Assembly (NCBI RefSeq): GCF_000381265.1
Contig: NZ_KB906273.1
Span: 37,920-101,919 of the forward strand
Direction: 5' to 3'
Origin: Curvibacter lanceolatus ATCC 14669
GTDB lineage: Bacteria; Pseudomonadota; Gammaproteobacteria; Burkholderiales; Burkholderiaceae_C
Length of the DNA: 64,000 bases
The notes beneath the pieces were generated by a model. That model was not told the origin of the DNA and made no database searches. It saw nothing but the letters and a program-made list of their open reading frames with translations. This document shows positions 1-64,000 of this stretch, piece after piece (positions within the stretch are counted from its first letter, which is position 1; every line of letters starts with the position of its first letter). A program made the translations under genes and the position numbers.

Positions 1-294
1 GCCCACCGCGATGTCGCAGGCGCCCCCGGTGAAGTCGTCCATCATCTTGGCCCAGGTCGTCTTCACGAACTGCACCTTGACGCCCAGCGAGGTGGCCAGA
101 GAGGTGGCCAGATCCACATCCAGACCCTCAAAGCTGCCATCGGGCAGGGCAAAGCTGAAAGGTTTGTAGTCACCCGGGGTACAGGCCTTGAGCACACCGG
201 CCTTCACCACCTCATCCACCCCACCGGCTTGCGCGGCATCGCAGAAGACAACAGCCAGGGCGGCCAGAAGGGCTTTGTGAGGAAACTTTGGCAT
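1..294 (-). CDS. ABC transporter substrate-binding protein, family 3 (PheC-like), truncated by window edge
   Basis: Only the first 98 residues are inside the window; the gene runs off the left edge. It begins with a Sec signal peptide (positive start, hydrophobic stretch, cleavage near AQA-GG). The mature start has the family-3 periplasmic binding protein pattern: a short helix, 'GVLKACTPGDYKPFSF', then 'FEGLDVDLATSLA' and 'GGACDIAVG', which form the first lobe. The 'GDYKPFSF' segment resembles both polar amino-acid receptors and periplasmic cyclohexadienyl dehydratases (PheC), so transport or enzymatic function cannot be decided from this fragment. Confidence 0.8.
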   Translation of the reverse strand, partial: MPKFPHKALLAALAVVFCDAAQAGGVDEVVKAGVLKACTPGDYKPFSFALPDGSFEGLDVDLATSLATSLGVKVQFVKTTWAKMMDDFTGGACDIAVG

Positions 295-374
295 GACGAC
301 AATCCTTACAGAAATAAACAAATCACGGTGGGGCATGATAAATCGCCGCCTGTCGAATGCCTCCGCATCCGGTA

Positions 375-2108
375 TCAGCCGCTCAGTCGTGCGTAGGTTG
401 CGAGCAACGCGCTCTTGTTGACAACACCGAGCAGCCGGGGGTCTGCAGATGACTCGATCACCGGCAAGCGCTCCCCACGGTGCTCCATGAAGCGCTGCAG
501 GGCCTCGGACAGGCCCATGCCGGCGGTCAGGGGCTGCAGTTCCGAGCTGATCAGATCGCCAGCGCGCAGGCGCTCCAGGTCGGGCAGGCGCTCGGCGGGG
601 CTGAGGCGCTTCAGAGGCACCACGCCTTGAAAGTGCTGCTGGTCATCCACCACATACAGGTACTTCACCGGGTGGTGCATGAAGAGCCGGCTCATTTCAT
701 CCAGACCATCCTGCAGCCCCACCACGGTCTGCGCCGGCTCGATCAGCTCACGCACACCCAGGGCGCGCAGGCGCTGCTGCTCGGCCTGCCACCCCTGGCG
801 GCGGCTGGTGATGTCGTACATGGCGCCGGCATGGGCCGAGCGGGCCACAAAATAGGCGATCACACTCGCCACCATCAGGGGCAGCATCACCTGGTAGCTC
901 AGCGTCATCTCGAAGATCATCAGGATGGCCATCAGGGGCGCCTGCGTGGCCCCTGCCAGAAACGCGCCCATGCCCACCATGGCGTAGGCCAGCGGCGCCG
1001 AGGCGGCCTGCGGCCACAAAGCCTGCGCGCCCTGCCCGAACAGGGCGCCGACGATGCAGCCAAAAAAGATGGCGGGCGTGAACACGCCCCCCACCGCCCC
1101 CGAACCCACCGTGCACAAGGTGGCCACCACCTTGGCCACCAGCAGCACCAGCAACAAGGCCCAGGGCCAGTCGGAATGCAGCACCGAATTGACCACGCTG
1201 TAGCCATTGCCCCACACCTCGGGCAGGGGCACCGAGATCACCCCCACCACCAAGCCACCCAGCGCCAGCCGCAGCGGCAAAGGCAGCGGCAGGCGCCCGA
1301 ACAGCGCACGCGACTGCCCCAGCAGGCGCAGGAAAAGCGCCGCGCCCGCCCCCAGCAGCAGGCCCATCAAGGCAAACAGCAGCACCTCGCCCCCGGCCAC
1401 GGCCGGGAAGGGCGGCATGGCATAGGGCGGTTGGTAACCGGGCATCTGGCGCATCACGATGTTGGCCACCACGGCCGCCACCATGATCGGCCCCAGGCTC
1501 TCCATGGCCATCGAGCCCAGCACGATCTCGGCCACGAAGAACGTGCCCGCAATCGGGGCACTGTAGGCGGCTGTGATGCCGGCCGCCGCGCCGCAGGCCA
1601 CCAGCAGCCGCAGGCGCGCCACCGGAAAGCGCAAGCCCTGCCCCAGCATCGAGGCACTCAGCGCCGCCAGCTGCACCATCGAGCCCTCGCGCCCGATCGA
1701 GCCGCCGCTGGCAATGCTCAGCAACGAGGAAGCGCTGCGCAGCAGACTGGACTTCAACGGAATGCGCCCGTCGCCCAGCACCGTGGCCTCCATGTAGTCG
1801 CTGTGGGCCTGCGGGTTGGCGGCGCGGCGTGCCAGCACCAGCAGCGCCCCGGCCAGCAGCCCGCCCAGCGTGGGCACCAGCACCCGCTCCCAGGCCGGCA
1901 AGCTGCGTGCCAGCGCCACCAGGCTGCCGCTCTGGCCCAGCAGGTGGTGATCCAGGCGCAGCAGGGCCCAGCGAAACGCCTCGGTGGCCAGGGCCCCCAG
2001 CACGCCGGCCACCACGGCCCAGCCCAACATCCACTGCCATTCGGCAATGCGAAAAAAACGCTGCAGCCCCGCCCGCACGGTGAGCCAGCGAAAGGCCAGA
2101 TGCTTCAT
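375..2108 (-). CDS. ClC-family chloride channel/transporter with C-terminal CBS pair
   Basis: 577 residues. The N-terminal 430 residues are a polytopic ClC membrane domain that moves chloride or another anion across the inner membrane. Signature segments are visible: GREG at residues 139-142 (its Glu is the external gating/proton glutamate, suggesting an H+/anion exchanger) and GSGAVGGVFTP at 335-345 (family GxFxP). The first selectivity motif, usually GSGIP, reads DGRIP here. From about residue 455 there are two CBS domains, which in this family bind adenine nucleotides and adjust transport. Closest to the ClcB type. Convergent or tandem neighbours give no further clue. Start is the ATG at 2108. 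Confidence 0.9.
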   Translation of the reverse strand: MKHLAFRWLTVRAGLQRFFRIAEWQWMLGWAVVAGVLGALATEAFRWALLRLDHHLLGQSGSLVALARSLPAWERVLVPTLGGLLAGALLVLARRAANPQAHSDYMEATVLGDGRIPLKSSLLRSASSLLSIASGGSIGREGSMVQLAALSASMLGQGLRFPVARLRLLVACGAAAGITAAYSAPIAGTFFVAEIVLGSMAMESLGPIMVAAVVANIVMRQMPGYQPPYAMPPFPAVAGGEVLLFALMGLLLGAGAALFLRLLGQSRALFGRLPLPLPLRLALGGLVVGVISVPLPEVWGNGYSVVNSVLHSDWPWALLLVLLVAKVVATLCTVGSGAVGGVFTPAIFFGCIVGALFGQGAQALWPQAASAPLAYAMVGMGAFLAGATQAPLMAILMIFEMTLSYQVMLPLMVASVIAYFVARSAHAGAMYDITSRRQGWQAEQQRLRALGVRELIEPAQTVVGLQDGLDEMSRLFMHHPVKYLYVVDDQQHFQGVVPLKRLSPAERLPDLERLRAGDLISSELQPLTAGMGLSEALQRFMEHRGERLPVIESSADPRLLGVVNKSALLATYARLSG

Positions 2109-2144
2109 GGCGCCCGACGATAGCAGAGGCCCCGCACGGCCGAA

Positions 2145-3071
2145 TCAGGTCGCACCCGGGTCGCCCACCGCCAGCCGCTCCAGCAACATGCCGCGCAGCG
2201 CCTGCGCCGCCACCGATAGTGCTTGCCCCTTGCGCCGCGCCAGCACCAGCGGCCGAGCCAGGGCCGGCTCGTTGAAAGGCAGCGCCACCAGGCTCGCATC
2301 GCGAAAGTGAAACAGCGTCAGCGCAGGCACCAGGCTCAGGCCCAGGCCGGCGCGCACCAGGGCCGCCAGCGTGGCCAGGTGCTCCACCTCCAGCACGCTG
2401 GTGCGCCAGGTGGGCACCGGGTTCAGGCGCTCGATCTGCTGGCGCACGCTGCTGCTGCGCGCCAGGTGGATCAGTTCTTCACCGGCCAGATCGTCCCAGC
2501 CCGCCCCAGCGGCAGCGCGCTCGGCCAGGCGGTGACCGGTCGGGCAGACCAGCCAGTAGGGCTCGGTGCACAACAGCTCGGTGTCGAACTCGCGCAGGTC
2601 GCCGCCCGCCGTCAGGGCAAAGTCCACCCGCCCCTCGCGCAGCAGCGCGGTGGCGCCCTGGGCCAGGGTGTCATGCAGGGTGAGCTGCACCTGGGGGTGG
2701 CGCTGGCGCCACTCGGCCACCAGCCCGGGCAGCCACACCGCCGCCATCGAGGGCAGGGCCGCCACCGCCACCCGCCCGGCCTGCAGGCCGGCCAGCGCCT
2801 GCAGCCGGCCCAGGGCCTGCTGCAGCTCCTGCTCCAGGCGCAGCACCTCTTGTGCCAGCAGCTCGCCCTCGGGCGTCAGGCTGACCTGGCGGGTGGAGCG
2901 CTCGAACAGGCGAGCGCCCACCGCGGCCTCCAGGCGGCGGATCTTCTGGCTGAAGGCGCTTTGCGATAAGTGACAGCGCTCCGCCGCGCGGGTGAAGTGG
3001 CGGGTCTGCACCAGGGCCCCAAAAGCCTCCAGGTCGGCCGACGACCAGCGGATCGGATTCAGTGGTTTCAT
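2145..3071 (-). CDS. LysR-family transcriptional regulator
   Basis: 308 residues, the usual LysR length. Residues 10-70 form the winged helix-turn-helix (LEAFGALVQTRHFTRAAERC, then SQSAFSQKIRRLE), followed by a linker helix and the type-2 periplasmic-binding-like effector domain. It is transcribed divergently from the AtuA/Bug cluster starting at 3133, with 61 bp between the two starts. That is the classical arrangement for a LysR protein controlling its neighbour, so the AtuA-like pair and the Bug receptor are its likely targets. The effector is unknown. Confidence 0.92.
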   Translation of the reverse strand: MKPLNPIRWSSADLEAFGALVQTRHFTRAAERCHLSQSAFSQKIRRLEAAVGARLFERSTRQVSLTPEGELLAQEVLRLEQELQQALGRLQALAGLQAGRVAVAALPSMAAVWLPGLVAEWRQRHPQVQLTLHDTLAQGATALLREGRVDFALTAGGDLREFDTELLCTEPYWLVCPTGHRLAERAAAGAGWDDLAGEELIHLARSSSVRQQIERLNPVPTWRTSVLEVEHLATLAALVRAGLGLSLVPALTLFHFRDASLVALPFNEPALARPLVLARRKGQALSVAAQALRGMLLERLAVGDPGAT

Positions 3072-3073
3072 GG

Positions 3074-3097
3074 ATCAATCCATTCAATCAATCCATT
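3074..3097. promoter_or_regulatory. Direct repeat in the divergent LysR/AtuA intergenic region
   Basis: The 11-mer ATCAATCCATT occurs twice, at 3074-3084 and 3087-3097, in the 61-bp gap between the LysR start and the AtuA start. The phasing of 13 bp and the location make it a candidate LysR binding site overlapping both promoters. Assignment to the LysR protein is inference. Confidence 0.45.
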
Positions 3098-3132
3098 TTA
3101 CAAATGCACTCCAGCCCACCACACTGCGGCCC

Positions 3133-4512
3133 ATGTCTTCACCCCTACCCCCTTTGCTGATCGGCTGCGGCGCCGGCTTTTCGGGCGACCGCTGGGACGC
3201 CGCCGTGCCCGTGGTGCGCACCCTGATCGCGCGCGGCGGCCCCGCCGTGCTGATGTTCGAAACCCTGGCCGAACGCACGCTGGCTTTGGCCCAGCTGCAG
3301 CGGCGCCAGAACCCGGCCGCCGGCTTCGAGCCCACGCTGGAGCGCTTCATCCGCCCGGTGCTGGCCGACTGCGTGCGCCACGGCATTCCCATCGTGGGCA
3401 ACTTCGGCGCGGCCAACCCACGCGGGGCGGCGGCCTGCCTGCAGGCCCTGGCGGCCGAGCTGGGCCTGGGCGCGCTGCGCGTGGGCGTGGTCGAAGGCGA
3501 CGACGTGCTGGCCCAGCTGAGCCCCGATCAACTGGCCCAGGTGCGCGGCCCGCGCACCGACGCCCCCGTCAGCGCCAACGCCTACCTGGGGGCCCAGGGC
3601 ATCGCGGCCTGCCTGCGCGCCGGCGCCCAGGTGGTGGTGACCGGCCGCGTGGCCGACCCGGCCCTGGCCCTGGGCCCGCTGTTGGCCCACTTTGGCTGGG
3701 CCAACGATGACTGGGACCGGCTGGCCGCCGGCACCATTGCCGGCCACCTGCTGGAGTGCGGCGCCCAGGTGTGCGGGGGCTACTTTGCCGACCCGGGCCT
3801 GAAAGACGTGCCCGACCTGGCCCATGTGGGCTTTCCGGTGCTGGAGGTGCAGGCCGATGGCCGTTTTGTGGTGGGCAAGGCCGAGGCCACCGGCGGCTGC
3901 GTGGACGAGCGCACCGTCAAGGAGCAGCTGCTGTACGAAATCCACGACCCCGCCGCCTACCTCACGCCCGACGTGGTGGCCGACCTCAGCGAGGTCACGC
4001 TGCAGCCCCTGGGCCCGGACCAGGTGCAGGTGAGCGGTGTGCGCGGCCACGCCCGGCCCGACACCCTCAAGACCACCGCCTGCTTTGAAGGCGGCTGGCT
4101 GGCCGAGGGCGAGATCTCTTACGCCGGCCCCAATGCCGTGGCCCGCGCCCGGCTGGCCGCCCAGGTGGTGCGCAGCCGCCTGGCCGAACTGGCCCCGGGC
4201 CTGCAGCCGGTGCGCTGCGACCTGATCGGCGTGGCCAGCCTGTTTGCCGACGACGCCGGCACCTGGGCCGCAGGCCAGGACGGCCTGGAACCCGCCGGCC
4301 TGATGCAGGACGTGCAGGACGTACGACTGCGCGTGGCCGCGCGCGCCACCCAGCGCAGCGAGGCCGAACTGCTGACCCGCGAGGTGCTGGCCCTGTACAC
4401 CTGCGGCCCGGCCGGCGGCGGCGGCGTGCGCAGCGCCATCACGCCACGCCTGGCCAGCGAGTCGTGGTTCGTGCCCCGGGCCTGGATCAAGGAACACTGG
4501 AGCCTGCTGTGA
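3133..4512 (+). CDS. AtuA-like (acyclic terpene utilisation, DUF1446) protein
   Basis: 459 residues from the ATG at 3133; an open reading frame extends further upstream but would run into the LysR promoter region. The N-terminus 'LIGCGAGFSGDRWDAA' and the downstream 'VTGRVADPALALGPLLAHF' and 'GGCVDERTVKEQLLYEI' are hallmarks of the AtuA family. AtuA is needed for acyclic terpene (citronellol/geraniol) catabolism in Pseudomonas, but its reaction has not been firmly established. Many betaproteobacterial homologues sit beside a Bug receptor, as here, suggesting a role in organic-acid or acyl-CoA catabolism. It is followed with a GTGA overlap by its small partner. Confidence 0.85.
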   Translation: MSSPLPPLLIGCGAGFSGDRWDAAVPVVRTLIARGGPAVLMFETLAERTLALAQLQRRQNPAAGFEPTLERFIRPVLADCVRHGIPIVGNFGAANPRGAAACLQALAAELGLGALRVGVVEGDDVLAQLSPDQLAQVRGPRTDAPVSANAYLGAQGIAACLRAGAQVVVTGRVADPALALGPLLAHFGWANDDWDRLAAGTIAGHLLECGAQVCGGYFADPGLKDVPDLAHVGFPVLEVQADGRFVVGKAEATGGCVDERTVKEQLLYEIHDPAAYLTPDVVADLSEVTLQPLGPDQVQVSGVRGHARPDTLKTTACFEGGWLAEGEISYAGPNAVARARLAAQVVRSRLAELAPGLQPVRCDLIGVASLFADDAGTWAAGQDGLEPAGLMQDVQDVRLRVAARATQRSEAELLTREVLALYTCGPAGGGGVRSAITPRLASESWFVPRAWIKEHWSLL

Positions 4513-4889
4513 CACAATCCGCCCCCATCGCGACCACCCCAGCCCCCCACGCCATGACACCCGACACCGCCACCGTGCCCCTGGCCCGACTGGCCCACGG
4601 GCGCACCGGCGACAAGGGCAACACCTCCAGCATCAGCGTGATCGCCTACGAGGCGCAGCACTGGCCCCTGCTGGTCGAACAGGTGACCGAGGCCCGCGTG
4701 GCCGCGCTGTTCGCCAGCCGCCGGCCCACGCGGGTGACGAGGTACCTGCTGCCCCGATTGCAGGCCATGAACTTCGTGTTGCATGACATCCTCGAGGGCG
4801 GCGTGAACGACGCACTGAACCTGGACGCCCACGGCAAAAGCCTGTCGGGCCTGCTGCTGACCCTAGCAGTGCAGGCCCCCAGGGCCTGA
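4509..4889 (+). CDS. AtuA-associated small protein (C-terminal AtuA-like domain)
   Basis: 126 residues from the GTG at 4509, or 111 from the ATG at 4554. GTG is preferred because GGAG lies 6 nt upstream and the GTG overlaps the AtuA stop (GTGA), a coupling arrangement. The ATG has no visible ribosome binding site. The conserved core 'LARLAHGRTGDKGNTSSISVIAYE' begins at residue 24 and corresponds to the domain fused to the C-terminus in single-chain AtuA homologues. Here the two halves are separate genes, so they probably form a two-subunit protein. Catalytic role unknown. Confidence 0.8.
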   Translation: MTQSAPIATTPAPHAMTPDTATVPLARLAHGRTGDKGNTSSISVIAYEAQHWPLLVEQVTEARVAALFASRRPTRVTRYLLPRLQAMNFVLHDILEGGVNDALNLDAHGKSLSGLLLTLAVQAPRA

Positions 4890-4924
4890 GCCACCGCCCC
4901 CCAACAAAGACAAGGAGACTTTGC

Positions 4925-5899
4925 ATGAACACACCTCGCCGCACCCTGCTGCACACCACACTGGCCGCCGCTGTCGCCGTCCTGGCCGGCCCCGTGCTGG
5001 CCCAGAGCTTCCCCGACAAGGCCATCACCTTCGTGGTGCCCTTCACCGCCGGCAGCGCCACCGACCAGCTGGCCCGTGCCCTGGCCAATGCCATCACGGC
5101 TGACACCAAGACCCCGGTGGTGGTGGACAACCGCCCCGGCGCCAACGCCTTCATCGGCGCGCAGCTGGTGGCCAAGGCCAAGCCCGACGGCTACACCGTG
5201 CTGATCGCCACCAACACCACCCACGCGGCCAACGAGCACCTGTACAAGAAGCTGCCCTACGACCCGGTGAAAGACTTCGAACCCATCACCGCCCTGGGCC
5301 GTGGCGGCCAGTTGATGGTGGTGCGCCCCGACTACCCGGCGCGCAGCGTGGGCGAGTTCATCAAGCTGGCCAAGGCCCAGCCCGGCAAGCTGTCGTTTGG
5401 CGCGGGCAGCTCGTCGAGCCGCATCGCGGGCGAGATGTTCAAGCAGCTCACCGGCACCTACATCCTGGCCATCCCGTACCGCAGCAACCCGCCGGCCGTG
5501 ACCGACCTGCTGGGCGGCCAGATCGACGTGATGTTCACCGACATGGCCACCGGCCTGCCCCAGGTGAAGGCCGGCAAGCTGCGCGCCCTGGGCGTGACGC
5601 CGCGCCAGCGCAGCGCCCTGGCCCCCGAGGTGCCCACCATCGAAGAAGCCGGTGTGAAAGGCTACGAAGCCACCTACTGGTTTGCCGCCTACGCCCCGGC
5701 CGGCACCCCCGCCCCGGTGGTGGCCAAGCTCAATGAACTGCTGCACAAGGCCGCCCACAGCAGCGCCCAGGCCGCCTTCTACCAGCCCACCGGCACCGAG
5801 ACCTACCTGAACACGCCCGAGGAGCAGCGCAAGTTCCAGGCGGTCGAATCGCAGAAGTGGGGCCGCATCATCAAGGCGGCGGGCATCGAGCCCGAGTGA
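4925..5899 (+). CDS. Bug-family (TctC-like) tripartite tricarboxylate receptor
   Basis: 324 residues with a Sec signal peptide ending AQS/F. Family signatures: 'FVVPFTAGSATDQLAR' after the signal, 'VVVDNRPGANAFIGA', 'ADGYT'-type turn (PDGYTVLIATNTTHA), and 'DLLGGQIDVMFTD'. Bug proteins bind small carboxylates in the periplasm. Most, like this one, lack adjacent TctA/TctB membrane genes and may act as sensors or share a distant transporter. A strong AAGGAGA ribosome binding site precedes the ATG. It follows the AtuA pair by 35 bp and is probably co-transcribed, so its ligand may be the substrate of that pathway. Confidence 0.92.
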   Translation: MNTPRRTLLHTTLAAAVAVLAGPVLAQSFPDKAITFVVPFTAGSATDQLARALANAITADTKTPVVVDNRPGANAFIGAQLVAKAKPDGYTVLIATNTTHAANEHLYKKLPYDPVKDFEPITALGRGGQLMVVRPDYPARSVGEFIKLAKAQPGKLSFGAGSSSSRIAGEMFKQLTGTYILAIPYRSNPPAVTDLLGGQIDVMFTDMATGLPQVKAGKLRALGVTPRQRSALAPEVPTIEEAGVKGYEATYWFAAYAPAGTPAPVVAKLNELLHKAAHSSAQAAFYQPTGTETYLNTPEEQRKFQAVESQKWGRIIKAAGIEPE

Positions 5900-5918
5900 T
5901 GGGGCCCGAGTGAGTTGA

Positions 5919-6383
5919 TCAGCCCGGGTCAGCGGTGCGCACCGCAGGCCGGGCGTCCTGACGCAGGGCCTTCAGCTCGGCCTGCATCGCATGCAGGTCG
6001 GCGCGCAGGTGGCGGATCTCCTTGAGCACGGCGTCGTCCATCTCGCGCTCGTCCACCTCGACCAGCATGGCCGCCACCGAGGCCGTGACCAGCGACAACA
6101 CCGCCAAGCCCAACAACACCACGGCCACGGCAAAGGCCTTGGACCAATGCGTGGTCGGCACGATGTCGCCATAGCCCACCGTGGCCGCGGTGGTGAAGGC
6201 CAGCCACAGGCCGTCCCAGAAGGTATGCACCCCGGGCTCGACGATCCAGAAGCCCAGCCCGCCCAGGGTCATCATCAAAAAGGCCAGCAGCAGCGAGTAC
6301 AGCAAGCCCCTGCGACTGATGAAACGAATGTGACGGCGCCTGCGTGTGACCATGCCGGCATTGTGTGCGCCGAGGCGAGGCAT
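5919..6383 (-). CDS. Two-TM potassium channel family protein
   Basis: 154 residues. Two transmembrane helices (about residues 30-50 and 84-110) flank a pore helix and the K+ selectivity filter TVGYGD ('TTAATVGYGDIVPTTHWSK'). The C-terminal 40 residues are predicted coiled coil (charged heptads ending 'MQAELKALRQD'), likely the tetramer stem. There is no RCK/TrkA_N domain. The first ATG (6383) has GAGG about 10 nt upstream; the ATG at 6353 (MVTRRRRH) is an alternative. Convergent with the Bug gene. Confidence 0.88.
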   Translation of the reverse strand: MPRLGAHNAGMVTRRRRHIRFISRRGLLYSLLLAFLMMTLGGLGFWIVEPGVHTFWDGLWLAFTTAATVGYGDIVPTTHWSKAFAVAVVLLGLAVLSLVTASVAAMLVEVDEREMDDAVLKEIRHLRADLHAMQAELKALRQDARPAVRTADPG

Positions 6384-6462
6384 TCGCCTTGACCCTCGTC
6401 AAGCCGACGGGCTCAATTCGCCATCGGGCCGCACGGGCCGCAGGGCGGAGGACAATGGCGCC

Positions 6463-7527
6463 ATGCCTGAAGACTCCATGCCCCGCAGCCCCGCCGCCGA
6501 CAACGCCCTGCACCCCTACGCCCGCCTGATGCCCGACACCGTGCTGGATGCCCTGGCCGGCATCGGCCTGTATGGCGACGGCCGCCTGATGGCCCTGTCC
6601 TCGTACGAGAACCGCGTCTACCAGGTGCAGCTCGAAGACCCGGTGCAGGGCCACCGCGTGGTGGTGGTGAAGTTCTACCGCCCGGGCCGCTGGAGCGAGG
6701 CCCAGATCCTCGAAGAACACGCCTTCTCGGCCGACCTGCAGGCCGCCGAGGTGCCCGCCGTGGGCCCGCTGACGCTGCAAGGCCGCACCCTGCACCAGCA
6801 CGAGGGCTTTGCGTTTTCGGTCTCGCCCCGGCGCGGCGGCCGCCAGCCCGAGCTGGACGACGGCGAGGTGCTGGAGTGGACCGGCCGCTTTCTGGCCCGG
6901 CTGCACCAGGTGGGCGCCCAGCGCCCCTTCCAGGTTCGGCCAGCGCTGAACCTGCACACCTTCGGCCGCGCTGCGGTGGACGGCCTGCTGCAGGGCCGGG
7001 TGCTGCCGGCCGATGCCGAAGGCCCCTGGCGCCAGGCCTGCGAGCAGGTGCTGGCGCGCATCGCCGCCCACCCCCTGGTGCTGCCGGACGGGCGCTTTGA
7101 CGGCCAGCAGATCGAACTGATCCGCCTGCACGGCGACTGCCACCCGGGCAACATCCTCTGGACCCCCACCGAGGTGGAAGGCGGTGGCCCCCACTTTGTG
7201 GACCTGGACGACGCCCGCACCGGCCCGGCCGTGCAAGACCTGTGGATGCTGCTGTCGGGCGACCGGGCGCAGCAGAACCGCCAGCTCGGCAGCCTGATCG
7301 ACGGCTACGAACAGGTGTGCGAATTCGACCGCCGCCAGCTCAGCCTGATCGAGCCCCTGCGCACGCTGCGCCTGATCCACTACAGCGCCTGGCTGGCCAG
7401 CCGCTGGGACGACCCCACCTTTCCGATCAACTTCCCGTGGTTCGGCAGCAGCGACTACTGGCATGGCCAGACCCACCTGTTGCACGACCAGCTCGAGGCC
7501 CTGGACGCCGACCCGCTGGTGGCTTGA
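6463..7527 (+). CDS. srkA: SrkA/YihE-like serine/threonine protein kinase
   Basis: 354 residues, close to SrkA (about 330). It has the aminoglycoside-phosphotransferase/kinase fold: N-terminal lobe with 'LSSYENRVYQVQLED' nucleotide loop, catalytic loop HGDCHPGN at residues 223-230 (Asp225 base, Asn230 metal ligand) and 'VDLDDAR' at 246-252 (metal-binding Asp). In E. coli SrkA protects against envelope and programmed-death stress. The ATG at 6463 is chosen because GGAGG lies 11 nt upstream; an ATG at 6478 is possible. Stand-alone gene. Confidence 0.87.
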   Translation: MPEDSMPRSPAADNALHPYARLMPDTVLDALAGIGLYGDGRLMALSSYENRVYQVQLEDPVQGHRVVVVKFYRPGRWSEAQILEEHAFSADLQAAEVPAVGPLTLQGRTLHQHEGFAFSVSPRRGGRQPELDDGEVLEWTGRFLARLHQVGAQRPFQVRPALNLHTFGRAAVDGLLQGRVLPADAEGPWRQACEQVLARIAAHPLVLPDGRFDGQQIELIRLHGDCHPGNILWTPTEVEGGGPHFVDLDDARTGPAVQDLWMLLSGDRAQQNRQLGSLIDGYEQVCEFDRRQLSLIEPLRTLRLIHYSAWLASRWDDPTFPINFPWFGSSDYWHGQTHLLHDQLEALDADPLVA

Positions 7528-7548
7528 TGTCAACCCAACCCAACTGTC

Positions 7549-7561
7549 TGTTAAATTAACA
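7549..7561. promoter_or_regulatory. AT-rich palindrome upstream of the HD-GYP regulator
   Basis: TGTTAAATTAACA is a perfect 13-bp palindrome (6-bp arms around one base) in the 239-bp gap between the SrkA-like gene and the HD-GYP response regulator, the only AT-rich patch there. It could be an operator or promoter element for the two-component genes downstream; nothing identifies the binding protein. Confidence 0.3.
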
Positions 7562-7766
7562 AGCGGTTACATTCAGACCCATCAGTTCAATCCGATCGGG
7601 GCGCGACGGGCCTTGTGCCTGACGCACCAGCGCCCTGCTTGTAACGATTTGCACACAAGCCCTGATGCACGTCAATTGCCGCGACCGAATCCGACCAAAA
7701 ATGATCACAAATGAGGCCACGCTGGCCTGAGTCAAACGCCAGCTCGGCCCAGCAAAACCCACCGCC

Positions 7767-8936
7767 ATGGACCCAGCCCTGCCCACACCCGCCGACGACA
7801 AGCGCAACACCATCCTGGTGGTGGATGACACCAGCGCCAATCTGGCCGTGATGGGCGAGCTGCTGAGCCCCTTGTACCGCGTGCGCGTGGCCAACTCGGG
7901 TCAGCGGGCCCTGGCCGCGGTGCACACGCCGCCCCGCCCCGACCTGATCCTGCTGGACATCATGATGCCGGGGCTGGACGGCTACAGCGTGCTGGAGCGC
8001 CTGCAGGCCGACCCGGCCACGCGCGACATCCCGGTGATCTTCGTCACCGCCATGTCGGGCGATGACGACGAAGAACGCGGCTTGAGCCAGGGCGCCGTCG
8101 ACTACGTGGCCAAGCCGATCCGCGCCGCCATCCTGCTGGCACGCGTGCGCACCCACCTTGAACTCAAGCAGGCCCGCGACAGCCTGCGCCAGCAAAACGA
8201 GAACCTGGAACACCTGGTGCAGCAGCGCACCGAGGAAAACGAGCTGATCAAGGACGTGAGCCTGAACGCCCTGGCCCTGCTGGCCGAGAAGCGCGACAAC
8301 GAAACCGGCAACCACCTGCACCGCACCCAGGCCTATGTGGAGTTGCTGATCGAGCACCTGCGCGAGCACCCACGCTTTGCCCAGGCCCTGCGCCCGCCCT
8401 ACGACAGCCTGATCGCCAAGGCCGCACCGCTGCACGACATCGGCAAGGTGGGCATCGCGGACCAGATCCTGCTCAAGCCCGGGCGGCTGACGGCAGAAGA
8501 GTTCGAGGTGATGAAGACGCACAGCCAGATCGGCGCCGACGCGCTGCACGAGGCCATCCTGCGCGTGCAGGCGGGCCACGTCCAAGGCCTGGCACCGGGC
8601 CCCGGCCCGGCGCTGGAGTTTTTGCAGATCGCCCAGCAGATCGCCTTGAGCCACCACGAGAAATGGGACGGCAGCGGCTACCCCAGCGGCCTGGCGGGCG
8701 ACGACATCCCGGTGGCCGCGCGCCTGATGGCCCTGGCCGATGTGTTTGATGCGCTGAGCTGCAAGCGCCACTACAAGGAGCCCTTCCCCATCGACACGGT
8801 GGTGCGCATCATCACCGAAGGCCGGGGCCGGCATTTCGACCCCGATGTGGTGGACGCCTTCCTGGCCCTGCAGCCCCGCTTTGTCGAGGTGGCCATGCGC
8901 TACGCCGACATCCCCCCACGACACGCCCTGGGCTGA
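7767..8936 (+). CDS. Response regulator with HD-GYP c-di-GMP phosphodiesterase output
   Basis: 389 residues. N-terminal receiver: acidic pair in 'ILVVDD', phospho-acceptor Asp64 in '[10 protein letters not shown]', Thr/Lys of 'FVTAM' and 'VAKPI'. A coiled-coil linker (residues 130-155) leads to an HD-GYP domain with '[10 protein letters not shown]' (metal-binding His-Asp), '[12 protein letters not shown]' and '[14 protein letters not shown]'. Intact motifs predict c-di-GMP hydrolysis under phosphorelay control. The hybrid histidine kinase starting 40 bp downstream on the same strand is the obvious phosphodonor. Confidence 0.93.
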
Positions 8937-8976
8937 CGCGCCTTCGTGGCCCCACTGCAAAGACAGGCACTTCACC

Positions 8977-12978
<4,002 letters not shown>

Positions 12979-12990
12979 CCGGCCCCCGCC

Positions 12991-14697
12991 TCAGTGGATG
13001 GCGCCGCGCAGCACCAGCTCGACCATGTCGATCTCGCGCATCAGCACGCGGTAGGTCTCGTCGTTGATCTGGTGCCGCTCGCGCAGGCCGGCCAGTTCTT
13101 CGCGCTCGACCTGCAGCGCCATCAGGCGCAGGCGCTGTTCGAGGGCCAGCACCCCTTGCGACACCAGGCGCGACTCCTCATCGCCCACCGCTTCATTGAG
13201 TCGGTGGTGGTACAGGTGCTGCACGCGCTGGCGCACCTCGTCGGCAGCCTCGCGGGCCGGGCCTTGGGCCGCCTCGGCCACGGCATCCACCTCGGCATCG
13301 ACCTCGGGTGAACGCAGGGCCAGCAAAGCGGCCCGTGAGGCCCGCTTGCGCGCCCAGCGCAGCTCGCGGTGGCGCCGCAGGCTGCCCGGCCCACTGGCCG
13401 TGCCCAGGCGCTTGAGCAACCACGGCAGGCCGATGCTGCCCCCCAGCAGCGACACCACGATGATCGTCGTCGCCTGAAAAATCAGCAGCTCCCGCGCCGG
13501 AAACGGCGTGCCATCGTTGAGCAGCGTCGGCAACCCCAGCACCGCCGCCAAGGTGATGCCGCCACGGATGCCGCCCAGCGAGGCCACCCCCACCCAGCTC
13601 AAGGGCACCGGCCGCACCGTGCCGCGGCGCCAGCGCCGGGGCAACCAGGCCGGCAGGGCCGCCCCCACCGCCAGGCTCACAAAGCGCACCGCCAGCAAAG
13701 CCAGGGCAATGCCCGCCGTGCTCCCCAGCAAGGGGCCCAGCGCATGCCCGTGGTGCACCGGGGCGCCGGCCTCTTTCAAGTCTTGCAGCGGCTCTTGCAG
13801 GTTCTGCAGCAGCTCGGGCAGTTGCTGGCCCAGCAGCACGAACACCAGGCCCGTGAAGGCAAAGCGGATCACCTCCCAGGTGCCCTGGGCCTGCACATGG
13901 AAGGCATTGAAGCGCGTGCTGCGCACATCGAACTGGCTGGCCGCCATGCCCGCCGCCACCGCGGCCAGCACGCCCGACAGGCCGAAGTGCTCGGCCAGCA
14001 AATAAGGCCCGAAAGGCATCAGCAAGATCACCAGCACCGGCGGGGCCGACTCGGCCCCCTCGCGCCAGAACAGAAAGCGGTCGTGCAGCGCCGCAAACAC
14101 CCGCGCAAACACCAGGCCCACCAGCACCCCGCCGCCCGACATCCACACCATGTCGAGCAAGGCCCGGCCCAGCGAGAACTGCTGGGTGAGCGTGGCCGCC
14201 ACCGCGAACTTGACCGCCACCAGGGCCGAGGCGTCGTTCATCAGCGACTCACCCTCAAGAATGGTCTGGAGCCGGGGCGGCATGGGCAGCCGGTGCGCCA
14301 CCGCCGACACCGCCAGCGCATCGGTGGGCGACAACACGGCCGCCAGCACAAAGGCCACCGACAGCGGCATGGCCGGCAGCAGCCAGTGGATCACATGCCC
14401 CACACCCAGCACCGTGACCAGCACCAGGCCCACCGCCAGCAGCAGAATCGGCCACATGTTGGCGCCGAACTCGCGCTTGGGCATCTGCCAGCCATCGGCA
14501 AACAACATCGGTGGCACCAGCAGCAACATGAAAGTGGCCGGGTCCAGCTCGACCCGCAGGCCCGAGGCCGGCCAGGCGACCAGCGCCCCCATCAACAGCT
14601 GCAGCAAAGGCTGCGGCACCCGCGGCCAGAAGCGTGCCATCACGCCCGAACAGGCCACCAGCAGCAACAAGGCCAAAAGAGAAAGAACACTCTGCAT
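12991..14697 (-). CDS. CPA1-family Na+(K+)/H+ antiporter
   Basis: 568 residues from the ATG at 14697 (a TTG five codons upstream is a weaker alternative). About 12 hydrophobic segments. The exchanger signature 'LAAVLSPTDALAVSAV' holds the ion-binding Asp in the TDA triplet; 'EGESLMNDASALVAVKFA' is the second CPA1 signature with the ND pair. A cytosolic, charged C-terminal tail of about 130 residues includes helical segments up to 'EIDMVELVL'. It resembles the YjcE/NhaP-type bacterial exchangers, which maintain pH and Na+ balance. Convergent with the hybrid kinase, 12 bp between stops. Confidence 0.92.
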   Translation of the reverse strand: MQSVLSLLALLLLVACSGVMARFWPRVPQPLLQLLMGALVAWPASGLRVELDPATFMLLLVPPMLFADGWQMPKREFGANMWPILLLAVGLVLVTVLGVGHVIHWLLPAMPLSVAFVLAAVLSPTDALAVSAVAHRLPMPPRLQTILEGESLMNDASALVAVKFAVAATLTQQFSLGRALLDMVWMSGGGVLVGLVFARVFAALHDRFLFWREGAESAPPVLVILLMPFGPYLLAEHFGLSGVLAAVAAGMAASQFDVRSTRFNAFHVQAQGTWEVIRFAFTGLVFVLLGQQLPELLQNLQEPLQDLKEAGAPVHHGHALGPLLGSTAGIALALLAVRFVSLAVGAALPAWLPRRWRRGTVRPVPLSWVGVASLGGIRGGITLAAVLGLPTLLNDGTPFPARELLIFQATTIIVVSLLGGSIGLPWLLKRLGTASGPGSLRRHRELRWARKRASRAALLALRSPEVDAEVDAVAEAAQGPAREAADEVRQRVQHLYHHRLNEAVGDEESRLVSQGVLALEQRLRLMALQVEREELAGLRERHQINDETYRVLMREIDMVELVLRGAIH

Positions 14698-14902
14698 CAA
14701 CAACCCAGACAAAGCACCGACGGCCGGCGAGCGAAGGCCCCGACTGTAGACGCCCGCGGCGCCCCCAGCGCGTGAAGCCCAGGCAAAGCGGGGGCAAAAA
14801 TGTTAACAGGCAAGCGGCAACACAAGCCCTTTCACCCAACAACCCAGGCCGCAGAACAAGACAACACCCCCATGCTGCTGCCAAAATGGCCCCGGGAGGT
14901 TG

Positions 14903-16306
14903 ATGCAACCGATGCCGAACGCTGCCGCTCGACTCATCCGCCAATGGCGCCGTCTGTGGGTAGCCCCCGAACTGGGGCTGCTGTACCACCGGCGTGAGCG
15001 GCGCGTGCGCCTGCTGACCAGCGCCATGATGATCTTCATGGGCGTGGTGTGGGGCCTGTTCTTTGCCTCCAAGGGCCTGTGGTTGGTGGTGGCCATGGAC
15101 GCCACCCTGTTCAGCTTCGGCCTGATCAGCCTGGCACTGACCTGCCTGAACCAGCGCCAGGCGGCCAATCTCGTGATCTTTGGCAGCCTGCTGGTGATCG
15201 TCATCGGCAACGCCGTGCTGCTGGACCCACCGACCGCCACCGTGCCCCGCTCCACCCACCTGTACCTGCTGGCCCTGGGCGTGGCCGCGCTGGTGGCGTT
15301 TCGCGACGACGACCCGCGCCTGCGTTACGGCGTGGCCCTGAGCTGCCTGAGCGCCTTTGTGGTGCTGGCCGCCACCACCGCCAACTTTGTGCCCGGCTAC
15401 GCCCTGCCCGACGCCATCCGCGTGCCCGGCACCTGGCTGCAGACCCTGGCCGCCACCGTGATGCTGATCCTGCTGGTGCACGTGCTGCTGACCGACGCCA
15501 CCGAGCGCTCCGAACTCGAAGCCGAACTGGTGCAGGCCCTGGTGCTGCACCAGTTCGAGCTGCACTACCAGCCCCAGGTGGACGCCCGGGGCCAGGTGCT
15601 GGGCGCCGAAGCCCTGCTGCGCTGGCAGCACCCCACGCGCGGCCTGGTCATGCCCGGCCAGTTCATTGACCTGGCCGAACAGAGCGGCCTGATCGTGCCC
15701 ATGGGCCAATGGGTGCTGGAGACCGCCTGCGCCCAGCTGCAGGCCTGGTCGCAACACCCCGTGCGCGCCACCTGGTGCCTGGCGGTGAACATCAGCCAAC
15801 GCCAGTTCCGCCAGCCCGACTTTGTGCCCCAGCTGCTGGAACTGCTGCAACGCCACAGCTTCAGCCCCAGCCGGCTGGAACTGGAGCTGACCGAAACCAT
15901 GCTGGTCGAAGACATGGACGACATCAAGCTCAAGATGCTCACCCTGGCCGCCTGCGGCGTCACCTTCTCGCTGGACGACTTCGGCACCGGCTACTCATCG
16001 CTGAGCACCCTGAAGCGCCTGCCCCTGAACAAGCTCAAGATCGACCAATCCTTTGTGGCCGATGTGCTCACCGAACCCAACAGCGCCGCCATCGTGCGCA
16101 TGGTGCTGGCCCTGGGCAGCACCATGAACCTGCAGGTGATCGCCGAAGGCGTCGAAACCCAGGAACAACACGCCTTTCTGCTGGACAACGGCTGCCAGCA
16201 GTTTCAGGGCTATCTGTTCAGCCGGCCTGTGCCGGTGAGCGGGTTGGAGGGCTGGGTGGAGGGGCTGCGCGCCGGGCTGCCGGGGCCGGTGGGCGGTCGG
16301 GTTTAG
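14903..16306 (+). CDS. Membrane-anchored EAL-domain c-di-GMP phosphodiesterase
   Basis: 467 residues from the ATG at 14903; ATG 14912 is also possible, since GGAGG lies at 14895-14899. The N-terminal 190 residues hold about five or six transmembrane helices and no recognisable GGDEF. The C-terminal EAL domain is complete: 'AEALLRWQ' (EAL motif reads EALLR), 'ELTETMLVED', 'LDDFGTGYSSL', 'KIDQSFV' and 'IAEGVETQ'. It should hydrolyse c-di-GMP to pGpG. Its stop overlaps the stop of the convergent YdeI-family gene. Confidence 0.9.
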   Translation: MQPMPNAAARLIRQWRRLWVAPELGLLYHRRERRVRLLTSAMMIFMGVVWGLFFASKGLWLVVAMDATLFSFGLISLALTCLNQRQAANLVIFGSLLVIVIGNAVLLDPPTATVPRSTHLYLLALGVAALVAFRDDDPRLRYGVALSCLSAFVVLAATTANFVPGYALPDAIRVPGTWLQTLAATVMLILLVHVLLTDATERSELEAELVQALVLHQFELHYQPQVDARGQVLGAEALLRWQHPTRGLVMPGQFIDLAEQSGLIVPMGQWVLETACAQLQAWSQHPVRATWCLAVNISQRQFRQPDFVPQLLELLQRHSFSPSRLELELTETMLVEDMDDIKLKMLTLAACGVTFSLDDFGTGYSSLSTLKRLPLNKLKIDQSFVADVLTEPNSAAIVRMVLALGSTMNLQVIAEGVETQEQHAFLLDNGCQQFQGYLFSRPVPVSGLEGWVEGLRAGLPGPVGGRV

Positions 16307-16920
16307 GGGGTGGTTGTCCCCGAGGGCTTTGGCTTGAAGATGTGCACCACCTCGCCCCGCGCCAGCATCTCGACCAGTTGTGCGATTCGCCTGGCCCGGG
16401 TGGCCGCCATGACGGCCGTCTGCACGCGCCAGATCACGGCATAGCGGTTGCTGGCGTTGAGGGTCGAGAAAAAGGCCTGTGCCGGCGGGCAAGCAGCCAG
16501 CGCAGCCTGCAAGTCCTCGGGCACGGTGGCGGTGCGAGCGCCGTCGTAGGCGCGCTCCCAGCGGCCATCGGCCTTGGCGGCATCGACCTGGGCTTGGCCC
16601 GCGGCTTGCATTCGCCCAGTGTCGATGAGCGCGGCCACCTTGGCCACATTCGCCTTCGACCAGACACTGCGCGGGCGGCGCGGGGTGAAGCGCTGCAGAA
16701 AGTACTGCTCATCGAAGCCTTTTTTCTGACCATCGATCCAGCCCCAGCACAGGGCGATCTCCACGGCTTCGGGGTAGGTGACGCTGGGAACACCAGACCC
16801 CTTTTTTGCGATCTGGAGCCACAAACCCTCGGAGCTGGCGTGATGCTTGCGCAACCAGGCCTCAAAGGCCCGGGCGGACTTGAACGGCTTCACATCGGGG
16901 AGGGCTTGAAGAGCGGCCAT
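16303..16920 (-). CDS. YdeI/OmpD-associated family protein (bacteriocin-protection type)
   Basis: 205 residues from the ATG at 16920, which matches the family length; longer upstream starts are not supported. Diagnostic stretches: 'AFEAWLRKHHASSEGLWLQIAKKGSG', 'TYPEAVEIALCWGWIDGQKKG', 'LQRFTPRRPRSVWSKANVAK', and the C-terminal 'FFSTLNASNRYAVIWRV' segment. Members have been linked to antimicrobial-peptide or bacteriocin resistance, but the biochemical activity is unknown. Convergent with the EAL gene; the plus-strand TAG and the minus-strand TAA share bases 16304-16305. Confidence 0.85.
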   Translation of the reverse strand: MAALQALPDVKPFKSARAFEAWLRKHHASSEGLWLQIAKKGSGVPSVTYPEAVEIALCWGWIDGQKKGFDEQYFLQRFTPRRPRSVWSKANVAKVAALIDTGRMQAAGQAQVDAAKADGRWERAYDGARTATVPEDLQAALAACPPAQAFFSTLNASNRYAVIWRVQTAVMAATRARRIAQLVEMLARGEVVHIFKPKPSGTTTP

Positions 16921-17079
16921 GCTGCAGAGTCTGCCGCAAAAAAGGTTGGCCCATGACGGCATGCAGGCCCCCTTTTTCAAGGTCCCTCGACGTGCGAGAG
17001 CCGATGTCTCAAAACGTGCGTGAGCCACGCATGCCAACCATGGCAGCGCTGATCGCTGCAAAGTGGACGCTAGCCCACC

Positions 17080-17703
17080 CTAACGCTCATTCAACCAGAC
17101 CCCATCGGCACGCTCCCACAAGGCGTCGCGACCTGACTGGCCGTACCAGGCCAGAAACTGGGCTCGGTAGCCTTGCCAGGGGTCGGCCAGCACCGGCCTG
17201 GGGTCATCGCTCAGGGCATAGGCCATGCCTTCGAGCAACCAGGAGGGCTTGAGCAGCAACAGCACCGAGCCCAGCTTGTCGGCTTGAAGCTGATGGATCA
17301 ACTCATGGCGCATGTAGTACGGCTTCCAGGCCTTGGGGCCGATGACGGTGCCCACCGTGCCCACGGTCACGGCCGATCTGACCCCCAGGCCAAAGCCCTC
17401 TGCGCAGGCCGGCAAGGAACAGAACACCACTCTGGGCTGCATCAGATCCACACCGAAGCGCTCGGCGATGAATTCGTTGCCCTCGCGGTAAAGCGCCTGC
17501 GCCTCGCCCAACCGGTCAAGCTGATCGACGCACACCTGCTCCACGCAGCTCACCCCATTCAGCGTGGGCACGGCAACACGCACCGGCTTCACCAGAGCCC
17601 AAGCCAGCGCGGGCACGACCACCCCAAACAGAATCAGGGTGCGCTTGATCAGAGGGGCTCGGCGGGGCATTGGAGGGAAGTGGGTTGGATGTTGGATGGC
17701 CAT
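17080..17703 (-). CDS. Small membrane-anchored HExxH protein (putative zinc metallopeptidase)
   Basis: 207 residues, not assigned to a named family. One N-terminal transmembrane segment (about residues 20-40) would leave the rest in the periplasm. 'RHELIHQLQADKLG' carries an HExxH motif (His133, Glu134, His137) and 'WLLEGMAYALSDD' supplies a possible third ligand, Glu158, 21 residues later. This is a gluzincin-like arrangement. Four cysteines (53, 58, 95, 100) could form disulfides. Start could be 17703 or the ATG at 17670; neither has a clear ribosome binding site. Enzymatic activity is inferred from the motif only. Confidence 0.7.
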   Translation of the reverse strand: MAIQHPTHFPPMPRRAPLIKRTLILFGVVVPALAWALVKPVRVAVPTLNGVSCVEQVCVDQLDRLGEAQALYREGNEFIAERFGVDLMQPRVVFCSLPACAEGFGLGVRSAVTVGTVGTVIGPKAWKPYYMRHELIHQLQADKLGSVLLLLKPSWLLEGMAYALSDDPRPVLADPWQGYRAQFLAWYGQSGRDALWERADGVWLNER

Positions 17704-17944
17704 TTCAAATGGGGGCTGATGTGGGCCCCCAAGCGATCGCGGTCATCCTATCAAGCGCCAACCGGCGCCACCCCTGCAACGCTGCCATCAACAACGGCCC
17801 TCGCGCGTTGATGGCCGATGCCTGGGTCGATATCCAGGGCGACTGCCAAGAACGGCTAACGCCCAAGCGAAGGGCGCTTCCAGAATCAGGCCGTCACAAC
17901 CACGCCTGCCATCCGCGCTCGCTTGAGCCGGAGCACGAATCACC

Positions 17945-19945
17945 ATGAACCAAGACCACCCGCCGGAAGTGCCTTCGCCTGAGGGGGTACCGCGCCTGTC
18001 CCCCCGTGAGGCGGATCGCCTCGGCATGAACACGCCCATCACTCGGCGAGACTTCACAGGCTCGACACTGCTTGGTGCGGGCGCAGCGCTGCTGGCGGCT
18101 GCCGCACCCGGCGCCATCCAGTCCGCCCGCGCTCAGACGGTCAACGCACCCATGACCGGACTGGACGCCAGTTGGACCGGGCCCGGGGGCATCGGGGACT
18201 ATGGGAAGGCGAACGGCAACACGCACGAGGTTCTCAATGCGGCACACGGCCACATCCGAAATCAGGACCTCGACACCTATCTGGATTCGGCCACCGATAC
18301 CGGCGAGGTCTTTGACCTCCTGGTGGTTGGCTCCGGCATCTCGGGGCTGACCTCGGCCTACACCTACCACCAGAATCGCCCGACAAGCCCTGTCTTGCTG
18401 CTGGACCAGCACCCGGTCTTCGGGGGCGAAGCCAAGCAAAACGAGTTCGAGGTCGATGGCACCCACCTGTGGGCGCCGCAGGGCTCGACGGGCATGGTGT
18501 TCCCTGTCAATCGCGCGAAGGAATACAACTTCTATTCAGACTTCTACGAGCAACTCGACTTCCCCCGCGAGTTCGAGTTCCAGCAGCCGCGCAACCTGTC
18601 TTCAAAGATGCTCGTTCCGGGCGACATGTGGGGGCCGATGCACATCCAGTGGGAGGCCGCGGACATCGGGTACTTTTTCGAATCCAAGGGATTCGTCAAG
18701 AACATGTGGCGCGACGGGCTGCGAAACACGCCGCTCAGTGACAAGGAGCGCCTGGACTTCATGACCGCCGAGTTGTTCCGCACACCGAACCGCCGTCCCG
18801 ACTGGGAAAAGTGGCTGGATTCGATGACGTACTCAGAGTACCTGCGCAAGGAGGTCGGCATCAACTCCCCGGCCTTCGAGAAGTACATCAGCCCCGTCAA
18901 CGCGGCCATGGGCTGCGGCCTGGGTGCCGACGTGATCTCCGCCTATTCGGCCTTCAATTTCATGGCGCCAGGTGCGGTCTCGCAGGGCCGCGACCTGAAC
19001 AAGGGGCTGGCCGACCCGGCAGACCAGGTCTACCTCGTCACGCTGCCGGGTGGCAACGCCAGCATCGCCCGGCGCCTGGTGCAGAAGATGATTCCGGGGG
19101 CGTTCAAAGGCAAGGGACTGAGCGACCTGCTTCTCGACCGGATCAACTTCGGCGTGCTGGACCAGGCAGCGAACACCGTGCGCATTCGACTGTCGAGCAC
19201 TGTCGTGGCGGTCAAGCACGATGGCGATCCCGAGAAGGCAAAGCGGGTGATCGTCTGGTACGAACGCGGTGGCCGCCTCCACAAAGTCCAGGCCAAGGGC
19301 GTGGTGATGGCCGGCCAGCAACACGTCAATCGTCACATCTGTCGAGACGTCAGCGGTGAGCACCGGGAGTCGATGCAGGGCTTCCACCATGCGCCGATGC
19401 TGACGATCAATGTGGCACTGCGAAACTGGCGCTTTCTGGACAAGCTGGGCATCAGCTGCGCCCGCTGGTTTGAAGGCTTCGGGTGGTGGACCGGATTGCG
19501 CCGCAATGTCCTCATCGACGGCAAGGAGACGATGCCGCTGGACCCGAACAAGCCCGTCGTGCTGACGCAATACAACCCCTTCCTGTTGCCGGGGCTGCCA
19601 CATGCTCAACAGTGCACCTCGGCGCGCATGCAGCTGTTCGGCATGAGCTACGCCCAGATCGAAGGCTCGGTTCGCGCCCAGTTCACCAAGATGTTCTCGT
19701 CGGCTGGGTTCGATGCGAAACGCGACATCGCGGGGATCACAACCAACCGGTGGGGCCACGCCTATGTGGTCGATCCTCCTGGCTTCTTCTTCGGCAAAAA
19801 CGGCAAACCGGCCCCGCGCGAGATCCTGCGCAAGCCCTTCCATCGCATCGCGTTCTCTCACTCCGAGCTGACCGGCACGCAGATGTGGGAGACCGCCGCA
19901 GACGAAGGGCAACGTGCCGCAACCCAGCTTCTCAGCGTGATCTGA
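17945..19945 (+). CDS. Tat-exported FAD/NAD(P)-binding amine oxidoreductase (spermidine dehydrogenase-like)
   Basis: 666 residues. A twin-arginine signal 'RRDFTGSTLLGAGAALLAAAA' begins at about residue 34 and ends near 'ARAQ', so the protein is folded with its cofactor before export. The FAD dinucleotide-binding fold follows: 'DLLVVGSGISGLTSAYTY', then 'VLLLDQHPVFGGEAKQNEF'. The C-terminal 'FHRIAFSHSELTGTQMWETAADEG' closes the flavin domain, as in amine oxidases. Overall similarity is to bacterial spermidine dehydrogenases, which oxidise spermidine in the periplasm. The next gene (NTF2-fold) is 27 bp downstream, and an AraC regulator is convergent. Confidence 0.8.
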   Translation: MNQDHPPEVPSPEGVPRLSPREADRLGMNTPITRRDFTGSTLLGAGAALLAAAAPGAIQSARAQTVNAPMTGLDASWTGPGGIGDYGKANGNTHEVLNAAHGHIRNQDLDTYLDSATDTGEVFDLLVVGSGISGLTSAYTYHQNRPTSPVLLLDQHPVFGGEAKQNEFEVDGTHLWAPQGSTGMVFPVNRAKEYNFYSDFYEQLDFPREFEFQQPRNLSSKMLVPGDMWGPMHIQWEAADIGYFFESKGFVKNMWRDGLRNTPLSDKERLDFMTAELFRTPNRRPDWEKWLDSMTYSEYLRKEVGINSPAFEKYISPVNAAMGCGLGADVISAYSAFNFMAPGAVSQGRDLNKGLADPADQVYLVTLPGGNASIARRLVQKMIPGAFKGKGLSDLLLDRINFGVLDQAANTVRIRLSSTVVAVKHDGDPEKAKRVIVWYERGGRLHKVQAKGVVMAGQQHVNRHICRDVSGEHRESMQGFHHAPMLTINVALRNWRFLDKLGISCARWFEGFGWWTGLRRNVLIDGKETMPLDPNKPVVLTQYNPFLLPGLPHAQQCTSARMQLFGMSYAQIEGSVRAQFTKMFSSAGFDAKRDIAGITTNRWGHAYVVDPPGFFFGKNGKPAPREILRKPFHRIAFSHSELTGTQMWETAADEGQRAATQLLSVI

Positions 19946-19972
19946 GCTTTCTCATCCAATCCAATGCACCCT

Positions 19973-20503
19973 ATGAATCACCTCAAAAAAATCATCCTGA
20001 CCGTGCTCGTTGCCTGTGCCGTACCCTGCGTGTCTGCGATGCCTGCGGCTGACAAAACACCAGCCGATCAGGCAACGTCGTCGCCAGCACTGCAGGCCTT
20101 CAAGAAGGCCATCCGGGCCAAGTACGACCTGAAGGAGCGAGCCTGGGCCGCCCAGGACGCTGACGGGCTGGTCAAAGGCTTCTACTCACCCCATGCGTTC
20201 TCTGCCGCAGAGGGGGAACCGACGTTCTTTGCCATGGGACGCCCGCAGTTCCTGGAGCTCTACAAGACCTTCGTCGCCGACACGACGAAGGTCCGCATCG
20301 AGTCGGTCCACACCTACGTGAACGGCAACATGGGCTGGGACTGGACCAACTTCTACGCCGACGTGAAGCCGGAGAAGGTGAAGGACTACCCGCCTTCGCC
20401 AGTGCGCATCCTGTTCGTGTGGGAGAAGATCAACGGCCAGTGGCTTTGCTCGGGGGACGTCGTTCTTCTCGGCACCTTCAACAAGGCCGCCGGCCAGAAG
20501 TAG
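19973..20503 (+). CDS. Secreted NTF2-fold (SnoaL/DUF4440-like) protein
   Basis: 176 residues from the ATG at 19973, or 179 from 19964. A Sec signal peptide (KKIILTVLVACAVPCVSA-M) leads to a single NTF2-like cone-fold domain: 'FKKAIRAKYDLKERAWAAQDADGLVKGFY' helix pair, then the strand-rich 'VRIESVHTYVNGNMGWDWTNFYAD' and 'VRILFVWEKINGQWLCSGDVVLL'. Such domains bind small molecules or act as accessory subunits. Placement directly after the exported flavoprotein suggests a shared pathway in the periplasm. Substrate unknown. Confidence 0.7.
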   Translation: MNHLKKIILTVLVACAVPCVSAMPAADKTPADQATSSPALQAFKKAIRAKYDLKERAWAAQDADGLVKGFYSPHAFSAAEGEPTFFAMGRPQFLELYKTFVADTTKVRIESVHTYVNGNMGWDWTNFYADVKPEKVKDYPPSPVRILFVWEKINGQWLCSGDVVLLGTFNKAAGQK

Positions 20504-20511
20504 GAGGCAGC

Positions 20512-21507
20512 TCAGGCGCGCAGCCGCGCGCGCCGCAGTGTCTCGGACGGAAGCTCGCCGAAGAGGCTGCGGTAGTCGTGGCTGAATCGGCTGAGGTGCC
20601 AGAAGCCGAAGGCCTCGACGGCGTCCTTCACCTGCACGCCAGGCGAGCCCATTGCCAGCATTCGACGTGCCCCGCCCAGCCGCATCGCACGCAGATAGGC
20701 ATGCGGACTGATCTGAAGCACTTCATTGAAGCTCCACTGCAACCACCGACGGGACACGCCCAATGCCAGGCACAACTGCCCAATCGAGGGGGGATCGTCT
20801 TGATGCTCTCTCAAGTAGTCGCGGGCTCGGCGCACCACATCGATGTGCGGCGCCTCGCTTCGGTCAGACCGCGCGGCGTACAGATGATCGACGATGCTGG
20901 GCCCGAGAAGCTCCATGACACCTTGCTGCAGGTGATGCCTCAAGGCCTGCGCGTTCGCCGCGTCGGATCGGGCGTCAGCACGGTCGAGCAGCAGGTGCAG
21001 CCGCTGTGACAGGCTGGCTGCAAGCGACGCATCGTTGGCAACGGCAGGCCTGTCCGACAGCCAGCGCTCGATGTCGGCATGCTCGGTGTGCCAGAGGTAT
21101 TCGCCAAGCAGACAGCGATCAACGACGATGGAGATCAGTTGGGTCGGCATCACGATCGAGTCGATTTCGCGTCGCGTGTCGAAAGCACTGAACCCGTCAC
21201 GCCATGGGATGCCATTGAGCATGCCAACGCCCTGCATGGCCCTCGCAACCCCGAAAGTGATCGTGCCCTCTGGGCCGCAACCGAAATGGTTCGTCGCAAC
21301 GTTGCGATAGTCCTCGAACAGCAATTGAATTGCCGGCAGGTGGAGGTCGACAGAATGCCCGGCCAACGCCCCGCGCGAAACCTGCAGGCATTGGATGTGC
21401 CAACCAGGAATGCTCTCCATGGCCGCAAAATCGGCAGAGAACTCACGCTCCCGACGAACCAGGGGCGCCATGGCATCGCTCGGACCGGCTTCGAACTGAC
21501 GTTCCAT
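20512..21507 (-). CDS. AraC-family transcriptional regulator
   Basis: 331 residues from the ATG at 21507; a longer reading frame upstream has atypical content and no supported start. The N-terminal 220 residues are the effector domain. The C-terminal 100 residues hold the double helix-turn-helix ('PPSIGQLCLALGVSRRWLQWSFNEVLQISPHAYLRAMRLGGARRMLA' region, then 'VKDAVEAFGFWHLSRFSHDYRSLFGELPSETLRR'). The layout is like EutR-type activators. It is convergent with the flavoprotein/NTF2 pair and is a plausible but unproven regulator of it. Confidence 0.9.
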   Translation of the reverse strand: MERQFEAGPSDAMAPLVRREREFSADFAAMESIPGWHIQCLQVSRGALAGHSVDLHLPAIQLLFEDYRNVATNHFGCGPEGTITFGVARAMQGVGMLNGIPWRDGFSAFDTRREIDSIVMPTQLISIVVDRCLLGEYLWHTEHADIERWLSDRPAVANDASLAASLSQRLHLLLDRADARSDAANAQALRHHLQQGVMELLGPSIVDHLYAARSDRSEAPHIDVVRRARDYLREHQDDPPSIGQLCLALGVSRRWLQWSFNEVLQISPHAYLRAMRLGGARRMLAMGSPGVQVKDAVEAFGFWHLSRFSHDYRSLFGELPSETLRRARLRA

Positions 21508-21860
21508 CGTGGCGGTGTATTCAGGATGTTGAAGCGGCGCCCGCAGCGGACTTTTGCGCTGGTGGCGATGACGCCATTGCTCGCGCCGCACGGCAGGTAC
21601 TTGGGGGCATCTTAGACAACTCACCAGGCCGGTCATGATCCCAAATCGGCAACTGCTGCTCCGGCACGCTTCGATGCCGGCGAATTGTTCGTGCCTCAGG
21701 TTGAACGCCAGGCTTACGGCAACGGCCACCCGGTGCGTTGGCACTCATTGGATGTGGTTGGATGCGGTCATCGATCGCGCACTGATTTTCTTTCGAGCCG
21801 GGGCGCTCGTTGCTGACGATGTGAGCCCAATTCAAATGTAGCCCGCCACCGCATCGGTGG
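21508..21860. other. Non-coding stretch upstream of the AraC regulator
   Basis: 353 bp with no reading frame that resembles a protein family on either strand. It should contain the promoter of the minus-strand AraC gene, but I see no convincing -35/-10 pair. It leads into the degenerate Rpn-like fragment. Confidence 0.4.
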
Positions 21861-22112
21861 GTGGCAACTTCCACGATGGCCTACCTCGGCCTGCGGGCCC
21901 CAAGCCTGATCAAGCAAAAGCAACTGCAGCTGGGCCAACGGCCGGCGCTGATCACGCTGGTGCTGTACACCGGCCAAGCCCCTTGGACGGCCCCTACCGA
22001 TGTGACCCAGTGCTTTGCCCCCAGCCTGCCCGGCCCCGCCAGCAACTCCGCCAGCAACCCCGCACTGCGCATGGCACCGGGCTCCATAAAAGGCAAGGGC
22101 CTCGATTCCTGA
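21861..22112 (+). pseudogene. Remnant of an Rpn/YhgA-like recombination-promoting nuclease (transposase_31 family)
   Basis: An 83-codon fragment. 'AYLGLRAPSLIKQKQLQLGQRPALITLVLYTGQAPWTAPTDV' matches the central block of Rpn-family PD-(D/E)XK nucleases, where the usual text is like 'YLxLLYQDLIxQ...LPPVLPIVLYNGxxPWTAPxxL'. The N-terminal catalytic part and the C-terminal half are missing, and the preceding ATG is fortuitous. Family assignment is from memory of the motif, not a search. It is a decayed relic of a mobile-type gene. Confidence 0.5.
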
Positions 22113-22149
22113 CCGCCTCATCGGCATGGATATTGCAAAGTTTTTTGCC

Positions 22150-22166
22150 TGCAGTGTAAAACTGCA
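22150..22166. promoter_or_regulatory. Inverted repeat upstream of the gamma-glutamyltransferase gene
   Basis: TGCAGT-GTAAA-ACTGCA is a perfect 6-bp inverted repeat with a 5-bp centre, lying 28 bp before the chosen ATG. It is a candidate operator for an unidentified regulator. Confidence 0.35.
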
Positions 22167-22194
22167 TGTCTTTTGGCTGTCACAGGGATCTGGA

Positions 22195-24150
22195 ATGAAG
22201 AAAAAAGTGTGGCTTTGGGCCTTATCGCCCGTGGTTGCAGCCTTGGCGCTGCATGGGTGTGGAGGCTCCGACTCGAGCCTCATCGTGGACAACAATGCCC
22301 AGAGTTGCTCTGTGGCCTCCAGCACCGGCTCACCCGTGGTGGTGGGCTCGGGTCTGGCCGGTGATCCTGCAGCACCCGAGGCCGCCTCGGGCTACCGGCT
22401 CGGCTACAAGGCAAAGACATCAAGCAACTACATGGTGGTGGCCAACACCCCCTTGGCCACCCGGGCCGGGTGCGATGTGCTCAAAGCTGGCGGCACAGCG
22501 GTCGATGCAGCCGTGGCCGTGCAAGCCGTGCTGGGTCTGGTCGAGCCGCAGTCCAGCACGATTGCGGGCAGTGCCTTCATGGTGTACTACGACGCGGCCA
22601 CCAAGCAGGTCGTCGCCTACGATGGCCGCGAAGCTGCCCCAGCGGCCGCCACAGGCTATTACCTGGCGCGCCAGAACCAGGCTGACGCGTCGTCACCAGC
22701 TCCCGTGCCCAGCGCACGGCGCAGCGGTCGTTCCATCGGTGTGCCGGGCGTGATGCGCATGCTCGAACTGGCCCACAAAGAGCATGGCAAGCTGGTCTGG
22801 GGCCAATTGTTCGATGAAGGTGTCAGCCTTGCCACCAATGGCTACAAAATCCCCACCCGCATGGGCGATGCGATTGCCGCCAACGCGGCCAGCCTGCGGC
22901 TGGACGCCAACGCCGTGGCGGCCTTTTTCAATGCCGACGGCACACCCAAGACCAGTGGCAGCGTGACCACCAACCTGCCCTACGCGCAGTCACTCCGAGC
23001 CCTTGCGACAGGCGGCGCAGATGCTTTGTACTCTGGCGCCATTGCCGAGGCCATCGTGGCCAAGGCGGCCCAGTCGGTGGGCGATGACACGGCCAAGACC
23101 CCCATGACCCCGAGCCTGATGACGGTGGCCGACCTCAAAGCCTATCGGGCCAAGAAGCGTGACCCGGTCTGCACCAGCTACCGCAGCAGCTACTACATCT
23201 GCACCATGGCGCCCCCCTCATCGGGTGGCATTGCCATCGCTCAGTCGCTGGGCATTCTGGAAAACTTCGACCTCTCCCAATATGGCCCCACGAACCCCAG
23301 CAACGAAGGCGGCGTGCCGAGCGTGATGGGCGTGCACCTGGTGTCCGAGGCCGAGCGCCTGGCCTACGCCGACCGCGACAAGTATGTGGCCGACACCGAC
23401 TTCATCCCGCTGCCCGCCAAGGGCGTCTCGTCGATGATCGACAAGGCCTACCTCAAGCAGCGGGCGGCGCTGATCAACGCCAGTGGCAACTCGATGGGCA
23501 CGGCAAGCGCGGGCAACCTGGGCGACATTCCGCTGGGTGTGGACAAGACCATCGAGCACGGCACCACCCACTTCTCCATCGTGGACGCCTACGGCAACGT
23601 GGTCTCCATGACCTCGACCGTCGAATCCAGCATGGGCTCTTTCCACATGGTGGGCGGCTTTTTGCTGACCAACCAGCTCACAGACTTCTCGGCCCTGCCC
23701 ACCGACAGCGCAGGCGTGCTGGTGGCCAACCGCGTGGCCCCGGGCAAGCGCCCACGCAGCACCATGGCGCCCACGCTGGTGTTCAAGGGCACAGCGCCCG
23801 GCGACTTTGTGATGGCCACCGGCTCGCCCGGCGGCGGCACCATCATCCAGTACGTGCTCAAGACCGTGGTCGGTGCACTGGATTGGGGTCTTGATGCGCA
23901 ACAGGCCACCTCGCTGGTGAACCTGGGCGCCGCCAACAGCGCCACCACCAACGTTGACGGTGCCAACACATCGCTCGACCTCACGGGGCTGGTCAGCGGC
24001 CTCAAGGCCAAGGGCCACACCGTGAACAATGCGGCGCAATCCAGCGGCGTTTCCACCATCATGCGCGTCAACGTCAATGGCCAGATCAAGCTCCAAGGCG
24101 GTGTAGACCCACGCCGCGAGGGCATTGTGCTGGGTGACGGGGCACTGTGA
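22195..24150 (+). CDS. ggt: Gamma-glutamyltransferase, predicted lipoprotein
   Basis: 651 residues from the ATG at 22195 (AGGGA just upstream); the reading frame opens further 5' without a supported start. The signal 'MKKKVWLWALSPVVAALALHGCGG' ends in a lipobox (LHG-C), so the enzyme should be anchored to a membrane rather than soluble as in E. coli. It transfers or hydrolyses the gamma-glutamyl group of glutathione. Autoprocessing nucleophile: Thr457 in 'HGTTHFSIVD', preceding 'NVVSMTSTVESSMGS'. Glycine-rich 'GSPGGGTIIQYVL' and 'PGKRPRSTMAPT' are the expected substrate-site loops. A strong terminator follows. Confidence 0.92.
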   Translation: MKKKVWLWALSPVVAALALHGCGGSDSSLIVDNNAQSCSVASSTGSPVVVGSGLAGDPAAPEAASGYRLGYKAKTSSNYMVVANTPLATRAGCDVLKAGGTAVDAAVAVQAVLGLVEPQSSTIAGSAFMVYYDAATKQVVAYDGREAAPAAATGYYLARQNQADASSPAPVPSARRSGRSIGVPGVMRMLELAHKEHGKLVWGQLFDEGVSLATNGYKIPTRMGDAIAANAASLRLDANAVAAFFNADGTPKTSGSVTTNLPYAQSLRALATGGADALYSGAIAEAIVAKAAQSVGDDTAKTPMTPSLMTVADLKAYRAKKRDPVCTSYRSSYYICTMAPPSSGGIAIAQSLGILENFDLSQYGPTNPSNEGGVPSVMGVHLVSEAERLAYADRDKYVADTDFIPLPAKGVSSMIDKAYLKQRAALINASGNSMGTASAGNLGDIPLGVDKTIEHGTTHFSIVDAYGNVVSMTSTVESSMGSFHMVGGFLLTNQLTDFSALPTDSAGVLVANRVAPGKRPRSTMAPTLVFKGTAPGDFVMATGSPGGGTIIQYVLKTVVGALDWGLDAQQATSLVNLGAANSATTNVDGANTSLDLTGLVSGLKAKGHTVNNAAQSSGVSTIMRVNVNGQIKLQGGVDPRREGIVLGDGAL

Positions 24151-24184
24151 TGACGGCTGCTTGAGCAGAGTCACAAGGCATGAA

Positions 24185-24215
24185 CGGCGCACCGCTACGG
24201 CGGTGCGCCGTTTTT
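24185..24215 (+). terminator. Rho-independent terminator after ggt
   Basis: An 11-bp perfect GC-rich stem (24185-24195 with 24200-24210), loop TACG, followed directly by TTTTT. It starts 34 bp after the ggt stop. Confidence 0.9.
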
Positions 24216-24238
24216 CTTTGAGGGGGCTGCAGCCAAGG

Positions 24239-24321
24239 GTTCAGGCGTTCAGGCGTTCAGGCGTTCAGGGCATTCAACGCCGGCTTCGGCCTATTCAGAG
24301 CACTTCAGAGCACTTCAGAGC
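24239..24321. repeat. Two short tandem repeat blocks
   Basis: GTTCAGGC is repeated four times (24239-24270, last copy with one change). After 21 bp a second block repeats ACTTCAGAGC about three times (24292-24321, outer copies imperfect). They lie just after the ggt terminator, at the boundary of the CRISPR region. They look like slippage products in non-coding DNA. Confidence 0.7.
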
Positions 24322-24845
24322 CCTTCACAGACCTGCACAAAAAAGCCTGCGCCATGCAAGGCAAGCGACGTGAATCTCGCCAATCGCCCCCCCCCGCGCT
24401 GAGCGCACGGCCCCGCCCCTGCCAGCCCCGCGAACCCGGTGGTGCTCTGCCAATGCAGGGCCAACCGCCTCAGAGGCGTTCCCTGTTGTCGTCGCGATCT
24501 GGCTTGTTCGCCGGGCTGGCAGAGGCCGATGCCGGTTTCAGGCTGAGGGCCGATGCCGAAGTACTTGGTCTGGGCCTTGGCCTTGGCCTGGAGCATGCCA
24601 GCGTTGGCAGCCCTGGCCACCGGCTGACAGCCTGAAGACGGACACCGCTTCGACCAGGTCATGCGCCGGGTTGCGCAGGCTGTTGGCAAACTGAGGCTGC
24701 CAACCACCCGACTTGTTTTCACGCAATGAGGGTGAACGGGATGTTGAAGGCACGCAGTGAGACGTGCACCAGGCGTTGCCGTTCTGGTCATCACGCCCCG
24801 AAAACCTGGCCAGCACAGGTGTGCCAGCCTTGGAATCAAGACAAG
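24322..24845. other. Decayed non-coding stretch at the boundary of the CRISPR island
   Basis: 524 bp without an intact gene. The only recognisable trace is the chemotaxis-receptor-like tail at 24625-24690 (separate entry). Reading frames on both strands are low-complexity and interrupted. Confidence 0.5.
24625..24690 (-). pseudogene. Possible remnant of a methyl-accepting chemotaxis protein C-terminus
   Basis: On the minus strand one frame reads 'SLRNPAHDLVEAVSVFRLSAG'. The 'A..LVEAVSVFRL' ending is the usual last helix of betaproteobacterial chemotaxis receptors, just before their variable tail. After it the frame breaks: the alternative frame gives 'PVARAANAGMLQAKAKAQ', a typical receptor tail composition. 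No signalling domain remains upstream. A weak call based on about 15 residues. Confidence 0.35.
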
Positions 24846-24870
24846 AAAAAACCTCTGCGTCGGAGAGGTT
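24846..24870 (-). terminator. Rho-independent terminator, minus strand, downstream of the CRISPR array
   Basis: On the minus strand AACCTCT-CCGACGC-AGAGGTT forms a 7-bp stem and 7-nt loop, followed by a run of T (plus-strand A run at 24846-24851). It faces transcription coming from the CRISPR array, whose last repeat ends 370 bp upstream at 25240, and could end the pre-crRNA. Confidence 0.65.
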
Positions 24871-25239
24871 GCGCCGCTAACTGACGGTGTTTTCAAGCAC
24901 CCACCTTTTCGGGCTGCAGCGGTTAGGGAGTAGGAATTGCCTTGGGCAACCCACCGGGACTGCAGCGGGATACCGGTGGTGGGTCTGGCGGTTTGGGCGG
25001 GAAGGGTTGGCGCATCTGCAGCCCGTTGGGGTAGGGCTGGTGAATCGAACTCGGGGGATTCAGGTTGGACTGCAAGCAGGTGCCCTGCACCCCCGACCAA
25101 AACGTCCGAAACGGTCCGGGCATCCAACTACCCAGGGGTCGATACAGTGCAGAGCGCAACAATTCTATAACTCGGAACCGAACGGAAACCTGATCAGCCC
25201 GGCACTGGGGAGCACCTCCAAAAACTGTGTCGCTGCTCC
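24871..25239. other. Trailer-side flank of the CRISPR array, no gene seen
   Basis: 369 bp between the last (oldest) CRISPR repeat and the minus-strand terminator. No reading frame resembles a known protein. No further repeat copies were recognised. Confidence 0.5.
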
Positions 25240-27776
25240 GCCATCAGCCCCACCTTCGTGGGGAACACGCGACCACTTGGTGCCTGTGGTCGTGGTACTT
25301 GAGCAGAGGGGCATCCCCATGCCCGTGGGGAACACGTCTGGTATGGCCTGGGCATGTGGCCCGAGTTCGGTTCATCCCCACGCCCGTGGGGAACACGCTG
25401 GACTTCCCGGACGAATTGATCATCGACAACGGTTCATCCCCACGCCCGTGGGGAACACCTCATCGCATTCTCCGGTAAAGACACAAAAGCCGGTTCATCC
25501 CCACGCCCGTGGGGAACACACCGATGCCGCTGGCTACGCCGGCCTCAACACCGGTTCATCCCCACGCCCGTGGGGAACACAATCGAAGTGTGAGCAAGTT
25601 CGGGATGCGCTGTGGTTCATCCCCACGCCCGTGGGGAACACGAAACCTCCAGGGGTGAGAGCTCGCGGGGGATCGGTTCATCCCCACGCCCGTGGGGAAC
25701 ACAGCGCCGCAATGATTGCAGGCATAACTACCCCCGGTTCATCCCCACGCCCGTGGGGAACACCTCCAGAAGTTATTTTCTGGAAACACATTCAGCGGTT
25801 CATCCCCACGCCCGTGGGGAACACGACAAGGGCTCCCAGACGACTGAGCGCGACGGCGGTTCATCCCCACGCCCGTGGGGAACACAATTCGGCCCAGGCC
25901 GTCGCCAATTACCAGCTCGGTTCATCCCCACGCCCGTGGGGAACACAAACCATGCAGGGGTCCACATCAGACGCCTCCCGGTTCATCCCCACGCCCGTGG
26001 GGAACACACTGTTGGCGGCACCGCCTGGCACCCGGCCCACGGTTCATCCCCACGCCCGTGGGGAACACCCCGTCGAGGTGCAGGGACAGATCACCTGCTA
26101 CGGTTCATCCCCACGCCCGTGGGGAACACACTACGTGCAGCGGGACATCCGAGGCAATCACCGGTTCATCCCCACGCCCGTGGGGAACACGTGATAGGCG
26201 CCCCAGTGCCAAATCAATTGGGCGGTTCATCCCCACGCCCGTGGGGAACACGCGAAACGGCAGAAATCATTCTTGGCGAAGAGCGGTTCATCCCCACGCC
26301 CGTGGGGAACACGATTTTTGCCCTGGCGTCATCGGTCCAGAAACCGGTTCATCCCCACGCCCGTGGGGAACACTGTCAGCATCCCCCGGCGCAGGCTGGA
26401 GGCGTCGGTTCATCCCCACGCCCGTGGGGAACACACCCAGCAGTCGGGTGCCAAAAGTTCCAGCACCGGTTCATCCCCACGCCCGTGGGGAACACTAGCC
26501 GATGCCCCCGCGCAGTTCCGGCAGCGGCGGTTCATCCCCACGCCCGTGGGGAACACGATCTTGGCGCGCCTGTTCGCCCTCACGGCGGCGGTTCATCCCC
26601 ACGCCCGTGGGGAACACACGTGCCGAGCGCACCAGCAGGTGCGGTGCTGCGGTTCATCCCCACGCCCGTGGGGAACACGGCCCGAGCGCGTTTGGTGTCG
26701 GCGACGATGGCGGTTCATCCCCACGCCCGTGGGGAACACCGCCTGGGCTGGACCGCTGACCTGGTCGACGCCGGTTCATCCCCACGCCCGTGGGGAACAC
26801 GGTGATCTGATACAGCAGATCCAGAACGCTGGCGGTTCATCCCCACGCCCGTGGGGAACACTGCCGGGCTTGGTTGGCCTGTTCGGTCGTCACCGGTTCA
26901 TCCCCACGCCCGTGGGGAACACATCGGCTGCCACCCCTCTGCCAAAGCCTCTGCCGGTTCATCCCCACGCCCGTGGGGAACACAGCATCACGCCTGTGCC
27001 GATGCCACACAAGTTCGGTTCATCCCCACGCCCGTGGGGAACACGGCCTGAGCTGATGAAGGCGCTCAATGCTCGTCGGTTCATCCCCACGCCCGTGGGG
27101 AACACGCGCTGCCGGTATAGTGGACGGCCTCACATTGCGGTTCATCCCCACGCCCGTGGGGAACACCAGGTGCCGGGGTGATTTCCACCCAGGCCACGCG
27201 GTTCATCCCCACGCCCGTGGGGAACACATCACGCGCATCACTCAGGGCCTTGCGGGCATCGGTTCATCCCCACGCCCGTGGGGAACACATCGCCAATTGC
27301 GATGTGCTCCATTTTGGGCGCGGTTCATCCCCACGCCCGTGGGGAACACAACCGAAGCGCAAGCTCCAACATTTACGTTGGCGGTTCATCCCCACGCCCG
27401 TGGGGAACACATCAGGGCCTGGCCATCCCGGTCGGCCCCAGCCGGTTCATCCCCACGCCCGTGGGGAACACGTGGCGATGGACGCCGATGACGTGGCCGA
27501 ATACGGTTCATCCCCACGCCCGTGGGGAACACAGATTCCGCGCTGACGGTGTAGGTCAGGCGGCCGGTTCATCCCCACGCCCGTGGGGAACACTTCTCGG
27601 CCATGGCCTCCGCCGTGGCTGCAGCCGGTTCATCCCCACGCCCGTGGGGAACACCATGATCGAGTCGCCAGCGCAGCCGACGCTCGCGGTTCATCCCCAC
27701 GCCCGTGGGGAACACGCTTGCAGGTCGCGCGCGATGCCGCCGGCATCCGGTTCATCCCCACGCCCGTGGGGAACAC
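25240..27776 (-). CRISPR. Type I-E CRISPR array, 42 repeats / 41 spacers, transcribed on the minus strand
   Basis: Forty near-identical 29-bp repeats start at 25368 and recur every 61 bp to 27748, giving 32-bp spacers; the first of these spacers is 33 bp. Two degenerate repeats precede them: 25307-25335 (4 changes) and 25240-25268 (8 changes), with a 38-bp spacer between. In crRNA sense the repeat starts GTGTTCCCCAC, has loop GGGC and ends GTGGGGATGAACCG, the E. coli-type I-E layout with a 6-bp hairpin and 8-nt handle ATGAACCG. The degenerate copies mark the old end, so the leader is on the right, next to cas2. Protein-like translations of this stretch are artefacts of the repeat. Confidence 0.98.
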
Positions 27777-27840
27777 ACTTCGACTAAGCCATTGATCCCA
27801 AAAGGAAAAATGGCACGTCAAAATTCTACCGATTCAATTG
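27777..27840 (-). promoter_or_regulatory. CRISPR leader with IHF-like site
   Basis: A 64-bp AT-rich segment lies between the cas2 stop and the newest repeat. On the minus strand GATCAATGGCTTA (27785-27797) fits the IHF consensus WATCAANNNNTTR at every defined base except the first. It ends 8 bp before the repeat, the position where IHF bends the type I-E leader for Cas1-Cas2 integration. A possible -10 (TAGAAT, around 27822) is present, but no good -35 was seen, so pre-crRNA may also be read through from cas2. Confidence 0.7.
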
Positions 27841-29075
<1,235 letters not shown>

Positions 29076-29087
29076 AGGGCGGCACCC

Positions 29088-29771
29088 TCAATCGCGCAGC
29101 GGCTTGACCAACAGCAGGCCGCAACCGAAAGCCTTGCTGTGCCCCAGGCCCTGGAGCAGTGCCGACTGCAGCCGATCAGGGTCTTGCACCTGGGCCAGGC
29201 CCTGGTAGTCGATGGACGAAAAGGCCACGCCCCCTTTTCTGCGGTTCAAGCGCTGGGGCTGGTAGTTGTCTTGCCTCACGCTGTCGGGCTGCACCAGCAG
29301 CCCGGCGCTTTCGGCACGCTGCAGCAGCCAGCCCAGGGCGGCCTTCTCCATGGCTTGCGGCAAAGGCTCGTCCGCAGGGGGGTGGCGCTTGACGTCCATC
29401 AGCACATCATGCCGGCGCGACTTTTGCCCGGCTTCGCCCCGGTTGACGGTGGGGTTGGCGCGCAAATCAAATTGCAGCCAGGTACCCGCGGGCAGATGGG
29501 GCTGGTAGGGTTTGGTGGCCACCTCGAAGACCGCAGGATCGACCACGGGGGCACGGGCCGAGACCACATAGAACGACAGCCCACGCAGTTCGTCGCCCAG
29601 GCGCCGGAACACAAAGTCGCGTGGAAGGCCATCGCCCGGGAACAGCCGCCAGACCAGCGCGTGGTCACGGTAGGCATCGCCATGCTGCAGCGCTTCATGC
29701 CACCAGGGGCTTCGGCTGACGGGCTCAAGCACCCGTACTTTCGAGAAGTAATGCGGTGTTGTTGTCGTCAT
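29088..29771 (-). CDS. cas6e: Cas6e (CasE/Cse3) pre-crRNA endoribonuclease
   Basis: 227 residues (E. coli 199). It cleaves the repeat hairpin and stays bound to the 3' stem of the crRNA in Cascade. The glycine-rich loop near the C-terminus, 'QGLGHSKAFGCGLLLVKPL', is the Cas6e hallmark, and 'DAYRDHALVWRLFPGD' holds the expected catalytic His at about residue 37. Its ATG overlaps the cas5e stop (ATGA), indicating coupled translation. Its substrates here are the main array and probably the pseudo-repeat RNA at 34033-34122. Confidence 0.95.
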   Translation of the reverse strand: MTTTTPHYFSKVRVLEPVSRSPWWHEALQHGDAYRDHALVWRLFPGDGLPRDFVFRRLGDELRGLSFYVVSARAPVVDPAVFEVATKPYQPHLPAGTWLQFDLRANPTVNRGEAGQKSRRHDVLMDVKRHPPADEPLPQAMEKAALGWLLQRAESAGLLVQPDSVRQDNYQPQRLNRRKGGVAFSSIDYQGLAQVQDPDRLQSALLQGLGHSKAFGCGLLLVKPLRD

Positions 29772-30544
29772 GCGGCCTCACTCCCCACCAGATGCACCCA
29801 CTCACGTCGGGGTGCGAACTGCCAGCGCTTGCGCGACTGGGGTTGGTCGTGGCGCAAGGTGTCAAAGCTGGCGCTCATGCCAGCCTCCATGCCGTCTTCC
29901 CAGTAATAGCGGGCGGCTTGGGGCTTGGGCTGGAAGGCCTTTTGGTCATCGCGGTTCGGCCAGGGCTGCACGGGCTGCAGCGCGTCGGTCAAGGCCAACA
30001 GCGATTGGGGCAAGGCCTGGTCCAAGGCCTCGCGCACCGAAGCGGCCTGGACGATCTGGGGCGCCAAGGGCAAGGCAGGCGGGCACGACTTGCGGCCCAG
30101 GTAGAGCGGGAACGAAGGGGTGCGCAAGGCCTGCGCCAAGCTGGGCAGGCTGTGGGGCGCGTTGGGCTGGGCTTGCAGTGCCACCACAGCCAGGCTGTCG
30201 CAGCGGTATTCACGGCTGGACAGCAACGTGCCCTCTCGCTCGGGATTGGCCAGCTCTTGCCGCCGGGTTCGAAACACTTCCTTGCGCAGTGGCTGCCCCA
30301 CGCCCATGGTGTGAAAGTCGCGCAGCGGCGAGCCGGCGCATACCAGCTTGATGCCAAAGCGATAGCCCTGGGCCATGGCCTGCTGGCCCGCTTCGTCGCT
30401 GCGCTCCACGCCCACAGCCGCCGCCAGCAAGCCAATGAGCGCCGATTTGGAGGGATGCATCGCCGAGTGCCTCGACTCGCCCACCGCAATTTCGCCCCAG
30501 CTGGCCAGAGGGCCATACAGGCGCATCAGCAGATAGTCGGTCAT
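29768..30544 (-). CDS. cas5e: Cas5e (CasD) Cascade subunit
   Basis: 258 residues from the ATG at 30544 (GGAG 9 nt upstream); a GTG two codons earlier directly abuts the cas7e stop. 'YLLMRLYGPLASWGEIAVGESRHSAMHPSKSALIGLLAAAVGV' matches the Cas5e N-terminus. Cas5e caps the 5' handle of the crRNA and contacts Cse1. No catalytic residues are expected. It overlaps cas6e by four bases. Confidence 0.95.
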   Translation of the reverse strand: MTDYLLMRLYGPLASWGEIAVGESRHSAMHPSKSALIGLLAAAVGVERSDEAGQQAMAQGYRFGIKLVCAGSPLRDFHTMGVGQPLRKEVFRTRRQELANPEREGTLLSSREYRCDSLAVVALQAQPNAPHSLPSLAQALRTPSFPLYLGRKSCPPALPLAPQIVQAASVREALDQALPQSLLALTDALQPVQPWPNRDDQKAFQPKPQAARYYWEDGMEAGMSASFDTLRHDQPQSRKRWQFAPRREWVHLVGSEAA

Positions 30545-30550
30545 GGGCAC

Positions 30551-31585
30551 TTACTCCGCCGTCACAAAATCGATCAGCTCGGCCACACGGCCTTGGCCCT
30601 GCAGCACATCGATCTCGCTGCGGCTGTCTGCGCAGGGGCCGTAGACCTTGTCCATGTTGTCGCGCACACGCTGCAGGGCCCCGATGGCTTCTTGCGCATA
30701 GTCGACGCCTTGCACCGGCTTGACATAGGCCAGGGTCAGGGCCCGGGGCTGCTGCGCGCCTTTTTCTGCCAAGGCGTAGTGGGCATAGGCCCGGCTGGCA
30801 TAGCTGTTTTGCTTGCCGCTGGGGCCCACTTTAAGGGCGGCTTCAGTCAGGGCACGCAGGGCTTTTTGGGTCAGGGCCTCGTCGTTGCCGAGGTTCTGTT
30901 TGAGCCGGTCGCGGTCAATGCACACGTACTGGTAGAACACGGCTGCGGCAAACCCACTGTCGCCAATGTGGGCTGCCCCCGGATCGCTGAGGTTGAGGTC
31001 ATCCACCGCAGTGAAGTAGTCGTCCTCAATCGCAGACGCGTGCACCCCGATGGCATGGGCCACCTGCACGGCGGCGTCACTGTTGTGCTCGGTCTTGGCC
31101 GCGAGCATGCGACCGAACATGGCGATGTCCACCGCGCTTTGGGTGTGCAGCAAGGCGTCCAGTTCGTCGTCTGTGGGCGCGCGCTTTTCCTGGGCCAGGG
31201 TGTTCACCAGGGCCTTCAGAGAGCCGAGTTCTTCAGGCGCCACATGCACCAGTTGCTCGATCTCCAGGGGCTTGTCTTTCTTGACCGCGCCATACACCTT
31301 GGCGATCTGGCCCGCCCAGTCTTTGGCCTGCTTGTCGGCCACACCTGCGGCCAGCAGTTGCTCATAGGCTGTGACCCCCAGCAGCTTGGTGCGCGAGCCG
31401 ATCGAGCCGGCCAACTGCTGCTGAAAAATCTCGGACGTGCGCCAGGCCCGCTTCAGGCTTTGCGAAGACACCCGCAAACGCTCCACCCCGCCCAACCGTG
31501 CGGTCTTGGGCTGCCCGGAGTCGTCTCGGTTGAGGTTGGCCGGGGGGTAGGAGATCAGCAGGTGCAGTTGAACAAAACGGGTCAT
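30551..31585 (-). CDS. cas7e: Cas7e (CasC/Cse4) Cascade backbone subunit
   Basis: 344 residues from the ATG at 31585, chosen because AAGGAGG lies 8 nt upstream; the open frame upstream belongs to shadow reading of cse2. 'RFVQLHLLISYPPANLNRDDSGQPKTARLGGVERLRVSSQSLKRAWR' is the Cas7e signature: the RNA-binding RRM-like palm with the thumb insertion that kinks every sixth crRNA base. Six copies form the Cascade spine. That geometry explains why a mismatch at guide position 6 is tolerated. Confidence 0.96.
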   Translation of the reverse strand: MTRFVQLHLLISYPPANLNRDDSGQPKTARLGGVERLRVSSQSLKRAWRTSEIFQQQLAGSIGSRTKLLGVTAYEQLLAAGVADKQAKDWAGQIAKVYGAVKKDKPLEIEQLVHVAPEELGSLKALVNTLAQEKRAPTDDELDALLHTQSAVDIAMFGRMLAAKTEHNSDAAVQVAHAIGVHASAIEDDYFTAVDDLNLSDPGAAHIGDSGFAAAVFYQYVCIDRDRLKQNLGNDEALTQKALRALTEAALKVGPSGKQNSYASRAYAHYALAEKGAQQPRALTLAYVKPVQGVDYAQEAIGALQRVRDNMDKVYGPCADSRSEIDVLQGQGRVAELIDFVTAE

Positions 31586-31650
31586 GGCGAAGGCCTCCTT
31601 GAAATGATTCGAATTGATGGGACTCGGATGAGGTGATGAGGTGGGCCAGC

Positions 31651-32307
31651 TCAGCCCTGGGTATCGCTCGGGTCGTTGGCCAGGTCGTCGGCCACCGCGG
31701 CCCGGTCGCGAGCCGGCAGGAAGTAGTCGTGTGCCCAGTGAAAACGCACCCCATGCGCCACGCGAAGGTGGGCCTCGCCCTGCTCGCGCTGCCAGGCCAG
31801 CAGGTCGTCGGCGAGTTGCACCACATCGGCCTGGCCATTGAGCAACTTGACGGCGCGTCGCCACTGCGTCAGCAGTTCATCGGCCCCCTGGCTGCGTTGC
31901 AGGCGGGTGAAGCGCAAGGCGCTCATGCGGCGCCGATCGGGACTGATTTTTTCGCCCAAGTCCACCGCAAGGGTGTGGCGCTCGGCAGGCTCTGATTTCA
32001 CCAGGGCCAACACACCAGCCACCAGCGCGATCTGCTCATAGGTGGCCGGCACATCGGGCAGCAGCCAGGCTTGCTGTTCACCACGATCTCGGATCAGACG
32101 GTGGGCCAGCACATGCACCGCAGGTTCCAGCAAGAGCTCATCCACACCTGGGCACCGGCGCAGGCTGGCCCGTGCCCCCCGCCCCAGCCCCCACAGGTCG
32201 GGCGGCAAGGGTTGGGGCTGATCTGCACTCTGAGGCTGCAATGCCTGCCACCACAGCTTCACGGATTGTTGTTGAGCCGGGTTCAGGCTCAGGGTTCTGG
32301 GTTTCAT
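31651..32307 (-). CDS. cse2: Cse2 (CasB) Cascade small subunit
   Basis: 218 residues, longer than E. coli CasB (160). All-helical and basic: 'LPPDLWGLGRGARASLRRCPGVDELLLEPAVHVL' and 'KISPDRRRMSALRFTRLQRSQGADELLTQWRRAVKLL' carry the expected Arg/Lys surface for the displaced strand. A Cse2 dimer forms the belly of Cascade and locks the R-loop. Its ATG overlaps the cse1 stop (ATGA); cas7e follows after 65 bp. Confidence 0.94.
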   Translation of the reverse strand: MKPRTLSLNPAQQQSVKLWWQALQPQSADQPQPLPPDLWGLGRGARASLRRCPGVDELLLEPAVHVLAHRLIRDRGEQQAWLLPDVPATYEQIALVAGVLALVKSEPAERHTLAVDLGEKISPDRRRMSALRFTRLQRSQGADELLTQWRRAVKLLNGQADVVQLADDLLAWQREQGEAHLRVAHGVRFHWAHDYFLPARDRAAVADDLANDPSDTQG

Positions 32308-33887
32308 GTCCTCTCCTGGTTCACCGGGATGTCTGCCAGCCGGGCAAGCTCCCAGAGTTTTTTCATGGGCTTGGCGTTTTTCAGGTCTTTGAGCAGCTTG
32401 GTGCGCGCCTGCACAGCGGGCTCATGGCAAAGTGCATCCTCCGAGCCCACCCAGAAATCAAACAGATTCAAGGCGCTGCGGCGGGTCAGCAACAGCCATT
32501 GGCGCGCCAGCGGCGCAACGCGCAGGTCCACATCCTCGGGCTCCAGCGACGCCGAAATCAACACGGCCACCAGCTCGGCCAGCACCGCATAAAAGCCCGC
32601 CTCGGTGCCCTGCCAGAAGCTTTGCTGCACCGCCGGATCTGTGGCCGCATCAGCCGGGCGTTTGAAGCGTGCGGCCTTGACCTGGGCGCTGAGGGCCTTG
32701 GCCGACTCGGTGGCCACCTCCAAACATTGAATCAAATGGCGCACCAGTGCAGCCTGCTGCTCAGGCGGCACCGCATGCAGGGGCAAGAGGCTGTCGTACC
32801 AGCAGCGGGCCTTCATGTTGTCCATGTCGTAGCCCTGGCACCACAAGCGCAGCGGCAGCTTCAACTTTCGGTCGAAGGTGGTTGCCACGACCTTCGCCGC
32901 CTGAGGCATTTGGTCTGCACGCCCCAGGGCCAGCCCCAGCCAATGCCGGTAGCCGATGCCGCCGCGCTGGCCTTTCACCGCCAGGGGGGGCTTCTCGTGC
33001 TTGGGGTCGAGGTTGTAGGGCGAGAGCGGATGCTGCCAGGCGCCGGTGTAGTTGGTGCCACCATGGCGGGTTCGGTAATGTTGAAACAGGCGCACCCCTG
33101 AAGCGCCGCACACCGAGCAGTCGCCCTGGGTGCAGGTGCTGGCGTCCAGCCGCAGGCGCCGGGGCATGCCCCAATAGGCTTGCAAGGGGTGGGCCTTTTC
33201 GGGCGTGGTGTCGCCCACGCCCTGGGCATCGCTGGTGCGGGTGGGCAGCAACCAGGGCAGCACCTCGCCCCATTGGCGGGGCTCGGGGTAGTTCAGTTCG
33301 TCACTGGGCAAGACATTGAGCCAGAGCCTTTGCCACAGCGTGGCATCCTCCTGGGCCGGCACCAGCAAGGTGGTGAGCGGGCCGCCGCCCCGCACCGAGG
33401 TGCGGATGCCACGCCCACCCGGCGGCGCATTGAGTTGCAGAGTGAGCACGGCCAGGGCGGCGCAGTCTTCACAAAGGCCTGGATGGGACTGGGCTTTGTT
33501 GAAGTGCCGGTTGCTGTCCGAGCCCGCATCGATCAGCAGATCCAGCACCGGCAGCTGATGGGCATCGGCAGGCAGGGCCAGGTCTTGCAAAAACGCCGGC
33601 CCTTCGTTTTCAAGGGCAAAAGCGTCTTGGTAAGGGGCGAACGCCGCGGCCAGGGTTTCAGCGCTGGGTGGCTGATTCCAGCGCGTGCGCCACTCGCGCG
33701 CGCTGCTGGGCGCATAAAAGGTTTGGAGGAGGCCAATCAGAAACTGGTAGGCCGCGCTGCGGAAATCGGGGCGGGGGGCATGGAGGTCCAGCAGCGCCGG
33801 ATCACCCACCCTGCAAGGTGAAATACGGCAGAGGCCCCCAAGGCGATCGCGCGCACCGATCCAAGGCGCTGTGACCAAGTTGCTCAT
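32304..33887 (-). CDS. cse1: Cse1 (CasA/Cas8e) Cascade large subunit
   Basis: 527 residues (E. coli 502). It recognises the PAM and recruits Cas3. The N-terminus 'NLVTAPWIGARDRLGGLCRISP' and 'AAYQFLIGLLQTFYAP' are typical. Two CxxC pairs ('GLCEDCAA' and 'DCSVCGASG') would form a structural zinc site as in the Thermobifida and Thermus proteins. The C-terminal part is the four-helix bundle. ATG 33887 has AGGGAG 8 nt upstream. It is the first Cascade gene, and the 284 bp before it contain the self-matching mini-CRISPR unit, so its expression is probably the regulated step. Confidence 0.95.
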   Translation of the reverse strand: MSNLVTAPWIGARDRLGGLCRISPCRVGDPALLDLHAPRPDFRSAAYQFLIGLLQTFYAPSSAREWRTRWNQPPSAETLAAAFAPYQDAFALENEGPAFLQDLALPADAHQLPVLDLLIDAGSDSNRHFNKAQSHPGLCEDCAALAVLTLQLNAPPGGRGIRTSVRGGGPLTTLLVPAQEDATLWQRLWLNVLPSDELNYPEPRQWGEVLPWLLPTRTSDAQGVGDTTPEKAHPLQAYWGMPRRLRLDASTCTQGDCSVCGASGVRLFQHYRTRHGGTNYTGAWQHPLSPYNLDPKHEKPPLAVKGQRGGIGYRHWLGLALGRADQMPQAAKVVATTFDRKLKLPLRLWCQGYDMDNMKARCWYDSLLPLHAVPPEQQAALVRHLIQCLEVATESAKALSAQVKAARFKRPADAATDPAVQQSFWQGTEAGFYAVLAELVAVLISASLEPEDVDLRVAPLARQWLLLTRRSALNLFDFWVGSEDALCHEPAVQARTKLLKDLKNAKPMKKLWELARLADIPVNQERT

Positions 33888-33977
33888 GATTCGACTCCCT
33901 GAGTGTCGTTTTATGATGAAGCCGCTTTCCGAGCAGGTCAGGCTTCAGTGGGTCATAGCTTATTGAAGATCTTGTTG

Positions 33978-34012
33978 ATCGCATAGGTCTGCCCAAGCCA
34001 AATAGCACACTT
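33978..34012 (-). promoter_or_regulatory. PAM-flanked partial protospacer upstream of cse1, predicted Cascade binding site
   Basis: On the minus strand AAG (34012-34010), a canonical type I-E PAM, is followed by a 32-nt site (34009-33978). Its first 18 bases match the spacer of the neighbouring mini-CRISPR except at positions 6 and 9; later positions match only sporadically. The type I-E seed (1-5, 7, 8) is fully matched. The site lies 91-125 nt before the cse1 ATG, where bound Cascade could block initiation or elongation of the Cascade operon. The function is inferred. Confidence 0.7.
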
Positions 34013-34032
34013 CCTGACCTACGGCGAGTTGT

Positions 34033-34122
34033 GATCCCCCCTCTGTTGAGGGGATGAACCGTGTGCGATCTGGCTTGGGGTCGCCCAACCCGGTGGTTCC
34101 CAGCGCTCGCTGGGATTTTGGG
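34033..34122 (+). ncRNA. Single-spacer degenerate CRISPR unit encoding a putative crRNA-like regulatory RNA
   Basis: Layout on the plus strand: pseudo-repeat 1 (34033-34061), 32-nt spacer (34062-34093), pseudo-repeat 2 (34094-34122). Both pseudo-repeats align without gaps to the 29-nt array repeat, with 20/29 and 16/29 identities. Pseudo-repeat 1 keeps the last 12 bases (GGGGATGAACCG), including the whole 8-nt 5' handle. Its hairpin becomes CCCCTC-TGTT-GAGGGG, swapping an A-T pair for T-A. Pseudo-repeat 2 keeps GTTCCC and forms CCCAGC-GCTC-GCTGGG, with two compensated pairs; its own handle has decayed, as expected when nothing follows it. Orientation is opposite to the cas genes and the main array. 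This resembles the crRNA-like regulators (CreA/CreR type) that steer Cascade to cas or toxin promoters. Transcription is not demonstrated. Confidence 0.8.
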
Positions 34123-34171
34123 GCTCCTGTCGGAGCCTTCAGGGCTTGGAGTTTTCGATAACACCGTGGTG

Positions 34172-36937
34172 CTAACCACACAAGCCCAACACCGGGTCGT
34201 ACCGCAACAGCTTGCGACGCCCCTGCGCATCGAGCACCCAGCCCTCCAGCACGCCATCGGCACCAGGGGCCAAGGGCAAGACGGTGGCATCGCCCTCCAG
34301 CAAGCGGTTTTGCGAACGCAAAGCGGCCAGCCCTGCTTCAAAGCGCTGCAGCCATTCAGGCGCCAGGGCCTGCAGGCCGGTGGCCCGCAGGCGCAGCGCT
34401 GACGACTCCCAGGCGTGGTCCTCATGAGCACGCAAAGGCTGCAACACAGCGGGGTCGCCGGCTTGGCCCATCACCGCCAGGTACACCGTCAAGGTTTCAT
34501 CGCCCAGGCGGGTGGGCAGGCGCGTGTCTTCATCCCATTGGGCGCTGCTGTCAGTGCAATAGCCTTTGTCGAACTGCAGGGCATTGAACTGGGCCTGGCT
34601 TTGATGGGCCAGGTCTTTGCCCTGCTGCTCACGCGAGGCGCGTTGCAGGGCCGAGGGAATGGCCACATCCTCCGCGCCATACACCGCCTCAACCAGGCTG
34701 CGCACGGCCCCCGCCTCGCCCACCTGGCCGGGGCTGACGATGGCGCCCGCCGCCCGCAAGGCGCGTGCACCCAACCAGAGCTGCCCCACATCGGGGTAAA
34801 CGTAGCGCGCCTGGGGGAACAGCGCCGCATACCAGTCGGCCTCCGGCTCCGCCAGGTCCTCGGGCGCCAGCAGGTGCAGCACCGGAGCGGGCCGGTGCTC
34901 TTGCCCATCAGTGGCCAAACGCCCGTCCACTTCGCGGGCATGGCGCTGCAAGCGCCCCGCGCGCTGGATGACCAGGTCGATCGGAGCCAGATCGGTCACC
35001 ATGGCATCGACATCAAAGTCGAGGGATTGCTCCAGCACCTGGGTGCCAATCAGCACCTGGCCTTGGCGGCTGGAGGCCTCCGCGGCTTTGCCGAAGATGG
35101 ACAACACCCGGTCTTCAATATCGAGCCGGTCACCCATGGCAAAACGGCTGTGAAACAAATGCACGCTCAACTCGGGCGCTGCGGCGCACAAGGCCTGGTA
35201 GGCACGGCGTGCATCGCCCACGGTGTTGCGAATCCAGGCCACACAACGCCCCTGCCGCGCCGCTTGCACCAGCAGGGCCACCGCCTGCGCTTCGTCGTGC
35301 ACAAATGCCACCTGAACCCGACGCACCAGTTGAGGCCGTGTGGCCACTGCCGCCACCGAGCAAGACCGCCCGACCTGGGTGACCAGGGGGTAACGGGCAT
35401 CGGCAGGCCAGTCCTCTGCGGGCAGGCCCAGCCCGGCGCGGTAGGCGTTCATCAGCTCGCCGCGTGTCGAGGCCGGCAAGGTGGCCGACAGCAAGATCAT
35501 GCTGCCACCTTGGCGGGCATGGGCCCGCAACAACCGCTTGAGCAGGGTCAGCATGTAGGGGTCATAGGCATGCACTTCGTCCACCAGCAGCACCTTGGCG
35601 CTCAGGCCCAGCAAGCGCAACGACTGGTGCCGCGCGGGCAGCACGGCCAGCAGGCATTGGTCCAGGGTGCCGACGCCCACATCAGCCAGCAAGGCTTTCT
35701 TGCGATGATCTGCCAGCCATTGATTGCATTGCACCGACGCCGTGCTTTCCGAGTGCCCGTAGGCTTGGTCTCGGCCTTGCTCCGCTTCTTGCAAAAGGCT
35801 TTGCCGAAAATCGGCCATCAATTGTCGAGCCCCATGGGCAAGGATCAGCGAGGGCCGCGCCGTGGCCGCATACAGGCGCTGGTACACCTCACCTACCCGT
35901 CGGTACATCTGGTTGGCGGTGGCCATGCTGGGCAAGGCGAAATACAAGCCCTGCGCCAGCCCCGCTTCCATCAGGCGCTGCGTGAGGATCAGGGCAGCCT
36001 CGGTTTTGCCTGCGCCGGTCACGTCCTCCAGCAAAAACATCTGCGGTCCGGGCTGCAAGGGCAGCTCGGCTCCGTGCCGCTGCAAGGGCGTCGGCGGGTT
36101 CAGGTAGGGGAAGAGCGCCAGAGGCTGCGCCGCCCAGTGGCGCACCACTTGCGCCTGCAAGCCTGCCTGTTGAACCGCCTGCTCAGCCTGGGGCAGGGCC
36201 TGTTCGCTCCAATACGAGTGCAGGTTTGGCGCAGCGCTGACATAAGGGAAGTGGGCCTGATTCGAGCCCAACCAATCCGCCAGCACCGCCACGCCCGCCA
36301 GACGCCAACTGTGGCGGCGCAGTGTCCGCTCCTGCGGGTCGGTGAATTCATCTCGCAACAAGGCACTCAGATCTGCCGGCAACAACAGCGGCAGCAGGGC
36401 CTGCACAAAGGCCTGGGCGGCCCGCAAGTCTTCCTGCAAAAAGAAACGACGCCACTCCAGCGCCAACAGGCCACCAGCCTCGCTCTCCAGCGGCGGCTTG
36501 CCATGGTGGCCGAACACGGCCTTGACCCAGACCGACCAGAAGGCATCATCCGAAAAAGGCAGGGCCTGCTGCGGAAAATCAGACGCCAAGGCCTGCGTCC
36601 ACAACAGCCAACCCAGGGTGTCGTGCCGCAGCTCATAGCGTTTGCGCGGGTCTGCGCTCACCAGCTCTGGCGACAGCCCGGGCACCAGCCCCTGAAAAGC
36701 TCTGGCGAATTTTCCAAGATCATGCAAGGCCAGAAAGAACACCGCCAATCGTTCCACTGTCGGCAAAGGCCAGGCCAGATCGTCGGCCAGAGGGGCCAGT
36801 GAGAACTGAGGCAGTTGCATCAAATGATGACCACACGCAGCCACATCGAGGCTGTGCAAGGCCAGCAGATGGAAGCGTTCTGGCCCCTCTTGAGCGGAAG
36901 AGGCTTTACCCCAGTACGCGAAAAAGTCCGCGCCCAT
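34172..36937 (-). CDS. cas3: Cas3 helicase-nuclease, type I-E
   Basis: 921 residues from the ATG at 36937, which aligns with E. coli Cas3 ('YWGKSS' near the start). HD nuclease: 'HSLDVAA' and 'ALHDLGKF' (His72-Asp73). SF2 helicase: Walker A 'EDVTGAGKTEAA' (Lys311), 'LLVDEVHAYD', 'LLSATLP', and 'QVLEQSLDFDVDAMVTDLAPIDLVIQRAGRLQRH' (motifs V/VI). It unwinds and degrades DNA 3' to 5' after Cascade recruits it. The ATG has no good ribosome binding site of its own. It overlaps the stop of a 36-codon ORF as TGATG, suggesting translation by coupling. It is separated from cse1 by the 284-bp regulatory region. Confidence 0.97.
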   Translation of the reverse strand: MGADFFAYWGKASSAQEGPERFHLLALHSLDVAACGHHLMQLPQFSLAPLADDLAWPLPTVERLAVFFLALHDLGKFARAFQGLVPGLSPELVSADPRKRYELRHDTLGWLLWTQALASDFPQQALPFSDDAFWSVWVKAVFGHHGKPPLESEAGGLLALEWRRFFLQEDLRAAQAFVQALLPLLLPADLSALLRDEFTDPQERTLRRHSWRLAGVAVLADWLGSNQAHFPYVSAAPNLHSYWSEQALPQAEQAVQQAGLQAQVVRHWAAQPLALFPYLNPPTPLQRHGAELPLQPGPQMFLLEDVTGAGKTEAALILTQRLMEAGLAQGLYFALPSMATANQMYRRVGEVYQRLYAATARPSLILAHGARQLMADFRQSLLQEAEQGRDQAYGHSESTASVQCNQWLADHRKKALLADVGVGTLDQCLLAVLPARHQSLRLLGLSAKVLLVDEVHAYDPYMLTLLKRLLRAHARQGGSMILLSATLPASTRGELMNAYRAGLGLPAEDWPADARYPLVTQVGRSCSVAAVATRPQLVRRVQVAFVHDEAQAVALLVQAARQGRCVAWIRNTVGDARRAYQALCAAAPELSVHLFHSRFAMGDRLDIEDRVLSIFGKAAEASSRQGQVLIGTQVLEQSLDFDVDAMVTDLAPIDLVIQRAGRLQRHAREVDGRLATDGQEHRPAPVLHLLAPEDLAEPEADWYAALFPQARYVYPDVGQLWLGARALRAAGAIVSPGQVGEAGAVRSLVEAVYGAEDVAIPSALQRASREQQGKDLAHQSQAQFNALQFDKGYCTDSSAQWDEDTRLPTRLGDETLTVYLAVMGQAGDPAVLQPLRAHEDHAWESSALRLRATGLQALAPEWLQRFEAGLAALRSQNRLLEGDATVLPLAPGADGVLEGWVLDAQGRRKLLRYDPVLGLCG

Positions 36938-37047
36938 CAGACGCGGCTTCTTTGAGCCCGAGGTTCGGGCCCAGCCCACAATGCAGAAGCCTCTGGCAGC
37001 CCCAGGCACAGCTTCACATGCTGATCGCCCACAAAAAACCATCTCAT
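36937..37047 (-). CDS. Short ORF translationally linked to cas3 (possible leader peptide)
   Basis: A 36-codon reading frame begins at the ATG at 37047, 9 nt after a near-perfect AGGGAGG ribosome binding site, the best one around cas3. Its TGA overlaps the cas3 ATG (TGATG). The peptide starts MRWFFVGDQHVKLCLGLPE and resembles nothing I know. Either it is a leader whose translation delivers ribosomes to cas3, or the ribosome binding site is a relic of a former start. Coding status is inferred from the ribosome binding site and overlap only. Confidence 0.45.
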   Translation of the reverse strand: MRWFFVGDQHVKLCLGLPEASALWAGPEPRAQRSRV

Positions 37048-37332
37048 CTCAAGCGTCCTCCCTGCCTGTATCTTGCACATCCGAGCGCAATGCAGCCTAC
37101 GAGCACTTATTTTGAGCGAAGCCCGAGCCTCGATTCCCAAACTCACCACCACCACAGAACCCAACCCGGCAAGAGCTGATCCAGGTTTCTCACTCAACGT
37201 CATCCACAGCGGGGCCCAGGGTGAATCTTGATGGCAACATGAGCCCGACCGACGAAGCAGCTTCACTCAGCGAGCCGATGCGCCCTTCAAAAGGCCATCG
37301 GCTTTTGCCTTTCACGCTCACAACGAGGCGCG
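37048..37332. other. Non-coding gap between the cas3 leader ORF and the antitoxin gene
   Basis: 285 bp between divergent transcription units. It must hold the minus-strand promoter for cas3. An A-rich patch near 37110 is the only candidate, and no consensus -35/-10 pair was found. Confidence 0.4.
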
Positions 37333-37354
37333 TATGATGTGCAAAATTCTGTAC
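37333..37354 (+). promoter_or_regulatory. Promoter/operator of the toxin-antitoxin pair
   Basis: TATGAT (37333-37338) is a good -10 hexamer 37 bp before the antitoxin ATG; the -35 is poor. Immediately after it GTGCAAAATTCTGTAC (37339-37354) is an imperfect inverted repeat with GTGCA/TGTAC arms, placed where Phd/YefM antitoxins usually bind to autorepress. Confidence 0.5.
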
Positions 37355-37374
37355 AACACCTGAAGGAGCCGACC

Positions 37375-37677
37375 ATGGCCATTTCTGCCGGTGACGTGAT
37401 TCCACTGTCGCAAGCCAGGGCGAACCTGTCTGAGTTGGCCGACCAGGTGAGAGCGGGGGCCGAGAAGATCATCACCAAGAACGGTGAGAGCTATGTGGCC
37501 ATCATCGACGCCCAACGGCTGGACTACTACCACCAGCTTGAGCGCGAACGCATCCACCTGCTGTTGATTGACGACGCGAGCAAAGGCCTTTCAGACGTCG
37601 CAGCAGGAAAGACCAAGGATGCGCACAGCACGCTGCGTGCCATCAAGCAGCGCCGCGCGACCAAGGTGGCTGGATAA
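37375..37677 (+). CDS. Type II antitoxin, Phd/YefM family
   Basis: 100 residues after a GAAGGAG ribosome binding site. The N-terminal half is the Phd/YefM DNA-binding fold: 'VIPLSQARANLSELADQVRAGAEKIITKNGESYVAIIDAQRLDYY'. The C-terminal 40 residues are charged and probably disordered until bound to the toxin. It should neutralise the downstream ParE-like toxin and repress its own promoter. It lies divergent from cas3. Confidence 0.88.
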   Translation: MAISAGDVIPLSQARANLSELADQVRAGAEKIITKNGESYVAIIDAQRLDYYHQLERERIHLLLIDDASKGLSDVAAGKTKDAHSTLRAIKQRRATKVAG

Positions 37678-37692
37678 GAACGGCCTCACTCC

Positions 37693-38082
37693 GTGACAGC
37701 CAAGCACACCGTCAAACTCACTGCCAACTTCGAGCGGAACCTCGATGTGCTTGAGGCCTTCTTGGTCGAAGCCGGGGCTCCGCATGCCTTCGACGCGCTG
37801 CTGGACGAGCTGACGGATACCGTCATCCCGAATCTGGAACGCTTCCCCGGCATGGGGCGCTTGCTCCTGGAGAGGCCGACTCGCTCCGTCGAAGTTGCCA
37901 ACGGCGTTGCTCGCCTGACAAAACAACTCGGCTCCCTCGCCAAGGACGGTGAGCTGCGCGAGTACGTGATGACGCACTACCTGCTGCTGTATGCGCAGAT
38001 CAAGGGCACGGTCTACTTACTCTCGATTCGCCACCAGCGACAACTTTCATTCGACTTCCAGGCACTTTGGCCTGGCGTCTGA
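37693..38082 (+). CDS. Type II toxin, RelE/ParE family
   Basis: 129 residues, somewhat longer than usual (about 95-105). It begins at a GTG 15 bp after the antitoxin stop; no good ribosome binding site, so translation probably depends on the antitoxin gene. 'KLTANFERNLDVLEAFLVEAG' is the helical start and 'YVMTHYLLLYAQIKGTVYLLSIRHQRQLSFDF' is the ParE-type beta-sheet ending. Targets in the family are DNA gyrase (ParE) or ribosome-bound mRNA (RelE); the sequence alone does not decide. Confidence 0.85.
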   Translation: MTAKHTVKLTANFERNLDVLEAFLVEAGAPHAFDALLDELTDTVIPNLERFPGMGRLLLERPTRSVEVANGVARLTKQLGSLAKDGELREYVMTHYLLLYAQIKGTVYLLSIRHQRQLSFDFQALWPGV

Positions 38083-38329
38083 CCCTTCAGAGCCCAATGA
38101 TCGCTGACGGCGGTACTGGGCAGCGGCATGAACAGCCTATCGGACAACCAGCGCCCTATCGTCAATAGACGGGCAGTAGACAGCGGGCGACTCGCCAGCA
38201 CATTGCTTTTGAATCAAGGACTTCTATCCCCCTGAAACCAGAAAAGCGGGTCGATGGAACGAGGCCCGTCTTCCGTAGCAATGGCACTGCCCATGGCCAA
38301 GCGCTGTTGCACCCCAGCAGATGGGCCCA

Positions 38330-39004
38330 TCAAGCCCCGGCCCCCGGGCCACGTTGACGCGCAGCCGCCTTCACCGCCGCCGCCAGTCCCGCCCCCGGGC
38401 TGCTGAGCGGCCGAGCCCCTGCCGTGACCAACGCAGCGGCCCCGCTCATCGAAGCCTGGGCCAGCGCCACCACCGAGGCGCCATGGGCATAGGCGCTGTC
38501 TGCAGCCTCGGCGAGTATGCGCAGGTAGCCCTCGATATCACCCGCCTTGAACAAGGCCCAGGCGCCCGGCACCAGCTGCACCTCGACCGTGGCACCGGTG
38601 GCCTGGGCGGCCTGCTCGAAGAGGCGCGCCGTGGGGCCCAGGGTGGTCTCGACCGCGCAGAGGGCCACGATCTTGCCGCCGGCCTGGGCGGCGGTGGCGG
38701 CGGCCGCGGCCAATGCGGCGTCTGTTCTCAGGATGGGGGTGGCGGTGTGGGCCAGGGCGTCGACAGCGGGGCCCAGGGTGGAGCAGGTGAGCAGCACGGC
38801 ATCAGCCCCCGGGGCCAAGGCCAGCAAGGCCTGCTGGGTGGCTTGGGCGATCTCGTCACGGAGCCCGCCCGCGCGCTCGGCGGCGGCCAGCAGGTCGACC
38901 CTCACCTCGTGGCGCAGAACCCCCGTGGGGATGCCCAGCGCCATGGCGGCGGCATCAAACACCGCCACATTGCTTTCGGCGGTGTGGAGACAGGCGATTT
39001 TCAT
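38330..39004 (-). CDS. Aspartate/glutamate racemase superfamily protein
   Basis: 224 residues, Rossmann-like duplicated fold. 'DAVLLTCSTLGPAVDAL' carries the first catalytic cysteine region. The matching second-domain motif reads 'VALAQASMSGAA', where racemases and maleate isomerases have a second cysteine; here Ser/Ala fill the site. A one-cysteine member may not racemise; decarboxylase-like or non-enzymatic roles are possible. No operon partner; the gene starts from the ATG at 39004. Confidence 0.75.
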   Translation of the reverse strand: MKIACLHTAESNVAVFDAAAMALGIPTGVLRHEVRVDLLAAAERAGGLRDEIAQATQQALLALAPGADAVLLTCSTLGPAVDALAHTATPILRTDAALAAAAATAAQAGGKIVALCAVETTLGPTARLFEQAAQATGATVEVQLVPGAWALFKAGDIEGYLRILAEAADSAYAHGASVVALAQASMSGAAALVTAGARPLSSPGAGLAAAVKAAARQRGPGAGA

Positions 39005-39123
39005 GAAACGGTTTACCCCATGTGTGTTGGCTGGGCAGGCGCTTTGGCGGCACGACGGCCACCACGGCCTTCAGGGGGGCAGCTTAGCGGAGCGGGGCTG
39101 TTGAATGCTGCGCGCTGAACGGC

Positions 39124-40080
39124 TCACGCGGTGGGCGATGGGTTGCCGGGCTGCGGCACCGGGGTGTGCAGGGCTGGTTCGGCCGCCGGGCCTTGCGCCT
39201 GGGCTGCCTGCCGCAGCTCTTCAGTGGTCTCCCCAGCGCCGCCGGGTCTCCAGCCCGGGGGCCTGAGCAGGTAGCCCAGCACGGCCCTGGCCGAGGGGGC
39301 GGCCTTCACATCGCGCCACAGCGCCAGCCAATGCTCAAACTCGATCTTGAACAGGTTGTAGCCCGTGCTGGGTTTGACCAGGCCGTAGCGGATGGGCAGG
39401 TCTTGCCGCTCGGGGATGTAGGTGCCAAACAGGCGGTCAAACACGATCAGGACGCCGCCGTAGTTGCCGTCCAGGTAGGTCAGATTGGAGGCATGGTGCA
39501 CGCGGTGGGCCGAGGGGGTGTTCAAAATCCATTCCAGCGGGCCCAGGCGCGGGATCCAGGTGGTGTGTATCCAGAACTGGTAAAGCAGGTTCAAGGACAA
39601 CATCACCAGGATCACCCTGGGGGGCATGCCCAGCCAGGGGGCGAGCGTGAAGAACAGCAGGGTGCCGGTGAGTTTGCCCGTCCAGCCGAAGCGGTAGGCT
39701 GCCGACAGGTTGAGCTGGTTCGAAGAATGGTGGATGGCGTGGGTGCACCAGAACCAGCGTATGCGGTGGGCGGCGCGGTGGTACCCGTAGTAGCAAAACT
39801 CCTGGCCGATGAAGCAGGCGGCCCAGCCGGTCCAATGGTCCATGGGCAGGGTGAAAAGGCGGTGCTCCCAGATCCATTGCATGGCGCCAAACCAGAAGCT
39901 CAGCGGCAGGGCCCAGCGCAGAAAGTACTCGCGCACCAGAAAGTCGATCAGCGAGATGCCGGCGGCCTTCCAGTCGTAGGGGCCCCGCCCTTTCCACAGC
40001 GACAAGACCACGGCCTCGAGCAGCGAGGCCACCAGCACGGTGACCACGGCAAATTTCAGAACCATCAACATCGCGGACAT
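39124..40080 (-). CDS. Sterol desaturase/fatty acid hydroxylase family membrane protein
   Basis: 318 residues from the ATG at 40080. About four transmembrane helices. The diiron-binding histidine clusters are intact: 'HRAAH', 'HAIHHSSNQLNLS' and 'HRVHHASN'. Members hydroxylate or desaturate lipids at the membrane; in proteobacteria likely substrates are fatty acids, hopanoids or carotenoids. The C-terminal 40 residues are Pro/Gly/Ala-rich and probably disordered. Confidence 0.88.
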   Translation of the reverse strand: MSAMLMVLKFAVVTVLVASLLEAVVLSLWKGRGPYDWKAAGISLIDFLVREYFLRWALPLSFWFGAMQWIWEHRLFTLPMDHWTGWAACFIGQEFCYYGYHRAAHRIRWFWCTHAIHHSSNQLNLSAAYRFGWTGKLTGTLLFFTLAPWLGMPPRVILVMLSLNLLYQFWIHTTWIPRLGPLEWILNTPSAHRVHHASNLTYLDGNYGGVLIVFDRLFGTYIPERQDLPIRYGLVKPSTGYNLFKIEFEHWLALWRDVKAAPSARAVLGYLLRPPGWRPGGAGETTEELRQAAQAQGPAAEPALHTPVPQPGNPSPTA

Positions 40081-40333
40081 GGCCACTCCTGCTGGGTTGC
40101 ATTGGGTGTGCGCGGATTTTGCACCATGGGCGGCAAGCGGCTTGCCCGTGCCACGGGCCTGCACTTGGCCGGGCCAGGTCACAAAGCATGGGGGGGAAGC
40201 CTTGAACACCGCCCCTCATGTCGGCACAAGCGCCACGCAGCAGCACAAAGCCCCAGCCCTGTCACCAGAGACGACATGCATGCCAGTCATGCACTTCCTT
40301 GCCGTTCGTTTTGTAGATGACAAACCGGACGTA
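40081..40333. other. Intergenic DNA, no gene seen
   Basis: The gap between the divergent desaturase and fic genes is 389 bp. Its left 250 bp hold no recognisable reading frame or repeat; its right part turns sharply AT-rich and carries the fic promoter candidate. Confidence 0.5.
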
Positions 40334-40362
40334 TTGACAATTTAAATGGCCACCGTTAAACC
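40334..40362 (+). promoter_or_regulatory. Candidate sigma-70 promoter upstream of fic
   Basis: TTGACA, a full consensus -35, at 40334-40339. After 17 bp TAAACC (40357-40362) is a weak -10. It opens an AT-rich stretch of about 120 bp, unusual in this GC-rich genome, ending at the fic start. Confidence 0.45.
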
Positions 40363-40469
40363 TAAGCTGTTGTTTTTATTGATACTTCTTACGACTTTTT
40401 GTAGATTTTCAGGTCTGCGTTTGCAGATAATGCGTCAGATTACTTGAGTTCTTTGAGGGAGCCTTGGAG

Positions 40470-41630
40470 ATGTCTGCCTTCCTGCACCACGATCTGGGCC
40501 TGCTGAACCCTGCATTCGACTCGCCGCTGGTCGATGTGGTGACTGAACTGGAGTATCTGCGCCGCCTGCAACTGGGCGGCAGCACCCCGGTGCCCGTCTT
40601 CTTCCAGCTCAAACACATCTTTCACATGCTGGAGAGCCTGGGCTCTGCCCGCATTGAAGGCAACCACACCACGCTGGCTGACTATGTTGAGAGTCGGCTG
40701 GAGGCTCAGCCAGTCAAGCTAAGCGACCCACTGCGCGAGATGGCCAACATCGAAGATGCGATGGGTTTCATCGACGCCCACTTTTCGCCAGGTCAGGATG
40801 TGACGGAGCACTTGATTCGTGAACTGCATGCGATGACAGTGCAAGGCCTGGAGCGTGAAGGCGACGACACCCCCGGTGCCTACCGCCCTGGGCCGGTCAA
40901 AATTTCGCAGTCTGAGCACCTGCCGCCCGAGGCGGTGGCTGTGCCGCAGTACATGGGAGAACTGGTTCAGTTCATCAATCACCCGCATCCCGCCAAGTAC
41001 GACCTCATCAAGGTGGCCCTGGCCCACCATCGATTCGCCTGGGTTCACCCCTTCAGCAATGGCAACGGCCGTTGCGTGCGCTTGCTCACGTACACCCTGC
41101 TCATCAAGTATGGGTTCAACGTGAAGGCAGGCGGCCGGGTGCTCAACCCCACCGCCATCTTCTGCAACGACCGCGACCAGTACTACGCCATGCTGGGCCG
41201 GGCTGACACCGGCACTCAGGAGGGACGCGAAGCCTGGTGCGTCTACGTGCTCAGCGGCATGCTGGATGAGCTTCGCAAGGTGGACCGCCTGACGGATATG
41301 AGCTACCTGACCGAACGCATCCTCACGCCCGCGTTGCATCACGCCCGCGAGCGTGAGCTGGTCACGTCGATGGAAGAGCAAATTTTGCTGGCAACGGCCA
41401 AGCTGGGCATGGCCAAGGCCAGCGACCTGAAAGACGCCATGCCTGCGTTGAACGAACGCCAGCGCACCTACCAAATCGGCAAGCTCGTGGAACGCGGCAT
41501 GCTTGCGCCCATTCGTGAAGGGGCCAGGCAATACACGGTGGGCTTTGCCAACAGCTTCTTGATGCGGGGTGTCATCAGAGCGCTCTCAAATGAGGGCTTC
41601 ATTCCAAACACGTTGAACAACCCCCAATAA
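40470..41630 (+). CDS. Fic-family protein (AMP transferase type)
   Basis: 386 residues from the ATG at 40470 (GAGGGA 9 nt upstream; a TTG two codons earlier is also possible). The active-site motif HPFSNGNGR starts at His193, matching HPFx(D/N)GNGR, so AMP transfer from ATP to a protein hydroxyl is expected. Ser59-Ala-Arg-Ile-Glu63-Gly-Asn65 fits the inhibitory helix motif (S/T)xxxE(G/N) at the N-terminus, making it an auto-inhibited class II Fic protein. The C-terminal part (about 290-386) contains a winged-helix-like region, common in this subgroup. Target protein unknown. Confidence 0.92.
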
Positions 41631-42123
41631 ACAGAGTAGCCAGGGAAAGGAACAGTTGGTCACTTCGCGCTTCTGAAACGCGAAATCGGACTTTCGCCAC
41701 ACGGCGGCCCGCTGGGGGCATTTCCACTGGCCAAGGTGGCTCAACTGAGCGGGGGGTTGGCAGAGATTCGGAATCGGGTCGTGGTGCGAGCTTGAGCTTG
41801 AGCACCCAGCGAATGGGCAAATGGGTGCATCACGGCTGCACGCGTGGGTCACGCAAGTTCTCTCGGCATCACCATGGCCTGGCAGCCCGACCGACGGCCC
41901 CCTGCTCCCCTTCAAGGGCCAAGGCAAGCGGGGCCAGGCCCCCAAGAATCGGAAGCGCCGGCCGAGGGGCCTCACATCACATCCCCTCCCCCCGGCTTCA
42001 GCCATGCCCCACTGCTTGGTATGTATGAACGGCCAAGGTACTGACTTCGCCGGGGGGGGGGGCGTAGAACCCAGACCTGAAATCCAGCCCCTCGCGAACC
42101 GAGTGATATCGGCAGGAGGGCCA
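41631..42123. other. Intergenic DNA between fic and htpG
   Basis: About 490 bp before the htpG terminator with no reading frame resembling a protein. It contains an 11-base G run at 42052-42062 and no repeated blocks that I recognise. Confidence 0.5.
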
Positions 42124-42158
42124 ACAAAAAAGGGAACGTGTCGAACACGTTCCCTTTT
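42124..42158 (-). terminator. Rho-independent terminator downstream of htpG
   Basis: A 14-bp stem (42128-42141 with 42145-42158) around a 3-nt loop: AAAAGGGAACGTGT and its complement. On the minus strand it is followed by a run of T, fitting htpG termination; on the plus strand the stem itself ends in TTTT, so it may also stop fic transcription. Confidence 0.85.
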
Positions 42159-42227
42159 CACGGCACCCCTTGGCTTGGGCGCTTAGCTGATGGCCAATAG
42201 CGCCTCAGGCGCCGGTTGACCGATCGA

Positions 42228-44174
42228 TCAAGCCAGCAGCGCATTCACCCGCTTCACATAGGCCGCCGGGTCTTCCGGCAGGCCGCCCTCGGCCAGCAGG
42301 GCCTGGTCGAACAGGATGTGGGCCAGGTCGTTGAAGTGCACGCTGCCGTCGAGCTTCTTGACCAGGGGGTGTTCGGCGTTGACTTCGAGCACGGGCTTGG
42401 CCTCGGGGGCGCTTTGGCCGGCTTGCTTGAGCATGCGGGCCAGCTGGGTGCTCATGCCGCCGTCTTGCACCACCAGGCAGGCGGGAGAGTCGACCAGGCG
42501 GGTGGTCACGCGCACGTCTTCGGCCTTGTCTTTCAGGGCTTCCTTGAGCTTGGCGAGCAGGGGCTTGAAGGCTTCGGCGGCCTCTTCGGCGGCCTTCTTT
42601 TCGGCTTCGTCTTGCAGCTTGCCCAGGTCAACCGCGCCCTTGGCCACGCTTTGCAGCGGGGTGCCGTCAAAGTCATGCAGGTAGTTGAGCGACCACTCGT
42701 CCACGCGGTCGGTCATCAGCAGCACTTCGATGCCCTTTTTCTTGAACACCTCCAGCTGCGGGCTGTTCTTGGCGGCGGCCAGGTTGTCGGCGGTGATGTA
42801 GTAGATGGCGTCTTGGCCTTCCTTCATGCGGGCCTTGTAGTCGGCCAGGCTCACGCTGACGGTGTCGCTCTGGGTGCTGGCGTAGCGCAGCAGCTTGGCC
42901 AGGCGCTGGGTGTTGCCAAAGTCTTCGCCCAGGCCTTCTTTCAGCACGGCGCCAAACTCGGCGTAGAAGCTGCTGTACTTGCCTTCCTTGGCCTTGTCGT
43001 CGGCATCGACCACGTCGGTCACGCCGTCGGCACCGGGGGTGGCGTCGTGCTTGTCGTGCTTGGCCAGGTCTTCAAGCATGCTCAGCACGCGCTTGGTCGA
43101 GCCCTCGCGGATGGCGCGCACGTCGCGGCTTTCCTGCAGCAGCTCGCGGCTCACGTTCAGGGGCAGGTTGGCCGAGTCGATGATGCCCTTCACAAAGCGC
43201 AGGTAGGTGGGCATCAGGGCTTCGGCGTCGTCCATGATGAAGACGCGCTTCACGTACAGCTTGACGCCGGCCTTCTTATCGCGGTTCCACAGGTCCATGG
43301 GGGCCTTGGCCGGGATGTACAGCAGCTGGGTGTACTCGGTGTTGCCTTCGACGCGGTTGTGCGACCAGGTGAGCGGGTCTTCAAAGTCGTGGCTGATGGC
43401 CTTGTAGAACTCGTTGTACTGCTCAGTGGTGATGTCTTTTTTGTTGCGCGTCCACAGGGCGCTGGCCTTGTTCACGGCCTCCCACTCGCCGGTGGGCACC
43501 ATGCCGCCGGGCTGGTCGTTTTCGCCCTCTTTCCACTCTTCCTTTTCCATCAGGATGGGCAGGCTGATGTGGTCGGAGTACTTGTTGATGACCGACTTGA
43601 GCTTCCAGAGGTTGAGGTATTCCTCGGCGTCTTCGCGCAGGTGCAGGGTGATGCTGGTGCCGCGCTGGGCGCGGTCGATGGTTTCCACCTCGAAGTCACC
43701 GGTGCCGCCGCTGATCCAGCGCACGCCGTCTGCGGCCGGCAGGCCGGCACGGCGCGATTCGACGGTGATCTTGTCGGCCACGATGAAGCCCGAGTAGAAG
43801 CCCACGCCAAACTGGCCGATGAGCTGGGCGTCGGCCTTTTGGTCGCCGCTGAGCTTGCTCACGAAATCTTTGGTGCCGCTCTTGGCGATGGTGCCCAGGT
43901 TGTCGATGGCTTCTTGCTGCGACAGGCCGATGCCGTTGTCGGTGATGGTGATGGTGCGGGCGGCTTTGTCGAAGGCCACGCGCACTTCGAGGTTGGGCGC
44001 GTCTTCAAACAGGGCGGCGTTGTTCAAGCCCTCAAAACGCAGCTTGTCGCAGGCGTCGCTGGCGTTGGAGATCAGCTCACGCAGGAAGATCTCGGGGTTG
44101 GAATACAGCGAGTGCGTGACAAGGTGCAGCAGTTGGGCCACTTCGGCCTGGAATGACAGGGTCTGTTTGCTCAT
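42228..44174 (-). CDS. htpG: Molecular chaperone HtpG (bacterial Hsp90)
   Basis: 648 residues from the ATG at 44174. The GHKL ATPase N-domain shows '[20 protein letters not shown]', '[26 protein letters not shown]' and '[14 protein letters not shown]'. The middle domain has '[38 protein letters not shown]', and a C-terminal dimerisation domain follows. It folds client proteins in the cytosol under stress. A sigma-32-like promoter lies upstream and a strong terminator downstream, so it is a single-gene heat-shock unit. Confidence 0.97.
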
Positions 44175-44243
44175 GGTGTTTCTAGGGTGGACTGTTGCAG
44201 TAGAAGATCTTCGGGGGTGGGCAGGCCACCCCGGCAGGCGTGA

Positions 44244-44270
44244 ATTATGGGCGTTGCGCTGGCTTTCAAG
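44244..44270 (-). promoter_or_regulatory. Sigma-32 (heat-shock) promoter of htpG
   Basis: On the minus strand CTTGAAA (44270-44264), 12 bp, then CCCATAAT (44251-44244). Both elements fit the sigma-32 consensus CTTGAAA-N11-16-CCCCATNT, with one C fewer in the -10. It lies 70 bp before the htpG ATG. Confidence 0.8.
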
Positions 44271-44389
44271 AGGCAGCGGCAAAACACGGCAGAAAAGCAG
44301 GCAAAAGAGGCCCCAAGCTCGCCAAACTGCCGTCAAACCACCCTCAAAAGGTCAGAAAAAGGGCGGCCAGACGCAGCCCGTGGGCGCCC

Positions 44390-45373
44390 TCAAAGCGGCT
44401 GCAGCTGCACCTGGGGCAGCAGTTGCTGCACGTCGTCGGGCCGGCACAGGGCCGTGCCGGGGTGCAGCAGGGCCGCGGCGCTGGCGGCCATGGCCATGGC
44501 CAGGGCGCCGGGCCAGTCGACCGAGCCGGCCGTGCCGCCAGTGCCGCCAGTGCCGCCGGTGCCGGCCTGCCCCGCCAGGGCAGCCACCAGGCCGCCCACA
44601 AAGCTGTCGCCGGCCCCGATGGTGCTGGCCACGGCCACGGGCAGCGGCGGGGCGCGCCAGGCCTGCTCAGGGGTGATCAGCAAAGCGCCCTGCTCGCCCA
44701 GGGTCAGGGCCACGGCCTGGGCCTGTCCGGCGGCCATGAGCTGGCGGGCGGCGTGCAGTTGCTCGGCCTCGCCGGGCAGGGGCTGGCCCACCAGCTCAGA
44801 CAGCTCGCGCAGGCTGGGCTTGAACAAAAACACCCCGGCGCTGAGCGCGGCACGCAGGGCCGGGCCTGATGAATCGAGCACCAGGCGGGCGCCCTGGGCC
44901 CGGGCCTGCTGCGCCAGGCGCGCGTACAGCGCATCGGGCACGCCGGGCGGCAGGCTGCCGCTGAGCACCCAGTAGCGCGCCCCGGCGCCGTGGCGGGCCA
45001 CACCCTGCAGGGCCTGCTCGACCTCGGCGGGCTGCAGGCGGGGGCCGGGCAGCACAAAGCGGTAGTCCAGGCCGGTGCTGTTTTCGTGCACCGAGAAGCT
45101 TTCGCGGGTTTCGGCGGCAATGGGCAGGCCCTGGGCGGGCACGCCCTCCTGGGCCAGCAGGGTGGCCAGTTCGTGGCCGGTGACGCCGCCCTGGGTGTAC
45201 AGGGCCAGGCAATCGACCCCCAGGCGGTGCAGCACCCGCGCCACATTGATGCCGCCGCCGCCGGGGTGCATCACGGCCTCGCTGCAGCGCAGCTTGTGGG
45301 TGGGCTCCACCCGGTCGATGGCGCTGAGCACATCGAGGGCAGGGTTCAGGGTGAGGGTGAGGATGTCAGGCAT
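44390..45373 (-). CDS. 1-phosphofructokinase-type PfkB-family sugar kinase
   Basis: 327 residues from the ATG at 45373. PfkB start 'LTLTLNPALDVLSAIDRVEPTHKLR', substrate loop 'HPGGGGINVARVLHRLG', and the ATP/catalytic motif 'STIGAGDSFVGGLVAAL' with the base Asp. The start and the GGGGINVA loop fit the phosphofructokinase subgroup (FruK or PfkB) rather than ribokinases. A run of Gly-Gly-Thr triplets interrupts the region after 'AALAGQAG', coded by a short tandem repeat. No fructose PTS genes are adjacent, so the substrate (fructose-1-P or fructose-6-P) is not settled. Confidence 0.85.
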   Translation of the reverse strand: MPDILTLTLNPALDVLSAIDRVEPTHKLRCSEAVMHPGGGGINVARVLHRLGVDCLALYTQGGVTGHELATLLAQEGVPAQGLPIAAETRESFSVHENSTGLDYRFVLPGPRLQPAEVEQALQGVARHGAGARYWVLSGSLPPGVPDALYARLAQQARAQGARLVLDSSGPALRAALSAGVFLFKPSLRELSELVGQPLPGEAEQLHAARQLMAAGQAQAVALTLGEQGALLITPEQAWRAPPLPVAVASTIGAGDSFVGGLVAALAGQAGTGGTGGTGGTAGSVDWPGALAMAMAASAAALLHPGTALCRPDDVQQLLPQVQLQPL

Positions 45374-45459
45374 GCGGTGGCCGGCCTGGGGCCGGGGCCT
45401 GGAATCGAGGTGGGGATGGCGTTGGGCAAGACGCCTTCGGCGCCCCGCCCGGGCCGGGG

Positions 45460-46392
45460 TCAGCCGTCGGCGTTGATGCGTTGCACCAGGGTCTTGAGCA
45501 CCTCGTCGGCGCGGTCGTTGGCGATCTGGCAGGTGCCGGCCGCATTGTGGCCGCCGCCGCCGTATTCGAGCATCAGGTTGCCCACATGGGTCTTGCTGCT
45601 GCGGTCGAGGATCGACTTGCCGGTGGCCAGCACGGTGTTCTGCTTTTGCAGGCCCCACATCACGTGGATGGAGATGTTGGCGGTGGGGAACAGCGCGTAG
45701 ATCATGAAGCGGTTCACCGCCCAGATGGTTTCCTCCTGGCGCAGGTCCAGCACCACCAGGTTGTCGATCTGGGTAGCGCAGCGCAGGATCTGCTCCTTGG
45801 CGCGGGCGGCGTGGTCAAAGTACAGGGTCACGCGCTCTTGCACGTCGGGCAGTTGCAGGATCTGCTCGATGGTGTGGTCGCGGCAGTACTTGATCAGGTC
45901 CATCATCAGCGTGTAGTTGCTGATGCGGAACTCGCGGAAACGGCCCAGGCCGGTGCGCGAATCCATCAGGTAGTTCAGCAGCACCCAGCCTTGGGGGTCG
46001 AGGATGTCTTCGCGCGAGTACTGGGCCGAGTCGGCCTGGTCCACGGCGGCCATCATCTCGTCGGTGATGCGCGGGAAGGCGGCCTTGCCACCGTAATGGT
46101 TGAACACCACGCGGGCGGCCGAGGGGGCATGGGCCTCGATGATGTGGTTGGCACGCTCGCCGGTGTTGCGCACGGTTTCCGACTCGTGGTGGTCAAACAC
46201 CAGGTAGGCGCCGGGCACGTAGGGCAGGTTGGTGGTGATGTCACGCGAGCTGATGGCCACCTTGCCATCCTGCATGTCCTTGGGGTGAACAAAGGTGATC
46301 TCGTCGATCAGCTCCAGTTCATTGAGCAGCACGGCGCACACCAGGCCATCAAAGTCGCTGCGGGTCACAAGACGGTATTTGTTCGAGCTCAT
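45460..46392 (-). CDS. DHH/DHHA1-family phosphoesterase (exopolyphosphatase-like)
   Basis: 310 residues from the ATG at 46392 (GGAG 6 nt upstream; the ATG at 46398 sits directly on that site). The DHH-family metal-binding residues are present in 'RSDFDGLVCAVLL', 'FDHHESE' and 'AAVDQADSAQ', and the DHHA1 ending is 'LEYGGGGHNAAGTCQI'. Relatives hydrolyse c-di-AMP/pGpG, nano-RNA or polyphosphate. Given the c-di-GMP genes in the window, pGpG or short RNA is possible, but the substrate cannot be read from sequence. Confidence 0.85.
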   Translation of the reverse strand: MSSNKYRLVTRSDFDGLVCAVLLNELELIDEITFVHPKDMQDGKVAISSRDITTNLPYVPGAYLVFDHHESETVRNTGERANHIIEAHAPSAARVVFNHYGGKAAFPRITDEMMAAVDQADSAQYSREDILDPQGWVLLNYLMDSRTGLGRFREFRISNYTLMMDLIKYCRDHTIEQILQLPDVQERVTLYFDHAARAKEQILRCATQIDNLVVLDLRQEETIWAVNRFMIYALFPTANISIHVMWGLQKQNTVLATGKSILDRSSKTHVGNLMLEYGGGGHNAAGTCQIANDRADEVLKTLVQRINADG

Positions 46393-46521
46393 CGGCATCT
46401 CCGGCAGATCGTTCAGGGCCCGGTTCGGGCCAGGGCCACATGTTACAGACTGTATTTAGTGATTCCCGTGCGCTGGCGCAAAAAATGCGCCCCACCCCTG
46501 GCAGGGTGGGTACCCGTGGCG

Positions 46522-47907
46522 TCAGAACTGCTCGCCGGGGCTCAGGTAGCGCCACTGCCCCACTGGCAGCTGGCCCAGCACCACGCGGCCGATGCGGATG
46601 CGTTTGAGGCCCACCACCTTCAAGCCCACCTGCTCGCACATGCGGCGAATCTGACGCTTTTTGCCTTCTTTGAGCACAAAACGCAGCTGTTCGGGGTTTT
46701 GCCAGTCCACCTGGGCCGGGCGCAGGGGCTCGCCGTCCAGGCTCAGGCCATGGCGCAGCAGCTCAAGCTTCTCAGGGGGGAAGGCGGCCTGCACGTTGAG
46801 GGCCACGTCGCCGGTGACAGCGGCGTAGGTGACGCGCACCAGGTATTCCTTCTCGGTGTCGGAGTCTTCACCGATCAGCTGGCGGGCCACGCGCCCGTCC
46901 TGGGTCAGCACCAGCAGGCCGACCGAGTCGATGTCGAGCCGGCCGGCCGGGGCCAGGCCGCGCAGCTGCGAGTGGTTGAAGCGGATGTTGGCCGTGTCGC
47001 CATACCAGTGGTTGGCCGCCTGCACCAGCACCACGGCGGGCTCGTGCCCGTCTTCGGCCTGGCCGCTCACGTAGCCCATGGGCTTGTGCAGCAGGATGGT
47101 GACCTGCTGCTCTTGCTGGCCCAGGGCCTCGGGGGCGATCTCGATGCGGTCGCTGTGCTTGACCTGCTGGCCCATCTCGGCCACCTCGCCGTTCACGCGC
47201 ACCCAGCCTTTTTCGACCCAGTCGTCGGCCTCGCGGCGCGAGCACAGGCGCAACTCGGCCATGCGCTTGTTCAGGCGCACGGTCTCGATGCCACCCTCGG
47301 TGCGCGGGGCGCCTTCGGCGCGGGCCGGGCGCTCGCCACGGTCAGGGCGTGCACCCCGGTCGGGGCGGCGCTCGGCGCCGGGGGCCGGCAGCGGGCGCTT
47401 GACCGGGATGGGGGTGCGCTCGGCGGGCACGTTGTAGGTGCGGATGCCGGTGCGGGTGCTGAAGCGCTGGTCGTCCTGCGGGGCGCCGTCCTGGCGGTCG
47501 TCGCGGCGGGCACCGCGGGGGTCATCGCGGCGGTCGTCACGTCGGTCATCGCGCCGATCGTCACGCGGGCCGCCACGGGGGGCGCCGCCGGTGCGGGGGC
47601 CGCCCGGGCCACCGGGGCCGCCACGGGGGGCGCCGCCGGTGCGGGGGCCGCCCGGGCCACCGGGGCCGCGCGAGCCGAAGGGGCCACCGGGGCCGCCGGG
47701 CCCGCCAGGGCCAGGGCGTCCGCCCGGGCCGCTGCGGGGGCCGGCCCCCGGGCCACGGCGGTCGCCCGCATCACGGTTGCCGCCAGGGGCGGGGCCACGG
47801 CGGCCGGCCGAGGGCGGGCGGGCCGCGCCGCCGCTGCGGGGGCTGGCGGCCTTGTCGCCTTCGGGGCGCGGTGCGCGCAGGGTGAGTCGGGGTTTGGAAT
47901 CGGACAT
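46522..47907 (-). CDS. Pseudouridine synthase, RluF/RsuA-type, with long low-complexity N-terminus
   Basis: 461 residues. Residues 1-205 are Gly/Pro/Arg/Asp-rich and contain internal repeats: two copies of GGPGGPRTGGAPRGG, then a run of RDD triplets. Then an S4 RNA-binding domain ('VRLNKRMAELRLCSRREADDWVEKGWVRVNG') and the catalytic domain: 'GRLDIDSVGLLVLTQDGRVA' holds the catalytic Asp. 'KEGKKRQIRRMCEQVGLKVVGLKRIRIG' is the C-terminal family signature. The 'RLDxDSxGLL' pattern favours RluF (23S rRNA U2604). The basic extension probably binds rRNA non-specifically. Confidence 0.88.
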   Translation of the reverse strand: MSDSKPRLTLRAPRPEGDKAASPRSGGAARPPSAGRRGPAPGGNRDAGDRRGPGAGPRSGPGGRPGPGGPGGPGGPFGSRGPGGPGGPRTGGAPRGGPGGPGGPRTGGAPRGGPRDDRRDDRRDDRRDDPRGARRDDRQDGAPQDDQRFSTRTGIRTYNVPAERTPIPVKRPLPAPGAERRPDRGARPDRGERPARAEGAPRTEGGIETVRLNKRMAELRLCSRREADDWVEKGWVRVNGEVAEMGQQVKHSDRIEIAPEALGQQEQQVTILLHKPMGYVSGQAEDGHEPAVVLVQAANHWYGDTANIRFNHSQLRGLAPAGRLDIDSVGLLVLTQDGRVARQLIGEDSDTEKEYLVRVTYAAVTGDVALNVQAAFPPEKLELLRHGLSLDGEPLRPAQVDWQNPEQLRFVLKEGKKRQIRRMCEQVGLKVVGLKRIRIGRVVLGQLPVGQWRYLSPGEQF

Positions 47908-47974
47908 GCTGATGAGGTGAAAGCCGCAGCGCCTGCAAAGCGTGCCAGGCGGCTGCGTGTTGAAATCGGGAAAC

Positions 47975-50333
47975 TCAGGCGGCGGTGGCGGTTGCGGCCG
48001 TCTGCTGTGTGCACCAGGTCAGGAACGCCTCGGCCGGCAATGGCCGGCTGATGTGGTAGCCCTGGGCTTCGTCGCACTGGAGCTGGCCCAGCCGCTCCAT
48101 GATGGCGGCGCTTTCGACGCCTTCAGCCACCACGCTGAGGCCCAGATTGTGCGCGAGGTCGATGGTCGATCGCACGATCTTGGCGTCGTCTTCGTCTTTT
48201 TCCATGCCCATGACGAAGGATTTGTCGATTTTGAGCTCGTCCACCGGCAGCCGTTTCAGGTAGGCCAGCGACGAATACCCGGTGCCAAAATCATCGATCG
48301 AGAGCTTGAAGCCCTGCTCGGAGAGGCGGTTGAGCATGGTTTCGGCCCGCTGCGGGTCGTCCATGATGGCGCTCTCGGTGATCTCCAGACAAAAGCGCTC
48401 GGGCCGCACCCCGTGGCGCTGCAGCAGCGTGCCCAGGCGGGTGCTGAGTTCGGGGTCGAGCAGATCGCGGGTCGAGAGGTTGATCGAGATGCGCAGCCCC
48501 GCCAGGGGCTCGGGCAGGCCGGCGATCAGGCGGGTGGCGGCCTCGAACATCCACAGGGTGAGCTGGCGCACAAAGCCGGTCTGCTCGGCAAAGGGGATGA
48601 ACTCCATGGGCGGCACCAGGCCGCGCTGCGGGTGCTGCCAGCGCACCAGGGCCTCGGCGGCCAGCACCTCACCGCCGGGCAGGCTGACCTTGGGCTGCAG
48701 GAACAGGCGCAGCTCGTTGTGCTCCACGGCGCGGCGCATCTCGGTCAGCAGCGACAGCATCTGGCCGCTGGCCGAGTCGAAGGCGGCGTCGTACAGCAAG
48801 GCCCCGCTGAGCTTGCGCTTGGCGGTGTACATGGCGATCTCGGAGCGGCTGAGCAGCAGGTCGGCGTTGTCGGCATCGGCCGGCCAGCAGGCCACGCCCA
48901 TGCCGGCGCTCAGGTCGATGGTCTGGTCGTCAAAGGCCAGGGGCACTTCAAAGGCGCGGGCGATGCGCTGGGTGAACTCCAGCGCCGCCTGGGCGTCGCA
49001 GCCTTGCAGCAGCACGGCAAATTCATTGCCGCCGCGGCGGGCCACCAGGTCGCCGGGCTGGGTGACCAGGTTTTGCAGCCGCCCCCGCCACAGCCTGCAG
49101 CAGGCGGTCGCCAAAGGCATAGCCCAGCACATCGTTGACGTGCTTGAAGCGGTCCAGGTCCAGCGACACCACGGCCAGCGGGCGGGCCAGGGGGGTGTTG
49201 TCGCGGATGGCCTGCTCCAGCGCCTCGCGAAAGCGCTCGCGGTTGGGCAGGCCGGTCAGCCGGTCCCAGTAAGCCAGGTGGCGGATCTCGCTTTGCTGTT
49301 GATCGATGTCGACGCGCATGTGGTCGAAGGCGCGCGCCAGGTTGCCGATCTCGTCGCGCCGTTCCAGGTGGGCGATGGGGGCCTGGTACTCGCCCACCGC
49401 CAGGCGCTGGGTGGCCAGCAGCAGGTCGCGCAGCGGGGTGGTGATGCGCCGCGCCACCAGCGAGCTGCCCAGGGCCACCAGCAGCAGGCCGCCGCCACTG
49501 ATCAGCGCCAGCAGCCACTGCAGGCGCCGGTACGGGGCCAGCACCTCTTCGGCCGAGCGCAGCAAAATCGTCTCGACCTCGCCGTTGCGGCTTTTCATGG
49601 GCACATGGCGGGCCAGCACCAGCTCGCTGCCGCCGCTGAGTTCGGCCCCGTCAGCATGGGTCAGGGCGCGTTGGGTGACCTCGGGCGTGGTGGTGGAGAA
49701 GGCTAGCCGGCGCTGCCCTTCAGACTGGGTGACCAGCACCACATCCACCTGCAGCAGCAGGCCCATTTCCTTGCCCAGGTCTTGCGACACGGGGAAGCCC
49801 ATCAACACCCAGCCGATGATCAGCGGAGCGCGCATGGGCACCATCACGAACTGGTGGGGCACGCCCTGGATGACGATCAGCGGGGCGCCGGTGGGGTTGC
49901 GGCTCAGGTAGGCGGGCAAGTCGGCGATGAGGCGCTGGTCCAGCCCCATGTGCTCGTCGGCCAGGCTGGAGGCGGTGACCTTGAACTGCGGGTCAAGAAA
50001 GGCCGTGACCGTGGAGCCGATGCGGCTGCCGTGGTTCTCCAGCACCGACTGCACGGTTTCGACATCGCCCGAGTTGATGGCCGAGCGAAAGCCGTAGTCG
50101 GCCGCCAGCAGGGTGGCGCTGTCGCGCAGCTGCTCGACCTTTTGCGCCAGCATGCGCTCCCACACGTGTTCGGCAATGTCGAGCTCGCGGGCCACCTGGC
50201 GGCGGGCGTTGGCCTCGATGCTCTGGCGCACCACGCCAAAGCCGGCGATCTGCACCACCAGCAAGAGCAACAGCGACAAGCCCACCAGCCGCGTGATCAG
50301 GCTGGCGGCGCCGCGTTTGAGGCGAGGGATCAC
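47975..50333 (-). pseudogene. GGDEF-EAL protein with a single-base frameshift
   Basis: Two overlapping frames encode one protein. Frame A (50333 to about 49085, GTG start) gives TM1, a periplasmic sensor, TM2, HAMP and the first part of GGDEF up to 'GDRLLQAVAG'. Frame B (to 47975) continues '-RLQNLVTQPGDLVARRGGNEFAVLL' and a complete EAL domain: 'EALVRWQ', 'EITESAIMDD', 'DDFGTGYSSL', 'KIDKSFV', 'EGVESA'. Removing one C from the C5 run at 49082-49086 rejoins them exactly. The GGDEF motif reads GGNEF, so cyclase activity is doubtful in any case. Either an inactivating mutation, a phase-variable tract or a sequencing error. Confidence 0.85.
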
Positions 50334-50938
50334 GGTGCCAGCCCCGTCATGCGCACGCTGGCCGTGACAGGGCCACTGGCCGGCACCACCAGGGCCTGGT
50401 CGAGCGCGGCGGCGCCCACCGGCAGGCCGGGGTGCCAGCTGCGCAGGCGGTAGTTGCCGGCCGGCACGTTGTCGAGGGTCAGGCGGCCGGCCTGGCTCAG
50501 CCCGTGGTACGGGGTGTTGACCACCAGCACCCAGCCCACCATCGAGTCGTGGATGTTGCAGCCCAGCAGCACCACGCCGGGCTGGTCGAACAGCACCGGG
50601 TTGGCCGGGGTGCCCGCATACAGCTTGAGTTCGAACTTCTTGGCCGGCGAAAAGGAATAGACGTGGTGGCGCACCTTGTCGCGGTTGGGAAAGGCCAGCT
50701 CGGTGCCCTTGGTCACCACCAGCACCCGGGGCACGAATTCCTTGCCCTGCTGGGCCATCTCGGCGCCCTGCAGGGGCTTGACGGCCTTGGCCGCCTCGGG
50801 CGACTCGAGAAACACCACGGCGTCAGACAGGGGTTTGCCGGCCTCGTCGCGCACGTCGAACTGCACGCTGGCTGCCAGGCAGCCGGTGCCCACCGAAGCG
50901 GCCACGAAAGCCCCAAGACTGATCCAAACGCTCTTCAT
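50330..50938 (-). CDS. Periplasmic cupredoxin-domain protein (methylamine-utilisation-type)
   Basis: 202 residues with a Sec signal ('ISLGAFVAASVGTGCLA-A'). The core is a plastocyanin-like fold: 'VRHHVYSFSPAKKFEL' and 'GVVLLGCNIHDSMVGWVLV' supply His, Cys, His and Met in the type-1 copper order (C-x2-H-x2-M). The C-terminal part resembles a beta-sandwich carboxypeptidase-regulatory domain. It may carry electrons or sense copper. Its TGA overlaps the GTG of the GGDEF-EAL gene (GTGA), so the two are translated together and may form a signal-input/output pair. Confidence 0.8.
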   Translation of the reverse strand: MKSVWISLGAFVAASVGTGCLAASVQFDVRDEAGKPLSDAVVFLESPEAAKAVKPLQGAEMAQQGKEFVPRVLVVTKGTELAFPNRDKVRHHVYSFSPAKKFELKLYAGTPANPVLFDQPGVVLLGCNIHDSMVGWVLVVNTPYHGLSQAGRLTLDNVPAGNYRLRSWHPGLPVGAAALDQALVVPASGPVTASVRMTGLAP

Positions 50939-51094
50939 TGCCTATCTCCAGCCGACCTTGTGAGCGTGGCGCCAGCACACACGCAAACATTTGTTACCAG
51001 CAGGCATCGTACAAGCAACCAGCCGATTGCCGGTGACACCGGCCCCAAAGCCCCAAAACCCCAACCTACCCGGCCCAAGCCCCGGCAGCCGGGC

Positions 51095-51811
51095 TCAGGG
51101 CAGCGATTGCAGGGTGGAGCGCAACCCCTCGGCCGACAGCACCCGCAGGCCGCCGTACTCCACGCGGATGATCTGCTGGCGCTCCAGGTTGCGCAGCGCC
51201 TCGTTCACACGCTGGCGCGACAGGCCCACCAGGTAGGCCAGCTCTTGCTGGGTGATGCGCAGCACCTCGCCCACACCGGGGTAGAGCACGGGGTTGAACA
51301 GCGCGGCCAGGCTGCGCGCCACGCGCACGTCGGGGTTGTTCATGCGGTCGATCTCGCGCGCGGCGATGAACTGGCCCAGGCGCTCATTGAGCTGGTTCAT
51401 GACAAAGCGGTTGAAACCCAGCGAGTGGTCCAGCAGCCAGTGGAACTCTTCCAGCGGCAGGCCCGCCACCACGCTGCGGCGCAGGGCCTGGATGTTGTAG
51501 CGGTAGGGCTCGCGCTTCATGGCCGTGCCCTCGCCAAACCAGCCGCCCGGGGGCACGCCGGTGAAGGTGATGGGGTGGCCCTGGGCGCTGTCAGCGCTCA
51601 TCTTCAGCAGGCCCTCGACCACGCCGAACCAGTAGTTCACGGGCCGGCCCATGCGGCAGATGTAGTCGCCCGGCAGGGCATCGCCCACCACCAGCTGAGG
51701 CTCGATGCGCTGGCGCTCGTTGGGCTGCAGGTGGTGCAGCCAGGGGATGCCGGCCAATTCATCCGCCGTCGGGGGGCGACGACGCTGATACAACGCAGAC
51801 TCGCTGGCCAT
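51095..51811 (-). CDS. Crp/Fnr-family transcriptional regulator
   Basis: 238 residues from the ATG at 51811 (GGAGG 7 nt upstream). N-terminal cyclic-nucleotide-binding-type beta-roll with 'PGDYICRMGRPVNYWFGVVEGLLKM' and 'PPGGWFGEGTAMKREPYRYNIQA'; a long dimer helix; C-terminal winged helix 'ITQQELAYLVGLSRQRVNEALRNLERQQIIRVEYGGLRVL'. No N-terminal cysteine cluster, so not an iron-sulfur FNR. Divergent from the acyl-CoA synthetase/ABC operon, with two palindromes between them, so it likely controls that operon. Confidence 0.9.
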   Translation of the reverse strand: MASESALYQRRRPPTADELAGIPWLHHLQPNERQRIEPQLVVGDALPGDYICRMGRPVNYWFGVVEGLLKMSADSAQGHPITFTGVPPGGWFGEGTAMKREPYRYNIQALRRSVVAGLPLEEFHWLLDHSLGFNRFVMNQLNERLGQFIAAREIDRMNNPDVRVARSLAALFNPVLYPGVGEVLRITQQELAYLVGLSRQRVNEALRNLERQQIIRVEYGGLRVLSAEGLRSTLQSLP

Positions 51812-51865
51812 GCAACACCTCCGGGGCAGAACTGGGGAAAGTCCGAACAAGGGACAACCCGCAAA

Positions 51866-51883
51866 TTGTCATTGCAACGACAA
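51866..51883. promoter_or_regulatory. Palindromic operator between the Crp/Fnr gene and the transport operon
   Basis: TTGTCATTGCAACGACAA: 5-bp perfect inverted arms TTGTC/GACAA with an 8-bp centre, the size of a Crp/Fnr-type site (TTG-N-CAA edges). It lies 55 bp from the regulator start and 88 bp from the acyl-CoA synthetase start. Confidence 0.5.
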
Positions 51884-51899
51884 CACGACGTCAAACCCC

Positions 51900-51917
51900 T
51901 GCATACGATTCGTTGCA
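51900..51917. promoter_or_regulatory. Second palindrome upstream of the acyl-CoA synthetase
   Basis: TGCATACGATTCGTTGCA: outer TGCA boxes and an inner ACGA-T-TCGT palindrome, symmetric apart from one extra T. TGCA-spaced boxes resemble those bound by BoxR/BzdR-type aromatic-acid regulators, but no such regulator is in the window. Confidence 0.4.
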
Positions 51918-51970
51918 TACCGGCGGCGACCGCAGAGTCCGCCCCATCCAACTGGAGACAAGGAACCGTC

Positions 51971-53917
51971 ATGCACACCACGTTTCCCCGCCTGCTGCAA
52001 AAGCATGCGAGCGAGCGCCCCCAGGCGCCAGCGATCCGAGAAAAGGAATACGGCATCTGGCAGACCCGCAGCTGGTCTGACCTGGCCCACCTGGTCGAGC
52101 ACATTGCCTGCGGCCTGCGCCAGGCCGGCCTGGTGCGCGGCGAGCACATGGTGGTGATCGGGGCCAACCGACCGCGCCTGTACGCCACCATGCTGGCGGC
52201 GCAGTCGCTGGGCGCGATCCCGATCCCGCTGTACCAGGATGCGGCGGCCGCCGAGTGCGTGTTTCCGCTCAACAACGCCGAGGTGCGCTACTGCCTGGTG
52301 GAAGACCAGGAGCAGGTAGACAAGATGCTGGAGGTGCGCGAGCAGTACCCCGCCCTGAGCCACATCTATTACGACGACCCGCGCGGCCTGCGCAACTACA
52401 CCGACCCGGGCCTGGGCGCACTCGACGAGCTGGTGGCCAGCGGCCAGGTGTTTGCCCAGAACCACCCCGACTTCTGGCGCGAAGAGGTCGACAAGGCCCA
52501 GCCCGACGATGTGGCGGCCATGTTCTTCACATCCGGCACCACGGGCAACCCCAAGGGCGTGGTGCACACCCACCGTGCGCTGATCGACCGCGCCGAGGCC
52601 GGCGCCAGCTTTGACAAGCTGAACTCGGCCGAAGAGGTGCTGGCCTACCTGCCGCCGGCCTGGATCGGGCAGAACATCTTCAGCTACTCGCAGTGGCTGA
52701 GCTGCGGCTACGTGGTCAACTGCCCCGAGTCGGGCGCCACCGTGGCCATCGACCTGCGCGAAGTGGGCCCCACCTATTACTTTGCCCCGCCGCGCGTGTT
52801 CGAAGGGCTGCTGACCAGCGTGATGATCCGCATGGAAGACGCGGGCTGGCTCAAGCGCACGCTGTTCCACAAGTGCATGGCGATTGCCAAGCGCTTCGGC
52901 CCCGACCGCATGGACGGCAAGCCGATTGGCGCGCTCGGTGCGCTGCAGTACGGCCTGGGCAACCTGTTGATCTACGGCCCGCTGCGCAACACGCTGGGCC
53001 TGTCGCGGGTGCGGGTGGCCTACACCGCGGGCGAGGCCATCGGGCCGGACCTGTTCACCTTCTACCGCTCGATCGGCATCAACCTCAAGCAGCTGTACGG
53101 CTCCACCGAAACCGCCGTGTTCGTGTGCCTGCAGCCCGACCACGAGGCCCGCGCCGACACCGTGGGCGTGCCCTGCCAGGGAGTGGAGATCAAGGTCGCC
53201 GACAACGGCGAGATCCTGGTCAAGTCGCCCGGCCTGCTCAAGGAGTACTACAAGAACCCCAAGGCCACGGCCGAGGTGCTCAGCGCAGACGGCTGGTACC
53301 ACACCAGCGATGCGGGCTTCATCGACGCCCATGGCCACCTGAAGATCATCGACCGCGTGAAGGATGTGGGCCGCCTCAAGGGCGGGGCCAACGACGGCGC
53401 CATGTTTGCGCCGAAGTACGTGGAGAACAAGCTCAAGTTCTTCCCGCACATCAAGGAGGCCGTGGCCCTGGGCGACGGGCGCGACCGGGTGTGCGTGATG
53501 CTGAACATCGACTTCGACGCGGTGGGCAACTGGGCCGAGCGGCGCAACCTGCCCTATGCCGGCTACACCGACCTGGCGCAAAAGCCCCAGGTCTACCAGC
53601 TGATGCTCGAATGCGTGGAAAAGGTCAACGCCGACCTGGCCGCCGACGCCCTGCTGGCGGGCTCGCAGATCAGCCGCTTCCTGGTGCTGCACAAAGAGCT
53701 GGACGCCGACGATGGCGAGCTGACCCGCACCAACAAGGTCCGCCGCGGCTACATCGGCGAGAAGTACGCGGTGCTGGTCGAAGCGCTGTATGGCGGCGCC
53801 ACCGAGCAGTACATCGAGACCCAGGTCAAGTTCGAAGACGGCCGCACCGGCAGCGTGAGCGCCACGCTGAAGCTGTCGGACGCCAAGACCTTTGCCCCGG
53901 TGAAGACCGCAGCCTGA
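51971..53917 (+). CDS. Long-chain acyl-CoA synthetase-type AMP-dependent ligase
   Basis: 648 residues from the ATG at 51971 (AGGA upstream). It activates a carboxylic acid to its CoA thioester via an acyl-adenylate. P-loop 'MFFTSGTTGNPKGVVHTH' begins near residue 183; 'QLYGSTETAVFVCLQ' is the adenylate-binding motif and 'GWYHTSDAGFIDAHGHLKIIDRVKD' the hinge region. Length and the long insert after 'DRMDGKP' match the FAA/ACSL-like subgroup rather than acetyl-CoA synthetases. First gene of an operon encoding a LIV-type ABC importer, so imported substrate is probably activated at once. Confidence 0.9.
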   Translation: MHTTFPRLLQKHASERPQAPAIREKEYGIWQTRSWSDLAHLVEHIACGLRQAGLVRGEHMVVIGANRPRLYATMLAAQSLGAIPIPLYQDAAAAECVFPLNNAEVRYCLVEDQEQVDKMLEVREQYPALSHIYYDDPRGLRNYTDPGLGALDELVASGQVFAQNHPDFWREEVDKAQPDDVAAMFFTSGTTGNPKGVVHTHRALIDRAEAGASFDKLNSAEEVLAYLPPAWIGQNIFSYSQWLSCGYVVNCPESGATVAIDLREVGPTYYFAPPRVFEGLLTSVMIRMEDAGWLKRTLFHKCMAIAKRFGPDRMDGKPIGALGALQYGLGNLLIYGPLRNTLGLSRVRVAYTAGEAIGPDLFTFYRSIGINLKQLYGSTETAVFVCLQPDHEARADTVGVPCQGVEIKVADNGEILVKSPGLLKEYYKNPKATAEVLSADGWYHTSDAGFIDAHGHLKIIDRVKDVGRLKGGANDGAMFAPKYVENKLKFFPHIKEAVALGDGRDRVCVMLNIDFDAVGNWAERRNLPYAGYTDLAQKPQVYQLMLECVEKVNADLAADALLAGSQISRFLVLHKELDADDGELTRTNKVRRGYIGEKYAVLVEALYGGATEQYIETQVKFEDGRTGSVSATLKLSDAKTFAPVKTAA

Positions 53918-53934
53918 CCCCACACCGCACCACC

Positions 53935-54720
53935 ATGAGCACCAAAAAGATTGGCGACGTCATCCTCGACGTCAAGAACATCAGCCTGCGGTTCGGCGGC
54001 GTGAAGGCCCTGACCGACATCTCGTTCAATGTGCGCGAGCACGAGATCCGCTCGATCATCGGCCCCAACGGCGCCGGCAAGAGTTCGATGCTCAACTGCA
54101 TCAACGGGGTGTACACCCCGTCTGAGGGGTCGATCACCTTCCGCGGCAAGACCTTTGACCACATGAACTCGCGTCAGGTGGCCGAGATGGGCGTGGCACG
54201 CACCTTCCAGAACCTGGCGCTGTTCAAGGGCATGAGCGTGCTCGACAACATCATGTCGGGCCGCAACCTGAAGATCAAAAGCAACCTGCTGCTGCAGGCG
54301 CTGCGCATCGGCCCGGCCGAGCGCGAGGAGATCCGGCACCGCGAGTTCGTGGAACGCATCATCGACTTCCTGGAGATCCAGGCCTTCCGCAAGACGCCCG
54401 TGGGCCAGCTGCCCTACGGCCTGCAAAAGCGGGTCGACCTGGGCCGTGCCCTGGCCATGGAGCCGCAGGTGCTGCTGCTGGACGAGCCCATGGCCGGCAT
54501 GAACGTGGAAGAGAAGCAGGACATGTGCCGCTTCATCCTCGACGTGAACGACGAGTTCGGCACCACCATCGTGCTGATCGAGCACGACATGGGCGTGGTG
54601 ATGGACATCTCGGACCGCGTGGTGGTGCTGGACTACGGCAAGAAGATCGGCGACGGCGCGCCCGACGAAGTTCGCAACAACGAAGACGTGATCCGCGCCT
54701 ACCTCGGCGCTGGCCACTGA
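53935..54720 (+). CDS. LivG-type ABC transporter ATP-binding protein
   Basis: 261 residues. Walker A 'GPNGAGKSSMLNCINGV', Q-loop 'RTFQNLALF', signature 'LPYGLQKRVDLGRAL' (usually LSYGxQR), Walker B 'VLLLDEPMAGM', H-loop 'IEHDM'. The LivG-typical insert with 'MNVEEKQDM' is present. It energises import together with the LivF-like subunit further down the operon. 17 bp separate it from the preceding gene. Confidence 0.93.
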   Translation: MSTKKIGDVILDVKNISLRFGGVKALTDISFNVREHEIRSIIGPNGAGKSSMLNCINGVYTPSEGSITFRGKTFDHMNSRQVAEMGVARTFQNLALFKGMSVLDNIMSGRNLKIKSNLLLQALRIGPAEREEIRHREFVERIIDFLEIQAFRKTPVGQLPYGLQKRVDLGRALAMEPQVLLLDEPMAGMNVEEKQDMCRFILDVNDEFGTTIVLIEHDMGVVMDISDRVVVLDYGKKIGDGAPDEVRNNEDVIRAYLGAGH

Positions 54721-54736
54721 TCACGAGGGACAGAAC

Positions 54737-55666
54737 ATGGCATTTTTTCTCGAAACCCTGATTGGCGGCCTCATGGCCGGCATGCTGTACTCCCTGGTCG
54801 CGCTGGGCTTTGTGCTGATCTACAAGGCCTCGGGCGTGTTCAACTTTGCGCAGGGCGCGATGGTGCTGTTCGCGGCCCTGGCGATGGCGCGCTTTGCCGA
54901 GTGGATTCCGGCCTGGACGGGCCTTGACAACGCCATCGTGGCCAATCTGCTGGCCTTCGTGGTGGCGGGCGTGGTGATGTTCGCGGTGGCCTGGGCCATC
55001 GAGTTTCTGGTGCTGCGCCACCTGGTCAACCAGGAGGGCGCCACCCTGCTGATGGCCACGCTGGGCATCACCTACTTCATGGAAGGCCTGGGCCAGTCGC
55101 TGTTCGGCAGCGACGTCTACAAAATCGACGTGGGCATGCCCAAAGACCCGATGTTCGCGCTGGAGTCGCTGTTCCAGGGCGGCATCCTGATCAACAAGGA
55201 AGACGTGATCGCCGCCGCCATCGCCGCAGCCCTGGTGGCTGCGCTGAGCGTGTTCTTCCAGAAGACCGCCACCGGCCGGGCCTTGCGCGCCGTGGCCGAC
55301 GACCACCAGGCCGCGCAGTCGATCGGCATCCCGCTCAACCGCATCTGGGTGATCGTGTGGTGCGTGGCCGGTGTGGTGGCCCTGGTGGCCGGGATGATCT
55401 GGGGCAGCAAGCTGGGCGTGCAGTTCTCGCTCGCCACCGTGGCCCTGCGCGCCCTGCCGGTGGTGATCCTGGGCGGCCTGACCTCGGTGCCCGGCGCCAT
55501 CATCGGCGGCCTGATCATCGGCGTGGGCGAAAAACTCTCCGAGGTCTACCTCGGCCCCTTCGTGGGCGGCGGCATCGAGATCTGGTTCGCCTACGTCCTG
55601 GCCCTTGTGTTCCTGCTGTTCAGACCTCAAGGCCTGTTCGGCGAAAAGATCATCGATCGCGTATGA
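54737..55666 (+). CDS. LivH-type ABC transporter permease
   Basis: 309 residues with about eight transmembrane helices. Family landmarks: 'GLMAGMLYSLVALGFVLIYKASGVFNFAQGAMVLF' at the start, and the EAA-like cytoplasmic loop 'TGRALRAVADDHQAAQSIGIPLNRIWVIVW', which docks on the ATPases. GAGGGA ribosome binding site. The end 'GLFGEKIIDRV' is standard for the family. The ATG of a 42-codon ORF overlaps its stop. Confidence 0.93.
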   Translation: MAFFLETLIGGLMAGMLYSLVALGFVLIYKASGVFNFAQGAMVLFAALAMARFAEWIPAWTGLDNAIVANLLAFVVAGVVMFAVAWAIEFLVLRHLVNQEGATLLMATLGITYFMEGLGQSLFGSDVYKIDVGMPKDPMFALESLFQGGILINKEDVIAAAIAAALVAALSVFFQKTATGRALRAVADDHQAAQSIGIPLNRIWVIVWCVAGVVALVAGMIWGSKLGVQFSLATVALRALPVVILGGLTSVPGAIIGGLIIGVGEKLSEVYLGPFVGGGIEIWFAYVLALVFLLFRPQGLFGEKIIDRV

Positions 55667-55791
55667 AGTACGCGATGAATCTGAAAGATTCCGGGCCGGC
55701 AACGGCCAGCGATGAGCTTTCGGTGCAGGCTGACTTGCACCGCAAGTCAAGCGCAGCGGGCCGAAGCCAAAAGATCATTGATCCCGTCTAA
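55663..55791 (+). CDS. 42-codon ORF overlapping the livH-type stop (possible duplicated tail)
   Basis: ATG at 55663 overlaps the permease TGA (ATGA). The peptide starts MKYAMNLKDSGPATASDE and ends SQKIIDPV, echoing the permease ending EKIIDRV; the DNA matches too (AAAAGATCATCGATC versus AAAAGATCATTGATC). Probably a remnant of a duplication or insertion inside the operon that was kept in frame. Coding status is uncertain, as it has no good ribosome binding site. Confidence 0.35.
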   Translation: MKYAMNLKDSGPATASDELSVQADLHRKSSAAGRSQKIIDPV

Positions 55792-55820
55792 GCCACAACA
55801 AGAACACCAGGAGACACACC

Positions 55821-56897
55821 ATGCTCTACCGTGAGAACGGTCAGTTCAAGACCACCTACCGCGCCGACCAGCAGATCTTCCCGATCACGCAGGACCGCTT
55901 CTTCATCTTCGCCCTGCTGGCCCTGGCCTTTGTGGTGGTGCCGCTGACGGCCAGCGACTACCTGTTCCGCGCCATCCTGATCCCCTTTGTGATCATGTCG
56001 CTGGCCGCGCTGGGGGTGAACATCCTGGTGGGCTACTGCGGCCAGATCTCGCTGGGCTCGGGCGCCTTCATGGCGGTGGGTGCCTACGGGGCCTACAACT
56101 TCTTTGCCCGCATCCCCGGCATGCCGCTGATCCCCACGCTGATCCTCGGCGGCCTGTGCGCCACGGCCTTCGGCATTCTGTTCGGGCTGCCCAGCCTGCG
56201 GGTGAAGGGGCTGTACCTGGCCGTGGCCACGCTGGCGGCGCAGTTCTTTGCCGACTGGATGTTCCTGCGCATCAAGTGGTTCACGCTGGACAACTCCTCG
56301 GGCTCGGTGGCGGTGTCCAACCTGCAGGTGTTCGGCTTTGCGCTGGAGAGCGACGTGAGCAAGTACCTGTTCTGCCTGTGCGCCCTGGCGGTGATCGCGC
56401 TGGGGGCCAAGAACCTGGTGCGCGGCGCCATCGGACGCGAGTGGATGGCCATCCGCGACATGGACGTGGCCGCCGCCGTGATCGGCATCCGCCCCATGTA
56501 CGCCAAGCTCAGCGCGTTCGCGGTCAGCTCGTTCATCATCGGCGTGGCCGGTGCGCTGTGGGCCTTCTTCTACCTGGGCGCCTGGGAGCCGGGCGCCTTC
56601 TCGGTGGACCTGTCGTTCAAGCTGCTGTTCATGGTGATCATCGGCGGGCTGGGTTCGATCATGGGCAGCTTCTTCGGCGCCGCCTTCATCGTCGTGCTGC
56701 CGATCGCGCTGAACCAGTTCCTGCCCTTCCTGGCCGGGCTGATCGGGCGCGACATCAGCACCACCGCGGCCTCGCACGCCGAGCTGATGATCTTTGGCGG
56801 CCTGATCGTGTGGTTCCTGATCGTCGAGCCGCATGGCCTGGCCAAGCTGTGGTCCACAGCAAAACAAAAGCTGCGCCTCTGGCCCTTCCCCCACTGA
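55821..56897 (+). CDS. LivM-type ABC transporter permease
   Basis: 358 residues with a 35-residue hydrophilic start and about nine transmembrane helices. 'ILVGYCGQISLGSGAFMAVGAYGAYNF' and 'GLPSLRVKGLYLAVATLAAQF' are LivM signatures; the ATPase-docking loop is 'GREWMAIRDMDVAAAVIGIRPMYAKLSAFAVSSFIIG'. It pairs with the LivH-type subunit to form the translocation pore. AGGAGA ribosome binding site. Confidence 0.93.
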   Translation: MLYRENGQFKTTYRADQQIFPITQDRFFIFALLALAFVVVPLTASDYLFRAILIPFVIMSLAALGVNILVGYCGQISLGSGAFMAVGAYGAYNFFARIPGMPLIPTLILGGLCATAFGILFGLPSLRVKGLYLAVATLAAQFFADWMFLRIKWFTLDNSSGSVAVSNLQVFGFALESDVSKYLFCLCALAVIALGAKNLVRGAIGREWMAIRDMDVAAAVIGIRPMYAKLSAFAVSSFIIGVAGALWAFFYLGAWEPGAFSVDLSFKLLFMVIIGGLGSIMGSFFGAAFIVVLPIALNQFLPFLAGLIGRDISTTAASHAELMIFGGLIVWFLIVEPHGLAKLWSTAKQKLRLWPFPH

Positions 56898-56903
56898 AGA
56901 ACA

Positions 56904-56941
56904 TGACCCCCACGCTCCCTCACTTCGTGTGCTCGCTGCCC
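56904..56941. repeat. Intergenic direct repeat, copy 1
   Basis: A 38-bp unit starting TGACCCCCACGCTCCCTCAC, identical to copy 2 at 56988-57025. The 46 bp between copies can form GC-rich hairpins (CCCCAAGGGG; GCCGCC-TTGG-GGCGGC). I associate this unit with dispersed intergenic repeats of Comamonadaceae genomes. Confidence 0.7.
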
Positions 56942-56987
56942 CCCAAGGGGGCCCCAGCCGCCTTGGGGCGGCCCGGCGCCGGCTGGC

Positions 56988-57025
56988 TGACCCCCACGCT
57001 CCCTCACTTCGTGTGCTCGCTGCCC
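56988..57025. repeat. Intergenic direct repeat, copy 2
   Basis: Second copy of the 38-bp unit, 84 bp downstream of the first, in the gap between the LivM-type permease and the receptor gene. The pair may attenuate transcription or stabilise the upstream mRNA, allowing higher receptor expression; this is inference. Confidence 0.7.
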
Positions 57026-57071
57026 ATTTTTTCCTGACCGTGCTTTTCCAACCTCAACAACGGAGACAACC

Positions 57072-58406
57072 ATGAAGATTCGCCAACTGGCCCTCGCCGC
57101 CACCCTGCTTGCCGCAGGCGTTTCCTCCCTCGTCAGCACGTCGGCCTTCGCTCAGGCGAAGGAGCAGTACATGCCGGTGCTGTCGTACCGCACGGGCCCC
57201 TACGCGCCCAACGGCACGCCGATTGCCAACGGCATCGTCGACTACTACAAGCTCGTCAACGCGCGTGGCGGCATCAATGGCGTGAAGCTGCTGATCGAAG
57301 AATGCGAGACCGGCTACGACACCGCGCGCAGCGTGGAGTGCTATGAGCGCCTCAAGGGCAACCATGGCGGTGCGGCCGTGATCCAGCCCTGGTCCACCGG
57401 CGCCACCTTTGCCATCACCGAAAAGGCCCCCACCGACAAGATCCCGCTGGTGACGCTGGGCTATGGCCGCAGCGAGAGCGCTGACGGCACGGTGTTCAAG
57501 TGGAACTTCCCCTTGGCCGGCAACTACTGGGTGGCGGGCGATGTGCTCGTGCAGGCCATCGGCAAGAAAGAAGGCGGGCTGGACAAGCTCAAGGGCAAGA
57601 AGATCGCCCTGGTCTACCACGACAGCCCCTTCGGCAAAGAGGCCCTGCCCATCATCCAGGAGCGCGCCAAGGCGCACGGCTTCGAGCTGCAGCTGCTGCC
57701 GGTGACGGCCCCGGGCGTGGAGCAGAAGGCCACCTGGCTGCAGATCCGCCAGTCGCGCCCCGACTACACGATTCTGTGGGGCTTCGGCGTGATGAACTCC
57801 ACCGCCCTGAAGGAAGCCCAGGCCACCGGCTACCCGCGCGAGAAGATGTACGGCGTGTGGTGGTCGGGTGCCGAACCCGATGTGCGTGACGTGGGCGACG
57901 GCGCCAAGGGCTACAACGCCGTGGCGCTGCAAAACAGCTCCGACTTCGACGCCAAGCTGGTCAAGGAAGCCCTGGCCACGCTGCACGCCAAGGGCCAGGG
58001 CACGGGCCCCAAGGAGGAAGTGGGCCAGGTGCTGTGGCTGCGTGGCGCCATGAGCGCGATGCTGACCGTGGAAGGCATCCGCGCCGCCCAGGAGCGCTAT
58101 GGCAAGGGCAAGGTCATGAACGGCGATCAGGTGCGCTGGGGCCTCGAAAACCTGAACCTGACCCAGGCCAAGCTCGATGCGCTGGGCTTTGGTGGCGTGC
58201 TGCGCCCCATCAGCACCTCGTGCCAGGACCACATGGGTGCCTACTGGGCCCGCATGCACAGCTGGGACGGCAAGGCCTGGAAGATCACCAGCGACTGGAT
58301 GCAGGGTGACGAGCAGATCATCAAGCCCATGGTCAAGGCGGCGGCCGCCAAGTATGCCGCCGAGAAGAAGCTGACCCCGCGCACCCCGGCGGATTGCCAG
58401 TCTTGA
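57072..58406 (+). CDS. LivK-type ABC transporter substrate-binding protein
   Basis: 444 residues with a Sec signal ('LALAATLLAAGVSSLVSTSAFAQA'). Type-1 periplasmic-binding fold: 'YRTGPYAPNGTPIANGIVDYYKLVNARGGINGVKLLIEECETGYDT', then 'KIALVYHDSPFGKEALPIIQERAKAHGFEL'. Members of this longer subgroup accompany catabolic operons and bind aromatic or other carboxylates rather than leucine. With two CoA ligases in the operon, a carboxylic acid ligand is likely here. Confidence 0.92.
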   Translation: MKIRQLALAATLLAAGVSSLVSTSAFAQAKEQYMPVLSYRTGPYAPNGTPIANGIVDYYKLVNARGGINGVKLLIEECETGYDTARSVECYERLKGNHGGAAVIQPWSTGATFAITEKAPTDKIPLVTLGYGRSESADGTVFKWNFPLAGNYWVAGDVLVQAIGKKEGGLDKLKGKKIALVYHDSPFGKEALPIIQERAKAHGFELQLLPVTAPGVEQKATWLQIRQSRPDYTILWGFGVMNSTALKEAQATGYPREKMYGVWWSGAEPDVRDVGDGAKGYNAVALQNSSDFDAKLVKEALATLHAKGQGTGPKEEVGQVLWLRGAMSAMLTVEGIRAAQERYGKGKVMNGDQVRWGLENLNLTQAKLDALGFGGVLRPISTSCQDHMGAYWARMHSWDGKAWKITSDWMQGDEQIIKPMVKAAAAKYAAEKKLTPRTPADCQS

Positions 58407-58475
58407 TGGCTTGACGCAATGGTTCCGTGCCGGGCCAGCGCCCGGCACGCCCCGACCTCTCCACAAAGAAGTGCC

Positions 58476-59285
58476 ATGGACAAACCCAACATCGTTCTCA
58501 ACGTCAACGGCATCGAGGTGATCTACAACCATGTGATCCTCGTGCTCAAGGGCGTCTCTTTGCAGGTGCCCGAAGGCGGCATCGTGGCCATCCTGGGTGG
58601 CAACGGCGCCGGCAAGACGACCACGCTGCGCGCCATCTCCAACCTGCTCAAGGGCGAACGCGGCGAAGTCACCAAGGGCTCGATCGAGCTGCGGGGCGAG
58701 CGCATCGAGAACCTGTCGCCGGCCGACCTGGTCAAGCGCGGCGTGGTGCAGGTGATGGAGGGCCGGCACTGCTTTGCCCACCTCACGATCGAAGAGAACC
58801 TGATGACCGGCTCGTACACCCGCGCCGACAAGGGCGAGGTGGCGGCCAACCTCGAGAAGGTCTACAACTACTTTCCGCGCCTCAAGACACGTCGCACCTC
58901 GCAGGCGGCCTACACCTCGGGCGGCGAACAGCAGATGTGCGCCATCGGCCGCGCCCTGATGGCCAACCCCAGCATGGTGCTGCTCGACGAGCCCTCGATG
59001 GGCCTGGCGCCGCAGATCGTCGAAGAGGTGTTCAACATCGTGAAAGACCTCAACACCAAGGAGAAGGTCACCTTCTTGCTGGCCGAGCAGAACACCAACA
59101 TGGCCCTGAAGTACGCCGACTACGGCTACATCATGGAAAGCGGCCGCGTGGTGATGGATGGCGCCGCCAGCGACCTGGCCAGCAACGAAGACGTGAAAGA
59201 GTTCTACCTGGGCGTGGGCGGCGGCGAACGCAAGAGCTTCAAAGACGTGAAAAGTTACAAGCGCCGCAAGCGCTGGCTGGCATGA
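58476..59285 (+). CDS. LivF-type ABC transporter ATP-binding protein
   Basis: 269 residues. Walker A 'GGNGAGKTTTLRAISNLL', signature 'YTSGGEQQMCAIGRAL' (usually LSGGEQQ), Walker B 'MVLLDEPSMGLAP', H-loop region 'LAEQNTNMAL'. The basic C-terminal tail 'KSYKRRKRW' is an extension beyond the usual LivF end. Completes the importer with the LivG, LivH, LivM and LivK-type proteins. Confidence 0.92.
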   Translation: MDKPNIVLNVNGIEVIYNHVILVLKGVSLQVPEGGIVAILGGNGAGKTTTLRAISNLLKGERGEVTKGSIELRGERIENLSPADLVKRGVVQVMEGRHCFAHLTIEENLMTGSYTRADKGEVAANLEKVYNYFPRLKTRRTSQAAYTSGGEQQMCAIGRALMANPSMVLLDEPSMGLAPQIVEEVFNIVKDLNTKEKVTFLLAEQNTNMALKYADYGYIMESGRVVMDGAASDLASNEDVKEFYLGVGGGERKSFKDVKSYKRRKRWLA

Positions 59286-59508
59286 CACCTTCTTTTCTGC
59301 GTCTGAACACCCCCTGCGCCTGGGCACGGCCCGAGGGCCTGCCCAGTGTCTGGCCAGGCGCGAGTCGCCCCTTGCAGGCGGCCAGCGCCTGGTCCGAATC
59401 AGCCGACCGGCCTGCCGCGACCTGGGCTGCGAACGGGGCCGCAACCCACCTGGTGGCCCCCGAATGGCCCCAAGCCCTGCCCGAGTCCACCCCTCACAGG
59501 AATTCACC

Positions 59509-60762
59509 ATGACCTCAAGCTACGACGCGCTGGAAACGCGCACGCCGGCCGATCGCGAAGCGGCGCTGATGGCCGCCCTGCCCACGCAAGTGGCCCATGC
59601 CCAGGCCCGCACCGCCGCCTTTGGCGAGGTGCTGGCCGGGGTGGAGGCAGCGCGCATCGACAGCCGCGCCGCCCTGGCCCAGTTGCCGGTGACGCGCAAG
59701 CACGAGCTGCTGGAACGCCAGCAGGCGGCCCGCGCCGCCGGCGGCAATGTGTTCGGCGGCTTCAGTGCGCTGGCTTTTGGCGCGGCCATGCCACGCGTGT
59801 TTGCCAGCCCGGGCACGCTGTACGAGCCCGAGGGCACGCGCCGCGACTATTGGCGCATGGCGCGCGCCATCCATGCCGCGGGCTTTCGGCCCGGCGAGCT
59901 GATCCACAACAGCTTCAGCTACCACTTTGTGCCGGCCGGCTCGATGATGGAAAGCGGCGCCCATGCGCTGGGCTGCACCGTGTTCCCCGGCGGCACCGGC
60001 CAGACCGAGCAGCAGGTGCAGGCCATGGCCGAGCTGCAGCCGGCGGGCTACATCGGCACGCCCAGCTTTCTGAAGATCCTGGTCGAGAAGGCCGCTGAGC
60101 TGGGCCTGCCCCTGCCCAGCCTGCGCAAGGCCCTGGTCAGCGGTGAGGCCTTTCCGCCCTCGCTGCGCGACTGGCTGCTGGCGCGTGGCGTGGATGGCTA
60201 CCAGTGCTATGCCACGGCCGACCTGGGCCTGATCGCCTACGAAACCTCGGCCCGCGAGGGCCTGGTGCTGGACGAGGGCGTGATCGTCGAGATCGTGCGC
60301 CCGGGCACCGGCGACCCGGTGCCCGAGGGCGAGGTGGGCGAGCTGGTGGTGACCACGCTGAACCCTGACTACCCGCTGATCCGCTTTGGCACCGGCGACC
60401 TGTCGGCCGTGCTGCCAGGCCCCTGCCCCACGGGCCGCACCAACACCCGCATCAGGGGCTGGATGGGCCGGGCCGACCAGACCACCAAGGTGCGCGGCAT
60501 GTTTGTGCACCCGGGCCAGGTGGCCGAGGTGGCGCGGCGCTTTCCGCAGGTGCGCAAGGCGCGCCTGGTGGTGAGCGGCGAGATGGCCAATGACCAGATG
60601 CTGCTCAAGGTCGAAACCACCGAGATGGCCGAGGGCCTGGCCGGCGCCATCGCCGAGGCCATCCGCGAGGTGACCAAGCTGCGCGGCGAGGTCGAACTGG
60701 TCAACCCCGGCAGCCTGCCCAACGACGGCAAGGTGATCGAGGACGCGCGCAGCTACCAGTGA
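59509..60762 (+). CDS. Phenylacetate-CoA ligase (PaaK)-family adenylate-forming enzyme
   Basis: 417 residues from the ATG at 59509 (AGGA 8 nt upstream). PaaK-like segments: 'YWRMARAIHAAGFRPGELIHNSFSYHFVPAGSMMESG', 'ALVSGEAFPPSLRDWL', 'YATADLGLIAYE' (adenylate-binding), 'LIRFGTGDLS' and 'RIRGWMGRADQTTKVRGMFVHPGQV'. The usual P-loop S-S-G-T-T-G is replaced by 'ASPGTLYEPEG', so ATP binding may differ. It likely activates an aryl or short carboxylic acid. Last gene of the importer operon. Confidence 0.87.
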   Translation: MTSSYDALETRTPADREAALMAALPTQVAHAQARTAAFGEVLAGVEAARIDSRAALAQLPVTRKHELLERQQAARAAGGNVFGGFSALAFGAAMPRVFASPGTLYEPEGTRRDYWRMARAIHAAGFRPGELIHNSFSYHFVPAGSMMESGAHALGCTVFPGGTGQTEQQVQAMAELQPAGYIGTPSFLKILVEKAAELGLPLPSLRKALVSGEAFPPSLRDWLLARGVDGYQCYATADLGLIAYETSAREGLVLDEGVIVEIVRPGTGDPVPEGEVGELVVTTLNPDYPLIRFGTGDLSAVLPGPCPTGRTNTRIRGWMGRADQTTKVRGMFVHPGQVAEVARRFPQVRKARLVVSGEMANDQMLLKVETTEMAEGLAGAIAEAIREVTKLRGEVELVNPGSLPNDGKVIEDARSYQ

Positions 60763-60939
60763 ACCCTGCAGGCCGCGGTGCGGCCTGCCGCCTGACACGG
60801 GGCTGACGCCCAATCGACATCCGAACCTCTAAGCCCTTGATGGCAAAGGGTTTTCTGCCGGTCGGGTACGTAGTTCCCGGGATGCCGACCGGAGCGTGCA
60901 GTGGCTATCATCCTTCGCACCATCAAGAAGGAGACTCTC

Positions 60940-61917
60940 ATGACCAAGCTGCTGCCCCTGGTGGCCCTGATCGCTGCATCGTTCAGCGCCCTGGCCGCCG
61001 ACTTCCCCCTCAAGGACAAGCCGATCACCCTGGTGGTGCCCTTCTCGGCCGGCGGCCCCACTGACCGCGTGGCCCGCGACCTGTCCGAAGCACTGCGCAA
61101 GCAACTCGGCACCTCGGTGGTGATCGAGAACGCAGCTGGTGCCGGCAGCTCCATCGGTGCCGCCAAGGTGGCCCGCGCCACACCCGACGGCCACACCCTG
61201 CTGGTGAACCACATTGCCATGGCCACCATGCCGGCCCTGGTGCGCAACCTGCCGTTCAAGGTCGAGTCCGACTTCGAGTACCTGGGCATCATCAACGACG
61301 TGCCCATGACCCTGATCGCCAAGCCCAGCCTGCCGGCCAACAACTACAAGGAGCTGGCCACCTGGATCGCCCAGAACAAGGGCAAGATCAACCTGGGCAA
61401 CGCGGGCGTGGGCTCGGCCTCGCACCTGTGTGGGCTGCTGTACCAGAACGCCATCGAGACCGACATGACCACCGTGCCCTACAAGGGCACCGCCCCGGCC
61501 ATCACCGACCTGATCGGCGGCCAGATCGATCTGCTGTGCGACCAGACCACCAACACCACCAGCCAGATCGAAGGCAAGAAGGTCAAGGCCTACGCCGTGA
61601 CCACGGCCAAGCGCCTGAACACCCCCTTGCTGAAAGACCTGCCCACCCTGGCCGAGTCGGGCGTGAAGGACTTCCAGATCACCATCTGGCACGGCCTGTA
61701 CGCCCCCAAGGGCACGCCGGCCGACATCCAGGTCAAGATCAACACCGCGCTGAAGGCCGCCCTCAAAGACCCTGAGTTCATCAAGAAGCAGGAAGGCCTG
61801 GGCGCCGTGGTGGCCACCGACCGCCGCGTCGAGCCGGCCGAACACAAGAAGTTCGTGCAAGCCGAGATCGCCAAGTGGACGCCCATCATCAAGGCCGCCG
61901 GCGTGTACGCCGACTGA
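60940..61917 (+). CDS. Bug-family (TctC-like) tripartite tricarboxylate receptor
   Basis: 325 residues from the ATG at 60940, with AAGGAGA 8 nt upstream. Signal peptide to 'SALAA-D'; 'ITLVVPFSAGGPTDRVARDL' , 'VVIENAAGAGSSIGAAKVA', 'PDGHTLLVNHIAMA', 'DLIGGQIDLLCDQT'. Two cysteines (in 'SHLCGLL' and 'LLCDQT') are conserved in a subset and may form a disulfide. Single-gene unit with its own terminator. Confidence 0.92.
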   Translation: MTKLLPLVALIAASFSALAADFPLKDKPITLVVPFSAGGPTDRVARDLSEALRKQLGTSVVIENAAGAGSSIGAAKVARATPDGHTLLVNHIAMATMPALVRNLPFKVESDFEYLGIINDVPMTLIAKPSLPANNYKELATWIAQNKGKINLGNAGVGSASHLCGLLYQNAIETDMTTVPYKGTAPAITDLIGGQIDLLCDQTTNTTSQIEGKKVKAYAVTTAKRLNTPLLKDLPTLAESGVKDFQITIWHGLYAPKGTPADIQVKINTALKAALKDPEFIKKQEGLGAVVATDRRVEPAEHKKFVQAEIAKWTPIIKAAGVYAD

Positions 61918-61971
61918 TGCGCGCTGTGCAGGGCGCCTTCCGCTGAAGACGCCCGCTTTTTTGCCGCCCCC

Positions 61972-62005
61972 AAACCGCCTGCCTCGTCCGCGAGCCAGGC
62001 GGTTT
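61972..62005 (+). terminator. Rho-independent terminator after the Bug gene
   Basis: AAACCGCCTG pairs with CAGGCGGTTT (10 bp); the 14-nt interior contains its own CTCG/CGAG stem. A T run follows into 62006. It lies 55 bp after the stop codon. Confidence 0.85.
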
Positions 62006-62045
62006 TTCTTGTCTGGAAGCCAGGGAAAGCCCGGGGGGGTCGGCT

Positions 62046-62063
62046 TGGTAACGATCGTTACCA
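62046..62063. promoter_or_regulatory. Perfect 18-bp palindrome upstream of the MarR gene
   Basis: TGGTAACGATCGTTACCA is perfectly self-complementary. It sits 47 bp before the MarR ATG, an ideal place for autorepression by the MarR dimer, and could also control the Bug gene after it. Confidence 0.75.
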
Positions 62064-62109
62064 TCGCTTGAAACACCCTCCGGTCATACGACCTACACCG
62101 CTCACCCCC

Positions 62110-62565
62110 ATGAATTCACCCGATGCCCCGCTGTTTTCCAAGCTGGTGCGCTTGATGAACCTCACGGTGCGCCCCTTTCATGACCAGGTCGGGCGCCAAC
62201 ACCAGCTGACCCTCAATGAATGGCGTGTGATGGCCTTGCTGGCCGTGCAGCCCGGCCTGTCGGCCGCGCGGCTGTCCGAGTTGACGGGCCTGGACAAGAT
62301 GTCGATCAGCCGCGCGCTGGCCGGCCTGACGGCGCAGGACCGGCTGCTGCGCAGCCCCGACCCGCAGGACCAACGCCGCCAGTGCCTGCAATTGAGCCCG
62401 CAAGGGCTGGCCCTGCACCAGCAGATCCAGCCCCTGGCCAATGAGCGCGAGGCAGAACTGTTCAGGGGCCTGAACCCGGCACGCCGCATGCGGCTCGAAA
62501 AAAGCCTGGACGACCTGATCGAAGTGCTGTCGCAAGAACAGGCACTGCGCGGGCGCCCCCACTGA
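62110..62565 (+). CDS. MarR-family transcriptional regulator
   Basis: 151 residues from the ATG at 62110. Winged helix core: 'LTLNEWRVMALLAVQPGLSAARLSELTGLDKMSISRALAGLTAQDRLLRSPDPQDQRRQCLQLSPQG', with the recognition helix and the D-x-R-R wing. Flanking helices form the dimer. Ligands in this family are usually phenolic or aromatic acids. It is 72 bp upstream of a Bug receptor gene on the same strand and has a perfect palindrome before it. Confidence 0.92.
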   Translation: MNSPDAPLFSKLVRLMNLTVRPFHDQVGRQHQLTLNEWRVMALLAVQPGLSAARLSELTGLDKMSISRALAGLTAQDRLLRSPDPQDQRRQCLQLSPQGLALHQQIQPLANEREAELFRGLNPARRMRLEKSLDDLIEVLSQEQALRGRPH

Positions 62566-62637
62566 CCCAGCCCCTGGATCGCCCCAGCCCATCATGACCG
62601 GGCGGCCTGTGTTGCCGCCCACCGCACGGAGACAAAC

Positions 62638-63705
62638 ATGACCCACCCCCGCCACACGGCTCCCACCACCGACCACACCACGGCCCCGCGCCGCCGCAGC
62701 TGGCTGAGCCACCTGCCCCTGGGCCTGCTGGGCCTGACCCTGCTGCTGGGCCCCCTGGGTGCCCGTCAGGCCCTGGCCCAGAGCACCTGGCCCAGCAAGC
62801 CCGTGCGCATCGTGGTGCCCTTTGCCCCGGGCGGCACCACCGACCTGCTGGCCCGCGCCATGGCCCCCGAGTTGCAAAAGGCCTTTGGCCAGGCGTTTGT
62901 GATCGACAACCGCACCGGCGCCGGTGGCAACGTGGGCGCCGACATCGTGGCCAAGTCGCCCGCCGATGGCTACACCCTGCTGATGGGCACGGTGGGCACG
63001 CATGGCATCAACCGTGCGCTGTACGAAAAGATGCCCTACGACCCGATCAAGGACTTTGCGCCCATCACGCTGGTGGCGGCGGTGCCCAATGTGATGGTGG
63101 TGAACGCCGAGAAGGCGCGCGAGATGAACATCAACAACGTGCAGGATTTCATCCGCGTGGCCAAGGCCAGCCCGGGCAAGCTGAACATGGCGTCGAGCGG
63201 CAACGGCACCTCGATCCACCTGGCGGGCGAGTTGTTCAAGAGCATGACGGGCACCTACATGATCCACTTCCCCTACCGGGGCTCGGGCCCGGCCCTGATG
63301 GACCTGGTGGGCGGCAACATGGACGTGATGTTCGACAACCTGCCCTCGGCCATGCAGCAGATCAAGGCCGGCAAGCTCAAGGCCCTGGCGGTGACCAGCG
63401 CACAGCGCTCACCCGCCCTGCCCGACGTGCCCACCGTGGAGCAGGCCGGCGGCCCCAGCCTGAAGGGCTTCGAAGCCAGCTCGTGGTTCGGCCTGCTGGC
63501 CCCGGCCGGCACGCCGCCCGAGATCGTGAACCGCATCCAGCAGGAGGTGGCCAAGGCGCTGGCGGCCCCGGCCTTCAAGGAAAAGCTGCAGGCGCAGGGG
63601 GCGATACCGAGTGGTATCACACCGGCTGAGTTTGCGAAGTTGATCGACAGTGAGCACCGGAAGTGGGCTCAGGTGGTGAAGGCTTCTGGGGCGAAGGTGG
63701 ATTAA
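62638..63705 (+). CDS. Bug-family (TctC-like) tripartite tricarboxylate receptor
   Basis: 355 residues with a long N-region (about 22 residues, Arg-rich just before the hydrophobic core) and a signal ending 'ALAQS'. Family signatures: '[20 protein letters not shown]', '[18 protein letters not shown]', '[14 protein letters not shown]', '[13 protein letters not shown]'. Probably co-transcribed with the MarR gene and controlled by it. Ligand unknown. Confidence 0.92.
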
Positions 63706-64000
63706 AGGGCGGGCGCCCGCTGCGGGCACTTGGTACGCGAGTTTGCGTCTCCGCTGCGCTCTGGTGGTTCTGCTCTTCGTTTGAGGGCGGAGGCCGGGAT
63801 TGCGCCCCGGCGGGCGCCTCACTTTCTTTGTCTCGCCAAAGAAAGTAAGCAAAGAAAGGCGACCCGACGTGCACGCCCTGCTGCGCAGGGTCCGCTGCGC
63901 TGCTCAACTTGGGCGGGGTCTCGCTAAACTCGCTGCGCTCAAACAGACGCGAGCCCTTTATCCGCCCAAGTCTGCGCTGCTCGCCGTGCCCGACGGGAGG
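63706..64000. other. Intergenic DNA at the right edge
   Basis: 295 bp after the last gene; reading frames here are repetitive and unlike proteins. It contains the hairpin repeat at 63821-63846 and several alternating GCTGCGC-type words. Confidence 0.5.
63821..63846. repeat. Hairpin-forming intergenic repeat
   Basis: ACTTTCTTTG-TCTCGC-CAAAGAAAGT: a perfect 10-bp stem with a 6-nt loop, followed by AAGCAAAGAAAGG, which repeats half of the stem. This type of unit is common between genes of Burkholderiales in my recollection. It could act as a weak bidirectional terminator. Confidence 0.6.

Follow-up and report, generated by a model that had tools for sequence, protein, structure and literature searches.

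The cas locus and a unit between cas3 and cse1

The window, by which we mean the whole 64,000-nucleotide stretch of Curvibacter lanceolatus DNA analysed here, carries a type I-E locus with NCBIfam matches for cas3, cse1, cse2, cas7, cas5, cas6e, cas1 and cas2. From gene order and strand we infer that the genes from cse2 to cas2 would share one operon with cse1, a gene that is present in two of the nine genomes of the genus. In the gap between cas3 and cse1, antisense to these genes, lies a degenerate repeat, a 32-nt spacer and a second degenerate repeat (34033-34122, plus strand). The features are as follows.

34172..37042, minus strand: cas3 (TIGR01587 and TIGR01596, both over cut-off)
34122..34137, plus strand: hairpin GGCTCC-TGTC-GGAGCC, just after psi-repeat 2
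34094..34122, plus strand: psi-repeat 2, 16/29 to the array repeat, stem CCCAGC/GCTGGG kept, handle lost
34062..34093, plus strand: psi-spacer, 32 nt, with a guide stretch (positions 1-18) matching the cse1 leader
34054..34114, plus strand: predicted mature CreR, 61 nt (8-nt handle, 32-nt spacer, 21 nt of psi-repeat 2)
34033..34061, plus strand: psi-repeat 1, 20/29 to the array repeat, the best non-array match in the window
34010..34012, minus strand: PAM AAG, adjoining the target
33978..34009, minus strand: target, 32-nt protospacer, non-target strand (matched part 33992-34009)
32304..33887, minus strand: cse1 (cas8e/casA; TIGR02547, E 1.1e-84), the first recognised gene downstream of the target
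27841..32307, minus strand: cse2, cas7, cas5, cas6e, cas1 and cas2, with an NCBIfam match to each
25368..27776, minus strand: CRISPR array, repeat GTGTTCCCCACGGGCGTGGGGATGAACCG, period mostly 61 nt

An earlier, sequence-only reading had described a one-spacer degenerate unit on the opposite strand of this gap, with repeat identities of 20/29 and 16/29 around a spacer of exactly 32 nt, which is also the spacer length of the array, since the array period is mostly 61 nt. The repeat alignment, together with the NCBIfam matches to cas3 and cse1, upholds that description, and recomputation returned the same values. Psi-repeat 1 forms a 6-bp stem, CCCCTC/GAGGGG, followed by the intact 8-nt handle ATGAACCG at 34054-34061, the handle that psi-repeat 2 has lost, as can be seen in the sequence and as had been claimed. 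Compared with the array stem CCCCAC/GTGGGG, one pair is swapped in psi-repeat 1 and two in psi-repeat 2, with a loop of 4 nt in both copies; the swaps are read from the sequence, with folds computed as well, and are the compensatory changes noted earlier. With two diverged repeats and one spacer that partly matches its own chromosome, the unit does not qualify as an active immune CRISPR array.

In type I-E systems, as known from the E. coli enzyme, Cas6e cleaves 3' of each stem, and the predicted ends of the 61-nt RNA would hold if it does so here. The hairpin at 34122..34137, a possible 3' end of the transcript, was not called as a terminator by the terminator scan. The only terminator-like site in the leader lies at 33943-33968 on the plus strand and has an 11-pair stem and a T-rich tail (shuffles give 0.3); since it points towards creR and precedes the target, the creR promoter would sit between this site and psi-repeat 1.

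Taken by itself, the repeat identity is a weak argument, because four chance matches within the 64 kb reach 19/29, one below psi-repeat 1. The unit is set apart from chance by its AAG-flanked target, matched at 16/18 within the leader of cse1, together with a like anatomy in 43 of 117 non-duplicate regions from relatives. The leader-distal end of the array also has two decayed repeats, at 25240-25268 (21/29) and 25307-25335 (25/29), with altered handles in both. Exact GGGGATGAACCG occurs 41 times in the host genome, and 40 of these copies fall on the contig that holds the window, one in the unit at 34033-34122 and 39 at the array; a candidate second CreR elsewhere in the genome (L133) was rejected, there being no recognisable repeat around its GGGGATGAACCG.

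The match in the cse1 leader and its counterparts in relatives

AAG is the standard type I-E PAM, and directly behind it, at 34009-33992 on the minus strand, lies a stretch that agrees with psi-spacer positions 1-18 in 16/18 cases, the mismatches being at 6 and 9. The PAM is separated from psi-repeat 1 by 20 nt, and the first 17 nt of the target end 105 nt ahead of the cse1 start. The sequence-only reading had proposed a crRNA-like regulator of the CreA or CreR kind, naming no target, and the AAG-flanked site supports that proposal. The next-best matches of the psi-spacer within the 64 kb are two at 14/18, both without AAG; when the 145-nt leader was shuffled 100,000 times, even 12/18 behind an AAG (12/18 being the level tabulated) came up only 83 times; and AWG plus TGTGCNATNTGG has one exact match in the 6.8-Mb host assembly, the target upstream of cse1. 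Curvibacter gracilis (L003/L016; Cse1 94% identical) has an identical spacer whose target match is 18/18, and the two targets differ in the two bases at positions 6 and 9, of which position 9 belongs to the seed. A first impression that C. gracilis had lost its array was dropped, as the site is a run of N with three repeats alongside.

Relatives were surveyed at 131 loci gathered around cse1 relatives, chosen among the matches listed by similarity to Curvibacter-type Cse1, which after dropping two (L079, L128) and 12 duplicates gave 117 regions. A unit was called when an AAG-flanked seed match of at least 9/10 (positions 1-5 and 7-11) was found up to 1000 nt upstream of cse1. Of the 117 cse1-upstream regions (up to 1000 nt), 85 have a handle that scores 7/8 or better on one strand or the other, and 43 have the AAG-flanked seed match (10/10 in 32 loci, 9/10 in 11), the other 74 being without a unit by the seed and AAG rule; because the loci were picked by Cse1 similarity among the matches listed, 43/117 is no census and should not be taken for a prevalence. 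In all 43 loci the unit is antisense to cse1. When the 43 guides were tried on the regions of other loci, close relatives included, 20 of 4,988 pairs reached a score of 9. The named loci among the 43 come from Beta- and Gammaproteobacteria, along with two Desulfobacterota-type MAGs (L039, L078). The AAG rule left out L021 and L085, whose best seed matches lie behind ATG and AAA. A first pass with 600-nt regions and a seed score of at least 8 had found 39 loci; moving to 1000 nt and at least 9 loses L118 (score 8) and gains L039, L054, L060, L066 and L080. In L013 and L078 one guide has two AAG-flanked targets of at least 9 in its own leader, which are possible double operators. Gap length was dropped as a predictor of creR, since its 70-codon ORF rule counts small or chance ORFs and the gaps of loci with and without it overlap.

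A separate selection by handle and stem only, blind to the target and within 600 nt upstream, yielded 38 candidates, which lie in 37 loci and of which 35 are antisense. When any PAM was allowed, a seed match of at least 9 was present for 32 of these 38, behind AAG in 30, ATG in one and AAA in one. The six that do not are L017, L023, L118 (8, behind AAG) and the sense-strand candidates of L039, L094 and L127; separate antisense matching units were found in L039 and L094 in the 1000-nt run. In L017 and L023 the cse1 leader contains a handle and stem on the antisense strand, with no seed match of at least 9 behind an AAG; the target may have been lost there, or a different gene may be regulated.

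The sequence-only reading would have taken stems that are not maintained in related genomes as a refutation; the stems are maintained. Over the 43 loci, which were chosen regardless of stems, 95% of copy-1 stem pairs are kept, with at least 5/6 pairs in 40 of 43 (G-T counted in both figures), compared with a mean of 83% and a highest value of 87% in 1000 controls in which 3' arms were dealt among loci with the loop re-chosen; a cruder shuffling control, without re-choosing the loop, gave 74%. Copy-2 stems have 6/6 pairs in 40 loci and 5/6 in three, a figure for which the search itself scores pairing.

The pairing of guide and target has a profile of its own. Matches are found in 42-43 of the 43 loci at positions 1-5, in eight at position 6, in 39-43 at 7-11, in 11 at position 12, in 37-38 at 13-14, in 21-27 at 15-17 and in 6-14 at 18 to 26, pairing being at chance from position 18; positions 6, 12, 13 and onward had no role in selecting the loci. 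Cascade leaves every sixth guide base unpaired, and the 6-nt pairing rhythm, as judged from these alignments, is that of Cascade. The type I-B CreA, in the available part of its description, likewise uses 1-5 and 7-11 for pairing and leaves 6 and 12 unpaired (PMC8501985). For E. coli, the portion available of one study states that AAG and five seed bases are enough for Cascade binding, that no more than an 18-bp match is needed for maximal affinity, and that two protospacers mismatched only at the far end gave no interference (PMC5904413). Since pairing ends at about 17-18, Cascade would therefore bind firmly without licensing Cas3 to cut its own chromosome, and a pairing that skips 6 and 12 and falls to chance from 18 is the footprint to be expected of Cascade binding short of interference.

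Guides and targets also change together. Among the 43 loci, 50 pairs share a Cse1 identity of at least 60%; their guides show 214 seed differences, and at 193 of them both partners fit their own targets; at Cse1 identities of at least 80% and at least 90% the values are 44/49 and 11/13, all of them partly built in, because each locus was selected for a 9-10/10 match, and drawn from pairs that are not independent. The telling point is that fast-diverging guides each find a matching AAG-flanked site within the same leader. All seed differences are matched in L067/L082 (3/3; Cse1 94%) and in L040/L061 (7/7; 84%), and 2/3 are in the Bordetella ansorpii records L032/L034 (93%), where the seeds changed and the targets are on opposite strands; the weakest pair is L076/L105 (63%), with 1/3 matched.

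Two guide lengths

The length of the psi-spacer was sought over 12-53 nt with no preference set, and the 43 loci gave 20 nt (12 loci, Halomonas faecis among them), 21 (5), 22 (3), 30 (1), 32 (17) and 33 (5), that is, a short class of 20-22 nt with 20 loci and a long class of 30-33 nt with 23, the window included; none of the 43 has 23-29 nt. That there are two guide lengths is unexpected. On a 42-locus Cse1 tree (of the 43, L125 was too short and was omitted) the length class changes 10 times, at least eight of them on well-supported branches, and since only 12 of 500 label shuffles are as low as 10 changes, the label is somewhat clustered; an earlier 37-locus tree had 11 changes, at least seven on starred branches.

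Twelve nucleotides correspond to two Cas7 footprints. One may tentatively suggest, with a little less than even confidence, that type I-E CreRs come in two lengths about 12 nt, or two Cas7 subunits, apart: the short ones would build a natural small Cascade with about four Cas7 subunits, which binds and represses without recruiting Cas3, and the long ones would lose pairing after 17-18, these being convergent routes to a pure repressor of the own operon. Shortened E. coli Cascades are reportedly still able to interfere, which would argue against such a "repression-only" reading. In type I-B, as far as the available text of one report goes, spacers of 24 nt or less repress without interference or primed adaptation, 20 nt being weaker than 21-24 (PMC10989794). 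We met no description of two CreR length classes in the literature covered, which was little searched for shortened spacers, and claim no priority. The two classes raise the question whether cells build shortened Cascades for regulation.

As regards folding of the psi-spacers, 14 of 38 at least equal the best 10% of their own shuffles, compared with 14% of 300 sampled array spacers and 12% when the first 20 nt of array spacers are used; the array-spacer sample was filtered to 30-34 nt and hence is of no use as a length control. In some psi-spacers the seed pairs with the 3' part of the spacer, and such hairpins may weaken CreR against crRNAs. The enrichment is mild over the 38 loci, and the psi-spacer of the window has none (0.19 of its shuffles are as low).

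A putative CreR and competing explanations

The unit at 34033-34122 is very probably a CreR gene. It would be transcribed into an RNA that Cas6e cuts to 61 nt and that is loaded into the type I-E Cascade; the guide would then take Cascade to the AAG-flanked site at 34012-33978, upstream of cse1, and RNA polymerase would be blocked at the start of the cse1 operon or en route into it, so that cse1-cas2 are repressed. With pairing ending near 17-18, Cascade would be bound firmly and the cell's own chromosome left uncut by Cas3. On the published CreR model, the repression would be lifted when array crRNAs or anti-CRISPRs compete for Cascade or disable it. CreR is favoured over CreA because the target is the leader of the cas operon and not a toxin promoter.

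The mode of repression, promoter block or a road-block between cas3 and cse1, can be put forward here only as a conjecture, since the window is without a convincing box: the standard scan called no sigma-70-like promoter in 33850-34200, and in a looser scan of the window the best cse1 promoter candidate is weak (8/12, 36 nt beyond the protospacer). Nor need Cascade binding alone repress, because in E. coli off-target binding through seed matches was without effect on local gene expression, as the available text has it (PMC5904413). It could then be that Cascade does bind the site and that its main effect is to stop read-through from cas3 into cse1, or to limit creR from an overlapping divergent promoter, an outcome that we consider improbable. 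The lack of a convincing cse1 promoter in the scans would suit it, as would the place of the target between cas3 and cse1, 20 nt from psi-repeat 1. A creR-sense -10-like box lies 24-45 nt ahead of the handle in 31 of 37 loci (in 6-nt bins at 26-43 nt there are 12, 19 and 7 matches, bins elsewhere reaching up to 15), the window having no such box at that usual distance, and in L005, L067 and L082 the creR promoter overlaps the target. Against it, in L013, L072 and L078, where boxes are recognisable, the PAM and a cse1-sense promoter's -35 overlap, and published CreRs repress through cas promoters, according to the part available (PMC13131331). In the 31 loci with the target on the creR strand, -35-like boxes in the cse1 sense are most frequent at the PAM (14) and within the target (13), the former partly built in because the invariant CTT gives two of the six -35 letters, and -10-like boxes lie 2-7 nt (25) and 20-25 nt (13) past the target. 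A small, mostly hydrophobic ORF of about 32-64 aa lies between target and cse1 in L057 (9867-9977), L028, L034, L045, L059, L074, L083 and L105; none of the eight matches Pfam at E 0.1. Placed there, it would come first among the genes that CreR controls, and its product may be an accessory protein or else a guarded toxin. These ORFs, and an anatomy and seed (1-5, 7-11) like those of CreA in the portion available (PMC8501985), speak for a CreA antitoxin: the cse1 leader would hide a small toxin gene or RNA, kept repressed by the guide, and the cells would depend on Cascade. We think this very unlikely for the window, where none of the three cse1-sense reading frames between target and cse1 contains a membrane-type ORF, and the only open one is non-hydrophobic and runs into cse1; this check covers protein toxins, and an RNA toxin could escape it.

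Two further explanations would dispense with Cascade or with function altogether, and we hold each to be extremely unlikely. A decayed CRISPR remnant that resembles a regulator by chance might be suspected from psi-repeat 1, which is barely over the chance maximum of 19/29, yet PAM, seed match and strand recur in the 43 of 117 regions and in the target-blind test, and the stems are kept in relatives. By these comparisons the remnant is already refuted, unless the recurring matches are artefacts. In the window, spacer and target are inverted relative to each other, as they would be in a DNA or RNA inverted repeat acting as a regulator site or attenuator; however, the two copies are direct repeats in 33 of the 43 loci, the orientation of the target changes at least seven times on the Cse1 tree while AAG and seed stay constant, and pairing gaps at 6 and 12 suit Cascade, not a palindrome.

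With the target located, what had been a suggestive relic becomes, on the CreR reading, a concrete autoregulatory loop of a type I-E system, one that can be put to the test. The 43 loci, moreover, form a natural record of how much pairing survives at sites where Cascade is predicted to settle on the cell's own chromosome and leave it intact: positions 1-5 and 7-11 pair, 13-17 do so less strictly, and 6 and 12 are free.

The primary CreR paper is said to date from 2023. The sequence-only reading had hinted at novelty, and that hint proves weaker than it was put: a type I-E CreR is already published, in the text available (PMC13131331), and the antisense position upstream of cse1 recurs among relatives. 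No description of Curvibacter, CRISPR-Cas and type I-E together was found in the literature covered. The same text reports CreR autorepression for types I-B, I-E and V-A (PMC13131331), and a 2025 review, in its available part, gives the model with competition by crRNAs and relief by anti-CRISPRs (PMC12737573). Among other known RNAs, the phage-encoded Racr anti-CRISPRs resemble the unit as solitary RNAs that mimic a CRISPR repeat; they are viral and inhibit CRISPR-Cas, whereas the unit lies among cas genes and has a spacer and a PAM-flanked target (as far as the text available goes, PMC10651486). CreA of the CreTA modules shares the order psi-repeat, psi-spacer, psi-repeat, the canonical PAM and the seed at 1-5 and 7-11, and differs in that it represses the toxin creT, in the portion available (PMC8501985), whereas the target in the window precedes cse1, with no toxin seen, and pairing there reaches 18 with two mismatches. 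The likeness to CreR (I-B, I-E, V-A) is that of a crRNA-like unit with a partial match upstream of its own cas operon, in the same subtype I-E (PMC12737573 and PMC13131331, parts available). Here too the unit lies outside the array and has degenerate repeats and a Cas6-type hairpin, and its complementarity to the leader of its own cas operon is partial, PAM-flanked and of the seed type. The window's unit is from Curvibacter, antisense in the cas3-cse1 gap and known here from its sequence, and it fits as a further case of CreR, not a separate kind.
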